DNA from: Owenia fusiformis
Taxonomy: Eukaryota; Annelida; Polychaeta; Sabellida; Oweniidae
NCBI GenBank assembly: GCA_903813345.2
Contig: CAIIXF020000006.1
Location: 29,395,936 to 29,459,935 of the forward strand
Reading direction: 5' to 3'
DNA length: 64,000 nt
The position numbers and the translations under genes are program-made. Of the stretch, positions 1 through 64,000 are shown in pieces. The notes beneath the pieces are model-generated. The model saw nothing but the letters and a program-made list of their open reading frames with translations. It did not search any database and was not told the origin of the DNA. Within the stretch, counting starts at the first letter, position 1. Every line of letters starts with the position of its first letter.

Positions 1-186
1 CATATAATTATTTAAAGTATACATGTACTGTATATATGTGCAATCTCATCACATGCATATCATATTGATAACCACAGGTCATCAATTATTTGAGTCATGA
101 GGGGCTCGGTGATCAGCCCTCCCCCCTTGAGAAAATGTCTTTCAGAATCATACAATATTTTACATAATTTTATTTTTTATTTTCAG
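1..186 (+). other. 3' end of an upstream liprin-beta intron
   Basis: Non-coding AT-rich sequence ending in a T-rich tract and TTTCAG at 181-186, the acceptor for the first exon in the window. The preceding exon is outside the window. Nothing else is recognised here. Confidence 0.7.
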
Positions 187-422
187 GCTCTAAACCATCA
201 GATTTACAAAATGGCTACTCTGATACTCTTTCGTCCTCAGGGTCATCCTACTCTAAACCGTCCAATAGCAAGACTCAGGCAGCTAATGTTGCGACACTAA
301 TTGAGGAAGTTAGAGCCGTCGTTGAGAATGTTCACGATCCGTCATGGACATTTACACACTTACCAACAGACACGCAGACATTCATGCGTGATTGGATCAA
401 CATGGCGACCAATGGGAATAAG
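187..422 (+). CDS. liprin-beta: liprin-beta exon: N-terminal region before the coiled coil
   Basis: 236 nt. It enters with two bases of a split codon and leaves in phase 0. Acceptor TTTCAG at 181-186, donor AAG|GTAAGA after 422. It encodes a Ser/Asn-rich stretch (SKPSDLQNGYSDTLSSSGSS), then ATLIEEVRAVVENVHDPSW and DTQTFMRDWINMATNGNK. This matches the vertebrate region ending in a TLVEWLQSQMTNG-type motif just before the coiled coil. The exon joins 21733 in phase, giving NGNK-TIGTTP. No start codon is claimed; the upstream exons are outside the window. Confidence 0.85.
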
Positions 423-1148
423 GTAAGATTTTAACATTATGTAAAAGTGTGGATAAGTGAGTTGCAGAATCTCAGTTTTCTTGTCTTTTTATCGGGGCAT
501 TTCCAGATGATTTGATATTTTCAGTGATGTTTCTTAGAATGAATATCCAATACCGGTTAAGTGTTCAGACATGCTAGGTAAATTTTAAAAGTGGCCCATT
601 TTGATTTTCGCATTCCAGGGTTCTAACCAGGAAACCTTTAGACCCCAGATTTTTAGCGGTATTGTGACTACTTTTTTCGCAGTATCGCGATTACTTCTCC
701 CTCATGTGAGATCAGAGATATCCTATTAGTATACTTTTCAACATACTTCTTAGGATTATCTTGCTATTTTAATCCCAATATTTATTTCTAAAGGGTTTCT
801 GACTTCCTATTCCTTGTTTGTATGTAGTTTTATGTATTTTCTCAAGAGTTTTACCGCAAATAATGTGACAAAAATGTAAAATTAGACTCCGGAAAAAACA
901 CTTTAGACTCTGGAAAAGCTATTAAACTCTGGAGCAAGAGGGTTTTAAGACATTAGACTCGGGAGAATCTCCGGAGTCTAAAAGCCTGTGAGAACCCTGC
1001 ATTCTATATTATTTGCTGTACGCCTTGTTATGTCACCACCACCACAAGTGGTAACATATTGTTATAGGACAGATCCAGGGCTTGGTTCAAGACATTAGTT
1101 ATTTTGAGAGGCTGCATCATCTGAAACAAAATCTGTAATTAATTATTA

Positions 1149-1240
1149 CAGTAAAACCTGTCGAAAGTGAAAACTATTTGAACATAAACTAAGAGTGTTC
1201 ATATGGACAGGTTTCACATTTCAGGTTTTTTCAAGATGCA
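1149..1240 (+). mobile_element. pogo/Tigger-like MITE fragment
   Basis: Begins with the CAGTAAAACCTGT terminus preceded by TA and continues with the family's GTGTTCA-type interior. No matching right terminus is recognised, so it is a fragment of the family best seen at 21972-22244. Confidence 0.45.
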
Positions 1241-1784
1241 GAACATCAAAAAACAGAATTGAAAAAGTGTTTACAATTGAAAGTTAAAATCAAAGGGTGT
1301 TCATTTTCATAGATTTAAATTATGCCCAATAATATCCCAAATAAAAGTGGAATGCTGTTGGCAATTTATTAAAAATGAGATATTTGCCATGTTGTTTTGT
1401 TTGATGAAGAATTTGAAATATTCTGCATGTATTTATTCAAGTAGTTCTATAGAGAAATCTGATATAGGGTAGACTCAAGGTTAAAGTATATATTAACATT
1501 GTACAAGTGCAGTGTTTATTGTTGTTTCTAAAATAAGGAATTGTATAAGAGGTTTGGAAGTGTTTTTGTATCCTTCTGATTTCTTACAGAACAGATTCTA
1601 CTTTAACACTCAAGTGATCAAGATATAAAATAGAAATCCAAGAAGTCAGTGGAATAGGTTAACCTGAATCCATATCAGTTCACTGCACTGCCCTCTGACT
1701 ATTTTGTGCACTTAAATCCTAATGCTCTTAAATGGATCTTTTGTGGCCTTTATAGGGACCCAGGGGTAGACCTAAAAATCAAGA

Positions 1785-3690
1785 GGGGGGGGGGGGGGGG
1801 GGGTGAAAAAATATTTTGGGCCCCAATTTGAAAATTTTGGCCAAATTTCTTATAAATAGCCCCAATATTAAAAAGTAATGCCCAGTATTGCCAGTTTTTC
1901 AGCCTAACTTTTGAGGGAACTACCAAAGGAGGGACTAGATATGAAAGACATTAAATGCGTGTAGTGTTGCAATTTTCAGACTGTTTTGATTTTATTCTAG
2001 CTTCACAAGTCATTTTGACTCCCCACTACATACCTACCCACACCTACCCACAAAGTCCCACACCTTCCTTACATTTAACAGATAGGGTTCAGGAGGGGCA
2101 GAGATTTGAAGCAAAACTATTTTGATTGAAATTTTGTAAGTAACTTTGAAAAAACACTTAGCGCTGAAAAATAATCTAATAACAAACTGATGAAGCTCTC
2201 TTATAAGAAGCCAAGTCAATTGAATGCAAAAGTTACTGGGAAAACATAAACACTTGAATCTTGTTAAGATCCTCTGATGCTTCAAAGATATAATGTTAGC
2301 CTGTAAAACTTTCTCTGAGGTAAAAGATACAGAGAGCCACTGGGGTTATCTCAAGAGAGTGATAATGGAGCCATCTACAGACTAACATAATGTAGTTCTT
2401 TGAAATATACAGCTACCATTGGATGACCTCAACTATAATATATAACATCAGATTCATCACCATCATCATCAAATACACTCCCATCAATAAGTTTGACAAC
2501 TGCAAGTTTTCATATATCCTTCAATTTTTACTTCACAACATGCCTCACTATCAGTTATGGACTTGATACTACCATATACGAAAAAAGATATTAAGATGAT
2601 CTGAATGTAGAGCACAAGCTGCTTTTCATCTCATTCTACATCAATAGATGTCATGTTAGTGGTATTTCTTTTAAATTCGAAGTAGCTTCACTAAGAGAGC
2701 TCCTATGGGGGAGGGGCCGAAAAAAGATTTTGGGCTCCAATTTGAAAATTTGGACCAACTTTCTTGAAAATAGGCCCAATATTAAAAAATAATGCCTAGT
2801 ATTGACAGTTTTTCAGCCTCATTTTTGAGGGAACTACCAAAGGAGGGACTAGATATGAAAGACATTAAATGCGTGTAGTGTTGCAATTTTCAGACTGTTT
2901 TGATTTTATTCTAGCTTCACAAGTCATTTTGACTCCCCACTACATACCTACCCACACCTACCCACAAAGTCCCACACCTTCCTTACATTTAACAGATAGG
3001 GTTTCGGAGGGGCAGAGATTTGAAGCAAAACTATTTTGATTGAAATCTTGTAAGTAACTTTGAAAAACCCTTAGCGCTGAAAAAAGTCTAAAAGCAAACT
3101 GATGAAGCTCTCTCATAAGAAGCCAAGTCAATCAAATGCAAAAGTTACTGGGAAAACATAAACACTTGAATCTTGTTAAGATCCTCTGATGCTTCAAAGA
3201 TATAATGTTAGCCTGTATAACTTTCTCTGAGGTAAAAGATACAGAGAGCCACTGAGGTTATCTCAAGAGAGTGATAATGGAGCCATCTACAGACTAACAT
3301 AATGTAGTTCTTTGAAATATACAGCTACAATTGGATGACCTCAACTATAATATATAACTTCAGATTCATCACCATCATCAAGGCCACGTACACTCCCATC
3401 GATAAGTTTGGCAACTAGAAGTTTTCATTGGAAGTTTTCATATATCCCTCAATTTTTACTCTATAACCGCAGTGTTATTTGCATTAGTCTTAGTCTTACT
3501 TACTTGCAGTCATGCAGTCTTCCGTTGTGGGCTTGATACTACCATATACAAAAAATACAGATATTTAAATGAACTGAATGTAGAGCACAAACTGCTTTTC
3601 ATTTCATTCTTCATAAATAGATGTCATGTTAGTTGTATTTCTTTTAAATTCGAAGTAGCTTCACAAAGAGAGCTCCTATCACGAGGCCCA
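1785..3690 (+). repeat. direct tandem duplication, unit about 0.92-0.97 kb
   Basis: About 1796-2705 is repeated at about 2710-3685. The block containing GGGAACTACCAAAGGAGGGA recurs 914 bp later, and the block containing AGATGTCATGTTAGT recurs about 970 bp later. The copies differ by scattered substitutions and small indels. The first copy is preceded by a long G-run. No coding capacity is evident; the short ORFs inside are incidental. Confidence 0.8.
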
Positions 3691-3785
3691 TTACTCTAGA
3701 GGCTGGTACTTAGTAATTTTCAAAACCTTTTTAATGAAGATCATGAAAAGGGTACTAAGTACCTCATCATAATGTAACAGTTTGA

Positions 3786-4160
3786 ATGATATCTCCTAAC
3801 AAAGAGGTGCATATTTTAACAAAGATGTACATCGAACAAAGAGGTGCATCTTCTAACAAAGAGGTGCATATTTTAACAAAGAGGTACATCTTCAAACAAA
3901 GAGGTGCATCTTCAAACAAAGAGGTGCATATTTTAACAAAGAGGTACATTGAACAAAGAGGTGCATCTTCAAACAAAGAGGTGCATACTTTAACAAAGAG
4001 GTACATCGAACAAAGAGGTGCGTCTTCTAACAAAGATGTGCATATTTTAACAAGGAGTTACTTCTTCTAACAAGGAGGTTTATCTTCTAACAAAGAGATA
4101 CATATTTTAACAAAGAGGTGCATATTTGAACAAAGAGGTGCATATTCTAAGAAGATACTC
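3786..4160 (+). repeat. minisatellite, 17-20-bp units
   Basis: Reiterated AACAAAGAGGTGCATCTTC-type units of 20, 20 and 17 bp form a higher-order unit of about 57 bp. It opens ORFs on both strands, which is expected of such a repeat and not evidence of a gene. Confidence 0.85.
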
Positions 4161-4671
4161 TAACTATGAGGTACATCTTCTTAGAAACTATTTATATTGT
4201 CCTATCTAAAACAAGATCACAGAGTTCTCTTACAATGACTTCTGGCAGACTCTTGTCAGTCTTAGAGTTGTTCTTGACTTTCACATATCTAAAGGAAGCC
4301 AGAAACATATTGCATTCTGGTTTGGGGTTTGAATGTTTGTTAGGAAAGGAAATAACTGAGATAAGGCAGTGTTCTATTCAATGAGTCAATCAGCACTGAT
4401 TCTGCTATCAATGCTTTATGAGGGGGAAAACATAAAATGATTTTACTTACTTGTAAACCAAGATACTGAATACTCAGGGGTGGGATCTGGCATCAGGCTG
4501 GTGCAATTTATTATTTTCAAATGAGCTAATGAAAATGTGAATTTTTATCTAGTTCAAAGAATGGCTAAAAATAAATTTAGCACTTTTTACAACTGAACAT
4601 GTTACTTGTACATTTACTTTTTAATTGTGACAATTAACATTCTCATGCATTGTGATCTGGAGGGGGGGGGG

Positions 4672-4860
4672 TAGCAGATTATTATTATTATTATTATTTA
4701 TTTATTCAGTAAGCTATGTATTAAAATACAGACAATGAGCGGGTGACACGTAATGTGTATATTCCCGACAGGGTAGTGAGTTACCTACATAGAAACAGAG
4801 GGGGATCTGTTTGTGTGCGATAGAAACACCATGCCCCTTTGTCAGGCCTGGTCTTAAGAA
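4672..4860 (-). repeat. possible SINE or LINE 3' end with ATT microsatellite
   Basis: Read on the minus strand, a GC-richer unit of about 170 bp is followed by TATTTTAATACATAGC and ends in an ATT/ATAA-type simple tail, the look of a retroposon 3' end. A short G-run precedes it. No second copy is seen here, so the class is a guess. Confidence 0.35.
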
Positions 4861-4967
4861 AGAATAGGGTGGGGGATACTATGGCTCAATGCAAGACTAC
4901 AAGCAGAGAATAATTTAGCACAGAGCCCTGTAGGGAAAAAAACTAAGTTTCAGAGCATATAGTATAT

Positions 4968-5059
4968 TTTAAAGATGTCAAACCGACCCGAAGTCGACCC
5001 GAATCTCGGATCAGAGGGCTCAACCCAACCCGAAGAATATCTGACCCGTGAATCCTCTA
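4968..5059. mobile_element. short hAT-like element remnant
   Basis: About 92 bp with ends AAGATGTCAAACCG and CGTGAATCCTCTA, which resemble the TAGAGATGTCA-type termini of the better element at 22867-23233. The flanks GTATATTT and GTATAAGT match at 6 of 8 bases. The interior repeats GACCCGAA. Confidence 0.35.
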
Positions 5060-6896
5060 GTATAAGTGCACAAAATGTAGATGAAACACTCTTTTAAAGA
5101 AACAAACCAAGCTATTTACATTGGAAAGGGCAAGTCAATTACAGCTTCCAGGCTTCATGAAAATATGACAAATGATGCAGACATCATAACGAAGCCAACC
5201 CATACTTATCACTTAGTAATTACACATCCTCATCTGAAATATGTTTTTGATGAATCATGCTGCATTTTAATGACCCGAGTGTTCCAATTTTATTAAAGCT
5301 CAATTTGGAATTCATTCTTTTGAGTGTTAAAAAGAATATTTTTCATTTCACATATTGCAATTCAATGTATTCAATAGGGGATCAGTATTATATGGAGACA
5401 GTACAGTTGTGAAACCCACAATATCTAGGGGACTCTACAAAATCAGGAAAAGGACAATAGTTTTGATTCCAAACCTAGGAAAGAGCACAAGACTGACAAG
5501 AGGCTTTAGGTAGACGCTACATTATATTTGTGGAATGACCAATGTGTTCAGTAATGTAATGTATGTCCATTCATTTCAAAATTGATATTTTAATGATGAT
5601 TAGCCCATTTTAATTGCTATTTTATCGATTAATAATAACATTAAATTATTACCAAATACACCATTTAAACTGACAGATATTATATTAGAATATTTTCCAG
5701 TAAAGAATTATGAATTAAGGATACTATATACCAATCTGAGCTAAAAGATAAGATAAAACAGTGATTCACTGAGAACATGGCTTATTAGCTACATGTATAA
5801 GCTAATTGAATACTACCCATGAATGAAATGATGCAAAATAGAGTAGAAGACATGGACTTAGAAACGAGTTAGATAGACTGTCATAAGTACATGCTCTCAA
5901 TGATATAGAAATTTAAGAAAATTAGAAACTCCATTCACACCATGGGCTTTCAATTATTATTCTAGTTGAAAGCCCATGTTCATACTAAAAAGACACAACA
6001 TGGAACAAGCATAAACTAGAGTGAACTTTGAATAAGGGTAAGCTGTAAGATGGTACTAGATTATGGCACTGATATAATTTGAACCAGTCAGTATTGAGAA
6101 TCATTATGCTACGAGAATAAAATAATGTGCTCTAGGATTTGGCGGATTATTTAAAAGGATTCAAATATTTCCAGAGGTGTTTTTATGAGCCAGGTATAAG
6201 AACATATAAAAGAGAAAATTAAAAAAGAACATTTTTTTATTAGCCCTGTACTATTAATAGTGTCATAAACTTTGACATATGGGTCACTAATTGCACATAT
6301 AACTATTAACTAGTAACTACAAATGCAACGAGGTAATAACTTATTTTGAACATTTGGTAATGGATGTATTATTATTTGAATAACCAAATAGAGGATTTGA
6401 AATGGAAAAGGATTATTATAAAACAGTGTCTGAGAAAAAATGATCTAAAGAAAGGGGGGACTAAACTGAGTAAGCTGAACAGAAATAAAAAACCATTCAT
6501 TTTCGAGAAAAAAAACTAGACCATGAGTATATTTTGAAGCTTTTAATATTGAATTTTAGAGCAGCAAAGATTCCAAGAAATAGTTCTGAGTGAATAAAGC
6601 AAAGGTCTGGACTATTTCTTATGCTGAAGGATACATTTTAAAGAAGGTTTAATCTTGTAGAAGTAAACATATATCAAGGGACACCCTGCAGCACTGGAGA
6701 TAAGATAACAAAGGAAGATGAGCAAGTTCAAATAATAAATAAAGAAGATGAGATGCACTCTAGAGTTGAGATTCTCTTGCAAAATATTTTATTAGTGCAT
6801 TTTGGTATTTTTTCTGGTTATTGAATTGCATGTGATGGTAAGCTAACAATATACCTGGTAAGTCTCAATGGCTATTGAGTCTACTTTACCCCCCTA

Positions 6897-7459
6897 TCAC
6901 ACCAAACTAGTTCTTACCTGTTCTTGCAAGTCTTACGAAAATGTCGTAAAACGAGCTCAATCTGGCTGCGGTCGGGATATATGTCTAAAATAATTAGCTA
7001 CTTCGTTCATAAACAGTCTTCAATACGTCCATCTCATTCGCAGTTCGTTCAGGTCGCACCACGTCGGTGTGCAACGTAGTATAAACCGTCCCTAAGTATA
7101 GAAGGTCATCATGACCTGATTACAGAACGGTACGGTCGCCATCGAATTTTGAATCGATTCAAAATTCTAAATTACATACCCCGTCCGGGAAAGTCCATGA
7201 AGTTCGTAAACAGACCGTAGAACGTTGTAGCTACGTTCATTCAGTTCGCACACAGTTTAAAACCGATTCGGCAACGTTTTGACGATCACCAGAAAATTTT
7301 GAGCATGCTCTAAGTGCTGGAGGACCTACTCGTTCTAGTAGTTTCATGAAATTTGTAAACAGATCCCAAACGGTTCTTGTGGGTTCTTAGTACGTCAAAT
7401 CTGTTCGTGCAAAGTTTAAGCCCGTTTTCGAGAACGTAGTGAGAACTAGTTTGGTGTGA
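6897..7459. mobile_element. non-autonomous TIR DNA transposon, TA-flanked
   Basis: Inverted termini TCACACCAAACTAGTTCT at 6897 and the complement ending at 7459 are near-perfect over at least 20 bases, with TA on both sides (6895-6896, 7460-7461). The 563-bp interior is richer in CG dinucleotides than the surrounding intron and repeats GTTCGTA-like motifs. There is no transposase ORF. The superfamily is open; a TA target fits the Tc1/mariner or pogo range. Confidence 0.75.
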
Positions 7460-7544
7460 TAGTAGGGTTAGAATGCGATCCAGGCTAGTTCATGCTCCCT
7501 AGGGGATGTTTTTAATAAATAAGCTTTAATAACATTTTTGGGTA

Positions 7545-7690
7545 ATGTTACAAAACTGCAAAATAAATTAGAATTGAGTGAAATTAACAAGGACTAATGT
7601 AAACAGGCTTAAAGTTAACACTCTAGATTATGTAGAATTGTAAGGATAGCTGACACTTTATTCAAATTTTAGAGAGAATTTGAGAAGACT
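7545..7690 (-). repeat. dispersed repeat R1, copy 1
   Basis: One of eight diverged copies in this window (7545, 8500, 11315, 12125, 13795, 24415, 31555, 38645). Read in the orientation of the 31555 copy, the shared order is TCTCTCTAAAATTTGAA, a T-rich block, CATTTCTATACAATTTAGAG, a variable block and CACTCTTTTTCACT. Divergence is high, so this is an old family. Class unknown. Confidence 0.6.
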
Positions 7691-8499
7691 GAGTATGACT
7701 CCATCTTTAATTACAGAAGATTTGAACACACCTGGGGTCATTTATCTTTTCTGGTAGAATTGATGCTGAAACATTGAGCTTTATCTTTACTGAGATATAA
7801 TTCTTTGTTAGTCACCATGGAAACAAGAAAATAATTCATTTGCCTGAAAAATCACTATAGAAACCAGAAAATCATTCATCTTTCTGAAATATGAGTTGAA
7901 ATAATTTTTGAAGTTTTACAAATTGGTTTGTAAGTGCTTTGTGCCTAAATGTTTTTCTTTTTGAGGATATGGGGATGATGGAAAAAGTTAACAACAGGAT
8001 TTATAAAAGAATTCATTATAATCGTTATTATCGGATCATTAATTTAATCAACTTTCACGTGATTGCTTTACTAATGATAAGATATTACAATCTGTGTTCT
8101 ACAATGTTTGATATGATGTAGCGTACCTGGACTCATTTCACCCGAGTTACTTTTATGAGCTCCTATGTTGGCATGTAACTCAGACTTATACATCTATTAC
8201 CTTACAATTACATCTTCATGTACATGACTTCCCCATCTCTGATGTCCATGGTATGATAGAAATCATTTAACACAAAGGGCAAAATTAGAAAACACTAAAT
8301 AATATAAATCCCTATAAATCATATGTAAATCTGTTTTTCATGATGTTTAATTCAGTGTTGTTGATTTGATCTTATTCAGTATTGGAATATACATGTTAAG
8401 TGCTAAGTGAGTTCTCCCTTACCTGTTAATTAGATATTGGAGATGCTACTATTTACATAAATTACCATGTTTCAAATTTCCATTTTCTCATCATGTTTA

Positions 8500-8645
8500 T
8501 TCCACTCCATTTCTCTCTAAAATTTGAAAAAAGTATCTAATTTTCTTTCATTTCTATATAATTGAGAGTGTATACTTCATGCTTCATCACTTAATTCCTT
8601 GTTAAATTCACTCTTTTTCACTTTATTTCACATTCTAAAAAAGCC
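8500..8645 (+). repeat. dispersed repeat R1, copy 2
   Basis: Plus-orientation copy with TTTCTCTCTAAAATTTGAA near 8511 and CACTCTTTTTCACTTTA near 8608. Confidence 0.6.
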
Positions 8646-9354
8646 CCTCACAGTGTATTTGAACTAATTTGTAAGGCTTACTTTGATAAAGATAAGGAAC
8701 TAGATGCTAATGCAATCAGAGTGCAATCTCACTGATTGAATAACTCTGTAATTAACAGAACAACCATTTACTTGTCTCTAATATTCCTCAATTAACCAAT
8801 GTGGGTCAGAAATAAATCTTGAACTTATCTGACTTATCAGTGCATATATCTGTACAGTCCTAGGCATAGCCTCAAAAAACATAGATTCAGCTGTTTATAT
8901 ATGTATATAGATGAATTGATGATATCGCTCTGTGCATAAGACTGTATCTATATCTATATTTTGGTCCTTTTCATATTACAAACATGTCCATATGTCAAAA
9001 ATTGGTCTGTTTTTAAGATCACACAAAAGCATTTGGTTTGCTCAGTAATGTTATTTTTTGAAACATTTAATGTTAAGTTTGTGTTCTACTGTTAGACATT
9101 TTGGTTCATTATTCGCATTGTACTTTTATTGTTCACATTAACTTTATAATTATATAAATTGAATTAGAACCCCTAAGACCTACGGCACCCTGGGAGATGT
9201 CAGTAAGGCCATGTATACTTGGGGCTTCTTCTTGTTTTGGCTTTGAACCTATTCTTTGTTGTCTTTCATGCAGTTCTTGGAACTTGATTGGTGACCGTAG
9301 GGTACATTCTTTGATGTTTCATCATTGTGGTATGATGTGGCAGTGTTGTTCAGA

Positions 9355-9590
9355 GGAGGATTAGTTTGATTGATCACTCCAGGCAATGTATTTTGCTGTT
9401 GGATTGTGGGAAGTTTCCTCCTTTATAAATGGATTAATTTGATGAGTGACACCTAGGATATATCATTTTTGTTGGATCATGGGAGCTAACCTCTCTTGTA
9501 AATAGAATAAATTGATTGGTGATTCAATGCTATGTCCTTTATTGTGGGTTCATGGGAGTTAACCTCCATTGGTAATGCATTGTCTTGACT
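9355..9590 (+). repeat. imperfect tandem repeat, three units of about 85 bp
   Basis: Three related units share a GGATTAATTTGATG-like start, a TTGTTGGATCATGGGAG-like core and an AACCTCC end. Heavily diverged. Confidence 0.5.
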
Positions 9591-11314
9591 TGTGTGAGCA
9601 GGGATAACAATGGATTGATTGTAGAGTTATGTTATTGAATTACATTGTTCTATAATTATCATCAGGAATCTAATCAACTAAATATGCTTTTTATTCATTT
9701 TCATTATTGGACTTTGTATAGCAATCATCTGTGATTATATAGCAACAGCGGAAATTCAAAACCAAATGGAGAAAATTGTTAGATATTGAAAAATAGGAAA
9801 AAATCACTGAAAGGTTTTGAAGTCATCTCAGAATGGATAATAGATGCTGTGAATTTATAATCTCCAGAAGGAATATTGAAAAGCACTGAGGTTTGAAAGT
9901 TGTTGTGATATTACAAAAATGGTCATTGAGGGTTACACAGCCTTGATCCTCTCTGGAAGAGAACTAAATGAAATCACTCACAAGCTTTGAAATAAGAGAG
10001 ACACTGTTAAGAATGGTACTATTGTAACGTTTTGAAGAAGATACAAGGTTAGATAGATACAAGAGTTCTTGTTATTTTTGTTCACTTTTGAAGGATAGAG
10101 TCAACTCAGGCCAGTTGTTTACCACATCAAACGATGCCATTATGTTCAACCTATGTTCAACTACCATGTTTGTAACCTTTGGGACATAGCAATTTTTTAT
10201 TTGTGGCATTTTTAGATTCTATCACATGCATTCCTTCTCTAATATCAAGATATTTGACTTTTAACTTTTTGATAATTAATCGAATTGAAATGCATACTGG
10301 GAATTGATGTTTAATAATGAGTGGAATCAGACTGAGATACCATCAGGAACATGGTCATCATTTGGCACATCATCCCTTGCTACATGATCGTGATTCTTAA
10401 TATTCATGACGTTAGGCGATGTTTGGTCAATGAGACTATTAAGTGGACTTATAATTGTACTAATGGAAGGCTTAGCCATCTTTATGACATATTTACATGA
10501 GTTTTACATCTATGATGTCAACCAGACTGTTCAGGCAATATCTGCAAGGGGTATACAGATTGAGGGACTTGCATGAGATATGTAACATTCTCTCTGTATT
10601 TTCCCTCTAATTTCTGTGTATATAAAATAAATCTGCAAGGAGAGTATGATCGCGGGAACATGCATGAGTGGTACATTCTCCCTGACATTGTCTCCATTTC
10701 TCTGTTGATGTGTCTTCGGTGAATATAACCAGTATGACACAGCCAAAGATTCATAGCTCTGCAAGGAGAATGCATTTGGCAGTTGGTCAGAATATATATA
10801 AAATGCTACAGGGATAATTATGATTGATATTTTTAAATCTGGAAAATATCATCATGTTCTGTGAGCTAAGCCTGATTATGTGAAATAAGTACATCTTTAT
10901 TAGTTTTTGATGAATGTCATATGTTGCATTATTATATAATCATCTGTATTATTGATTAAGGAACTTATATGAAGGATGTGGCTAAAATATTATTCTTACA
11001 TTTGACAGTCAATGATTTTAGTATCAGAGTTAAGTGCAGGCGATGCTTTCTTGTAAAAACGCAAAATCTAATTAATGGAAAGGGAAGCCAAGGAGGCAAT
11101 TTTCGATGAAGTTTATTGAATCTCAGTTATGTAGAAACACTTTTTGAAGAGGGTAACATTATTTTAGGCATGTTTAAATTGAGTGAAACCACACAGTGTT
11201 CGTTTGTTTATGGATCCAATGCAGCAAGAGAAGTGTTTAGTTCACCAAATGACCCATTAAATTCCATAGAGCTCTCCATCCTAAAACCAATGAGTCCAGT
11301 TATATGGTAGTGAT

Positions 11315-11470
11315 GTTTTTCAAATGTAACATAGACTTCAATGAATGAAATTAACAAGGAATAAAGTCATTGGGTGTGTAGTCAATACTCTAAATTATAT
11401 GTGAATGCAAGAAAATCAGACACTTCATTCAACTTTTAGAGAGAAATGAAGGGAAATGAAGAGAAATGGA
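11315..11470 (-). repeat. dispersed repeat R1, copy 3
   Basis: Minus-orientation copy; the diagnostic blocks CAGACACTTCATTCAA and TTTTAGAGAGAAATGAAG lie near 11427-11460. Confidence 0.6.
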
Positions 11471-12124
11471 GAGAATCATTTTGCATTTGAGACCCTGACC
11501 AATAGAGAGGTCTATAGGGGAGGCTGTATATTAACTACCTTACAAGTAGTCATCTAAACATGTGAGAAGTAATTTCCAGTTTAATGTTGCCACTGAAATC
11601 TGAGGAAACAAATGTTGCATTCTTAGAGTAAGCTACAATAGGAAAGGACAGCAGGGTCTGGTGTTAGGGAGGCTCGTGTATTAATTTATATATTTATTTC
11701 TCAGTGAAATTCCATCCTCGGACTATAGGATAAAATCCAGTGTTAGTTCGAACTAAATGAGGATTTGAAATCTGTGGATTATTTCCATCTGTTTTAGACT
11801 GGACCATTTGGTTGATTAAAATAGGAGCAATTAGTTCTGCGTGGACCTATCTATATATGAACCATACATTCATGGTAGGACGGAATTGATCCTGTGGCTT
11901 CAAGGCTGTGCACTCTCACATTCTCCTCAGATTAGACTCATTAGTGAAACTGTTTGTAGGCTCTGTAGTAGTAGTAGCAAAGGATGTATGTTTTGGAATC
12001 TTCACGTTTTTGTTTTAGTAAATAAACGGATATGTTGTAAGGGAGATAGCTGATAGATAGCTAACCAAGGAAAGGTAGGCAGATGTCGGTTCAAATGAGA
12101 GATTAAAATATCTCGGTGGTCATG

Positions 12125-12270
12125 TTTTAAAATACAAAATATGGTTAAAAATAGTGAAATTAGCAAGGAATAAAGTCACCAGGTATGTAGTTAAGACTCT
12201 AAATTGTCCGGAAATGCAAAAAAATGTAGTGCTTCATTCAAATTTTAGAAAGAAATAGCTTAAAAAAGGC
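12125..12270 (-). repeat. dispersed repeat R1, copy 4
   Basis: Minus-orientation copy immediately upstream of the alternative first exon; CTTCATTCAAATTTTAGAAA lies near 12231. Because of its position it could fall in that promoter or 5' UTR. Confidence 0.55.
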
Positions 12271-12472
12271 ATGACCACCAAGATGTTTTAATTAGGGTCG
12301 ACTACAACTTTACTCCTAGGTTATTCCAGTTGGCAGAATTGGTGTTATTGTTTTGATGAACTGAGTAAGATAGCAGAACGGATATCTTGAGATATATCTG
12401 ATACATACAAAAGTGTTATCTGAAAAAACAAAATATATTTGGGATTAACTGTGATTGGATTAAAATATCACT

Positions 12473-13519
12473 ATGGAAACAGATTGGGTTTGGCAGCGGA
12501 GAGAGCCCGATGATTTGACACTTGGATCTCCGAACAAAGATCGTGATTCGGCTGACGGAAAAGTTGATAAAAAGAGTAAGAGTAAAAAGGAAAAGATTGA
12601 CAAAAAGGATAAAGACAAGAAACTTAAAGGTGAGGATAAAAAACAGAAAAGTGGTGAAAAGAATCAAAAAAGTGAAGAAAAGAAACAGAAAAATGATGAG
12701 AAGAAAGTTAAAAATGATGACAAGAAAGTAAAAAATGATAAGAAAAGCAAAAAGGATCAAAATCATGTTAATGAAACAGCCACAGAGCAAAATAACACTA
12801 TTACAAACACCAAAAAATCAATAAACAAAGAAAGTTCAAAACAGGCAAAGAAAAAGTCTAAATCAGTCGAACGAGTGAGACAATATGATCAGTCATTTTT
12901 GTCAGTGAGTGATACAGAGGCATCGCGGAAGAGTGATATTAGTACAAGTTCAACGGAGAGTTTCAGATCCTCAAATGTTGACTTGAAAGCATATACTGTA
13001 TCACAGGCACAGGATTTATTCGGGAAACCCAAAAGTCCCAGGTCTACCGAGGATATACGTAATAGTAAGGTAGTAGAAGTACGACGTTGCAATGGCGATC
13101 TTTATAGCAACCAATATGTTGGGGCCAAACTAGCTAAACTGTCGCCATATACAGGCACATCACCTGGGGAACGAATAAAAAACAATAGTAGTTATAACAG
13201 CAACAGTTTGTCAAACTTGAAGTCAAACAACATGAACCATGCGAGTCTACCAAAATCACTGAATGATTCCCGTGGTAACCAAAATGGACACAATAGAAAT
13301 GTAGCTCAAAATACTATGGATGGGACGGGAAAATATGATAATGTGAACCTATTACCCGCTGCCAGTGACGGAGCTATTAGCAGCCCTAATGAGAAGGTGA
13401 CACCCACGAAGACCTTCAACAGTGACTTGCTGCTAGCCAAGAAGCCAGGATCATCAATGGACTACCAGTACTATATGAAGTACTACCAGACATTGCCCAG
13501 GAGGAAAAAGGTTAAAGAG
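12473..13519 (+). CDS. liprin-beta: probable alternative first exon of liprin-beta (Lys/Ser-rich N-terminus)
   Basis: ATG at 12473 with an in-frame TAA at 12461-12463, then 349 open codons to GAG|GTCAGT. Residues 1-20 are acidic with two Trp (METDWVWQRREPDDL). Residues 30-97 are almost only Lys, Asp, Glu, Ser and Asn. 130-260 are Ser/Asn-rich with SxxE and SP sites. 330-349 (YQYYMKYYQTLPRRKKVKE) end basic. The exon ends in phase 0, exactly what the next plus-strand exon (21733) accepts, and nothing else coding lies between. I infer a second promoter that replaces the upstream N-terminus. Reading on past the donor reaches a stop at 13591 after 23 non-descript residues, the alternative of a small stand-alone gene. 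I recognise no domain. Confidence 0.7.
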
Positions 13520-13794
13520 GTCAGTATCATAATAAATGTACATTTGCTCTGCTTTCTAATTTCTCAGAAGTATTTAGAATGTGTCTTCTAGAGAGGGTAC
13601 TGGAATATACTTTTGAAAAGAATAGATTGTTATTACCTGGTATTACAAGTGAATATCTAATTATACCATTTGATAATGAGTAGAGACATGGTACTTCAGA
13701 CTGGAGGTTCATACTACATGCAGTCCCTAAAAGCCCCATCCATTGCCTTCTTTCTCACCAGTTTCTCACCATGTTTACCCTTGTGAAAGATGTA

Positions 13795-13945
13795 AAAACA
13801 ATCATGATTTGAAACTCAAAATTGAGATATAAAGAGTGAAATCAGCCAAAATTAAAGTAGACAAGCATAAAACCAGTACTCCCAATTGTACAGAAATGCC
13901 AGGAAAGCAGACACTTCTTTCAAATTTTGAAGTGAAATGAAGTGG
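13795..13945 (-). repeat. dispersed repeat R1, copy 5
   Basis: Minus-orientation copy; TGTACAGAAATGCCAGGAAA near 13888 and CACTTCTTTCAAATTTTGAA near 13911 align with the family. Confidence 0.6.
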
Positions 13946-14412
13946 CTGAGCAGACATTTTTGCCCTGAGAGCTCATTAATCACAGCTTGTTGATGAGTTT
14001 AATTGTGTTACCTTGAATTGCATCAATCCAGGTAAGAATCTTAGATAAGTAAACACACCAGTTTGATTTACCTGATTTGTTTATGATCTCAGGATATGTT
14101 GCTATGGAAACCAAGATTGGCTACCATGGTAACTGTTTAGCAACCTTGAGTCTGAGGCTGCTATAGAGATGAACAATGTGTTCCTCTTCCTGGCCTAATT
14201 GCTGCCAGACCTAATCAGGCCACTTCTGAAGTTTTATTAGCAAGAGGTTGTTTTTAATAGATTATCACTTTAATCTGGATACTTTATAGCCTCCTAACAT
14301 GGCTGTTATCAAGCTTAGCCAATTAGTTGGAATTTCCACATGTTGGGGGGGGTGAATATTTCATAGTTTTCATATTTGGTTCAATTTTGAAGGATAGTCA
14401 CTTACAATTAGG

Positions 14413-14805
14413 AAAGGACGATTCTCGGTTTGGAGAACTGTCTCCTGGGCTAATAATTTTTTCATGAAAAATATAGAAATATTACCCAAATTAAACTATG
14501 AATATTCAAAAGAGGACATTGAAATCTACAAGATGTAAAAATAACAAATTGGTCTGAAGCAGGGATAACGCTCAATTAGACCGATTCAATAAAATACAAG
14601 TCTCGATTTGGGGAAAAAAGTTCATAAGTGTACTGTGCTAATATTTTTTTGCGAAAAATCTAGAAATATTACCCAAATTAAATTATGACTATTCAAAAAA
14701 GGACATTCAAATCTATATTATGTAAAAAAATCAAATTTGTCCGAAGCAGGGATAATGCTCATTTAGATTGATGAACTTCGTTCTCCAAACCGAGAATCGT
14801 CCTTT
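14413..14805. mobile_element. 393-bp foldback/TIR element with perfect 26-bp termini
   Basis: 14413-14438 (beginning AAAGGACGATTCTCGG) is exactly complementary to 14780-14805. TAGG lies next to both ends (left flank ATTAGG, right flank TTTAGG) as a possible short target duplication. The interior is a diverged direct duplication of about 190 bp, each half containing AGAAATATTACCCAAATTAA and GAAGCAGGGATAA. No ORF. Confidence 0.75.
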
Positions 14806-17189
14806 TAGGTTAAAAACAACATTTCTTGCAATTTATCAAAAACTGAACACTGAATATTTTTTCAGTTCAGGTCAGTTGTTGAAAGTTTACTGATAGATGG
14901 GTGAGCTAGTGACAGTTGCATTCATCACTGTGTTGAACCAGTCCTGAGTGTGTATCTCACGAGAGCTCTGTAATGTTTTAACCTGGATACCTGGAATATA
15001 TCAGAACTACCTGATAGCTACATGACCCATCCTTGGGGGTTTATTATTTACATGTACCCTTAGCAAAAGTTTGATTTTACATTTCAAAAAGAGGAGTTTA
15101 ACGATAGAAGTGTTACTGATAGCCTTCAGAGAGACTTCCATTTCTGGGTATTTTTGTACATGTTTTTTTATATTTTTATATTTCTTTTGCCTGGTTCTGA
15201 TACAGTCTTGCATACAGACCCAATAAACAAGGTTAATAAGGCATAAGTGGCCCATATTAAAGTTATTTAGGAGTTAAATGTTAATTTAAAGCATTTCTAG
15301 ACTGGGTACATGTTAATGAAGACCTCTGGAGGAATACTTGAATACCAAAGGTCTGATGAAATATGATGTATATTGTATATTCCAGGAATTTAAGAAATAA
15401 GTTAAAATATGTGCACTTTTATAATAAGGTCCTTCTGAGGAATTCAATAATGATGCAAGTTACAAGGTTCTTCATTTTTAGGAATCTTTTAAAGTTCTAA
15501 AAATTTCAATGTTGCTCAAAATATTCTAAATTTTCATTATTTTCTCGTTCTAAGAATATGCATATGGATTCTCTGGGGGAAGTTGTTAAGGACATATTTC
15601 ATTGCATTGTATCCAGTTTTTACCTAAATATAAATGTTTATTAAAATATGTGCCAACAGGCACTTGGGAGCTTTTCAAACATAATCAATCATTTCAAGCT
15701 TAAAGTTATGTTACCTTATCAAATGCTACAATTATGCTACTCATTTTTGGATATCTGGTATTGAGTCACAGATTTATTTTCTCAGTATTGAATTAAATAT
15801 TTCAGTCCAGTACACAGACACAGGAAATTATACAAGTTAGATAATTGTGGCAAATGTAAATGAATGAATAGAGGGCATGCCTCAATTTTTATTGAGTTCT
15901 GCGAAAGAAATAAAGATGCATACATACATTAATTCTATATTCTACAGAGATAATACAGTTGAGAGAGGTGGCGATTTTATATCTGACTATATCACATTAA
16001 ACATTGATAATATTCCAGCAAGTTTGTCTGTCTATTTGTTAGATACATGTTCCCAGATGGTCTAATACCCCCCCCCCCCACATTTAATCGTTCATTCCCG
16101 AGTGTCAGTGCCTAGTATCTGAGGCAAAATCAAACTACTACACTAAGTTCTTTTACACCCATCCATGTGTTCCATTGATGAGCTATTTTTATTATGTTCT
16201 CACACATTGGATAAATTTGTCTTACCATTTGTTCTGGTAAAGAGTGATATAGGTGAATATAATCACTGGTATATCCTCCCTGTTTTGTAGTTGCTCTTAC
16301 TCACCTCATTTCACCCAGCTGTTGCTACTCTTCACTTAAGCCAGTAGATAATGCTGATGCTGATGTGTACCCATTATTTAAAATATAAGTTTTTCTTGGG
16401 GTCAAAATATTGATATCTGTCAAAAAAGGGAGTGATAGTATTTATCCCCTCACCGAATGTAACTAATTACATTTATTACCTGATCCATGAGGGAAGGCAT
16501 GGAAATTTGTTAAGTCTTTTCCCAGAGGGAAACTTCTTATCATTACATGTTTGTCTCATATAGAATGTGTGAAAATAATATGTTCTGTTTTAAAAAAAAG
16601 TTTTATATGAATATTACAGCATAAAACAGTACAGTGAATGAATTTGTTTTAGTGATAGAGAGTTCAATAGATGGCATGAAGATCCATCGGTTAAACAGGA
16701 TTCTGATCAGGTAAAAAAATTCAGTTGGACGATGTTCTACCTAAAATGTACAAATAGGCTCTTTTAAAATCCCCAAAGGATATTATATTATATTTTATTA
16801 AAGGGGTAATGATGATAGATATTCAAGTGAAGATTGATGGCAATATAGCAATGATATGATATCCCATCAGCTGTTATCCCCAAAGGGGAGGTAAGACCAT
16901 CCCAGCATTCATCTAACCAAGGGTTATCTCTTCTTTGAGGTAAAAATAAACAATACCATCTGTGAAGGTCAGGGTGGTCCCTTGGTTTTTAGTATAAAAA
17001 ATATCTAAGAAATTAGGAATTGAATTTGAAATTATGATTTTTACTGTAATTTAAAAAAGACAGAAAGATAATAAGAAAGTCAATATTATGAAAATATTTT
17101 ACAATCAACTATAGTTATTAAATATAATTGGTATTCATAATAAAAGTACATTGCATGCTAAGTATGATGTTAATGAGGTTTAACTGACA

Positions 17190-17275
17190 TTCCAGATGAT
17201 AAGTTAGGTTTCCAGATGTTATGTTAGGATTCCAGATACTATGTCAGGATTCCAGATGTTATGTCAGGATTCCAG
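17190..17275 (+). repeat. 20-bp tandem repeat, about 5 units
   Basis: Units of TTCCAGATGTTATGTCAGGA with small changes. Confidence 0.75.
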
Positions 17276-17394
17276 AGTTGTTTTGTTATAAAGCATTTTT
17301 AAGTTATGGCTTGATTCATCAAGGTATGATAAAAGCAAATAGTTTTGTATAAGAATCTGAAAATCTGCAGACCAATAATAGGTTAACTTGTGGT

Positions 17395-17530
17395 TACAGA
17401 GGTAGAATTCTTTCAAAAATCAGTAGTTTTTCACCATTCTGAATTTGGGCCAAAATGGTCAAATGTGAACCCTCCCTAGAATTTTTTAAAAAGTGAACCC
17501 CCTCCCTTTGAAAAACCTGGCTACGGGCCT
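17395..17530 (-). repeat. dispersed repeat R2 (also 36985-37125 and 39100-39250)
   Basis: Shares AATTCTTTCAAAAATC, a GGCCAAAATGG-type block and a CCTGGCTACGGGCCTG-type end with the stretch at 36985-37125. The 39100-39250 stretch has related blocks in the other orientation. Diverged; class unknown, possibly a retroposon 3' end. Confidence 0.45.
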
Positions 17531-17616
17531 GCCTACTCAACCATTGTGAGTCATTTTCTATTCTTAACTGGAGCTGAGCTATCTCTTCTACAATGTACAC
17601 CTGGCGAACATCTTAA

Positions 17617-18449
17617 AGTCCCCGTCTAAAGTTTGAAAATATTTTTTTATCATTCATTTACTATTTGTCAGGACTTAAAAAGTGATTTTAGAGATTTTTG
17701 AACAAAATTTTTTTTTTGAAAAAAAAGTTGTGAGCATTTCATTTCTCAAATATTCAAATTTCCCGCCATTTTTCAAAAAAAGTTGAAATTTCTTAATCAT
17801 CAAATATTTCTTAATGCATTTCAAAAAAGATTATCTTTTTAACACCAATGCAAAGATTGAACAAAAGACACACTATTTCAATAATAAAATGTCATATTTA
17901 ATGGGCCACTTCAATGTTTTAGCTTATCAAAAATATTTTGAAACATTAGTGATGTCACTAAGGTAACAAAAACTTTTTGAAAAAAATTGAATTTTTTTTT
18001 TCGATGTCAATCTTTTCTAAATATGCTAGATTTTCATAAAAAACCAATGTTGATTGTCTAACGAGGTTAAAGGGAAGAATAAATCATGTTTTAGATATCA
18101 TTGTACCATTGGTTTCTATGAGAACTAAAACTTTGAAATGCATTTTTCTCAGAACCATTTTTATGCACTGATAAGTTCATTTCTCGCTTGTTTATCAACC
18201 GATTTTCTTAATTTTTTCGGCAAAAAACATGGGAGGATGAATGCTATGCATTGGTATGAATTGTGGCTAATAAGAAGATATGAGTGACCTCTAAAAGTTG
18301 GTTTTAAATAAATTCACAAATTTTGGAACAAAAAGTCTATCAAAAACCACTTTTTGAAATTTAAAAAAAAAGTTTCACATATCACACTTTGAAAACATTG
18401 GGTAAGACTACAATATAAGCCAAAGTGGTTTAAACTTTACATGGGGCCT
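17617..18449. mobile_element. TTAA-flanked inverted-repeat element (833 bp)
   Basis: TTAA at 17613-17616 and 18450-18453. The termini AGTCCCCGTCTAAAGTTT and the complement of CTTTACATGGGGCCT match at about 17 of 20 positions (counting from AAAG). TTAA duplication is the piggyBac habit, although these ends are not the classic CCC. The interior is A/T homopolymer-rich with no ORF. A related 5' end follows TTAA at 51390-51393, which supports the boundary. Confidence 0.6.
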
Positions 18450-19901
18450 TTAAACATTCCCTTTATCTAAACATGTTCCTTGCCAGAAGTCTGCCTTGTA
18501 GTATCCCTCCATAATTTATCATTACATGAATGAATATATACAACCCACCTTGATCTTTCGTGAAATAATACAAAGAAAATAATGGATATAACCTTATATA
18601 AGAGATCATAATTGTTTCAGTATTTCATACTTAAGGGCAGTATCTCGAAAGCTCGTGATAATTAGAGGCATTTTTGCTTATAAATCAGCAAGTTTTATTG
18701 GCAAAGGTAACACATAGGTTTAACACATGTAAGGGACTGTAGATGCATCTCACTAATTGTTAAGTTGTTAAATGTACAATTTTGGCATACCACACCATTC
18801 CTCTTTGAAAAGTTATCATCACAAATTCATTTAAGCCAGAATTGTACAAATATGGGAAGAATTTAGCTTTGATATATGGAGTAATAGATTTTGGACTAAG
18901 TACCAGAGATGGACTAAGTACTTTATTGAGAAGGTAGTTGATTCAACACTCGATACTCACATATTGGTCAATTCATACTGAACAATATTGTAATTGAAGT
19001 TTTGTTATTTAATGACAAAAGAAACACCAAAGTGCAAACTGAAGAAACTACAAAATGTGTTGTTGGTGGTCTTACAACAAAGAACCACAAACTGAAAATT
19101 AAAAAGTATAAGATATAAATATATGAAATAGCTTCATAAAATCTTGGAGTATTTCCCATTAAGGATTGCTGTGTTTAGTCTCTCCATTGTTTTACACAGC
19201 TTTGATACAGACAGGATGGGTAACCTTGCCCCAAGGATGTGTATGTACATTTATGATATATCTGACTGAGATATCAACATAGGAAACATTCATTTAAATG
19301 TAAAATAAAACTGCTGACAGTGCATTATATTGAGATATGTTGATGAACTGGCATTTAGAAGTACCATTGGATAAAAATTAATTTTTGTGATATTCACGTC
19401 ATGAAATGAGTTGAAAATAGAGGAATCAGAAACCGTGTAAGTTAATATGGATAGCATTAACACAGAAATACAAATTGAGGGAATCGGCACAACCAGAAAT
19501 ACATAAGTCATAAACAGATTACAGTGATCTGTTTTTACTGATTATTTTGATTATATTACTAGTATTACTAGGTATGACTGGTAAATAGGCTTAGGATAGC
19601 TCAATTAAAGTAGATAAGATACATGATACAGACATGTATCCTACATAAGTGACTTAAGTTAGCAACATTCTAAAATAAAAGATCTACAAACAGTGAAGTT
19701 CAACTCTTTTATCAACAAAATGTTCTTGGAGATGGAACATTCAAAGTGAAAGGTTCACGATGATGGGTTTGGAATATCTGAATTACTGCAACATCAGTTC
19801 ATTTTTGGAACAAACTTAAATGATACAAGCTAACAGAAGAAGCCTAATATAAAGCTTTGAGAGTCCTGTTATATTCAAGGAATAATATATAGATGTATAT
19901 A

Positions 19902-20060
19902 CAGTAAAACCTGTCTAATCGGAACACCACTGGGACAAGCCAAAAGTCTGGATTAGCAGGTGTTCATTTCAACATTTTCTTAATATGTAAGGCTATTAGG
20001 GAGATTGGGACCGAGAATAAGTGTTCACATTGAGAGGTGTTCAGATATACATGTTTCATG
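19902..20060. mobile_element. pogo/Tigger-like MITE
   Basis: CAGTAAAACCTGTCTAATCG at the left, a degenerate complement ending ATGTTTCATG at the right, TA before and TTA after. The interior repeats GTGTTCA and AGGTGTTC. Confidence 0.6.
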
Positions 20061-21009
20061 TTATAAAAACATACTGGTATAAATGTACCCTGAAATATAG
20101 AGCCCATTACAAGATAACGTAGCGATTAGTGAACTCAATCTATTGAAATAGGTGATACATGTGGATGATATGGGAGAAGCATTTGGAAACATTTACAAGG
20201 ACAGGATGGAAGTATCTTTGATGATATATGGTTCAGCATCATATGATACATTGATTACAACACCAATGGTAAATCTTACCTATCTTCTTATATACATTTG
20301 CTGTTAAAACTTTGCTCTAAAAATGAGCGATCAGTAAGTTTTATGCTTTTTCAGAGTGTTTGTAAGCAATGCATCTGGTTCAGTCATATGGCCATTTCCA
20401 TGTGTATTCCTATAACATAGAATGTGTATATTTTGGTTGGAGTATACAGGGGCTTGAAACAGGACTTCAACTTAATAGCTAAAATTACATGTATTACTCA
20501 TTCTAGTTAGCATAGGTCTGTATCTGACTATATAAATGACTTATCACAATTTAAGTAGTACCCAGAAGAGGTTTATAAATATCCTGTCAGTCAAATCATG
20601 GTAAAACATTTTCCAGAACACAACATTTATTGCAAATTATATTCAAGACTGTAAGCGTAAAAAATGAAGTACTTTTAATTTGACATTAATGAGGTTAGTA
20701 GTCAATTTCTTATGGGACCAGTGACTCATTGTGACTATTACAGTCCAGTGCTTAGCTGCAATAACTCAGCTTAAGGTAGTTCTGCACAAAAATTTCATAA
20801 AAATGCCTATCTGGGATTTACTTCTTTTGATTTATATGTATCGTTAAATTAATAAATGTGTTTTCCTATTAGCTTTGCGCATGCTAAATATGGAAAGAAA
20901 TATGACAACACCACGAAAGAACTGTTTTCTAAGATAGGTCTCCTGTATATTCCACTTACATTTTATTAAGTCTAGCATGATGCCCCTCGACTCGATTTAC
21001 TTCACACAT

Positions 21010-21310
21010 TTTCCCCCCATTCTGTGTGGGGGGGGGGGGCTGTAGAAACCCATGTTAGGGGCTAGGGGCTGTTAGGGGAAGCCTTGAAGTTAAGTAAGTT
21101 CGTGCATTCTGGGTGGGGGCAATATTGAATGAAGATCCAGAGACAAATGCAAGACTCGATTTATTCAGCTGATTCATGTGTTTTAACATCAGTAGCAGAT
21201 CTTAAAAACTACAAAGGGGCTATGTAGAAATCCATCTTAGGGGCTAGGGGCTGTTAGGGTGGGAGAGGCCTTGAAGAAAGGCTGTAGAATTAAGTAAGGG
21301 TAAACTAAAG
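21010..21310 (+). repeat. two copies of a G-rich segment
   Basis: GGGGCTAGGGGCTGTTAGGG occurs near 21058 and 21240, each followed by a CCTTGAAG and AAGTAAG block; unit about 185 bp. A run of about 12 G precedes the first copy. Confidence 0.6.
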
Positions 21311-21732
21311 TTTATAATGACATCATAAATAATATCTTAAATTGATGAAGTGCATTCTTAGCCAGAAACACTTCAAAGCATAAGTTGTGATTATTTCTGT
21401 ATAAAAATACCAAGCCCATGTGTGAAAAACTGGTATATACCAATAAATAAATACCAGAATACTCCATTGTTTATTAGAGATTTGGTTTATGCAAGTAGAT
21501 TGATATTTTACACATGGTCTAAGCCAGACATTATTCAGAACATAACAGACTCATATAAATGAGATTTCTAATACAAATTAACACCCAAATATAACTCAGG
21601 TTAATGTACGGAGATTGCTGGTATTATAATAAATTCTGTTATATGAAAATTAATTAAATTTCTGAATTTATTTTTACATAAGTGACCAATCTGAATTTAT
21701 TTTTACAAAAGTGTCCACTCTTATATTTTCAG

Positions 21733-21933
21733 ACTATTGGTACGACTCCTACCCCAACTGATAACCAAGATGAGAAACTCCAACGCATTGAAAGCGAAAA
21801 AGAGAATCTCGTCCTACAAGTCTCCGTCCTCACAGATCAATGCGAAGCTGCTACAGAGAAAATTTCGGAGCTTGAGAAACTTGCAGCTGAACGCCAGGAG
21901 AGACTTGCCAAGCAGGAAGTGGCCATTGAACAG
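21733..21933 (+). CDS. liprin-beta: liprin-beta exon: start of the coiled coil
   Basis: 201 nt, phase 0 at both ends. Acceptor TTTTCAG, donor CAG|GTAAGA. It encodes TIGTTPTPTDNQDEKLQRIE, then SEKENLVLQVSVLTDQCEAA and a heptad-patterned stretch ending EVAIEQ. The block ENLVLQVSVLTDQ is almost unchanged from vertebrate liprin-beta and is the best single anchor for the identification. It accepts phase 0 from both exon 187-422 and the proposed alternative first exon 12473-13519. Confidence 0.93.
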
Positions 21934-21971
21934 GTAAGACTAATGCATCAAATAGTGCATTTTACTGAATA

Positions 21972-22244
21972 CAGTAAAACCTGTGCAAGTGAAATGTATT
22001 TGGTACATCGACATATTGTTTCACTTGAGAGGTGTTCCACTCACAGATGTGCATTAAGTTAATGAGTACTTCACGTACAGGGAGTAAGTCACCCCCCTCT
22101 AATATTCTCTATATTCAAGTTCTGATATAGAGAATATAAGGGGGAGGGATGACTTACTCCCCATGGGGTAACTGGACTTCAAAAACTCTTCCACTTATGG
22201 ATGTGTTTAATTTATAAAGGCGTTGTACTTTACAGGTTTTACTG
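21972..22244. mobile_element. pogo/Tigger-like MITE with TA duplication and internal hairpin
   Basis: 273 bp. CAGTAAAACCTGT at the left and ACAGGTTTTACTG at the right are perfect inverted 13-mers, with TA on each side (21970-21971, 22245-22246). The interior has TTCCACT and GGTGTTC motifs and a long hairpin (about 22080-22161). No transposase. These termini are those of the pogo/Tigger type as I remember them. It is the best copy of a family also at 1149, 19902, 23965, 25072, 35746, 39531 and 44249. Confidence 0.82.
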
Positions 22245-22866
22245 TACTGATTTATGACTTTTGTGTGGTACAGTGTCAATGCGAACACCACAAAAGCAGT
22301 CCATATTTTTGATTTGTTTTACTGGGAAATCCACCTAATTTCTGACAAGCAAAATAAATGAAAACACCAGGCAAAATTATTGAAACAGTTTTAAAATTCC
22401 TTATGATAACAGGCAAATAAACAAAGAAAATCACCTGTTGCTTGCTGTTAATGAAACACCTAGAAATTGATCTAACTTGTATTTATTCGTGGCATTGTTT
22501 AGTTACTATTGGACCATCTTTTAATTTCTGGAGGGATTCTCTTAATTTGTATCTACTGTACATACATAAATGAATCTCTGCACGTATAACAAAAAATATT
22601 GTCAATATAGTTTCTTTCCTTCACCGAATATTGTTCAAGTTTTATTGGAAAGGTCTGTTGTGCTGTTCGAATGAGTTTCTTATGCACTTTTAATTTACAG
22701 TCAGTTTTATAGATGGCAGCTGTGTAGTACATGCACATCATTAGGGACCTTGGAAATCACATTGGATCTGACTTATACCACAATACATATAAAGCCCCTA
22801 TAAAAAATATGTATAATATATTATACAAAATTTGGGATATCAACTTAGTAGATTTATAGTATTGCG

Positions 22867-23233
22867 TAGAGATGTCATGGAAAAAAAAAATCGGAACGGT
22901 TCGGTTCGGAACATTTTGCTTCGGAACGGAACAATTGGGGAACAGTTCGGAACAGAGTGACTGCGTGTATAAGATTAAAATAAGTTGATCATCAAGGTCT
23001 ATTTGGTAGCGAAAAGCTCTTCAAAACTCTTCAATGAGAAGGAGTGAAAAATATTGGTGCAAAATATTGAAAGAAAAATGCTGTTTTGTGGCGATTTAAG
23101 GGCCAAAAGTTGTGAAAGGGTAAAATGTTCTTGTTCCGGAACCGAACCGAAATTCTCAATTTGTGTTCCGTGTTCTGTTCCGAAGGCATAATTCCGCGGA
23201 TCGGAACAAAATCGGGTATCCGTGACACCTCTA
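22867..23233. mobile_element. non-autonomous hAT element with 8-bp target duplication
   Basis: 367 bp flanked by the perfect 8-bp direct repeat GTATTGCG (22859-22866 and 23234-23241). The termini TAGAGATGTCATGGA and TCCGTGACACCTCTA are inverted with 13 of 15 matches, in the TAGAG-TGTCACGG style of hAT ends. Subterminal regions hold inverted runs of CGGAACGG/TTCCG motifs. There is no transposase ORF. The perfect duplication implies fairly recent insertion. Confidence 0.9.
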
Positions 23234-23964
23234 GTATTGCGCCTACATTAGAAAATTTAATCTAAAAGCTTTTTTATAGATCGAATTGAGCTCTTAAAGT
23301 GGCATATATTCTTTTATACTGTATATTAGAATAGGGTCAAATATTGATTTTTTAATTGCCAATACTCACGACAGATCAAAGTTTTATAATTACAGAATAT
23401 CAAATGTCTCATCTTGTACTAAATGACCTTCCATATCATTTTGTCAGCAGTTCCAGAATTTATGTATCATTTCAAATATGTTAGCTAGCAGGCTCATAAT
23501 TCATCATCGATAACTTGTAATTCAACATGATTAGTTATAAGTTAGCAGTCTGTATGGTGATCAATAGCTAGAGTGTCTATGAGGTTCTTATGTATAGATT
23601 AATTAAACATTTCAGCGTTTTATATCCTGGAACTATTTTTAATGCTACGTAAAAAGGAATTTATTGTTAAAGGTATACAGGGAAATATATGCAATTTGAC
23701 AGGTATATTTGTATACCAGGATTGAAGGTTAATTAGTACCTTTGGAGAGAGCTGGGTGGTTTTATGCCCTACTATTACTACCCTTTGTATTCCTTCAAGT
23801 TTATAACTAAACTCTAGCTATTACAGACAGTTTAAGGAGATATCATCATATACTTTATTGTTTACATCCCAGATTTTGAACACCTGAAAGGGTCAATTAC
23901 TCAAAATTTTGAATAGCTTTAAATGTGACCAATATGTGATGTAGATAGTTAGCAATGTATGGTT

Positions 23965-24242
23965 AAAGTAAAAACAGGTATATATGAACACCTGTTAAAG
24001 CTCTTACCCCCCCCCCCCTTTTGTAGATTAAAATGATGGGCTACTTGAAATTTTAGCTCTTGCATTATCATGTAAGAACTTAGAGAATACCTCTCTCTAG
24101 TGAACACCTGTCCTGAGTGAATACTTTCCTTTAATATACTTAATTGACTGGTTATTTGACCCTCTTTGAAGTGAACACTTACCAACAGCTCAAACTTTCT
24201 TGTTGCTTCAAAAGTGTTCATATTTATTCACAGGTTTTACTG
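23965..24242. mobile_element. pogo/Tigger-like MITE
   Basis: The right end CACAGGTTTTACTG is followed by TA (24243-24244). The left end near 23965 (AAAGTAAAAACAGGT) is diverged. A C-run of about 11 near 24007 and several TGAACAC motifs lie inside. Confidence 0.6.
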
Positions 24243-24414
24243 TATAATTGATGAGTGAACAATCTGTGTTGTTGATTGAAAGTTCATGATATACTTTGCT
24301 TTTTAACTGATGATTGATTGTCAGCCTGAATAGTAAAGTAAATAGACAAGATAGGAAAGGTATTGATTCGCTATTAAGTTTGCATCATGAACCTGGGGAG
24401 AAAATTAATGGAGT

Positions 24415-24545
24415 TGTGTTTTAATATTGCAAATTGAACCAACACAGAGTGGAATAATCAAGGAATGAAGTAAGTAACCATGTAGTCAATATGCTAAATT
24501 GTATAGAAATTCCAAAAAGTCAGACACTTCACTGATATTTTTTGA
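24415..24545 (-). repeat. dispersed repeat R1, copy 6
   Basis: Minus-orientation copy; AATTGTATAGAAATTCC near 24496 and GTCAGACACTTCACTGAT near 24519 fit the family. Confidence 0.55.
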
Positions 24546-25071
24546 TATTGGGAGTAGATAGTACCTGGGAACAGAGAAACCTTGGTACAGGTTGAGCAAT
24601 TTATGTTTTATAGAAGAAAAACTTCAATATAGCAGCATGTACGAATATATAGAATAAGTAGCTAAAGATATTAAACAGGTGTGGTATAGCATTGTTGATT
24701 TCATCTCAGATGCATTTCTGCTATTGTTTCAACTATTGGCTATTAATAAAGGAATCGTGATAATTGTAGAATATAGCTACAAAAACAGCAGCAACTATTG
24801 TGTTGATAGAAACACATGATACCAAAGTCTTGTGGACCTCAAGCCATATGTGAGTACGAGTACTAGAATTTTAAGACAGAAGAAAATAAATTTCTGGTGA
24901 ACATTCTGCAGCATTATACGGTCTATAAATAATATACTGTAGTTCTATTGCAAACTCAGACATTGGATGAATATCATTTTTAATATAACTTAAATATTGT
25001 GGATGCTGCAAATGCGATAGAGATAATTAGAACAGGATGTGTGTGATATAACAATAGACGTAATGGCAGTA

Positions 25072-25260
25072 CAGTAAAACCTGTATAAACTGAACACCAC
25101 TACGACCAGCCAAAAGTGTTCGACTGAGCAGGTATCCACATTTCAAGGTTTTCTGAATGTGTGAGTCTCTTGGAGATAATTAGATTGGGACTGAGAATAA
25201 GTGTTCACATTGAGAGGTGTTCAGATTAGATTCAGGTGTTTGGATATACGGGTTTCACTG
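25072..25260. mobile_element. pogo/Tigger-like MITE
   Basis: CAGTAAAACCTGTATAAACT preceded by TA at the left; ACGGGTTTCACTG at the right. The interior resembles the copy at 19902, with GAACACCACT and TTCACATTGAGAGGTGTTC. Confidence 0.65.
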
Positions 25261-26049
25261 TTTATCGAGAATTCTAATCTGCTTAGAGGGCTTGAGAGTA
25301 TAGAGGAGACACTCTGTTGAATATATCAATCCATTAATCCAATACCAAGAGAATACAGTATTATGTGGATTTCACGGTTGCGAGGAAAAGTATTCACATA
25401 CATGTATATGAGTTGTCATCTTTTTTAGATTTGATTATATTGGATATATTAAAGAAGAGTTAAAATCTTATAAAATATACTGCAAAATATTATTAAATGA
25501 ACATGTAGTATGATTTAGGATACATAACATAAATGACTTTGGATGGATATAATAAAGGTATTAACAAAAAGTAGAAGTGATGCGATGGTTGTCTCATAAT
25601 TAGAAGGATTATAATCATATAATTAATTATACATATACATGTAGAATATGAAGATGGATTATAAACATGTCAATGGATGTTGTAATATGTGCAGATGAAA
25701 TGTTTATATGCTGGTATCATATCTATGATACAACATGGAGGCGAAGTTCTGAAATATTACGTGAATTCATTAGACCATTGGATTAATTAACCATATTTCA
25801 CAGGTAAGTTGTCATAATTATACTTAATGTTCATGTCATATATGCAATATATATATATTTATAACTCCATCAGTGTCTTGTGTCAAGACCCTGTAGCCCC
25901 CATTATCCAGCGACAGCAGCTATGTAAATTAGTGAAATACCCTTGGATCAAAGCTATTAAGGATTAGTCTTGATAAAAGACTAGGTTTTTCGCCTCCACA
26001 TTGAATATAGTTCTTCATGATATCTGTCCAGGCAGGTGACAGATGTATT

Positions 26050-26160
26050 GTTATAGTCTCTTACTTTTTTGTCGGCAGTGTTCGGTGGTCGGCAGACAGT
26101 ATCTGTAACAAATGACAGGTGGTGTCATTTTGCATGTTATTGCCTTTGGTGTTAAAAGTA
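26050..26160 (+). repeat. dispersed repeat R3, diverged copy
   Basis: Contains GTAACAAATGACAGGTGGTG and TTTTGCATGTTATTGCCTT, the conserved 3' part of the R3 family (see 26640-27545 and 47499-47652). Confidence 0.65.
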
Positions 26161-26249
26161 GTACATGTATCTACCTCAATAAAACACTAAAAATGACCTC
26201 AGTCCAAAGATAATCTAATTTTGGAAGTATTGACCTCATCGTTTTGATT

Positions 26250-26600
26250 AATCCAGTCTCGAGCAATTTTATCAAGTCATAAATAATTGTATCAAGCCTT
26301 GAGAAAATTTATCAAGTTTTTAGTGATTATTATAGCAAGCCTTGAGTATTTGTATCTATCATTGAGTACATGTAATTGTATTCAACCATAAGTAATCGTA
26401 TCAAGTCTGGGTAATGATATCTTGCATTGAGTAATTATACTTAATCATAAGTAATTTTATCTAGCATTGAGTACATGTTAATTGTATTTCACCATAAGTA
26501 ATCATAAGAAGCCTTGAGTAATTATATGTAGCATTGAGTAATTTAATCTTGCAATGAGTAATTGCATCTAGTCTTTTGTATTCTATCTAGTCTTGAATAA
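26250..26600 (+). repeat. degenerate short tandem repeats
   Basis: About 15 diverged units built on GTATCAAGCCTTGAGTAATT and GTATCTAGCATTGAGTA variants, spaced about 22-30 bp. Confidence 0.65.
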
Positions 26601-26639
26601 AACAGCATGGTGATCCATGTTTTCAACATGCTTTTCAAA

Positions 26640-27545
26640 ATGAATACTGGAAAAGGTGGGTAGTAGTCCCTATTTTTTGTGATGGTGGTTGACAAATGGC
26701 ATCTGGCATTCAGCGTCTAACAAATGGCAGGTGGTGACATTTTGCATGTTAATGCCTTGTTGAATGAATACTGGAAAAAGTGGGTAGTAGTCTCTATTTT
26801 TTGTGATGGTGGTTGACAAATGGCGTCTGGCATCTTGCATTCAGCGTCTAACAAATGGCAGGTGGTGACATTTTGCATGTTAATGCCTTGTTGAATGAAT
26901 ACTGGAAAAAGTGGGTAGTAGTCTCTATTTTTTGTGATGGTGGTTGACAAATGGCGTCTGGCATCTGGCATTCAGCGTCTAACAAATGGCAGGTGGTGAC
27001 ATTTTGCATGTTAATGCCTTGTTGAATGAATACTGGAAAAAGTGGGTAGTAGTCCCTATTTTTTGTGATGGTGGTTGACATATGGCGTCTGGCATCTGGC
27101 ATTCAGTGTCTAACAAATGGCAGGTGGTGACATTTTGCATGTTAATGCCTTGTTGAATGAATACTGGAAAAAGTGGGTAGAAGTCTCTATTTTTTGTGAT
27201 GGTGGTTGACAAATGGCGTCTGGCATCTGGCATTCAGCGTCTAACAAATGGCAGGTGGTGACATTTTGCATGTTAATGCCTTGTTGAATGAATACTGGAA
27301 AAAGTGGGTAGTAGTCTCTATTTTTTGTGATGGTGGTTGACAAATGGCGTCTGGCATCTGGCATTCAGCGTCTAACAAATGGCAGGTGGTGACATTTTGC
27401 ATGTTAATGCCTTGTTGAATGAATACTGGAAAAAGTGGGTAGTAGTCTCTATTTTTGTGATGTTGGTTGACATACAGCGTCTGGCATCTGGCATTCAGCG
27501 TCTAACAAATGGCACGTGGTGACATTTTGCATGTTAATGCCTTGT
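26640..27545 (+). repeat. 131-bp satellite, about 7 units, derived from repeat R3
   Basis: Units recur every 131 bp with few differences. Each contains GAATACTGGAAAAAGTGGGT, GTGATGGTGGTTGACA, GGCATCTGGCATTCAGCGTC and AGGTGGTGACATTTTGCATG. The last block is the conserved 3' end of the dispersed R3 family, so the array seems to have grown from one R3 insertion. Overlapping minus-strand ORFs of 84 codons simply reflect the period. Units 1 and 7 are diverged. Confidence 0.9.
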
Positions 27546-27783
27546 CGAAATGGAAAATTACAATGGTAAAGAATCATCTCGGGCTATAAGGCCTATAGAT
27601 CTGTAAGGGGAATTGAACATGGTTGTGTTACAATGGATTTTTGGAGACTTTTCAAAATATAAATATGATATAAACTTTACCTCCATATTCACCTTTTGAA
27701 TAGACATATATTTTAACAATGCAACCTTCATGAAAACGTAAGGCACAAACCAGTACTTCACTTTACCTATTCAAGCCTCTATG

Positions 27784-27790
27784 TATAAAA
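27784..27790 (+). promoter_or_regulatory. TATA-like box of the nested Ig-MAM gene
   Basis: TATAAAAGGGCC begins at 27784, about 300 bp before the ATG at 28093, which would put initiation near 27815. It is the only strong TATAAAA I noticed close upstream of this ORF. Position and sequence are suggestive only. Confidence 0.4.
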
Positions 27791-27840
27791 GGGCCAAAAG
27801 CAAACATGCGTTACATTCACTATTTTTATTTTTATCAAAT

Positions 27841-28050
27841 AGGAGAACATATGAGTAATAAGAGACTCAGTTTTCATTTAAGGTGGTTGCGTTTGTATAT
27901 TGAAAAGATCTAAAAAATATATCACTAAATTTACTGATTAAATGGGAGAACATTTGAGTAATAAGCGACTCAGTAACATTTAAGCCTTTAGCTTTACATA
28001 TTGAAAAGATCTAAAAATATATATCAATAAATATCCTTATTTAGGATATA
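27841..28050 (+). repeat. imperfect direct duplication, about 101 bp
   Basis: GGAGAACATATGAGTAATAA at 27842 recurs as GGAGAACATTTGAGTAATAA near 27943, and TTGAAAAGATCTAAAAA also recurs. It lies in the presumed promoter or 5' UTR of the Ig-MAM gene. Confidence 0.7.
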
Positions 28051-28092
28051 AGATAGACACTCTAAAGAGACAGCTGCTGAGTGATATTCAAG

Positions 28093-29181
28093 ATGTTGAT
28101 AATGATACCAAGATTGTTGCTGGGGTTATCACTTTTGAGTTACATGTTGACTGGGGTGTATACAGATGTCATAGCAACATTCTCAAATGCTCCAGGCGCC
28201 CAGAGATTCAAAGTGAACACAGATGCTCTGATACAATGTGAAGTTGAGGGTGATCCTACCCCAGGGAAAACATACGTTTATGAGGGATATAAACTGAATT
28301 CTGGGTCAAAATATAACATTCAAGAGAATGGATTGTTAGTGAAGAATATTCAAGCTCGTGACGCTGGAGTTTACACATGTAACATGACGCAGGTGCAGGA
28401 TGGGAAAACCCAGTATTATCTGCGATATATTAATGTTAAGGTTATCATCATGGAGTGTGATTTCAACATAGATTTCTGTGGGTTTGATGATAATAAGATG
28501 CCAGGAGTTGCACACTGGAGGAGACATACTGGGTCTACGCCTACTTTGAGAACTGGGCCCTCGGGTGACCTTAGTCATTCTGGTGGGTATTATATCTACC
28601 TTGAATCAGATGATGTTAAACCGAATGGTGAAGTCGTACTCCGATCCCCAGAATTAGCCGAAAATGTTCGACGTGAGAAAATTGATATTGAGTTTAATTA
28701 CAACATGTATGGTGCAACTATGGGGTCCTTGGTAATCTATGGGGTCTTACCAGATGAAAGTCGAGAACGGATCTGGAGTACACAAGGCAATCTACTTCAA
28801 GACTGGAGGAAAAAAGAATTGTGTGGATTAACACTGCAACAATATCGATACATTGAGTTTGTAGGCAAACGAGGCGAGGGATTAGAGTCAGATGCTGCTG
28901 TGGATAATATTTTGATAATGACGACACGGCCATTGATAGCTGAACCTGTGCCAACTACAACCTCCACCAAGGCTGTTCCAACTACTAAACCCACTCCCTC
29001 AGTAAGTGATCCGAATGTCTCTAGTACAAGCGTTGCTATTGAGAGGAATACCACAGCCAAGCCTACGTCACCTTCTACATCTGGGGCATCATTACATCTA
29101 TGTGGTAAATATACGAGCCTGGCTGTGGCAGGAACTTTAGCACTACTGCTCAGTGCTCAGTACTCTGTGCGGCTTAGATGA
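28093..29181 (+). CDS. secreted Ig + MAM domain protein, probably GPI-anchored
   Basis: 362 residues in one exon. An in-frame TGA lies at 28078-28080; the first ATG is 28093 (the preceding GTG is not an animal start). Residues 1-24 are a signal peptide (LLLGLSLLSYMLTG). About 28-118 is an I-set-like Ig domain with Cys49 and DAGVYTC at 90-96 (Cys96), but the usual core Trp is replaced (KTYVYEG). About 122-275 is a MAM domain: CDFNIDFCGF, TGPSGDLSHSGGYYIYLES, FNYNMYGATMGSLVI, then DNILI. 284-330 is a Thr/Ser/Pro stalk. 338-358 is hydrophobic with a four-to-five-residue tail, typical of a GPI signal. It resembles a shortened MDGA-like adhesion protein on the cell surface. It is nested same-strand in a liprin-beta intron. 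Confidence 0.9.
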   Translation: MLIMIPRLLLGLSLLSYMLTGVYTDVIATFSNAPGAQRFKVNTDALIQCEVEGDPTPGKTYVYEGYKLNSGSKYNIQENGLLVKNIQARDAGVYTCNMTQVQDGKTQYYLRYINVKVIIMECDFNIDFCGFDDNKMPGVAHWRRHTGSTPTLRTGPSGDLSHSGGYYIYLESDDVKPNGEVVLRSPELAENVRREKIDIEFNYNMYGATMGSLVIYGVLPDESRERIWSTQGNLLQDWRKKELCGLTLQQYRYIEFVGKRGEGLESDAAVDNILIMTTRPLIAEPVPTTTSTKAVPTTKPTPSVSDPNVSSTSVAIERNTTAKPTSPSTSGASLHLCGKYTSLAVAGTLALLLSAQYSVRLR

Positions 29182-29289
29182 CAATATGCAATATTACCAC
29201 ATTATGCCCTCTTAATTTCTCAGTATCATTGTCAGGCCTCAGAACGACTTTATTATGCAGAGACATATCAGGATTCTAACCTAAACGCT

Positions 29290-29705
29290 AACAACTGGGA
29301 CCAGAAGTCAAGGTCAACTGTGAAGTTACCATAAGGATAACAGTGAAAGGATATACTTTAAACTATTTTGGGACCAGAGGTCAAGGTCAATTGTGAAGTT
29401 AAGGATAATAATGAAAGGATATACTTTCAACTATTGTGGGACCAGATGTCAAGATCAACAGTGAAGTTAAGGATAATAGTGAAAGGATATACTTTCAACT
29501 ATTGTGGGACCAGATGTCAAGATCAACTGTGAAGTTAAGGATAATAGTGAGAGGATACACTTTAAACTATTGTGGGACCAGAGGTCAAGGTCAACTGTGA
29601 ACTGAATGATAATAGTGAAAGAATATACACTAACCTATTGTGAGACCAGAGGTCAAGGTCAACTGTGAAGTGGAGGATGAAGGTGAAAGGATATAATTTA
29701 AACTA
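29290..29705 (+). repeat. 68-73-bp tandem array in the 3' UTR of the Ig-MAM gene
   Basis: About six units with GGGACCAGA-GTCAAGGTCAA, CTGTGAAGTTAAGGATAATA and GTGAAAGGATATACTTT. Four units contain TCAAGGTCA (29308, 29381, 29585, 29653), the extended half-site bound by NR5A/ERR-type nuclear receptors. Two have TCAAGATCA. Starts about 110 bp after the stop codon. Confidence 0.85.
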
Positions 29706-29712
29706 TTAACAG

Positions 29713-29718
29713 AATAAA
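29713..29718 (+). terminator. candidate poly(A) signal of the Ig-MAM gene
   Basis: AATAAA just after the tandem array, 532 bp past the stop codon; the first AATAAA I see downstream. It implies the array is transcribed. Confidence 0.45.
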
Positions 29719-30939
29719 CAATGATGATATCATGGAGTCAGTAACATTAGGAAAAATCAAATATTTGGAATTCATATTCCCAATATAAAGTATAATAGAA
29801 GATGATCCCTATTCAATTTTGATGCAGAAAGAATTTAGTATACACAAACTCCCCTGTACAATCGCTATGCTGTTACATATTTGGAGGAGGGCAAGAAAAC
29901 TGGAGTATTGGGACCTGAGATTATTAGCTTTAAAATGATGTATAAATTCTGACTAAACTCTTGGATGCTATTGAAATCAAGTTTTTGGCCTTTTTCTAGA
30001 CCTTGGTCCCCAGAGTAAAGAATGAGTTCCAGAGATTTGATGCGTGACAAGAATTCTCCCATTGCAATAGAAGATTTAAATGATGCTACTAACTTTGACA
30101 ATCATATAATATCATTCTTCATGTATTGAATTACTAGTGTTTACCTCGGAATTTTTGCTCAAGTGAGTGCAAATTTTTCATTCTCACAATTCTTTCCAAA
30201 ATTGGTCAAAATATACCTTTTTATGTCATCACTTGAAGTTCTAACACAGGGTGGGGAATAGGAAGAGAAATTGGGACAGAACAAAGATACAAGACCTGTA
30301 AGGATGTAGGATTTCATAGCATTGCTTATGCATGAAACAACATGCTTATACAGGAAATAAAATTTTGTTAAAGAAATGCACATGTACATGCTTAATGACA
30401 CAGAAAATGAACAATCAGCTCAATATTTTTTCAAATTGAAATAAATTCTAGAAAAAATACTGCTGTTATATCATTATATTGTTCTTGGCTCATCTGTTTT
30501 GCACCATAAACAACAGAATCATTGAATTATTTATCTTTATTGGTTCTCTGTATTTCTATATAGAACTAGGTGCTTTTTGATATTACGGAGGCAGAATACA
30601 TTCTCGTGAAATATTAATGGAAGAACTTTTAGTATGGCAACTGAGACTAAAAAATTTCCCATGTTAAAGAATAATTTTAATAGATAAGTGAAAAAAATCA
30701 GAAAAAGATACACTGGAGAAACTTTGTGTGTAATAAAAGTTCACAACATGTGTCTCTTTAATTTGGCCTTTTATTGACACCCCATCTCCTCAGGAAGAGA
30801 AAATGTTAATTAAATGTAAACTTTTAATGATTTCTTTGCATAGATCACAACTGATAATAAAAAATATAACTAGAAATTTTTTTAGCATACAGGGTATAAG
30901 ATATGGGCTTCACACACTTGAGCCATTCAGACATTGGAT

Positions 30940-31135
30940 ATTTGAAACTATGATGTCAAATTTGAAGTAATATTATGATGTCAGATTTGAAGTAACACTA
31001 TGATGTGAGATTTGAAGTAACACTTTGATGTCATATTTCAAGTAACACAGTAATATGGTGTCAGATTTAATGTAACTCTATGGTGTCAGATTTGAAGTGA
31101 AGTAATGATGTCAGATTTGAAGGTAACAGTGTTTT
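30940..31135 (+). repeat. 25-bp tandem repeat, about 7 diverged units
   Basis: Units of TGATGTCAGATTTGAAGTAA with a variable spacer of about 5 bp. Confidence 0.75.
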
Positions 31136-31554
31136 GTCCATGTATTACAACTCAAGGGATCATCATAAGGGATATCTTAAGCATCAGCAAAGACATAATT
31201 GTAAGTAAAACACAACAGGTCAATGGGTTGAATATTTGGTGAAATATAATAATATAGTAAAACCTGCCTAATCAAATCATATCTAGGATGATATTGTTAA
31301 ATACTTATTTACTAATATTTGCTGATCTATTCAATACAGAAATAAAAAAAAAATAACAATGAAATACTCAAATACTATCTCTAGTCCTAAAACAGAAAGA
31401 TAAAAGTATCAAGACTGCAAAGTGATAATCCAAGAAAATTCAGAGTATCCAAATCAATTGTCTTTTGATGAAACATATAGCATATAGCTCAATTTATTGA
31501 TTGTACAGAGAAAGACATTATCTCTCTAGGAAATGCCTCTAGTCATACCTATTC

Positions 31555-31700
31555 TGCTATGTTTCTCTCTAAAATTTGAATGAGGGTTTTAATTTTCTTA
31601 CATTTCTATACAATTTAGAGTATTGACTACATGCCTGTTTATTTTATTCCTCACTGATTCCACTCTTTTTCACTCTATTTTGCATTCCAAAATATGACCT
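31555..31700 (+). repeat. dispersed repeat R1, copy 7 (reference orientation)
   Basis: Starts TTTCTCTCTAAAATTTGAAT, includes CATTTCTATACAATTTAGAG and ends near CACTCTATTTTGCATTCC. It is one of the clearest copies. Confidence 0.65.
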
Positions 31701-32149
31701 TTTTACATTTTTTTTGTAAGACACTGATTGTTCAGTGTGATGATGCTGCACTAAGAAAGATAGACAGCCACTTACACTACATTGTTTCTATAATCAAATT
31801 ACTCAGGCGAAGTTGTAGTACAGACAACCTTCGCTACAAACCTCATTCTGGTCAGCGAGATTGTACTCCCATTTTCTTGTAAATCGCAGAAAGATTTGCT
31901 TGAATATCTGGATATTTTAGAGTATCGACATAACAACACAATTATTCTAATTTTGTTCAATATTGCACTTTGTTTTGTGTTGAAGAATATGAGCCCAATG
32001 TAGTTTTATTTACTGGTAGGAGAAGCTCATCTCACTTTAATGCAATTATGCATGACTGTATCTATCAAGGTTGCTCCACTGCTGCCGATAAACATGAAAT
32101 AGATGTTTCATATTTTGTTGATGAGCTGTTATAGAATTTGAGTGTTTCA

Positions 32150-32490
32150 TATTGGGATGTGTTTACCAGGTAAAGAGTGGTGTTTACCAGAGAGGTGTTT
32201 GCCAGAAGTATGATATTCAAAAGAGAGTTGTCTACTTGGAATGTATTCATTACAGTTATCTGTTTTTACTCCAAATAGGTGTTTGCATTATGTGTTTCTA
32301 ACTGAGAGTTGTTTAGGGGAGGATTTTCTATAGGGACGATTGTATGAGAAAAATATATTTCTTGTTTATTAGAATTTGGTATTCAATAGAGGTGTTCTGA
32401 GTGTTCACTTGAAAGAGGTCTATTGGTGAGAGCTGTTCGCTTTAATGAGGTGTTTATAAGTGAGAGGTGTTCACTAGAAAGAGGTATTCA
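32150..32490 (+). repeat. diverged AGGTGTT-type short repeats
   Basis: Irregular recurrence of GTGTTTACCAG, AGAGGTGTT and GTGTTCACT-like words every 20-40 bp. These words also occur in the interiors of the pogo-like MITEs, so this may be an old expanded copy. Confidence 0.4.
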
Positions 32491-35400
32491 TTTGTGAGAT
32501 TTGCTCTTCAGATAGAGATGTTAATTATTGATTATATTTGATTCCTATTTAGTTCAGACTGAGATAGTACAGAAGAGGCCTTCACAGTAAGCTTCCACTT
32601 TATATGATAGTGACCTATGCCAGATTTGTATGAGTCACAGCTGACACTATCGGCTATTGAATCTTCTTTTTAAATCCATGACCAATTTTCGCCATAACTG
32701 ATTCACTGTTCATTAATAAATAAAGTCCACCTAAATTGGGTTAAGAGGTTTAAGTAGCTATTAAATGAACACTGGGTGCTTGCTTGTGTTAAGTGATTTA
32801 TTAGGTTGATTTGAATGATACCAAGTAGTATTACAAAATTGACTTGTTTTTGGTATCTCAGTGAAGTCTTGCTTCAAAACTGTGTACCCCCCCCCCCCAT
32901 AAACTGGGAAGTTTAAACTGTTAGGAAGGTGAGGTACATGGGGGTATGCAGTCTTGAGGCAAGACTACTCAGTGAAAGGCAATAAGGGATTTGTATTCTA
33001 TTACTTGGGAGACCTCGCCCTTTAGCTTGTGACTAAGATGAGGCTATACCTTCCCCCCTCGCACTCCTCCAGAAAAAATGCTATGCCCTCAAGTAAATAA
33101 TACAATATCAAATGTTTCAATTGTTTACTCTCATTTTAAAACTAATTACTTTAGTTTATTTATTGGAATTGCACAGTTTATTTGCTAGGAAGTTATCCAG
33201 TAACAAAAATGCATACAAACTGGCAGAAAATATTGAGTTAGATTAACTAGTTCAATAAGCTTTACAAATATGAGTCTAATAGGAAGTGAAAGAAGTACAG
33301 GTCAAAGTTCACCAATTTACTTTGTGTGTTGAAAGCCAGATTTCCATTCTATTCATGAATTTGGAGTTTACTCAATGTAATGCGGATATTTTAACAGAAT
33401 AACATTTGAAGATGGCCTACAATACCTATACTAACAACAACCTTCAGGTAAGGGTTATTTATTGGTGAAAATATATTACTTATGACACTTTTATTCAAAG
33501 TTTTGAACTTTTTCTCTCTTATTTTCAAATGTGTTTTGGATGTTATGTGTATAGAAAACTGTATGGTCCTGAATATTGAACCTAAATTTTGTCATGTTGT
33601 TTTATCTTCTGTGAGGAAGAAGCTACAGCACAAATTTGTGAAATTTTCTCTTCCTGTATTTGTTCTTATGACTTATTTTGAATCATAGACTGTAATGATC
33701 AAGTCTGTGAGGACCTGTGTAGTTGTCTCGGCTATTTCGTACCCTAATATGCTAGACTGAGGGTTGGTATTTTGCTATTTTATGAGCACCAAATTTTACA
33801 ACATAAAGCATGACTGAACGTATTACTGATAGGGTGACATTGATATGTTGGGGGGAGAATGGCAAAGTAAGAGGCCTAGAGGCTCATTTTGCTCAAATCA
33901 AGACACATGTAATGAGATAAAGGCTATAAAAGAGACTGGGTAAATGGCAGGGGTGTTGAGATGAGCGACCTCTCCTTTAGGTGACAATTGGATGGAGTTG
34001 GTGTAGCCAGTTTACTGCATAACCTCAATAAACTAAAAGAAATCAGGACATGTGCTTAGTTCTCCGATTAGTGCAAGATGTAAGAACTGTTTTACATAAG
34101 ATGATGTGTGGAGACAGATGTCATCATCAAGCCTCAACAGCTCAATTTCACTGATATTTTTAGTTGATGTGTTTTCTGGTGTCCTAAGTAAGTCTTGGAT
34201 AATATCAGAACTTGATACATGTCTCGGAGTGAATTGTCTGCTACAAGCCCTTTTGCCCTCCCTCCCCCACTACATATCTCTCTCCCTGTATGAGGGGGTG
34301 TGCAGTCAAGTATTCAAAGGAGGGGGGGGGGGGTCACAAGGGCTTGAAGCTAGACTATATAGTGACCTGTATTATGCTATACAGTTCAGGGTCCTCTCCT
34401 TGATACAAGAGTGGTGTGTATTTACAAGAGAGTCATAAGAGAGGTGTCCAATGACCACACTGTTTATTTTTACACTTATAGGACATTTTTGTGGTGAAAC
34501 TTCACTTTGGTATTGTGCATAGCTTCCTAAAAGGTCAAACACCCTATTACCCTTTCTTGACCAGCTCTAAATGAAAGATACATGTATCATACAAATGGAA
34601 GAAAGATTAGAGGGAGTAAATAGATTGTGATTTTTCATGTTCCATTTGTGTATCTGGTACATAATACACCTCTGGACTGGTTGAATGTGCTAATGGGCAT
34701 AGCAGATGTTCTCATCAACAGGTCCTGTATGTTGGTAACTTTATATACCCAGGGTACCTTTACTGCTTGAGGTGTATACCAGGAACCCATATTAGATCTG
34801 TATACCATCAAATAATTTTTTATTTACAATATTGGAAATTGTACGACTGTTATCATAAAAATTAAAGCTGTTATCTATCACTGTAATAAGTAGGTGCTTG
34901 TCAATAAGTGATCTGTACTATTAATGGGCAATAATATCAGGGGAACTAGGGTTTGAATGAGGTGTCCATTTTAAATGGTCACTTGTCCTTGAGTTAACCT
35001 ATATACCCGAGAGGCTGCTTTATTATGTCATGCACTGGAAAATCATCAATAATCACTTTATTTTTGTATGTTTTCTGCCATATGTTAATATGGTATATGA
35101 CATGGTATGACTTATGACATTTTAGGTGTGACACTTTAGACTTGTTACAGCCATATTCAGACATTCAATTTTTGGTGTTTCTTGCAGAAAGATTTTTTAT
35201 ACAGATGTCAATTCAGTATGTTCTCAAGAAATAATTTTCACTAGACAAAGTTTGTTGTGTTTACTAAGACATGTTTACTAAATTATAAATGCAATGAAAT
35301 TAAATAGGAAATATTGAACCATTTTACCATAAGTTATTGAACCCCCTCATGCAAGGAACTGGGGCATTCAAAGCAATCTAAGAAAACATATTGAGGCATA

Positions 35401-35745
35401 TGCTGTACATATACCCTTACACTGACTATTCTATTTTTTCGGAGAGAAGTAATGTAACAAAGGATACTAAAATCCAATATTCCAGGCATTTCCTTTGTAA
35501 GAGGCTCTAAGTATTGTGTTATTGCAATATGAAAGTGTCCGCTATTAGATTAACTAGCACTTAAAATACCAATGTCAACAAATGTTTTACTGGATCTGAT
35601 TTCATGGAAATGTTTGACATATACCTTAGATCTCAGGGACTCTTATTTATTGCATTTATAATGATCTGTTTTCCACTTTGCCTGACATGGAATAGGACTG
35701 CATCAATATTTATGGCCTTTATGCTATAACCTCTCTATCCTTATA

Positions 35746-35900
35746 CAGTAAAACCTTCTAAGTGGAACACCTTTGGTACCTCTAAAAAGTGCTCCACTTG
35801 GGAGGTGTTCCACTTATAGAGGTTTATTTAACATTAAGTCAGTTGGTCTTGGGACTCTCAAAAGTGTTCCACTAATAAAGGTGTTCCACTTATGCTTTCA
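35746..35900. mobile_element. pogo/Tigger-like MITE, right end missing
   Basis: CAGTAAAACCTTCTAAGTGG preceded by TA, then repeated GTTCCACTTATAGAGG-like motifs. No complementary right terminus was found. Confidence 0.55.
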
Positions 35901-37419
35901 AATCTCTGTTGATCCTCTCCCACCCCTCTATCGACCTGTAGCATCATTTTTGATCTTGGAATCACAAATAAATCATAAAGGATAATTAATCATCCTAAAT
36001 GTGTTTCATTGTCTAATAAGGCATTTTTTAGCTGAAAATTAGACAAAATCTAGGTCTAGTTTTCAAAATATTGCTCAAAATATGCTTTAGCGATTATTTG
36101 AAAATTCAGCCTTGATTTCTTATCTTGATCAGAAATGTAAAAAACTTGACACAACTGAAGGCAACCCCTGAGCATATGAAGATGAGTAACATGATATTTT
36201 ATCAAGTTTTACATCTAGACTTTCAATTAAAAACAAATATAGCAAATAAAATCTAGCTTAAGGCATTAACTTTCACTATATAAACATAGACGTTGCCTTT
36301 TTCAATTGATTTACCAATAGGTTTAATTAAGGAATTTATTATGCAAGATTTGATACTTATAATGCAGTTTAATTTTGTAATATGAAAGCATAGTTCTTGT
36401 ACCTTATAGATTGGCTATACTACTTGAAGATTTTGATATGTTTGTTACTTATGTTGACATAAGATATAAGGTCACATATTTGCACCTTTATGTGACTTGA
36501 ACCTGACTTTGCATTTAAGTAAGTGTCACATTTTAAACAGAGACTCTCAGTAAAGAGACCTCCATTAAAGCCTGTTTTTATATTAAAGGCTCATTTTCAA
36601 CTCCTCCCATTTTAGCATGTCATCGTTCAGAAGATGCTCCAACAATGAAACAATATCTATATATTTCACAGTCAGATGTAAAAGAATAATGGGGTAGACG
36701 GAGCTACACCTTGCAATAGTTTGGTTTTGCTTGCCAAAAGAGAGCTTCATCCACATCTCATGTACTAAACACTGGCATTCAGTGGATATGCAAGACTTAT
36801 GTTAGATTACAAACTGAATATACATCTCCGCATATGTGTGATGAGATTAATATAATAGGATGATACATATTGTATTACATGTTAAAACACTAGCAATGGA
36901 GCAGCAAATGTTGTTACTCTATATTATAACACATAGCAAAACCTCTGTTTATGAATATTCAAGGCTGAAATCAGACAGAAAAATATAAATTCTTTCAAAA
37001 TCATGCAATTTTTAACCATTCTGAGCACTTTTCAAGTGGTTTTGGCCATATTTGGGTAAAGTTATCTAGAATATTTTAGAAAGTGACCCCCCTTGGGAAA
37101 TACTGGCTCTGGGCCTGCATGCAGTTTGATTTTGCCTCTTTTAAAGAGTTCTTTATTTTGTTTAGGATCATGGAACCACTCTTGCTCATTTTGATTCACA
37201 AGGTTTCACTTGCTCCAACCACCTTGGAAGTCGAAGCTGCTCTTGTTATTGTTTGACATTTGTGTGTATACATACTGTTGTGTTGAGGATAACTTCTGTC
37301 AGTTGATATCTCAGTCTCTTCCCTACAGTTTGTAGTTTCTGGCCCTGCAATGCACTAGAGTGAGTGAAAGGGAAGATGGGAGAGGCCAAAACAAGGGATA
37401 TGCTATATTTTCAACTTCA

Positions 37420-37550
37420 TCATTTGTGGATGATGTTTGGCAGTTGGTATTTGACATTGGTGTTTGGTGGTTGGTGTTCAGCATTCGGCAGCCAGCCATA
37501 TTTGTAACAAATGATAGGTGAGGACATTTTGTATGTTAATGCCTTATTGT
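37420..37550 (+). repeat. dispersed repeat R3, diverged copy
   Basis: TGTTTGGCAGTTGGTATTTG, then GTAACAAATGATAGGTGAGG and TGTATGTTAATGCCTTATT; same order as the copy at 47499. Confidence 0.7.
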
Positions 37551-38644
37551 ACTTTGTATTTCCTCTACCCTGTCAAATAGTTTAATTTTTGCCTCTTCAA
37601 AAGAGAGCTTTGTCTAGACCTAATATACTCAGCACTGACACTCTAATGTTGCTGTTTGTATTTTCAAATTTTCATCAAGAGATGTTCTACTGACTTGCTT
37701 GTTATGTAACCTGACTACAGTTGCTACACCTTAGAGACAAGAAACAGTATGTAGCATTATCAACATTACCAACATAGTGCAGGTGTTTACAATAACTAAG
37801 GTGAGAAGAAGCTTATACAATACGTTACTACCTGGTAGTAATTCAGAAGACCAAGAACTTCATCTATCAGGAGACAATATAGTGTCATAACAGTTCTGAG
37901 GACTCTAGTCATTGGATTACCCAGGAGCTTTCTTTAAGAGGCAGAATCAAAGTATTAGACAGGATACTGGTGGATGTTTCTCGTTTTGGATACCTTTATA
38001 TGAAATCGTCTACCTATTATACAATTTACAGCGAATGCAAGCTTGTACTGCAGTATAATACTTCAAAAACAAGGTAGGTTTCTCCTTCAGGATGATTGAC
38101 TGGGTTTATTAATAGGATACTCCCCTGGGAGACATTTGGATGAAATCCTCATATGAGGATATGTGCTTTAACAATTGTTTTATTCTATAGAAGAAAATAC
38201 TGTGTTAATATCATGATTGCTCTCTGATGACACAAATATTTAATCTTAAGGAGACTCTTCACACTTGTAGCATTCTCCTTAAGGAGACAATGGATGGTGT
38301 CTGTACCGTGGAGGAGATATTATAAGATCTGGTTTATCTCCTTATATTCTTCCAAAATGCTAGAAATATGAAAGGAAAGGAACTACAGATATGGGTCAGA
38401 TTTGAGGGGGGTGCCAGACAGAGGGGATTGTGGTCACAGCCACATCATACCCCCCATCTGCCAGGCCTGAGTCCTAAACATAGTCATATAAACTATTCAG
38501 CTGATTAGAGATGAAAGGATGAGCATAATTGTTACATGTTTGGTATGCTTTGAAATAGACCAGAATCAGACATGGTTTATCACCAATCTGCCATAGATGG
38601 GCTATATAAACTGGACCAACCAAGATTAAGAATCCGTCTGCTCA

Positions 38645-38800
38645 TGCTTATTTCACATCATTTCTCTCTTAAATTTGAAAGAAGTGAATGGTTTTCTTAC
38701 ATTTTAATATAGTTTAGACTGTTGACTATATGTGCCCTTGATTTGTCTTGACACAATCCGTTTCTTTTGGAATTATTTGTATTTTGGAAATGACCCCTGT
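38645..38800 (+). repeat. dispersed repeat R1, copy 8
   Basis: Plus-orientation copy with TTTCTCTCTTAAATTTGAAA near 38659 and AGTTTAGACTGTTGACTATA near 38711. Confidence 0.55.
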
Positions 38801-39530
38801 ATAATTTATTATTGGGCAGCAGACCAGATTGGTGAAGGGATTGTATATAGTGTTGTAATTGATCCCATGGTATACATAGATACAGACAGACTCAGGTAAT
38901 CAACTGGCCATAATTTAGACATCATATCAGTCAAAAATTGAACAGAAATATCCTTTTCATTTGGGGATCCAGTTTGTCTTCACTCTACAAATTCAAAATA
39001 ATGTTCTGTTCTAACCTTGTTCAATGAGAATCTATCTGTGTATGCAGATAGAATGTAACTACATATATACTTAGATTATATAGTTGATAGAAAGATGGTG
39101 GTTCAGGCCCGAACCCAGGATTTGCCATCACTTTTTGAAAAATTCCAGAGGGGTTCACTTTCGACAATATTGGTCCAAAATGGCATGGATTTGAAAGAAT
39201 TCTTAGCCAGGGGGGTTTGCTCGAACCAATCAAACCCCCTTGGCTATGCACTTGTGGTTGATTCAGATGGTTGAAAGAAATTCTGACATAGATTTTGTTA
39301 GTCATTTGGAGCTCTCCCAAGGTTGGCTGAATAAGAGGTCTTGAATTATATGAGAGACATTCATTTAACATGTTGTTGTGTGGGAGTTCTCTTTGACATT
39401 GGGTTGCTTATTAAATGTATTCGTAATTCAAGTCTCTCATACTGAGCTCTTACTTATTTCTTTGAATAGTTTTTAACATTTATTAAATATGAAAAAATAC
39501 AAAACATATGTCATGCAATGAAGTGTGGTA

Positions 39531-39892
39531 CAGTGAAACATGTAAAGTTGAATACCTCTATAAGTGGAACACCTCCCAAGTGGAACACTTTTCAGTGTCC
39601 TGAGACCAACTGACTCAATGTTAAAATGAACCTCTATAAGTGGAACACCTCTGTAAGTGGAACACTTTTCAGTGTCCCGAGACCAACTGACTCAATGTTA
39701 AAATGAACCTCTATAAGTGGAACACCTCCGTAAGTGGAACACCTTTCAGTGTCCTGAGACCAACTGACTCAATGTTAAATTAACATCTATAGTAGCAGAA
39801 AGAATACCTATAAGTAGAACACCTCCCAAGTAAAACACTTTTTAGAGGTACCAAAGCTGTTTTACTTAGCTTAGCTTAGAAATGTTTTACTG
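39531..39892. mobile_element. pogo/Tigger-like MITE with internal triplication
   Basis: CAGTGAAACATGT at the left and ATGTTTTACTG at the right, with TA on both sides (39529-39530, 39893-39894). Inside, a 77-bp block (CTCTATAAGTGGAACACCTC to ACTGACTCAATGTTAAAAT) is repeated about three times. Confidence 0.75.
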
Positions 39893-40389
39893 TATTTGTA
39901 GATGGTAGAAATAATTATTTTAAGCATAAACATTGATATGAATATGGTAATATAAATATTATTTTCTTCAATGGTATTGCTTCATATCTTTGGCCAAGAG
40001 ACTATGTATCAGAATCTCAAGGTAGTTTGTAGCTCACATGGTACTAAGCCATTGTAATCACCCACTTGTTGTTCTTTGGTATGGGGCCATGTTATGTCAC
40101 ACTTTTGCGTCATCTTCCCAAGGGAAAACATCATCACAATGCTTCTATCCTCATTTCACCTTCAGTTCATATATTTATATCATGTGTACTGAAAGGCCTG
40201 AAGCGTAAGCTGATCTTGACCTTCACACAATGATTGAATACCTTTACAGTGAATTTTTGATTTCTTCAGGTGAACCATTCAAGGTTAATAAAGATTGAAA
40301 ATGTTTTACTTTACAGGTATTGATATAGTCTCTGGCATAAAAATGAGTAGTGAAAATAACTCATTGAAATGTATGTGGTTCTACTATTA

Positions 40390-40490
40390 AGATATTTGAT
40401 GATTTTCAAAACCATATGATGATATTTCAAACCATATGATGATATTTCAAACCATATGATGATTTTCCAAACAATATGATGATTTAATAA
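40390..40490 (+). repeat. 20-bp tandem repeat, about 5 units
   Basis: Units of ACCATATGATGATATTTCAA. Confidence 0.85.
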
Positions 40491-40775
40491 AAGTAGGAAC
40501 GTGCTAATCTATACTGAGTGATGTTTATATCAACACCCAGTTGCCTAATAGACAGTACTCTAATGCACAGCCACAATAAATGGCATAACTTTGACTTATT
40601 TGTATAGGACAATGTCCTGTTTCATGTAGCTGTATGGTAGACTGTACAGATGTTCTATGACTTCACTAAGTTGTGGCTCAGATGTCTTGAGGAAAGATAA
40701 AAAGAGCAAAAATAGATATCAGCTTACTGTACTGAGTCTTGACACTGAGTTGAAGCATGCTTGGCTGATACATTG

Positions 40776-41045
40776 TCCAACAGGTATATTGCTAAGTGGT
40801 ATATCCAATATTGCCATCAGGTATATTGCTTAGGGGTACATATATTGCCAACAAGTATATTGGTTAGGGGTATATTGCCATTAGGTATGTTGCTTACAGG
40901 TATATTGCTTAGAGGTATATTCCCTGCTTAGGGGTATATATATTGCTAACAAGTATATTGCTTAGGGGTATATTGCCATTAGGTATAATGCTTAGGGGTA
41001 TATTTCCTACATTCACATTGCCAATAGGTATATTGCTTATAAATT
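40776..41045 (+). repeat. diverged tandem repeat on GGTATATTGCTTAGGG
   Basis: About 12 irregular units alternating GGTATATTGCTTAGGGGTAT with TATATTGCCATTAGGTAT variants. Confidence 0.75.
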
Positions 41046-42884
41046 TAAGCTAAAACGACTTAGGTATAATAATCTATCTAAATTTTCTGTTTTGATGTGT
41101 TGCCTGAGTCTCAGAGCTTAGTACAGCAGCTCTCTTTTTAAGAAGCAACTTTATTTTGAAATCGCTTGAGTATAGTTGAAGGGAGATTGAAGTTGTTTAG
41201 ATTCCACTTTGTTTGGAAGCTGGCTATCTAGATAACTGATTCAGAGTGATTGACCTTCAAACACTCATTTACTGCTCATCTCGTGTTCTCTTTGAGTAAC
41301 AAGGCGATCAGAATCTTTTGGAAAGAGCTCAATTTTCTCTATACTCTTCTCCTTTTGTCCATCTGTAGAATATGTTTGGGAGTATGAGGAAAAACAACTT
41401 AATGGATGCTTGATTATAACTCTGGTTGAAATTACATCATATAAATTAATATAAAGATATGAAAGGTAAGTGACATGATAAGATTTCACATACTGTGCCT
41501 TTAATTCATTGTCATTTTTGGTAGATAAGATGAGGAATTGAAAAGCTGAGTTTTCTGTATAATTCTTGAAGTTATTAACAAACAGAAAGTTAGGAATTCT
41601 GAAATCTATTGTTCTCTTCCCATGACATCATTGTAGCCATGGTTACAACAATTCATTTAGGAATTCTTTATTTTTATGGTGGTTTCTTGGTTAAATAAAG
41701 CTACATGTAACTAAGGTGAAGGAGCTAGAAATACATGATGTTGTATTCTAATCTATAGAATTTTAGATTCTATCACCCTAGTTACCACACATTGATGCTA
41801 TGTTCTGATGATGTTCCTGTTAGTTTATCCAACTAGAAAAACAGCTTTTGTTATTTTTGTAACACAGGGAAATGTTTAACTAATTCAAGCAGACAATATC
41901 ATCCACAAAAAGTCTGCTTGTAAAACCATAGAATGCTTCCTGGTGTTTTCTGCTTTGTTGATATTTCTAACAACTGATCTGAGCAGGTTATTTTTGTAAT
42001 TTTGCTATTTCTTTTTTCTTCACTCATGTATTTTGATACCGCATATGGCTTATGTACCTGTTGAACCTTTTTGTTTTAAATAAGATCTGTTTATCTAAAC
42101 TTGTTATTAATAATCAATCAAATAATTGAAATTATAACGCACCTTATCTTTGAAGAAGTAAAGAAATCATAATGTAATTGTAAGGGACTCGTTCAGAGCC
42201 TCATTATAGCAAATGGGACATACTGTACTCATCATGCTTTGAACATTATCTAGCAAAATATTTGCCAGGGAAATATTAATAAAAAAGATATCAAAGGATT
42301 GGCAGGGTTTTATTGAAAGCTTCTTCTGTCATCGCATTATGTATCACAAAAGTTTATAAAAAGTTATGATGGTCTTTCTTACATTTGTGTTTACATGCAA
42401 GTTAGGTACAAGTACTATCTGCCAGTTAAATATATTGAACTAGTAGACATAGCCTCAAACGTATCCATTATGTTTGTTGTATAGTGCCCTGAGCAGCAAA
42501 TTAAGATAATTGTACCATATAATTTAGATCATTTTCCAAATTTTGGTATATTGCACTGTGAATTAATAAGTCGCTTGCAGTTTCGATCTAACATAGCACT
42601 ATTTGTAATTTATACAAAGTAAAGTATTGAATATGTTAAATAAATGTTATTGTTATAATTTTTTAAATGAAGTTCAGTTTTCCTGGAGTATGTTGGACTG
42701 TCTATATAATAGTTCTCTAGGCACTCGTTATCTTGGTTTGTGCAAATGATCTGGGAGAGCAATTAGTTTTAATAGTAGTTCATTTTCATGATTGTGCTGG
42801 TCATTTGTATGCCATAGGGCCTGTTAATTTTATGTTCACATTGCAATGTCTAAGTCCTGTATCACAACCATTGTTCAATTTGGG

Positions 42885-43260
42885 GTCTCAGACAATATGG
42901 GTTTTCTAAAATATGGGTCTTTTACAATATGGATTTTCTATGATATGGGTCTCTTACAATATGGATTTTCTACAATATGGGTCTTTTACAATATGGGTTT
43001 TTTACAATATGCATGTTTAACAATATGGGTCTCATGCAATTGAAGGTCTGAGGTCTTTAAATATGGCTCTTGTATAATATGGGCATCCACCCTCCTACAA
43101 TATGGGTTTTGTATAATATGAGTTATATGATATAGGTCTCCTTGGTCTTTGGGCCTCCTACAATATGGGTCTTGAAAAATATTAGTCTCCTACAATGTAG
43201 GCATCTTATAACATGGGTCTTATAATGAATCTCCTATAATACATGTCTTTTGCAATATGA
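42885..43260 (+). repeat. about 20-bp tandem repeat on ACAATATGGGT
   Basis: Fifteen or more diverged units of TTTTCTACAATATGGGTCT type. The plus ORF across the first half is a by-product. Confidence 0.8.
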
Positions 43261-43325
43261 GTCTGCTAAAGATTACATACCACATTATATTAAAAACGTC
43301 TGCCAGGATTTGCTCTAATTAAGAA

Positions 43326-43680
43326 ATATAGACCGAAGAGCAGGGCTACTAGTTTCGAATACACCCCGCAGGGTCTAGGCACAAACGTTTTCTGTACCCC
43401 GAATGACCGAAAGGAGTTAGGGGTTTGAAAGCTTTTGTGCCTAGCCCTAAGGGGTGTATTCGACGACATTACCCCTGCTCTGAGGTCTATATTATGATTC
43501 GAACATGAAAACTCACCAAAATGTTTCAAATATTCATTATGGTCTGCCATTACTACGTCCGTCGTTATGACGTCACACATTACTTGTATCACCAGGGGTA
43601 TTGTTCGCGAATATACCCCGAGTGAAATGTTGACTTTGTTGACAGTTAATAGAAGGCGTGAATACAGTCATGTTCGAATC
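43326..43680. mobile_element. foldback element with two nested inverted repeats
   Basis: 43326-43492 folds on itself: ATATAGACCGAAGAGCAGGG pairs with the complement ending at 43492, and inner arms TTCGAATACACCCC and TAGGCACAAA pair with GGGGTGTATTCG and TTTGTGCCTA. A second pair, GATTCGAACATG (43496-43507) and CATGTTCGAATC (43669-43680), encloses TATGACGTCACACATT. It is CG-richer than its surroundings, with no ORF. Confidence 0.65.
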
Positions 43681-44248
43681 AAATTTAATACGCTGGGTTT
43701 GTCATTAAAAACGTAACATGCTCCATCAGGTGTCAACTTGCTATCAGTCATTGTTTTATTGATGTAAATGTCAAAATAAAATATATAACTTCAGGTTATT
43801 TTATGTTTGGAATGATAAATGTTGATTCCTAGTTGTATATCATTTTTTCAATTGTAATTGAAACAAATGTTATATATGGGCTGTCAAAGATTTGTTATGT
43901 GCAAAGGAAAGGGAAATAGAGAAATCAGCAAGAAAAATAAAATTTATCTCGACCATGAAATATTTAGCAGTGACTGTATATTGGATTTTGAGGGAAAAAA
44001 TGATAAACCAGGAATAGATTGAAGAGACATTTTAGACACTGATATATTGTAGAAACACAATGGAACTTTCTAGAATCGGGCCTTATAGCTCTTATATTTT
44101 GATGGTACTGTATATTCTATATAGTTTTATTGTTAAATAATTTTATGGTTGTTAGGTCCTGATATTTTTTTGCATTTTTCATATGTTGCTCTTTGTGGCC
44201 TCCTTTAGAATTATATTCCCTTTAAGTTTTTGTTATGTTGTTTCTAGT

Positions 44249-44383
44249 ACAATAAGACCACACAGGAGGTGTTCTACTTACAAAGGTTCATTTTATATTA
44301 ACTGAATGGGTAAAGAGACTCACTTAAGTGTTCCACTTCTGGAGGTGTTCTACTTACATGTTTATTCCATTTTACAGGGTTAA
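44249..44383. mobile_element. pogo-like MITE fragment
   Basis: GGAGGTGTTCTACTTACA occurs twice, with TTAACTGAATGGG between and TTTTACAGGG near the right end; similar to the interior of the 39531 copy. Confidence 0.4.
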
Positions 44384-44468
44384 TAAACTGCACTATGTTG
44401 TATAAAAACTCTAAATGTTTCTAGGCTAAGAAAAGTTTGTGAAAGGATTTTATGTTTTGTTCTTTCAG

Positions 44469-44600
44469 GAGGTCCTGGCCAAGACCAGTCTTGAGACACA
44501 CAAACTTGACCTAATGGCTGAGAATTCTAACCTGAAGATCAAACTTGCGGCGAGTGAGAGAGACAAATCTGATTTCCAAAAGGACTTTGATGTCGCTCAG
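44469..44600 (+). CDS. liprin-beta: liprin-beta exon: coiled coil
   Basis: 132 nt (44 codons), phase 0 at both ends. Acceptor TCTTTCAG, donor CAG|GTAAGT. It encodes EVLAKTSLETHKLDLMAENS, then NLKIKLAASERDKSDFQKDF and DVAQ. SLET-KLDLMAE-SNLK is conserved with vertebrate liprin-beta. The 5' flank is a T-rich tract. Confidence 0.93.
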
Positions 44601-46558
44601 GTAAGTTTGTTACCCTAGACTAGTGGTTTTCTGTACTCTTTGAATAAGAGATAACTCTTTGATCTTGTCTATGACCAATCATATCCAAGGAAAGTGAGTT
44701 AACCCTTTATAATAGATTGACTCATTTGCTCTCTTTAATAAGAGATTATTCTTTGATCTTGTCTATATTCAGTTAAATATATTTTCCAGTAATCATCATT
44801 TTGATACTCATCACATCTTTCTGTTTTATAAGCATTCTCATAATTGATAAAAAATGAGACAATGATTTTTCATCCAGTGTTATCATCTAATGTTGAAATG
44901 AAAATATAAGATTGGCTCAATGGGTATAATGTACTGTAGGAGTACACAGTAAGCATGTATCTGTGAGATCATTTGCCAATACATTCAATGAACTGAAAAA
45001 TGTAATCTGTGGCTGCATTTGAGCTACAGGTTTTCCTTAATTGAGTGATACTGCAGCAGTGATCTTCTCCCCAGCATTAAAGCGTGTGGGCGCAGCACCT
45101 ACCTCTGAAAATGAGAAAATCATGAAAAATTGGCATATCATGATCAATTTTAGCCTGAATTGAGAAAATGAAAATTTTGCACCCACTTGACAAAAAACCA
45201 AGGAGAATGCTGTACGATATCCTCAATGAAGTAGCACATGTTACTACATTGTAGTTTGTTACATTGGGCTGGGGGATAAACTGGCATTGTAGGAAAACAG
45301 CATCTGATGAGATCTGAAAATAACTCAAATCTCTTTAATCAGAATACAAGGTAATCGTCTTCAGGGGTATGCTGACACAAATTACATTAAATTACATAGA
45401 ATTAAAGAGTATAACTTGTAATAAATGAGAATGACTGTAACTCTATCTAGGGATAATAACAATCATGGTCTAAGGTAACTACACAAGAAGAATCTGTTTA
45501 GCATAAACAATTTTGAAATTCATGCACATAATAATGATCGGGGTCCATCATTTATCTGTGCGTTTCATTGATTATAATTACCTTTATCATGAGAATATAA
45601 AAAACAGTCCCCATCCTTCATTTACACTTTCTAATAGTTCATTTCATAAGAGCTCCATTTAAATTAATTATTAGACTTTAATACTCAGTGTCTCCTTGGA
45701 AAATAATGCTTAACATGGAAATTAATTACTTGGCCTTAGTTTAGACACCTCGAGCATCCATATATGTGTGAATAAATCCCATCACAGATCAAGCATTATT
45801 GTTGCTTAAATATGTCACGATAATTTGACATTCTTTATGTTCGCAGCAACATATCTTAACTAAGTTGCAGTTTCAATTTCCTGCTTCATGCTAAAATGCA
45901 ATTTTGTTCAATTTTCCTTAGTTATTAAAATAAATGAAGCCATTAAATAAGTATTTAGCCTATAGGCTTCCTCTGATTGTTAGTGCTAATAAATGAACAA
46001 CAATTATGATGTGTCAGGATAGATAGGTTTTGGAATTAAAATTGAGTAAAAATGGAATTGGTTGAAAATCACTCCTATAGGTTAAGTGTGGGGTCCTTAA
46101 TCTCTGTTATATCATGTTGACTTTTTATCGTTATTTGAAAAGGTACTATTTTGCCATCATCTTGTGCTGATAGGTGTGTAGGTAGGCGCTACATGAATGA
46201 AATCTTGTTTCTTCCTATATGTGGTAGGGAGGGAGAGGGTAGGCCTTCTTTCCTGGGGAAATGAGATAACAGGAACAAAACTGATGTCATTTGTCATTTG
46301 GCAGTCTTCAATGTACATATAGAATTAAAGAAATATATAACATATTTGACCATCTGTCAATCTATTTTTCCATCTAACCTGCTCAGGTTCTTATCATTAC
46401 AAAACAAAAAATCAGAAATTGAAAAATTGACAAAGCTGACGTCATGCTTGTTATAAATTACTTGTTTCTCAATCAATCATATTTTAGAGTCAGTTTCTCA
46501 TTCAGCTGTGAAACAAAATGATGAATTTTCAATTCCCTAATGTGGATTTCAATTTCAG
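44601..46558 (+). other. intron
   Basis: A diverged direct duplication of about 100 bp sits at 44630-44770 (shared GAATAAGAGATAACTCTTTG and TTTGATCTTGTCTAT blocks). Otherwise AT-rich with no element or coding signal I can support. Confidence 0.55.
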
Positions 46559-46667
46559 AGGCAGATTAATGAACTTCAAGGACGTATAAATGAAAGAGAG
46601 GCTGAGCTAATGGACCTGAGGTTGCGTGTCGGCCGCAATGGCACAATCGCCAACAAACCAGCAGAAG
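46559..46667 (+). CDS. liprin-beta: liprin-beta exon: coiled coil, end
   Basis: 109 nt, enters in phase 0, leaves with one base. Acceptor AATTTCAG, donor GAAG|GTACGA. It encodes RQINELQGRINEREAELMDL, then RLRVGRNGTIANKPAE. The heptads stop near RLRV and the rest is linker. The final G joins AT of either the next exon (47164) or exon 52035, giving Asp in both cases. Confidence 0.9.
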
Positions 46668-47163
46668 GTACGATTCATATTTTTTATTTTCTAGTCTTGG
46701 AACTGTTTGCAGAGATTTTAGTTTACTACTTTAGAGTTCTCAGTTTCTCCTGACTACATGTAGTGTAATCTCTAATGAATTAATTTTCTGCTATTAAATT
46801 ATGATTTATTAATTTGATTTAATATCTTACTTATAAACCTAATATTTTTACTACAGTACTATCTTCTGCTATTTTGTTGTTTCATGGAGATACAAACAAT
46901 TTAAAAAATGTTTTATGTTGTTTTATCTCCATGAGAATTGGCTTTGATATTGTAACATTGTAACCATGGTAATATTGTTGTATGTAGCATTTTCAGTTAC
47001 TATAGTAACCCTTGTGGCTGTAATCCTCTTGTGTGTTACAAGGGAGGTGAAATCCCAGGTGACCCATGTTTTTATGCTTTGATTTTATTCAATATGGGTT
47101 CTGGGTGTCAACCTTCCTTGAATGCAATCTTTATTTCATGCTTATTTCCTATTGACCAATCAG
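46668..47163 (+). other. intron, 496 bp
   Basis: Short intron with GTAACCATGGTAATATTG and a related GTTACTATAGTAACC near 46960-47010. Nothing else is seen. Confidence 0.5.
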
Positions 47164-47259
47164 ATAGCAAAGAATCACCGAGCAATGGAACTCTGGGAAG
47201 GGAGAGTCAAGAGCGTACCTTGGAAAGAGATAAAACTTTAGAAAGGCTCAAGAGAAAAC
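47164..47259 (+). CDS. liprin-beta: liprin-beta symmetric cassette exon (96 nt)
   Basis: Acceptor ACCAATCAG, donor AAAC|GTAAGA. Phase 1 at both ends, so skipping keeps the frame. It encodes about 32 residues, SKESPSNGTLGRESQERTLE and RDKTLERLKRK: Ser-rich, then strongly charged. If included, the junction codon to 52035 is C+AT (His); if skipped it is G+AT (Asp). I do not recall a vertebrate counterpart, so exon status rests on splice sites, phase and composition. Confidence 0.75.
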
Positions 47260-47498
47260 GTAAGATACCAGCTTATGGTGCATGCTGGGTAACAATGCAG
47301 ATGTCCTTTGTTTGTTAGGTGCTTCCCAAAGCATGATGGGATACTAACACTTCATAGATGTACAATAATGTGGTTTATTGTAGAATTGCATGGCGTAACT
47401 GCTTGGAATATTGTGTTATATTTGTTTTATGTTAAATGTTTCAATGGTGAAGGCTATGTTGTATAAACAACGTGAGATTTTTGTCAATTGTGTTTTTA

Positions 47499-47652
47499 TG
47501 TCACCACCACAAGTGGTGACATATTGTTACAGTTTCCAATTTTTTGTGGATGGTGTTTGGCAGTTGGTAATCTGTGGTTGGTGTCAGTGTTTGGCAGTCA
47601 GCATCTGTAAAAAATGGCAGGTGGTGACATTTTGCATGTTAATGCCTTGTTA
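47499..47652 (+). repeat. dispersed repeat R3, fullest copy
   Basis: Starts ATGTCACCACCACAAGTGGT and ends AGGTGGTGACATTTTGCATG plus TTAATGCCTTGTT. The TGTCACCACC and GGTGGTGACA blocks are inverted, so it may be a MITE. The middle holds TGTTTGGCAGTTGGTAAT and GTTTGGCAGTCAGC. Other copies: 1033 (start only), 26050, 37420, 50911, 52318, and the satellite 26640-27545. Confidence 0.75.
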
Positions 47653-47874
47653 GCTGTTTTAGCTGACGTCAACAATCTATTTTTTTCCTTTTAGGGGGAG
47701 AAGGTGATATTTTGGCCCAGTTTGACTTTTCGATGTTGTAGGGTGACTTTAAAGCTTAGCGCTTTCCTTTAAATGGGTTCCAGAGTACTCATTAGTCTTT
47801 TAGACTGAGGCATGATACCTCACTCCAATTCTCATCTGCCTCACTATAACAGCCAAAAGAAAATGTTCCCTTAA

Positions 47875-48165
47875 CCTCTTGAATCCCAAGTTCTAAAATA
47901 GGTTGAAACCAGATAATTTTTCATTTTTGCCAGCTTTTGACATTTTACTACATACATATACAACAGACGATGTTCAATTTAGTAAAATTAGACGACAGTG
48001 ATCATTTTTAGACATTTTAAAACAATTTTTGTGTAAATTGGATAAAAATTGTTCAAATAAGAGCAATTTTAGTGAAAGATTTTGTGACAGATTATCTCGT
48101 CACTCTGGGTTTCAAGGTCATTTCTGGGGTGACGAGAAATCTTGTCACTCTGGGTAGTCAAGAGG
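47875..48165. mobile_element. piggyBac-like MITE with TTAA duplication
   Basis: 291 bp between TTAA (47871-47874) and TTAA (48166-48169). Termini CCTCTTGAATCCC and GGGTAGTCAAGAGG are inverted: eight perfect bases, then partial matches. The interior has two CGTCACTCTGGG/TTGTCACTCTGGG repeats near the right end. No ORF. Confidence 0.78.
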
Positions 48166-49517
48166 TTAATGATTGAAACATCAATAAATATGTAGATTTG
48201 GACAAAAATGTTGAGTCGGCAAAACCCTAGTAAGCATCCTGAGTTCTTTAGAAAAATAGATGTAAACAAACATGAGATTCATCAAGAGATAATTCAAATA
48301 GGAGATGAAAATGACGATTGAATGGTCTTTTTGATTGACTTATTGGGGCCAGGTTTATCTCTTAAGATCAGGTTTAAGCCTTCTTGTTCGAAATTGCTGT
48401 TTATTGAGCTTGGCTATATTGAGCTCCTTATGGTAATAAACCTCAGAAGAAATATATTTGATTGGTCACAGATTTCTTGAAACCGATATTGCAAAGATGA
48501 ATTTACCAAAAGACTTTTGGCCAGGATTCTGATATTGTTTTCCATTTGGCTTTGTTCTATACATTTTTTTAATCATCATTAGACAGCATGCAATTTGACA
48601 ACCTTTTGGTGATTTAAAACCTATGTGGGCAGTTCAAGTCGTTTCAAATTGCCTATATTTTCATTTTTTATTTGAGGCCACCTTCCAATTTGAGATTCAA
48701 TGAAACTTTCATAATTGATTCTACAATTATTCAAAAATCAAAATTGAGCATTTTAATCAGGGGGAGGGGTCATTGGCTTTTGCAGATCATCAAAAATCAG
48801 ATCGTCATATGATTTCCATTTAGGTCAAGCTATATATTTATATTTATTTTACAAGGGTTACTGGCAAGTGTGTCCCATCAGAGAATATAAAGGTTTCATA
48901 CTGTCAATTATTCCAGGCTGAAAGTGTGATATAAAGCTCTCTCCTAATAGCATTTTATATATTCTGTCACCTAAGTATCCATTTGGGACCACTAGGGATA
49001 TCCTTTGATTGATTAACTGTATTTCTGAAGTCCTCTGTTTATTGTACATTTTAGGTCTTTGGTCTCCCATCCCCGTTCAATGTGCTTTTGTCATTTTTCA
49101 GTGCATCTTGGAATATGACTTGCAACCTTATCTTTGTTTGTTTGTTGTTTTTTCTGTTTTCTTAATTTGTCAATTTGATGTGAATGAAGCATGAATGTCT
49201 CCTTATTGTTTTATTCTGCATTTTATTTTGAATTATATAAAATATACAGAGAGCAAAATGTCAAATGACACTTCTGGGTATAGGTCGTATGCCCCAATGT
49301 TGAAGTTGTGTCACTCGTCCAGAGTGGCAGACGAATATAATCAAGTCCCTTTCAGACCATAAAAATTGTCACCAAAGAGGGTATGTGCCAAAAAAATGTT
49401 TATTGTAACTTAATTTTTTTTGTATATTTAGCAATATGATTATTTACTATAAGTTTTGATTAGTAACAAATGACATTTGACCATCCATTGAACTACTTGA
49501 TAATCATGGCTGAATGT

Positions 49518-49972
49518 CATTTGTTTATATCATGATTAACTTGACATACTTTTTGTTTATATCATGATTAACTTGACATACTTTTTGTTTATATCATGAT
49601 TAACTTGACATACTTTTTGTTTATATTATGATTAACTTGACATACTTTTTGTTTATATTATGATTAACTTGACATACTTTTTGTTTATATCATGATTATC
49701 TTGACATACTTTTTGTTTATATCATGATTAACTTGACATACTTTTTGTTTATATTATGATTAACTTGACATACTTTTTGTTTATATTATGATTAACTTGA
49801 CATACTTTTTGTTTATATCATGATTAACTTGACATACTTTTTGTTTATATCATGATTAACTTGACATACTTTTTGTTTATATTATGATTAACTTGACATA
49901 CTTTTTGTTTATATCATGATTAACTTGACATACTTTTTGTTTATATCATGATTAACTTGACATACTTTTACC
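49518..49972 (+). repeat. 32-bp minisatellite, about 14 units
   Basis: Unit TTGTTTATATCATGATTAAC plus TTGACATACTTT, nearly identical between copies except a C/T site (TATATCATG or TATATTATG) arranged in runs of two or three. Confidence 0.95.
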
Positions 49973-50734
49973 TTTTCCATGTTTTACGTTTCACGGTAAA
50001 AGGTCTTCTGAATGTTTTTTCTCCCCATTGCTCTAACATTGATAAATGGCCCATGTGACTCAGATTGCCTCTGATTGTCAAGTTTAGACAGTGAACGATC
50101 ATTTGAAAATATCAATATTAACCTGAGTTTTGCCTAACTTCTTAGTCTGGTGCCAAGCTCCTGTTCCCATTTCTTCTCATTCTAATACAGGGTGGGGGAA
50201 TATATATGAATGAATATGAGTGCCCAAACTGCCCAGAGATATAAACTTGAATATTGCATCATCAAGTTCTATGTAATTTATAGGTATATTTATGTCTGGG
50301 GAAGGTACATACAAGAACTGTTTAGGAAGTGAATGATGTATAGATTAATTTTGGGGAAAATAGTAGCCATTACTGATTATTAATCAGTAAGTAATGAAAT
50401 TATAGTGTACATATTTTCTAAAGTCAATATGTACTTGAAATAATGTAATTGTTAATTAATTAGACTCTTTAGTATTGTTTGTATATGTCACCGGACTGAT
50501 GTGTTTTTGTACACAGTGGGAATATACCTAGGAAATTGAAAAAAATGTTGTAGGCAATAATAGATTATAAGAGAGATTGATCACATTTTAGGAATATTTC
50601 CCTGGGGATAACTACCATATCCTAACTAAGCCTTTTCGTGTTTAGTACATGAAATGTCCTAATAGAAAATCAGGTTTCTATATGCCAATATTAGGGGTGC
50701 CTTCCTTGGGGGGGGGGGTGCTATTATTATATCA

Positions 50735-50980
50735 CTATATGATGACATATTGTTCCAGTCATTTTTTGAGCAATCAGCATTTAACAGTTTGTATATCTGT
50801 AACAAATTGTCACATTTTTGTAACCATGTGCAATAACTTAGTAGGCAGTATACTGTGTTTATAGTATCTAAGGACCCACTCCCTGATCTATTTCAATCTT
50901 TTGTATGTTTTTATGGCACCACCCCAAGATAGTGTTTGGCACGCGGCAGATGGTGACATTTTGCATGTTACCTTGTTAAA
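50735..50980 (+). repeat. dispersed repeat R3, broken and diverged
   Basis: GACATATTGTTCCAGT near 50744 and, after an interruption, GGCACCACCCCAAGAT (50914) to GATGGTGACATTTTGCATG (50950-50968). Confidence 0.5.
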
Positions 50981-51393
50981 ATATTTTTTCCCAATCAGCT
51001 ATATATCTGTTGGAAGCCCCAAGTACACTCAGGATTTGTCTCAAGAAAATAAATTTTATTCTTCCTTAATTTAGAATCTTCACCAACCTTATGCAAGAGT
51101 AAGAAAAAGCAATCATTTAACAAGCGATAAAACAGAATGTAATATAAGAGATAATCTGGATCAGATGATCCAATATATCACAAAAACAATATCACAAAAT
51201 GAATTATAGTGATACTCATTCTAATTAGACTCTGTTCATCATTATAGATGTCAGCTTAATTTGATGTCAGCTTAATCAGATGTCAGCTTAATCACATATC
51301 AGCTTTATCAGATCTAGTCTTGATTGTTATCTAGTTTAGGTGTTTGGGTGGAAGGTCCCAAAACTTTCATTTAGAATATGAATAATCCATTAA

Positions 51394-51560
51394 AGGCCCC
51401 ATGTAGTGTTTGAAAATATGTTTTTATCATTCATTTACTATTTTTCATGACTTTAGAATTGTTTTAGAGATTTTTGAAAAAAAGTTTTGCGAGAAAAAAA
51501 GGTTTTTATTTCTCAAATATTCAGATTTCCCGGCTCTCCCCATTTTTCAAGTAAAAACTT
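51394..51560 (+). mobile_element. 5' end of the TTAA-flanked family (cf. 17617-18449)
   Basis: Preceded by TTAA (51390-51393). AGGCCCCATGTAGTGTTTG, TTTTTATCATTCATTTACTA and TTCTCAAATATTCAGATTTC follow in the same order as in the 833-bp element. No right end found. Confidence 0.6.
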
Positions 51561-51650
51561 TTGGGTTATGGGTTGGGTGTTTCATTTATTCACCCTCCCT
51601 CTCTCTCAAACCTGTTTATACTGTATATTTTTCATTCTAATTTATAAAGT

Positions 51651-51867
51651 AGCTGCCACACTAGGCCGTGTGGGTTCAACACTCGCCACTGCGTGAATAA
51701 TTTCGGCATTCAATTTTTGATTACTATTTTTTTTATGTGAGGGGGAAATCATGCAGCTATAAAACTATTTGTTTTGCCCACATTGCATTCATGCTTTGCC
51801 CTGTCATCTGCTTTAGAGTATTCACACAGTGGTGAATGGTGAGCCCACACAGCCTAGTGTGACAGCT
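51651..51867. mobile_element. 217-bp element with inverted repeats of about 47 bp
   Basis: AGCTGCCACACTAGGCCGTG at the left pairs with CACAGCCTAGTGTGACAGCT at the right, and pairing continues inward to GCGTGAAT and ATTCACAC. No clear target duplication. Confidence 0.65.
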
Positions 51868-52034
51868 CCATAATTTGGAAATGAATTTGCAAGAACATTA
51901 TGTTAGACGTGTACATGTATAATACTGTTTGTATGATGAAGATATTGTCTTTATATTAAAGTGCTTGAATTTTTGGTGGCCATCACAGTGAATATACATC
52001 CATATATTTATGTTCTACTGTTTATATTTTACAG

Positions 52035-52096
52035 ATGCTGAGGTTGACAAACTCAAACAAGCAGTTGAATCACTGATGACTGCAAACAATGAAAAG
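52035..52096 (+). CDS. liprin-beta: liprin-beta exon: conserved AVESLM helix
   Basis: 62 nt, enters with two bases, leaves in phase 0. Acceptor TTTTACAG, donor AAG|GTAAAA. It encodes (D/H)AEVDKLKQAVESLMTANN then EK; vertebrate liprin-beta has a near-identical KKAVESLMAANEEKD stretch. The last 14 bases and the donor belong to the first unit of a five-fold 40-bp repeat. Confidence 0.92.
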
Positions 52097-52290
52097 GTAA
52101 AATCATTACATTGTTCACCTCTCAAACAATGAAAAGGTACAATCATTACATTGTTCATCTCTCAAACAATGAAAAGGTAAAATCATTACATTGTTCACCT
52201 CTCTAACAATGAAAAGGTAAAATCATTACATTGTTCATCTCTCAAACAATGAAAAGGTAAAATCATTACATTGTTCATATCTCAAAGGTA
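52083..52290 (+). repeat. 40-bp tandem repeat containing the exon end and its 5' splice site
   Basis: CAAACAATGAAAAGGTAAAA recurs with GT at 52097, 52137 (GTACAA), 52177, 52217 and 52257; a partial sixth unit ends with AAAGGTAAAC near 52285. Each unit carries the exon 3' end, donor and intron start. Using the second donor would read GTAAAATCATTACATTG onward to an in-frame TGA. Confidence 0.95.
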
Positions 52291-52317
52291 AACATATTAT
52301 ATTTTGTTAATCTCTTA

Positions 52318-52436
52318 TTATGTAACCACAAGAAGAAGTAGAACTTTTTTGTGGAAGGTGTTCGGCAGTTGGTATTTGGCAGTCAATGTTTGTAACAAAT
52401 GGCAGGTGGTGACATTTTGCATGTTAATGCCTTGTT
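52318..52436 (+). repeat. dispersed repeat R3, 5'-diverged copy
   Basis: TTATGTAACCACAAG, then TTCGGCAGTTGGTATTTGGC and AGGTGGTGACATTTTGCATG. Confidence 0.7.
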
Positions 52437-52520
52437 GTGTATGTAACTCATACCTTTTATATTTGTAACCTGAACATTGGATCAGAGAATATGACATTTG
52501 TCATCTACTAGAGAACAATT

Positions 52521-53280
52521 GTAATATTGCATTGGGATAGAAGTGTCCTTTAATATTGCATTGGGATAGAAGTTTCCTTTAATATTGCATTGGGATAGAA
52601 GTTTCCTTTAATATTGCATTGGGATAGAAGTGTCCTTTAATATTGCATTGAGATAGAAGTTTCCTTTAATATTACATTGGGATAGAAGTTTCCTTTAATA
52701 TTGCATTGAGATAGAAGTTTCCTTTAATATTGCATTGGGATAGAAGTGTCCTTTAATATTGCATTGGGATAGAAGTGTCCTTTAATATTGTATTGGGATA
52801 GAAGTGTCCTTTAATATTGCATTGGGATAGAAGTTTCCTTTAATATTGCATTGGGATAGAAGTGTCCTTTAATATTGCATTGGGATAGAAGTGTCCTTTA
52901 ATATTGCATTGGGATAGAAGTGTCCTTTAATATTGCATTGGGATAGAAGTTTCCTTTAATATTGCATTGGGATAGAAGTGTCCTTTAATATTGCATTGGG
53001 ATAGAAGTGTCCTTTAATATTGCATTGGGATAGAAGTGTCCTTTAATATTGCATTGGGATAGAAGTGTCCTTTAATATTGCATTGGGATAGTAGTGTCCT
53101 TTAATATTGCATTGGGATAGAAGTGTCCTTTAATATTGCATTGGGATAGAAGTGTCCTTTAATATTGCATTGGGATAGAAGTTTCCTTTAATATTGCATT
53201 GAGATAGAAGTGTCCTTTAATATTGCATTGGGATAGAAGTTTCCTTTAATATTGCATTGGGATAGAAGTGTCCTTTAATA
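52521..53280 (+). repeat. 29-bp minisatellite, about 26 units
   Basis: Unit TTTAATATTGCATTGGGATA plus GAAGTGTCC, with GTG/GTT and GGG/GAG variants, ending in a run of A. It fills much of a 1.7-kb intron. The ORF after it is incidental. Confidence 0.97.
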
Positions 53281-53519
53281 AAAAAAAAACTTGCAATAAA
53301 CTGAGGGGTATTTCCAGTAATATAAAAATGCCTGTCTCGATCTCAATCACCCATGGGATCTCATATGGATTATTGGGAATTTGTGGTGTACTTTTGGATA
53401 TGACCATTAGAAATGTTGAATTAATAGACTGTGAATATGTTACATCATCCTGGGCTCTAGACTAAACAATCCAACTGTATATTTACTCAGTAATTAGCAT
53501 CAATGAACCTAATGAGCAT

Positions 53520-53665
53520 TTAATTATTTTTATAAACACAGTTATGTTATGAACTTAAAGGCACTCATTATAATTATCTCTATAAACACAAGTATGTGAC
53601 GAACTTAAAGGCACTCATTATAATTATCTGTATTTAATACAAGTATGTAATGAACTTAAAGGCAC
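53520..53665 (+). repeat. tandem repeat, three units of about 50 bp
   Basis: Units share AACTTAAAGGCACTCATTAT and AATTATCTCTATAAACACAA. It lies about 140 bp before the next exon. Confidence 0.8.
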
Positions 53666-53805
53666 ACTTGTGGTCGCCAATGTTAAATGAACTAACTGTT
53701 TATGTGTGGCAAGTGGGGAAATAGACAATACATGCAAGAGTCAATACTGGATATAAGGCTATAAAAGGGACATGAGAAAAATATTTACATCTGATTCTAT
53801 TTCAG

Positions 53806-53881
53806 GACCACCTGATAGAAGAGTTGAGGAAGAATCTCCGTAAATACAGAAGAGTTGAAGAGCTTATACATGGCAAGAAAG
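53806..53881 (+). CDS. liprin-beta: liprin-beta exon: coiled-coil end
   Basis: 76 nt, enters in phase 0, leaves with one base. Acceptor TATTTCAG, donor AAAG|GTAAAT. It encodes DHLIEELRKNLRKYRRVEEL, then IHGKK. With the previous exon it gives NNEKDHLIEELRKNLRKYRR, matching vertebrate NEEKDRKIEDLRQCLNRYKK. Confidence 0.93.
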
Positions 53882-54240
53882 GTAAATAACACCAGTGTAA
53901 AAAATGTAAAATCCAGGTGGTTCATAAGCAGCAGGGAACAGGTAGTTTTCTCTTTCTGATTTTAAAGAATTCTGCAACTGTTTTCACGTTAAAATTTTAA
54001 TTTCCAATAATTTTACCTGTTGTCATAAATTCTAATAAAACCCATGATAAGATTGGTTCTCTGCTTCTGCAGTGCTGTGTGTCTTGTTGATTCTGCAGTG
54101 ACATCTTTAAAACAGCAAAAGAATTAACTACTTCAGGATACCATATATTTATTTCAAGGTATGTAAAATGCTAAAATATGTACATATGGTTGACAGAGCA
54201 AGCCACCTGAGTTCATATCAAATCCTTGTGTTTCTTTTAG
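53882..54240 (+). other. intron, 359 bp
   Basis: Short intron with no element seen; ends in TTTCTTTTAG. Confidence 0.6.
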
Positions 54241-54329
54241 ACTCATTCCCAGATGAAGACACTAGTGACGGCCCAAGTCCCAAAACTTCTGTATCATCCA
54301 TGGAGGGAATAAAAGCCTCCTCACAAAAG
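54241..54329 (+). CDS. liprin-beta: liprin-beta exon: Ser-rich linker
   Basis: 89 nt, enters with two bases, leaves in phase 0. Acceptor TTTTAG, donor AAG|GTAATT. It encodes DSFPDEDTSDGPSPKTSVSS, then MEGIKASSQK, acidic and Ser/Pro-rich, in the disordered linker where liprin-betas vary. Supported by splice sites and phase more than by sequence. Confidence 0.82.
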
Positions 54330-54749
54330 GTAATTGATTAAATATCTAAATATCTACAAGTATAGCCTTTGTATTTTGATTTTATATCCTGATCTCTAAG
54401 CTTTTATTGTAGTTTGATATACAAATGTTTTAATGATATAGAGCTTTATATGTCACTCTTTTCTGATCAGCTTTCTTTCATATTGTAACTGCTTAGAATA
54501 CAGGGTGATCACTAGATTAATTATGAGTTGACATGTACTTTGTATCACTCTGTACTTTCATTCAAGTCAAATTCTATTATGATGAAACGGTATCTGGTCA
54601 ACTCAGGCCCTAGTTACCCCTTGTCAACTTGGACCCTAGTCAACTTGGACCCAGTTATATTCAAAATAGATCAGGCATTTGCTATTTAAGAGGTAAAAGC
54701 AGTTAAATTGCTAAACATTAAGAATTGGAATATTTTAGATTTAATTGAA

Positions 54750-54755
54750 TTTATT
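54750..54755 (-). terminator. possible poly(A) signal of the antisense gene
   Basis: AATAAA on the minus strand, about 450 bp past the stop codon and inside the proposed TIRs. Other sites are possible. Confidence 0.3.
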
Positions 54756-54892
54756 AATGTAATCTTTAAATATTGCTGTTTGTGTCAAATGATTATTTCA
54801 TTTGTGAAGAATGATGATTTTTTAGCATTTAAATATAATATTTCCAATTTTTTGCATGGACAACATGCAGCATCTAGTTTTTAAGTTTATAA

Positions 54893-55105
54893 TAGGCGAG
54901 TCATAGGCATAGCACTCGATACGCCTGGTATGCACGGGCATACCAGATTGTTGCAAATACACTCCAAATACAACCAAACTTCAAAATTTTCCGAGGGAGA
55001 ACCCAGACTCTTAGACCCCCCTGAACGCTCGTTTTTTGCTTCGCTCAACTTGTATTTCTGTTATGGCTAATACTCCTAAAAATAGCGCTACGCCCTTGCG
55101 AGTTG
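54893..55105 (-). repeat. CG-richer dispersed-type insert 3' of the antisense gene
   Basis: About 210 bp between GGCGAGTCATAGGCATAGCA and CTACGCCCTTGCGAGTTG, whose ends are weakly complementary. Its composition differs from its neighbours. It contains GGTATGCACGGGCATACC, a small palindrome. Possibly a nested MITE; no second copy in this window. Confidence 0.4.
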
Positions 55106-55208
55106 TAATATTAAGAGTTGAATGTTATTCTCCATGTTAACAAAAAACCTCAAAGAATGAGAAACCTCAAACAATGTGTCTCAATTGTATTGTTTCAATA
55201 AACATATC

Positions 55209-57632
55209 TCATGGGAAATACATGTACATGTATATCTTCAATCTAGGTAATTCTTTTGACAAAAAAAAATAAAAAAATTCCTTTGACAATTTTTTCTCAA
55301 AATATTGTGCCTCCTTCACCTTCCCCAATGCATAGTAGCAGGTTATCATTCTTTTCAAAACATCTTTGTAATTCTGATGAGACTCTCCAAACACTTCAAC
55401 ATAAACAGACCTTGCCTTTATAAGGCAATCCAGTGCTTCCTCATACTCTTTGCTGTCGATGAGAGCAGCAGAGTAGTAATAATACATGTTAGCATTACCT
55501 GTATCTGTTTCCGTACCAGGCTCACACTGAGGAAGCATCTGGATGATCTTCCTACAACATTGTTTCAGGCTGTCATATTCCTTGTAGCTGAATAGAAATT
55601 CAGCCTTTGATATCATACAATGCCAGATGACACTAATACTAGCAGGATTTGATTCAGCCAATGCTATGGCATCATCTATATATTTCAGAGCCTCTGACTT
55701 ATTACCAAGATCATAGTGAGAGCTAGCTATATTGTGCAAATGGTATGTTTTATCATACTTAGTTTGGAATTGATCTGAATGCACAGCATCAAGTAAGACA
55801 TCAAGTCTAGCCTGATGGTCACCGTTCAAGGAATGACAGAATTGTACTTTACCAATTACATTTGTCTTGGTGACAGGGTATTTGTGTTGGTGCCATGATG
55901 TTTTTACTGATGCAAACATCGCATCAGGATCATCTATGACATCACCTGACTCTACTTTTGTCAACATTTTCACTCTCAGAATGCAAAGTTTGCAGTCGCA
56001 AAACAGAAACACTGATTTCATGAACTGTGGATTCATGTCAGTTTGATTTGTCAATTGATCTGTAATAGATTCTGATGTGCTGATGTATCTCAGCAGATAA
56101 TGCTGCATGAGTTTGGGGAAGGGAATGGTAAGATTTTCTCTTGAGACTTTGTTTAGTGTGACAAGACTAACTGGTAATTCAGATGATTGAAATTGTTGCC
56201 AAACTTGGATGCTATCATGTTGTTGATTTTTAAAACAATATGTAAACAAGCGGATCCCTATGACAACATTGATCATGAACAGTAAGTGGGAACACATTTC
56301 TTGGCTCAATTCTTTGCTTAATTCTTCAATGATTTCCCATGGAGAGGATTTATTGATCATATAGAGATCCTTCAGGTTGTTTATTAAGATGGATGGGAAT
56401 CTATAGTAATCTTTTTTTGCATGTTTACTAAAGAGGTCTTCATTGGACCAACCAGCATAAGCATACTTCATACAATCTTCTATGGTGCGTTCAAGACAAA
56501 CACTGGACAAAGCTTGCTTATCCTCCTTTGAACGCACAAGGGCCAACTGGGATTCAAACTCTTTGAATAGCTCCTCATCACCCATGATATATGTTGATGT
56601 AGAGATGATTGTTGCAAGGTGGTAACCATGTTTCTTGTCTGCCTCAGTTGTGCTGAGTGTTGCCATATAGATAGGGGTCCCTATTAGACTCAGTGGGTCT
56701 TTTGTCACTGTCTTTTTGTGGCCAGGGGGTATCTTAGCAGCCCATGGCATGTTTCCATCTAGCTTAAAGCCACTGGGGGTAACATCGTCAAAAAAGTCAT
56801 TATCATCATTTTGTTGATAGAAGTTGTTCAAGCTTGGAATGCCAACAGCAGGAAGGGGAGTCTCACCAAAGTTGAGTACTTGGATTTGGAAGTAAAAGTG
56901 CAAGTCCAGGAAATATTCATTGAACCTGTTACTTTCCGTCAAAAATAAATACTCCATGTCGGAGTATGGAGTTGTTTCTCCTCTGGCCAGGGAGCCTAGT
57001 CCAACCATTGTGAATCTACATGGCGGAGGCCCACACATAGATATACACTGTTCCATTATCTCAGCACTGAATTCTTTGATAAACTTTGTATTATTTTGAC
57101 AAATCAATCTCGTTAAATCATTTATTTTTAGGTTGTAGTGGTTTCCTATTCCTTCTTCAGGTTTTGGACAGGCTTTCCAGACTTCCATTAGTTTTTCAAC
57201 TTCTCCCTTCAGGCAACATCGATAACTAGTTAGTTCTTCCTTCTTGGTCTTGCCAATTTCTATTTTTGTGAGTTTTGATGTAGCTTGACTTGTATCAGAT
57301 TGTCTAAGAATATTCTTCAAGTACAACATCTCAACTTCATTACAGAGGGGAGGTATCTTCTTTTGGTACTGACTGACATTAGATCCATCCTCTGCTGCAG
57401 CATTCAGAAAGGCACTGGCGCTATTATACAGGGCCACAGCATTTACATAGTGTTCTCTATCAGTTGATCCCTTCACACATCTTGCTTTGTACATATCTCC
57501 CAGTTGGATCATCTTGATTCCTTCTTTTTCATGATCCCGGATTAAGTTCTCTGTCATTTGACATATTTCCTTTCCTATCAAGTCTTCTTCATGGGCCAAA
57601 CATTTATCTAATTCAACAGCAGCCTCCGCCAT
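55209..57632 (-). CDS. nucleotidyltransferase (GlnD/DUF294-like) + TPR protein, uncharacterised
   Basis: 807 residues, uninterrupted, ATG at 57632 in CCGCCATGG context (minus reads CCATGGCGG). About 1-135 is a helical region. 160-200 (GNHYNLKINDLTRLICQNNT) leads to GLGSLARGETTPYSDMEYLF at 211-230: GS (213-214), ten residues, then D225-x-E227, the pol-beta nucleotidyltransferase signature in the GRGE-TPYSD form of GlnD-like enzymes. D292 (GFKLDGN) could be the third carboxylate. 405-560 is helical. About 625-785 has TPR-like repeats (HNIASSHYDLGNKSEALKYI; YYYSAALIDSKEYEEALDCL; ITCYYALGKVKEAQYFEKKL). A transfer of NMP to protein or small molecule is plausible but unproven. I recall similar unnamed proteins in marine invertebrates. 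The C-terminus (SKEFFYFFLSKEL) looks disturbed by an A/T-run duplication. Confidence 0.9.
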   Translation of the reverse strand: MAEAAVELDKCLAHEEDLIGKEICQMTENLIRDHEKEGIKMIQLGDMYKARCVKGSTDREHYVNAVALYNSASAFLNAAAEDGSNVSQYQKKIPPLCNEVEMLYLKNILRQSDTSQATSKLTKIEIGKTKKEELTSYRCCLKGEVEKLMEVWKACPKPEEGIGNHYNLKINDLTRLICQNNTKFIKEFSAEIMEQCISMCGPPPCRFTMVGLGSLARGETTPYSDMEYLFLTESNRFNEYFLDLHFYFQIQVLNFGETPLPAVGIPSLNNFYQQNDDNDFFDDVTPSGFKLDGNMPWAAKIPPGHKKTVTKDPLSLIGTPIYMATLSTTEADKKHGYHLATIISTSTYIMGDEELFKEFESQLALVRSKEDKQALSSVCLERTIEDCMKYAYAGWSNEDLFSKHAKKDYYRFPSILINNLKDLYMINKSSPWEIIEELSKELSQEMCSHLLFMINVVIGIRLFTYCFKNQQHDSIQVWQQFQSSELPVSLVTLNKVSRENLTIPFPKLMQHYLLRYISTSESITDQLTNQTDMNPQFMKSVFLFCDCKLCILRVKMLTKVESGDVIDDPDAMFASVKTSWHQHKYPVTKTNVIGKVQFCHSLNGDHQARLDVLLDAVHSDQFQTKYDKTYHLHNIASSHYDLGNKSEALKYIDDAIALAESNPASISVIWHCMISKAEFLFSYKEYDSLKQCCRKIIQMLPQCEPGTETDTGNANMYYYYSAALIDSKEYEEALDCLIKARSVYVEVFGESHQNYKDVLKRMITCYYALGKVKEAQYFEKKLSKEFFYFFLSKELPRLKIYMYMYFP

Positions 57633-57651
57633 GGTTTGGTTTGTTATCTAC

Positions 57652-57894
57652 CTGATTAAACAAGAGAATCAGTAAAGGGTATTGTATATGAATAGTGAAA
57701 AATAAGCTGTACTGATTACAAAAACTTAAACATGATTTTGAAATAAGTCACATATCTTCAGACTTAACCCAGCTTCTTTGAATTACAATTAAAAAGGTTG
57801 TTTTAAATATGTTTAATAGTGGTCATTATGAAAAATATGGTGTCACATTCTGTTACTTTCTCTAAATTATGATTTAAAACATTTTACAACTTAC
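57652..57894 (-). other. probable 5' UTR intron of the antisense gene
   Basis: On the minus strand a donor TATAG|GTAAGT (GT at 57894) and an acceptor TTTAATCAG (ending 57652) bound 243 bp; the exon resumes 19 bases before the ATG. This would make the gene a normally spliced gene with an intronless CDS instead of a bare retrocopy. Confidence 0.5.
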
Positions 57895-58322
57895 CTATAC
57901 TGTGTGATGATTTATTTTGCTTTCCTTTATTCATATATTCAGCTATGTAGACAACTGTTTGAGGCTCATTTTCAAATAGACTGGTAAATCGATCTAATAA
58001 GCCAAAGTCCAACTTCTTACTTATTATCTGCACGTTTTTTTGTTTGTTCAGATTAATCAGTAAAAAATCATGACATCTGTCAGATTTCCCATAATATGCA
58101 CATTTTTGAAACCTATATCCAATAGATCATGTATTAAAGCCTATTCTTATTATATCTGCGTGTTTATAAGTATGATGTATGTTAGGAATTATCTAATTTG
58201 CTGGGGTCTGAGTTGACTAGGGTCCGAGTTAACTTGGGTCGAGTTGACTAGAAGCTGATGAAACATATATGTGGTAGTTCATGATTTTATGCTGTGTGTC
58301 ATGACCCCATACTTCCACTCAG

Positions 58323-58385
58323 ATGCAGGTGGAGTGGAGTTTGAAAAGATCTGGACTGCTCGAGTTTCATATGAGAACGAATTTG
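58323..58385 (+). CDS. liprin-beta: candidate 63-nt cassette exon of liprin-beta
   Basis: Acceptor CTTCCACTCAG, donor TTTG|GTACGA, 63 nt, phase 0 at both ends, matching the phase 0 junction between exons 54241-54329 and 59385-59448. It would add MQVEWSLKRSGLLEFHMRTN L. I recognise no vertebrate match, and the support is splice sites and symmetry only. Confidence 0.4.
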
Positions 58386-58539
58386 GTACGACACAAACTG
58401 CATGAACCTCCTCTCCTGCTTTGATCTTTTGTTCAGTTACTTTGTTGAATTGTTAGTTTTTAGTTCAGATTTTTATTGTGATGATTTTCAAAAATCGTTT
58501 TTGAGGATATATCATATTTTGACCACTCAATTAATAGTA

Positions 58540-58642
58540 CAATAACGTCATTTCTAAGGGCAATATAGTGAAATATTGGACCGAGGGCCAAAGGCCCAAG
58601 GTCCAATATTTCACTATATTGCTCGCAGAAATGGCGTTATTA
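58540..58642. repeat. long near-perfect hairpin
   Basis: 23-base perfect arms (58560-58582, GCAATATAGTGAAATATTGG onward, and 58600-58622) around a 17-base loop. Outer arms AATAACGTCATTTCT and AGAAATGGCGTTATT pair with one mismatch. It directly abuts the TIR element at 58645. Confidence 0.85.
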
Positions 58643-58644
58643 GT

Positions 58645-58869
58645 ATTATTACCACCGTTAACGACCAGGACTGAAACAGCAAGAAAATCTTATGCACTGA
58701 ACGATATCTAACTTCCCGGGGAAAAATTGCCGGTCCAGAATATATTCTAGACCGGTCCATATGGACCACCACTATGACGTCACACATTTCTCAGGTCGAT
58801 ATAGTAAAATGAATGCCTTCTAAACTAGCACTAAAACCCCTAGAACTGGCCCGGCAAGGTGGTAATAAT
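58645..58869. mobile_element. 225-bp TIR element with CRE-like TGACGTCA
   Basis: ATTATTACCACC at the left and GGTGGTAATAAT at the right are perfect inverted 12-mers. The interior has GACCGGTCCATATGGACC (partly palindromic) and CTATGACGTCACACATTT, the latter shared with the foldback element at 43.6 kb. Possibly one composite element with the adjacent hairpin. Confidence 0.65.
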
Positions 58870-59384
58870 TGAAACACGTTCCTCGTTTAGTTTCGAGATG
58901 ATGTATTTTAATTATGTTAAACAAAATGTACTTAACTTCATGTACTGTATGTTGATTTCTCCATGCATATCAAAGATATTACCCTGTACGTTTAAATAAA
59001 TAGTTCTTGTGTGAATTGCTGAATGCTAGTTTGAATAGATGTACTTTTACAAATATTATTATTAGAGTATGATGTTCAGATCTGGAATCTGTCATAATAT
59101 TCAGAATTTTGTGCCTTTTGATTTTCTTAGCGCAATAACTGAATTTTCACACAAGCAAATTTGTATTGATATTATCTTTCCCTTTGAATTATCGTTTTTA
59201 CATCCATTGATAATGATTATTCAGAAAAAAGTCAAATGAGATATTAAAATTACTTAAATGAAAACTCCCAATTTTATTATGTATCAGATACTCATAAAAG
59301 TACACTGTGGGTATAGTACGAAAATAGCTATTTCCCTCTAATTTTTGTACATTGCATATTTAACACCATATTTTTTGTTAACAG

Positions 59385-59448
59385 CAGCCCGAAGAGGTCC
59401 ATAGTCTGCCCAGACATATGCAGCTACCAAGTGCCACTAGTACCCCAG
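59385..59448 (+). CDS. liprin-beta: liprin-beta exon: linker
   Basis: 64 nt, enters in phase 0, leaves with one base. Donor CCAG|GTAATG. The acceptor is a tandem ACAGCAG, so the exon may start at 59385 or 59388 (one Gln more or less). It encodes QPEEVHSLPRHMQLPSATST P. Confidence 0.75.
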
Positions 59449-59793
59449 GTAATGTATACACATACTCTGTTTAAAGTACTCTATCACTTAAAAGAAAAGT
59501 ACAGGTATTATTCTTGAAAAACAGACTTCTCTGTCTTTATGTGCACTCTGCACAATTCTTGTTCAAATTTTGAAGATTTTCTTTTTTCTATACTTTGATA
59601 AAGAATGATATTGTATTGCTTTTAATAATGGGATCTTTGTCTGCAACTTTAAGGGATGAACATTTATTTTTAGTATGACCATCCATGTCACCCCCCTCTC
59701 TAAAATATAGTGTTTGATAAAATGGAATTGAAGGGGATTCTCTCCAAATCTAACTTGATTATCCATGGCTAATGTTTTCCTTTTATTTTGCAG
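59449..59793 (+). other. intron, 345 bp
   Basis: AT-rich; ends in TTTTATTTTGCAG. Nothing else is seen. Confidence 0.6.
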
Positions 59794-59984
59794 TAAACTC
59801 ATTCTCAGAGAGTCCTACTAGGACTTTGACAAATGGCACATCCTTCAATGGTAATGGGACATACACAGGAAATGGCATGATGACACCCCCTTCAACCATC
59901 CATGTCACCCCCTCTCAACAAAGATCGCCAAATGTGATCCGCTCAAACAGCTGTGAAAATGTGACTCCCGTGCCAAATAATGAG
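59794..59984 (+). CDS. liprin-beta: liprin-beta exon: Ser/Thr/Asn-rich linker
   Basis: 191 nt, enters with two bases, leaves in phase 0. Acceptor TTTTGCAG. The donor GAG|GTTTGA is weak. It encodes VNSFSESPTRTLTNGTSFNG, an NGNGTYTGNGMMTPP stretch, then SPNVIRSNSCENVTPVPNNE. Low-complexity disordered linker; 'RSNSCENV' resembles a phosphorylation or 14-3-3-like site but that is a guess. Reading through the donor meets TGA at once. Confidence 0.82.
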
Positions 59985-60243
59985 GTTTGACTTAACAAAA
60001 ATTAGAACTTGCTTGCCTTTTTTATTTTTCTCTCTTTCAACTCCAAAATTACATTCAGGTGGTAATCAAAAAGTAATTGACTCACTGACATTTACACATG
60101 CAATATACAGAGAAAGCATCATTCTTTATTGATTACCCCTTGTATTTCTCAACATTGTTCCCTATACGCAGGTTCCAACTTCATTTTATGTATTTTATAA
60201 AGCTGTTATAAAAAATAAAATAAAATGATTAATGTCTCTTTAG

Positions 60244-60445
60244 GGTAGTCCCCCAGGAGTGCGTAGAGGGGGACCCTACAGTACTCTACCCAGAGATGTC
60301 CAGCTAGCCGTCCACGTCAACTCAAACACCAATGGAAAGAACACCAACACAAAGCGAGGCTTTGGTAAAGGTTTCTTTAAGTCGCGAGGGCACACATCTG
60401 CAAGCCCTGCAGCTACTAAGTGGAGTTGCTCAGCTCCCAACTTAG
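60244..60445 (+). CDS. liprin-beta: liprin-beta exon: STLPR and GFFK-SAPNL motifs
   Basis: 202 nt, enters in phase 0, leaves with one base. Acceptor TCTCTTTAG, donor TTAG|GTGATG. It encodes GSPPGVRRGGPYSTLPRDVQ, a linker, then KRGFGKGFFKSRGHTSAS and CSAPNL. GxGFFK and SAPNL are conserved hallmarks of the liprin-beta linker. The split codon G|CT with exon 62607 gives SAPNL-AETE, as in vertebrates, which fixes this donor. Confidence 0.93.
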
Positions 60446-60489
60446 GTGATGGCTCACGCTTACTATCAGCCAAGAGCTATGGCAAATAA
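60446..60489 (+). other. liprin-beta: open intron extension with early stop
   Basis: If the donor at 60446 is not used, the frame stays open for 14 more codons (GDGSRLLSAKSYGK) to TAA at 60487-60489. It could give a truncated protein without the SAM domains. No AATAAA follows closely, so a real alternative end is uncertain. Confidence 0.3.
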
Positions 60490-60724
60490 TGGGAAGAGGG
60501 GGGATTTTAATTTGTATGTATACATTGCATTCTGAAAACTAAATATTATCATTTAATTATTTGTTTTATTAAGTAGTATTGTTTAAATTTGAAAACTATG
60601 AACAGTTCATTTCATTTATTTTAGCATTTTGCTAGTGTTTTAATATTTTGATTTTTTAATTGGGGTATATTTGCCATGTGCTCTTGGTGCTTTTCTCTGT
60701 AGCTTTAATCACATCTTTCACATT

Positions 60725-61205
60725 GTATCATGAGGTACATATTGTATTATAGGATACAGTGTGGCATAGGGTACATATTGTATCATGTTGTACACATTGT
60801 GTCATTGGGTATACATTGTATCATATCATACACATTGTATCTTGGGTCTCATGTTGTATTATATAGTACATTTGTATTGCAAGGTACATATTGTATCATA
60901 TCAAACACATTGTATATCTTAGGGCTCATGTTGTATCGTATGGTACATTTGTATTGCAAGGTACATATTGTATCATATCATACACATTGTATCTCGAGTC
61001 TCATCTTGTATTGTATGGTACATTTGTATTGCAAGGTACATATTGTATCATATCATACACATTGTATCTTGGGTCTCATGTTGTATCCTATGGTACATTT
61101 GTATTGCAAGGTACATATTGTATCATATCATACACATTGTATCTTGAGTCTCATGTTGTATTGTATGGTACATTTGTATTGCAAGGTACATATTGTATCA
61201 TAGAG
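60725..61205 (+). repeat. 75-bp tandem repeat, four clear units plus diverged ones
   Basis: GCAAGGTACATATTGTATCA recurs at 60956, 61031, 61106 and 61181 exactly 75 bp apart; earlier units (from 60725) are shorter and diverged. As 75 is divisible by three, frames stay open in long stretches without being genes. Confidence 0.9.
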
Positions 61206-61918
61206 TACATGTACATAGCATTAAGGTTCTTAATCTATAAATCATTTGCACGTTCATTCACAGTTTAGGTTCCACATGAATGGTGGTAAAATATCACATC
61301 TTTGAGATATATAAGGTACAGGTAAACACTTAAGCTGTTACTGCTTTGCACTTCAACAGGAATTCAAATGAGCTCCAAAAATACCAAGATATCAGTGCGT
61401 GCCAAAATACTCCTAAATATAAAATTAATGAAAAATTGTTTGAACCTTGTTTCTAATTTTTCCAACTCCATTCTTTTAACCACTATCATCTGATACAACC
61501 TTTTGGAAAAATAATCATTTAAAAATTGGTTGAAATAATATTGTGTCAATAATGGTTGGACTTGGATTGCGCTAATATAACATTTTCACATTAAAAGATG
61601 TCACTGCTGCATATGGCTTGCATGAACATGCATTGGTGGAAAGCAATATTGCAAGAATAACAGAAATATGGTGCATTGGACTATTAAAACCATATAAATT
61701 AAAGTTGTTCTTTTGTTAAATAGACAAGAAGTGTCCCAAACTTTTAGGATTTGAAGTAAACATAATGTTGATCGTATGAAAGTATTTTAATTTTGTAATA
61801 TGTATTTTGTAAGCACATTTTAGTTCGTATAGATTATTCTATTGCAAGTATAGTTTCTTATAAGTACTTTTCCTTTATTTCCACTTTTGCTTATTGTGTA
61901 AGCTTGCTTATATTTAAG

Positions 61919-61960
61919 TTCACTTCCCCGAAGAAGAAATGTTTGAAACAATCAAAGAAG
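61919..61960 (+). CDS. liprin-beta: candidate 42-nt microexon of liprin-beta
   Basis: A long pyrimidine-rich tract ends CTTATATTTAAG; donor GAAG|GTAACT. 42 nt, phase 1 at both ends, so it fits between 60445 and 62607 without shifting the frame. It inserts VHFPEEEMFETIKE between SAPNL and AETE. TGC occurs at 61888-61890 and 61905-61907, the latter ending 12 bases before the acceptor, as in SRRM4-type neural microexons. As I remember it, human PPFIBP1 has an 11-residue alternative insert at this same junction. Confidence 0.5.
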
Positions 61961-62606
61961 GTAACTATAGTAACCATTCCTATGGCAACCAAATTCTTAA
62001 ACATACACATATGATACACAAATGCTTTGTGCACTTTTTCGTGATTTTAAATCAAAGTACATATATGCTCATCAAACGAACATCTGCATTGCCATCTATG
62101 AATGTAAAACTTCACTGCTGCTAAGCTTTGACGAGGAATGATCATTGAATATATGCACTGCTTGTATGTAATTGTGCATTCGGGACTTCTGCTATTAAAT
62201 TATGTGTGGTGTATACCTGTACATGTACATGTCCATCTTTGCATGACTGTAAGTTGATGAAAGGCGGCAGTTAATTCTCAGATTTGTTGAGTCTCTGGTA
62301 AAAATCAACATTGGAGCATTGGAATTGAAGTCACGGCTGTGGAAAATGAAGTTTTGTCAAAACCCTAACCAAGTGAAAACACATCAATGAAATACAATAT
62401 AGTCAGAAAACAAAATACTATGCAACTCCAAAAAGTTTTCCTATCTTGTAATTTCAAAAAAATATAGATACATGGTCACAAAATGTCTGATTATTATATA
62501 ATTGTGAAAAACCTCTCAGGCTTGAATATATATTTGTACAACATAACTTTATTATGAAAAATAATCAAAAAATTCTGACATTTAATGTTTAAGTTTTCCT
62601 TTTCAG

Positions 62607-62736
62607 CTGAAACAGAAGTTGCTGATTTTGATGATGGACAGTCTGACCCTGGTACAGCCCAACTACAAGTTCACCCCAAACCACAACAGACACAAGAGAT
62701 AAAGAAGAAGAAAGGACTGAAAAAATTCTTCACAAA
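62607..62736 (+). CDS. liprin-beta: liprin-beta exon: linker and basic KKKGLKKFF motif
   Basis: 130 nt, enters with two bases, leaves with two. Acceptor CCTTTTCAG, donor ACAAA|GTAAGT. It encodes AETEVADFDDGQSDPGTAQL, a Gln/Pro stretch, then QEIKKKKGLKKFFT. The last part corresponds to vertebrate KKKSRGIMKLFGKLRRSQS. Confidence 0.92.
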
Positions 62737-63067
62737 GTAAGTCAGATGTGTGGCTTTGAGAATATTCCATTAGTAGATTCAGTGCTCTATTCAGTGTAAA
62801 GTTTTTTCATTACCAGGTATGCATAAAATCATAATCCTTTTTGAAAAATAGGACCTTTTACTATTTTAACTTTGAGCATTAATTCTTGTCACAGTGTCAA
62901 ATGCTCATTGGTTTAGCTAATAAACTAAAATACTTAGAGTGAATCAAAAAGATGGCGTGACCATTTTGTTCAATGTTATCAGTATTGACTTGAGGCAATA
63001 TTCTTAAAAATCTGAGACAATGATATGTTATCAGGCTTGTTAAATTTATTGTTTTTATGTTATTTAG
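62737..63067 (+). other. intron, 331 bp
   Basis: AT-rich, no element seen; ends TTATTTAG. Confidence 0.6.
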
Positions 63068-63190
63068 AATAAGGCGGAGCAGCTCTCAGGATCTTGAACA
63101 AGAAATGGAGCAAAATAGCGAATTCAAACGTGGAGGTGTTAGGGCAACAGCGGGACCAAGACTTGGCTGGTCCAAAGACACAAATAGAGG
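63068..63190 (+). CDS. liprin-beta: liprin-beta exon: conserved pre-SAM motif
   Basis: 123 nt, enters with one base, leaves with two. Acceptor TTATTTAG, donor AGAGG|GTATCC. It encodes KIRRSSSQDLEQEMEQNSEF, then KRGGVRATAGPRLGWSKDTN R. FKRGG-RATAGPRLGWS is nearly invariant in liprin-betas. Confidence 0.95.
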
Positions 63191-63544
63191 GTATCCTACA
63201 ACTTTCTTTAAATCTATTTTCAGAGTCCTTGTTTAAGTCTTTGGTTCAACTTCTCTCCTTAGAACTTACACTTCCAGTAGGGTCTTCTGAAAGTAACATA
63301 CAATCGCAATAGCTTTGTTTTACATACAGTCTTTTTATAGAGAAACAAAATTTTTAGATTTTAAAGTTTTTAAAATTCTGTCCATCATATTTCTTGTTTC
63401 ATTTGTGATCATCAAGAAACTCTAAATATTTTATTGTTAAAGCATTTCATTTTATTATGTTAAAGTATTACATGTGGCAGTTTTCAAGCTATTTACCTTA
63501 AAGCACATGTATACCATTTACATATTTCAATTTTACACTTCCAG
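63191..63544 (+). other. intron, 354 bp
   Basis: No element seen; ends in ACACTTCCAG. Confidence 0.6.
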
Positions 63545-63813
63545 TGATATAGATATTCCCTTCGCCCGCTGGGACAATGATAAAGTTGCATTATGGGTAC
63601 ACCAAATAGGACTCAGTATGTACGTTGGTGAAGTTAAACGATGGTGCCGAAATGGAGAACAGTTATTACGTGCAACTCCTCACGATTTAGAAAAACATTT
63701 AGACATAAAAAATTATTTACATCGGAAAAAGTTGCAGTTAGCATTGCAATCAATAGGATCTGAATCGAACAAAGACAGTATGATTGGTACACTGGACCAC
63801 CACTGGGTAACAA
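63545..63813 (+). CDS. liprin-beta: liprin-beta exon: first SAM domain
   Basis: 269 nt, enters with one base, leaves with one base. Acceptor CTTCCAG, donor ACAA|GTAAGG. It encodes DIDIPFARWDNDKVALWVHQ, then IGLSMYVGEVKRWCRNGEQL, LRATPHDLEKHLDIKNYLHR and KKLQLALQSIG, a complete SAM1 (W-x5-V-x2-W start, DLEK-L-I-LHRKKL end). It ends GTLDHHWVT, where vertebrates continue RWLDDIGL into SAM2. SAM domains mediate binding between liprin-beta and liprin-alpha. The rest lies outside the window. Confidence 0.97.
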
Positions 63814-64000
63814 GTAAGGATATCATTTTTATCTCATACTTTTCCACTTTTTTCATTAGAATATTAGATTATCCCTCAAAAGGAAAGTTTCAGAAAAAGT
63901 CCTTGTAGTAATTGATTTTTCTCTAAAAATGTTTGCTAAATTCCAAATGTCACCCAGTTTTGTTTTTTTTAATAATCATTTATTTCATATATATACTATA
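63814..64000 (+). other. start of the next intron
   Basis: AT-rich, no coding signal. The ORF read-through past 63813 (to 63908) is intronic. Confidence 0.7.

Follow-up and report, generated by a model that had tools for sequence, protein, structure and literature searches.

A probable Mutator-like transposon carrying a complete nucleotidyltransferase-TPR gene within a liprin-beta intron of Owenia fusiformis

The DNA analysed here, referred to as the window, is a stretch of 64,000 nucleotides from the Owenia fusiformis genome. Positions 54589-58256 of the window (3668 bp) are a real member of a transposon family, with ends in inverted orientation, and it is very probable (roughly 0.87) that this element is an old, single-copy, non-autonomous Pack-MULE with foldback-type termini, lying in a liprin-beta intron, whose interior has been replaced with a host gene. 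To judge from the shared termini, the MULE transposase of autonomous relatives would move the element in trans. About 3.4 kb of host DNA would have replaced most of the interior and brought in a whole nucleotidyltransferase (NTase)-TPR gene together with its upstream region and a probable 5'-UTR intron, likely by gap repair with template switching, either while the transposon was excising or afterwards. Since then, selection would probably have preserved the open frame of the gene, which is presumably expressed, and its donor would have been lost or have diverged past recognition. The features are listed in Table 1.

Table 1. Features of the element and the neighbouring liprin-beta exons (window positions)
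Feature	Position	Strand	Remarks
Liprin-beta upstream exon	54241..54329	+	Ends at GT donor; by eye
Left target-site duplication	54581..54588		GATGAAAC, 8 bp; family duplications 8 bp
Left terminal inverted repeat	54589..54653	+	Terminus GGTATCTGGTCAACTC, then tandem 16-base units
Left subterminal arm	54654..54785	+	Common to the family's miniature elements; weak similarity perhaps to ~54854
Captured non-transposon segment	54786..58191 (outer), ~54855-58143 (inner)		Without family homology; unique save for the SINE-like repeat
SINE-like dispersed repeat	54902..55098		Inside the element, 3' of the NTase gene
NTase (DUF294-like) + TPR gene	55209..57632	-	Open, 807 codons; antisense to liprin-beta
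Probable 5'-UTR intron	57652..57894	-	Donor TATAG/GTAAGT, acceptor TTTAATCAG/GTAG
Right terminal inverted repeat	58192..58256	-	Terminus AGCTTCTAGTCAACTC (read inwards), tandem 16-base units; closest: L020
Right target-site duplication	58257..58264		GATGAAAC
Liprin-beta downstream exon	63552..63776	+	SAM domain (SAM_1, 6.2e-13)

Termini and target duplication of the window element

An earlier note, made from the letters of the window alone, had described inverted repeats on both sides of the antisense gene, and these are present: a 35-nt pair (54618-54652 and 58204-58238) is 83% complementary, further overlapping pairs accompany it, and paired termini are found family-wide. Both termini consist of a 16-base unit in tandem, repeated 2.2 times at the left end and 3.1 times at the right. 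Viewed in isolation, the inverted repeat is only modestly above chance (a local score of 24 against a best of 21.5 among 60 Markov shuffles); it is made certain by the family, since the same termini recur as inverted pairs elsewhere in the genome. A point against the overall reading is that the element's own two termini align over just 30 bases (26 identical), compared to 48-105 bases in 18 other elements. The two ends differ in type as in the family, with GGTATC on the left and AGCT/GGTTCC on the right, and their orientation is correct.

The right end was placed at 58256 by alignment to the family and to L020, the element with the most similar right end (AGCTCCTAG). With the element ending at 58256, the duplication is therefore GATGAAAC, of 8 bases, and identical 8-mers directly adjoin both ends. 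The 9-mer that the earlier note had seen on both sides, TGATGAAAC, is indeed there at 54580-54588 and 58256-58264, but the duplication proper is one base shorter, and the ninth matching base is, judging from the placement of the right end, a coincidence.

The left 197 bp of the element are homologous to the family's miniature elements, at up to 82-84% to members, and the subterminal arm within them matches L001 at 82% over 137 bp. The arm is unlike the family majority at 24 of 136 sites, a comparison that took in 18 of 25 elements, the remaining ones having aligned over too short a stretch. No family homology was found at element positions 198-3603.

The transposon family in the Owenia fusiformis genome

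Thirty-two transposon loci (L001-L020 and L031-L042) were fetched from the genome, and both ends were recovered in 24 of them, giving 25 elements when the window element is counted. An exact 8-base target duplication flanks 22 of the 25, including the window element, and a 9-base duplication flanks none; the background is 83 identical pairs among 500,000 8-mer pairs drawn at random from these loci. A 9-base duplication as in Mutator-like elements, which had been proposed from the window, is thus not what this family makes. The three other counted elements have imperfect duplications (6 of 8 positions in L034 and L039, 7 of 8 in L041). Loci outside the count are L015, L031, L032, L033, L035 and L037, with a single outer end in the fetched stretch; L018, with degenerate ends and the left end doubled; and L036, which has both end types (302, 664) but flanks that are unlike, and with which the count would be 22 of 26. 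Among the 22 exact duplications, 14 have T as their second base and 14 have A as their seventh. Furthermore, L008 sits in a minisatellite, and when its flanks are joined with one duplication, the array continues without a break through the join at base 296 (extent 1-493, 76% matches); these joined flanks are an empty site.

The genome search with the terminal sequences, which the earlier note had proposed as a check, found paired matches at similar spacing with 8-base duplications; the counter-case that it named, a scattered minisatellite without pairing, is not what the genome showed. Pattern counts of 244 and 434 (reversed-pattern controls, 0; the first 100 places of each listed) also pick up internal tandem units and members of a sister subfamily and are not copy numbers. 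A further pattern gave 52 matches (reversed control, 1), with an exact match in L020 only.

The family is Mutator-like because two copies with the same ends, L009 and L010, encode an open 617-aa frame with MULE (3.6e-8) and FLYWCH (1.5e-7) domains. At least two more open transposase relatives exist besides this near-identical pair, at 55% and 50% identity. Together with the homology of the left arm to the miniature elements, this bears out the proposal of a Pack-type Mutator-like element. Elements of the hAT group combine an 8-bp duplication with a hAT transposase; membership in that group, suggested by the duplication length, was dropped, since relatives with the same ends encode the MULE/FLYWCH protein. 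The 16-base units number 10.4 and 6.6 in L010 as against the few in the window element, and the family is foldback-type, with termini of short tandem repeats that vary in number. The open transposase copies and the near-identical miniature copies L002, L013 and L019 (99.6-99.7%), all with perfect duplications, indicate that the family was recently active.

Stretches of at least 250 bp that lack homology to the core miniature copies also occur inside L005, L008, L011, L018, L034, L038 and L039, likewise inside the autonomous L009 and L010, and inside L015 and L037, where the second end was not found. Those of L038 and L039, which belong to the sister subfamily, may be that subfamily's own interior. 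In a search for other captured genes, seven ORFs of L008, L011 and L018 gave no match to Pfam.

The captured gene and the route of its arrival

The NTase-TPR coding region is one exon, and close paralogues are open across the same stretch too; the motif GSLARGETTPYSDMEY is conserved with them. Between 54000 and 59000, the only frames of at least 100 aa are the NTase frame and one overlapping frame of 102 aa, and a transposase search listed no match in this span. No solved-structure homologue was found at E 0.01. The putative 5'-UTR intron is 243 bp long, with its acceptor 19 nt before the ATG, and in seven paralogues viewed by eye an acceptor-like AG stands 13-22 nt before the ATG. On the minus strand, the left arm contains AATAAA at 54755 and ATTAAA at 54745, where the 3' end of an antisense transcript may fall. 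Because both intronic and upstream DNA lie inside the element, capture at the DNA level is indicated. The dispersed repeat on the 3' side is probably a SINE; it had 727 first-look candidates in the genome, and the 40 that were scored showed 76-81% identity. As for the surrounding gene, the intron that holds the element runs between exons near 54241 and 59754, and the downstream exon at 63552..63776 matches Liprin-beta-1 (3tad_C) at E 3.1e-23, followed by liprin-alpha-2 at 3.3e-12.

The gene has more than 50 genomic relatives, and the closest full-length one is 53% identical in amino acids among the candidates scored (56 of 114); a broken copy, L027, reaches 56% over its first 375 residues. Synonymous sites are saturated between the window gene and its relatives, with pS of 0.75-0.78 against six intact paralogues, 0.78 against L030 and, for L027, 0.81 against one half and 0.72 against the other. 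Relatives this distant demonstrate no duplication, and no donor was recognisable among the relatives in the assembly (pS at least 0.72). The parental copy is absent, lost or in a gap, and duplication from a known parent is not claimed. The composite of transposon ends and NTase gene is single copy, and neither a second composite nor an empty site for it was found in the assembly.

The earlier note had also offered transposition as a way for the NTase family to spread. This idea was abandoned: none of ten other NTase loci scanned, from the 50-odd listed, carries the family termini, eight of these having 1.1-5 kb on both sides of the frame, while for the other two (L028 and L029) the fetched stretch passes the frame on one side only. 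Among the ten, L024 gave an inverted-repeat score of 28, marginally above its shuffles at 27, and L029 held a lone match to the 16-base unit with 3 mismatches, taken as chance.

Nearly the whole interior of the element is gone and the breakpoints lie near the termini, which matches the expectation that abortive gap repair after excision leaves near-terminal breakpoints (PMC8277862), whereas most Pack-TIRs of that study, unlike this element, have small internal gaps. Capture in place, in which a miniature element was already in the intron and an NTase gene at another locus later served as template for mending a break or excision within that element, is slightly favoured, with a chance approaching even; the single composite copy and the general precedent in animals (PMC8277862) agree with it. 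On the other hand, the template normally survives such repair, yet the donor was not found, scored matches on the contig of the element itself (C6) reach 38% identity at most (56 of 114 candidates scored) and so offer no cis donor, and 3.4 kb far exceeds the median captured length of 224 bp in animal Pack-TIRs (PMC8277862).

It is also quite conceivable, if a little less so, that MULE ends at another locus first took up the gene and that the whole 3.7-kb unit then inserted into the intron, the original being lost or cut out. The perfect 8-bp duplication immediately outside both ends and the recent activity of the family speak for this course of events, and a missing donor is what cut-and-paste relocation predicts. 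However, neither a second composite nor an empty site accompanies the single copy, and single-copy Pack-TIRs of animals are ascribed mainly to in-place gap filling (PMC8277862). The gene itself may have moved along with the element, although filling in place fits these observations as well. A more far-reaching version, in which a whole functional host gene was relocated as transposon cargo, the composite is the sole home of this NTase-TPR lineage, the original locus is gone, and selection keeps the cargo while the ends decay, is less probable still; if cargo relocation were true, the Mutator element would be a vehicle of gene relocation and not a duplicator of fragments.

It is improbable that an NTase mRNA was retroposed into a miniature element already in place. 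The single coding exon would suit such an event, but close paralogues too have an open frame there, the probable 5'-UTR intron lies inside the element with an acceptor-like AG similarly spaced from the ATG in the seven paralogues viewed, and the place expected for an antisense poly(A), 54786-55208, shows by eye no T run above 6. That the gene is flanked by chance, either by a pair of unrelated miniature elements or by stray minisatellites of 16 bases, would suit an inverted repeat that alone is barely above shuffles, but is in effect refuted by the identical 8-mers outside ends of the family's two types in correct orientation, chance repeats being ruled out by a family with paired termini and target duplications.

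For the Pack-MULE as a whole, the state of the frame bears on what followed capture. In a neutral simulation of 2000 copies that considered new stops only, the NTase frame stayed open in 11% at 0.02 substitutions per site, in 0.95% at 0.05, and in none at 0.10 or more; because the frame is open although the left arm differs from the family at so many sites, selection on it is argued. The divergence of the arm may partly predate the insertion, as in an older subfamily, which makes this argument weaker, and if capture took place in situ, the gene is possibly younger than the transposon arms.

Comparison with known systems

It is already known, from Muta1 of Aedes as described in PMC5225508 and from Ssk-FB4 (PMC8277862), that animal MULEs carry gene fragments. 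In 100 reference genomes of animals, one survey counted 370 Pack-TIRs, none of which was a Pack-MULE, with a median capture of 224 bp (PMC8277862). What stands out here, and is unusual, is a whole intact 2.4-kb coding region kept open in an animal Mutator-type element. An old Pack-MULE with such a region plus upstream DNA points to an ability of animal MULEs to acquire entire genes, which can then endure as cargo. The family, which has a near-identical pair of open transposase copies as well as near-identical miniatures, offers a tractable system for whole-gene capture outside plants.

Like the Pack-MULEs of rice, the window element has Mutator-like termini, a direct target duplication (here of 8 bp, within the span of about 8-10 bp given for Pack-MULEs in PMC5225508), no transposase, and host gene sequence inside. 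It differs in that an identifiable parental copy elsewhere, also a feature of Pack-MULEs, was not found among its relatives, and in that plant Pack-MULEs are described as holding mostly gene fragments (PMC6446971), and PMC8277862 cites 305 bp as their captured length. Ssk-FB4 of Drosophila populations is likewise a protein-coding gene in a foldback element, assigned to the MULEs by its authors; it is young, multicopy and polymorphic, with its parent present and 9-10-bp duplications (PMC8277862), whereas the window element appears to be old, exists as a single copy with no parent found, and has an 8-bp duplication.

Among MULE clades, Rehavkus is described as having a PHD finger, a minisatellite before the 3' terminus, and annelid and arthropod hosts (PMC6446971). 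Here, the PHD match of L010 reaches 19.1 bits, below the Pfam cut-off of 24, and a minisatellite of 91-92 bp lies upstream of the transposase frame, not before the 3' terminus. The combination of FLYWCH and MULE domains in the L010 protein is as in the Phantom clade, some members of which have a FLYWCH zinc finger according to PMC6446971, making the family a candidate member of that clade by domain content. Tm1, a Mutator/Foldback element of root-knot nematodes, shares asymmetric motifs at its termini, which consist of tandem units of 13-15 bp, as well as a FLYWCH and MULE transposase of the Phantom type, and both miniature and autonomous members; as described, it differs in its 9-bp duplications and in the Cg-1 transcript inside it, which is without obvious coding potential (PMC3169594).

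Muta1 of Aedes aegypti resembles the family as an animal MULE with foldback-type termini, short tandem subterminal repeats, and derivatives that contain host genes, about 20% of derivatives being reported to carry host gene sequence; its excision has been measured in laboratory yeast. The captured fragment described as an example measures 276 bp and shares 97.5% identity with its source, as opposed to the whole 807-codon open gene in the window, whose source was not found (PMC5225508). Since the derivatives of this mosquito foldback MULE, on the account given there, contain host gene fragments, gene capture by MULEs with this architecture does happen in animals.

A Mutator-like transposon family with foldback termini

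Genome searches with each end of the window element across the 498-Mb assembly (525 contigs; window at G000:C6:29395936-29459935) returned 54 and 97 matches, with 40 candidates scored for each end, and many were inverted pairs approximately 0.5-5 kb apart. Twenty loci were sampled first and 12 more afterwards, and both ends were present in 24 of these 32 transposon loci. The family's ends come in two types, GGTATCTGGTCAACTC and GGTTCCTAGTCAACTC, and tandem units follow both; a sister subfamily with ends GGTAACTGG.../GCTTCCTAG... is also present. An exact 8-bp duplication flanked 22 of 25 elements (the 24 loci and the window element), and a 9-bp duplication flanked none; the background was 83 matches per 500,000 random placements for 8 bp. 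L036, a locus with both end types and unlike flanks, was excluded from this count. Within the sister subfamily, the duplication is perfect at L038 and matches at 6 of 8 positions at L039. At L008, which lies within a minisatellite, removal of the element and one duplication left the array continuous across the junction. These family loci are transposons; the earlier note had looked to paired ends elsewhere in the genome as support for a transposon, and such pairs, with 8-bp duplications, were found. One locus, L042, looks as if a terminus were turning into satellite.

Target duplications in the family are weakly biased toward a palindrome: 14 of 22 have T at position 2, and 14 of 22 have A at position 7. 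Such a duplication resembles that of hAT elements in look, although the transposase here is MULE-type. Family ends together with a 617-aa open frame were found at L009 (3.9 kb) and L010 (4.9 kb), and Pfam detected MULE (3.6e-8) and FLYWCH (1.5e-7) domains in the frame, with a PHD finger below the cut-off. Besides these two copies, which are nearly identical, the genome contains open relatives of the transposase at 55% and 50% identity and numerous fragments. With its foldback termini, the family is of the Mutator-like class, and the earlier assignment to this class is borne out by relatives with the same ends that encode the MULE and FLYWCH protein.

The element in the liprin-beta intron

The inverted repeats described around the nucleotidyltransferase-TPR (NTase-TPR) gene are real and are built of a 16-base tandem unit; judged alone, the pair scored 24, barely above the 21.5 obtained in shuffles. 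The flanking TGATGAAAC was found outside both ends as described, but its reading as a 9-base duplication gave way in the family alignment to GATGAAAC. The right end, AGCTTCTAG, is closest to that of the miniature copy L020, AGCTCCTAG, and the right arm is recognizable over about 65-110 bp. No homology to the transposon family was found in the DNA between the two arms, and this interior is unique in the genome except for one SINE-like repeat. In the same region as liprin-beta, the host gene, the open frame at 28096 appears to be a gene of one exon that encodes a surface or secreted protein.

Positions of the window element, its surroundings and related loci (window coordinates unless a contig or locus is named)
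Feature	Position	Description
Open frame	28096-29175 (+)	360 codons; Ig I-set and MAM domains (Pfam 1.6e-9, 3.3e-20)
Tandem array	53000-53280	29-bp unit x 9.7; upstream of exon at 54241
Tandem array	53517-53665	50-bp unit x 3.0; upstream of exon at 54241
Liprin-beta exon	54241-54329	precedes the intron holding the element (by eye)
Window element	54589-58256	3668 bp; limits with family as guide
Left arm	left end to 54785	homologous to miniature elements, up to 82-84%
SINE-like repeat	54902-55098	
GTAAGT donor	57894	upstream of cargo ATG
Inverted repeat	58541-58641	just outside element; 49 nt, 3-nt gap, 88% complementary; possibly hairpin of another repeat
Liprin-beta exon	63552-63776	solved structures: Liprin-beta-1 E 3.1e-23, then liprin-alpha-2 3.3e-12
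Minisatellite, 91-92 bp	L009 884-1389; L010 1908-2379	upstream of transposase frame
L042	G000:C2:32323300-32325100	mostly long one-sided array of 16-base terminal unit; 8-bp duplication TTAAGAGA intact
NTase-TPR paralogue clusters	G000 C6:36.50-36.66 Mb; C8:34.27-34.44 Mb; C7:38.16-38.25 Mb	several clusters; long frames (about 850-2200 aa) free of interruptions

The cargo gene and its relatives

The cargo, an open gene of 807 codons, lies on the minus strand; it encodes a DUF294-type nucleotidyltransferase domain and C-terminal TPRs, and shares a conserved motif, GSLARGETTPYSDMEY, with its paralogues. Its family is large (at least 57 matches, with 56 of 114 candidates scored), and the paralogue clusters are a large expansion of NTase-TPR genes in one genome. 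The closest full-length relative is 53% identical, and the broken copy L027 is 56% identical over 375 residues. Synonymous sites showed saturation in all these comparisons: against six intact paralogues, pS was 0.75-0.78 and pN was 0.31-0.37; against L027 and a further paralogue, L030, pS was 0.72-0.81. A splice acceptor and the GTAAGT donor lie upstream of the cargo ATG, which suggests that the gene brought intronic and probably also promoter DNA with it; acceptor-like sites were also seen 13-22 nt 5' of the ATG in the seven paralogues viewed.

When 18 arms were compared, the window left arm differed from the family majority at 24 of 136 sites. L020 was the next most divergent miniature copy (20/141), the other miniature copies showed 0-11 differences, and the arms of the autonomous L009 and L010 and of L039 were more distant. 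In a neutral simulation counting new stops only, frames stayed open in 11% of cases when substitutions per site were set to 0.02 and in 0.95% when they were set to 0.05; at 0.10 or above, 0 of 2000 did. That the frame is open despite this arm divergence suggests selection on the cargo gene, provided that the divergence arose after capture.

The earlier note had further proposed that the transposon spread the gene family, and this proposal is unsupported: termini were present in the fetched stretch at 0 of 10 other NTase loci scanned, of which eight had 1.1-5 kb of flank at either end of the frame and L028 and L029 had flank at one end only. At one of the ten, L024, the inverted-repeat score was marginally above shuffles (28 vs 27).

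Routes of capture and comparison with known elements

Gap repair in place, inside a resident miniature element, is our leading but tentative reading (probability about 0.45). The element is a composite single copy with breakpoints near the termini, and single-copy animal Pack-TIRs were concluded, in one survey, to arise mainly by gap filling; however, most cases described there have small internal gaps and donors nearby (PMC8277862). Capture elsewhere, followed by transposition into the liprin-beta intron as cargo, is almost as probable and is favored by the clean duplication, the recent activity of the family and the missing donor. No donor is visible in the assembly, which has gaps, and no empty site for the composite was found in it.

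The same survey, covering 100 animals, gives 370 Pack-TIRs, a median captured length of 224 bp and 'no Pack-MULE' in reference genomes, and describes Ssk-FB4 of fly populations as a Pack-MULE, with its 3' terminus lost in one copy (PMC8277862). Gene fragments are described in a C. elegans Harbinger element (PMC2572040). Pack-MULE-like derivatives, about 20% of derivative elements, are described for Muta1, a foldback MULE of Aedes aegypti, one with a 276-bp kinase-gene fragment (PMC5225508), and a possible 15-kb pack-MULE is described in a sea anemone (PMC9842752). Animal Pack-MULEs are therefore already known; apart from Ssk-FB4, none holding a whole intact gene was recognized in the open-access literature searched. 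The window element is unusual for its size, its completeness and the absence of a parent, and the build of its family is like that described for Tm1 of nematodes (PMC3169594) and Muta1 of Aedes (PMC5225508).
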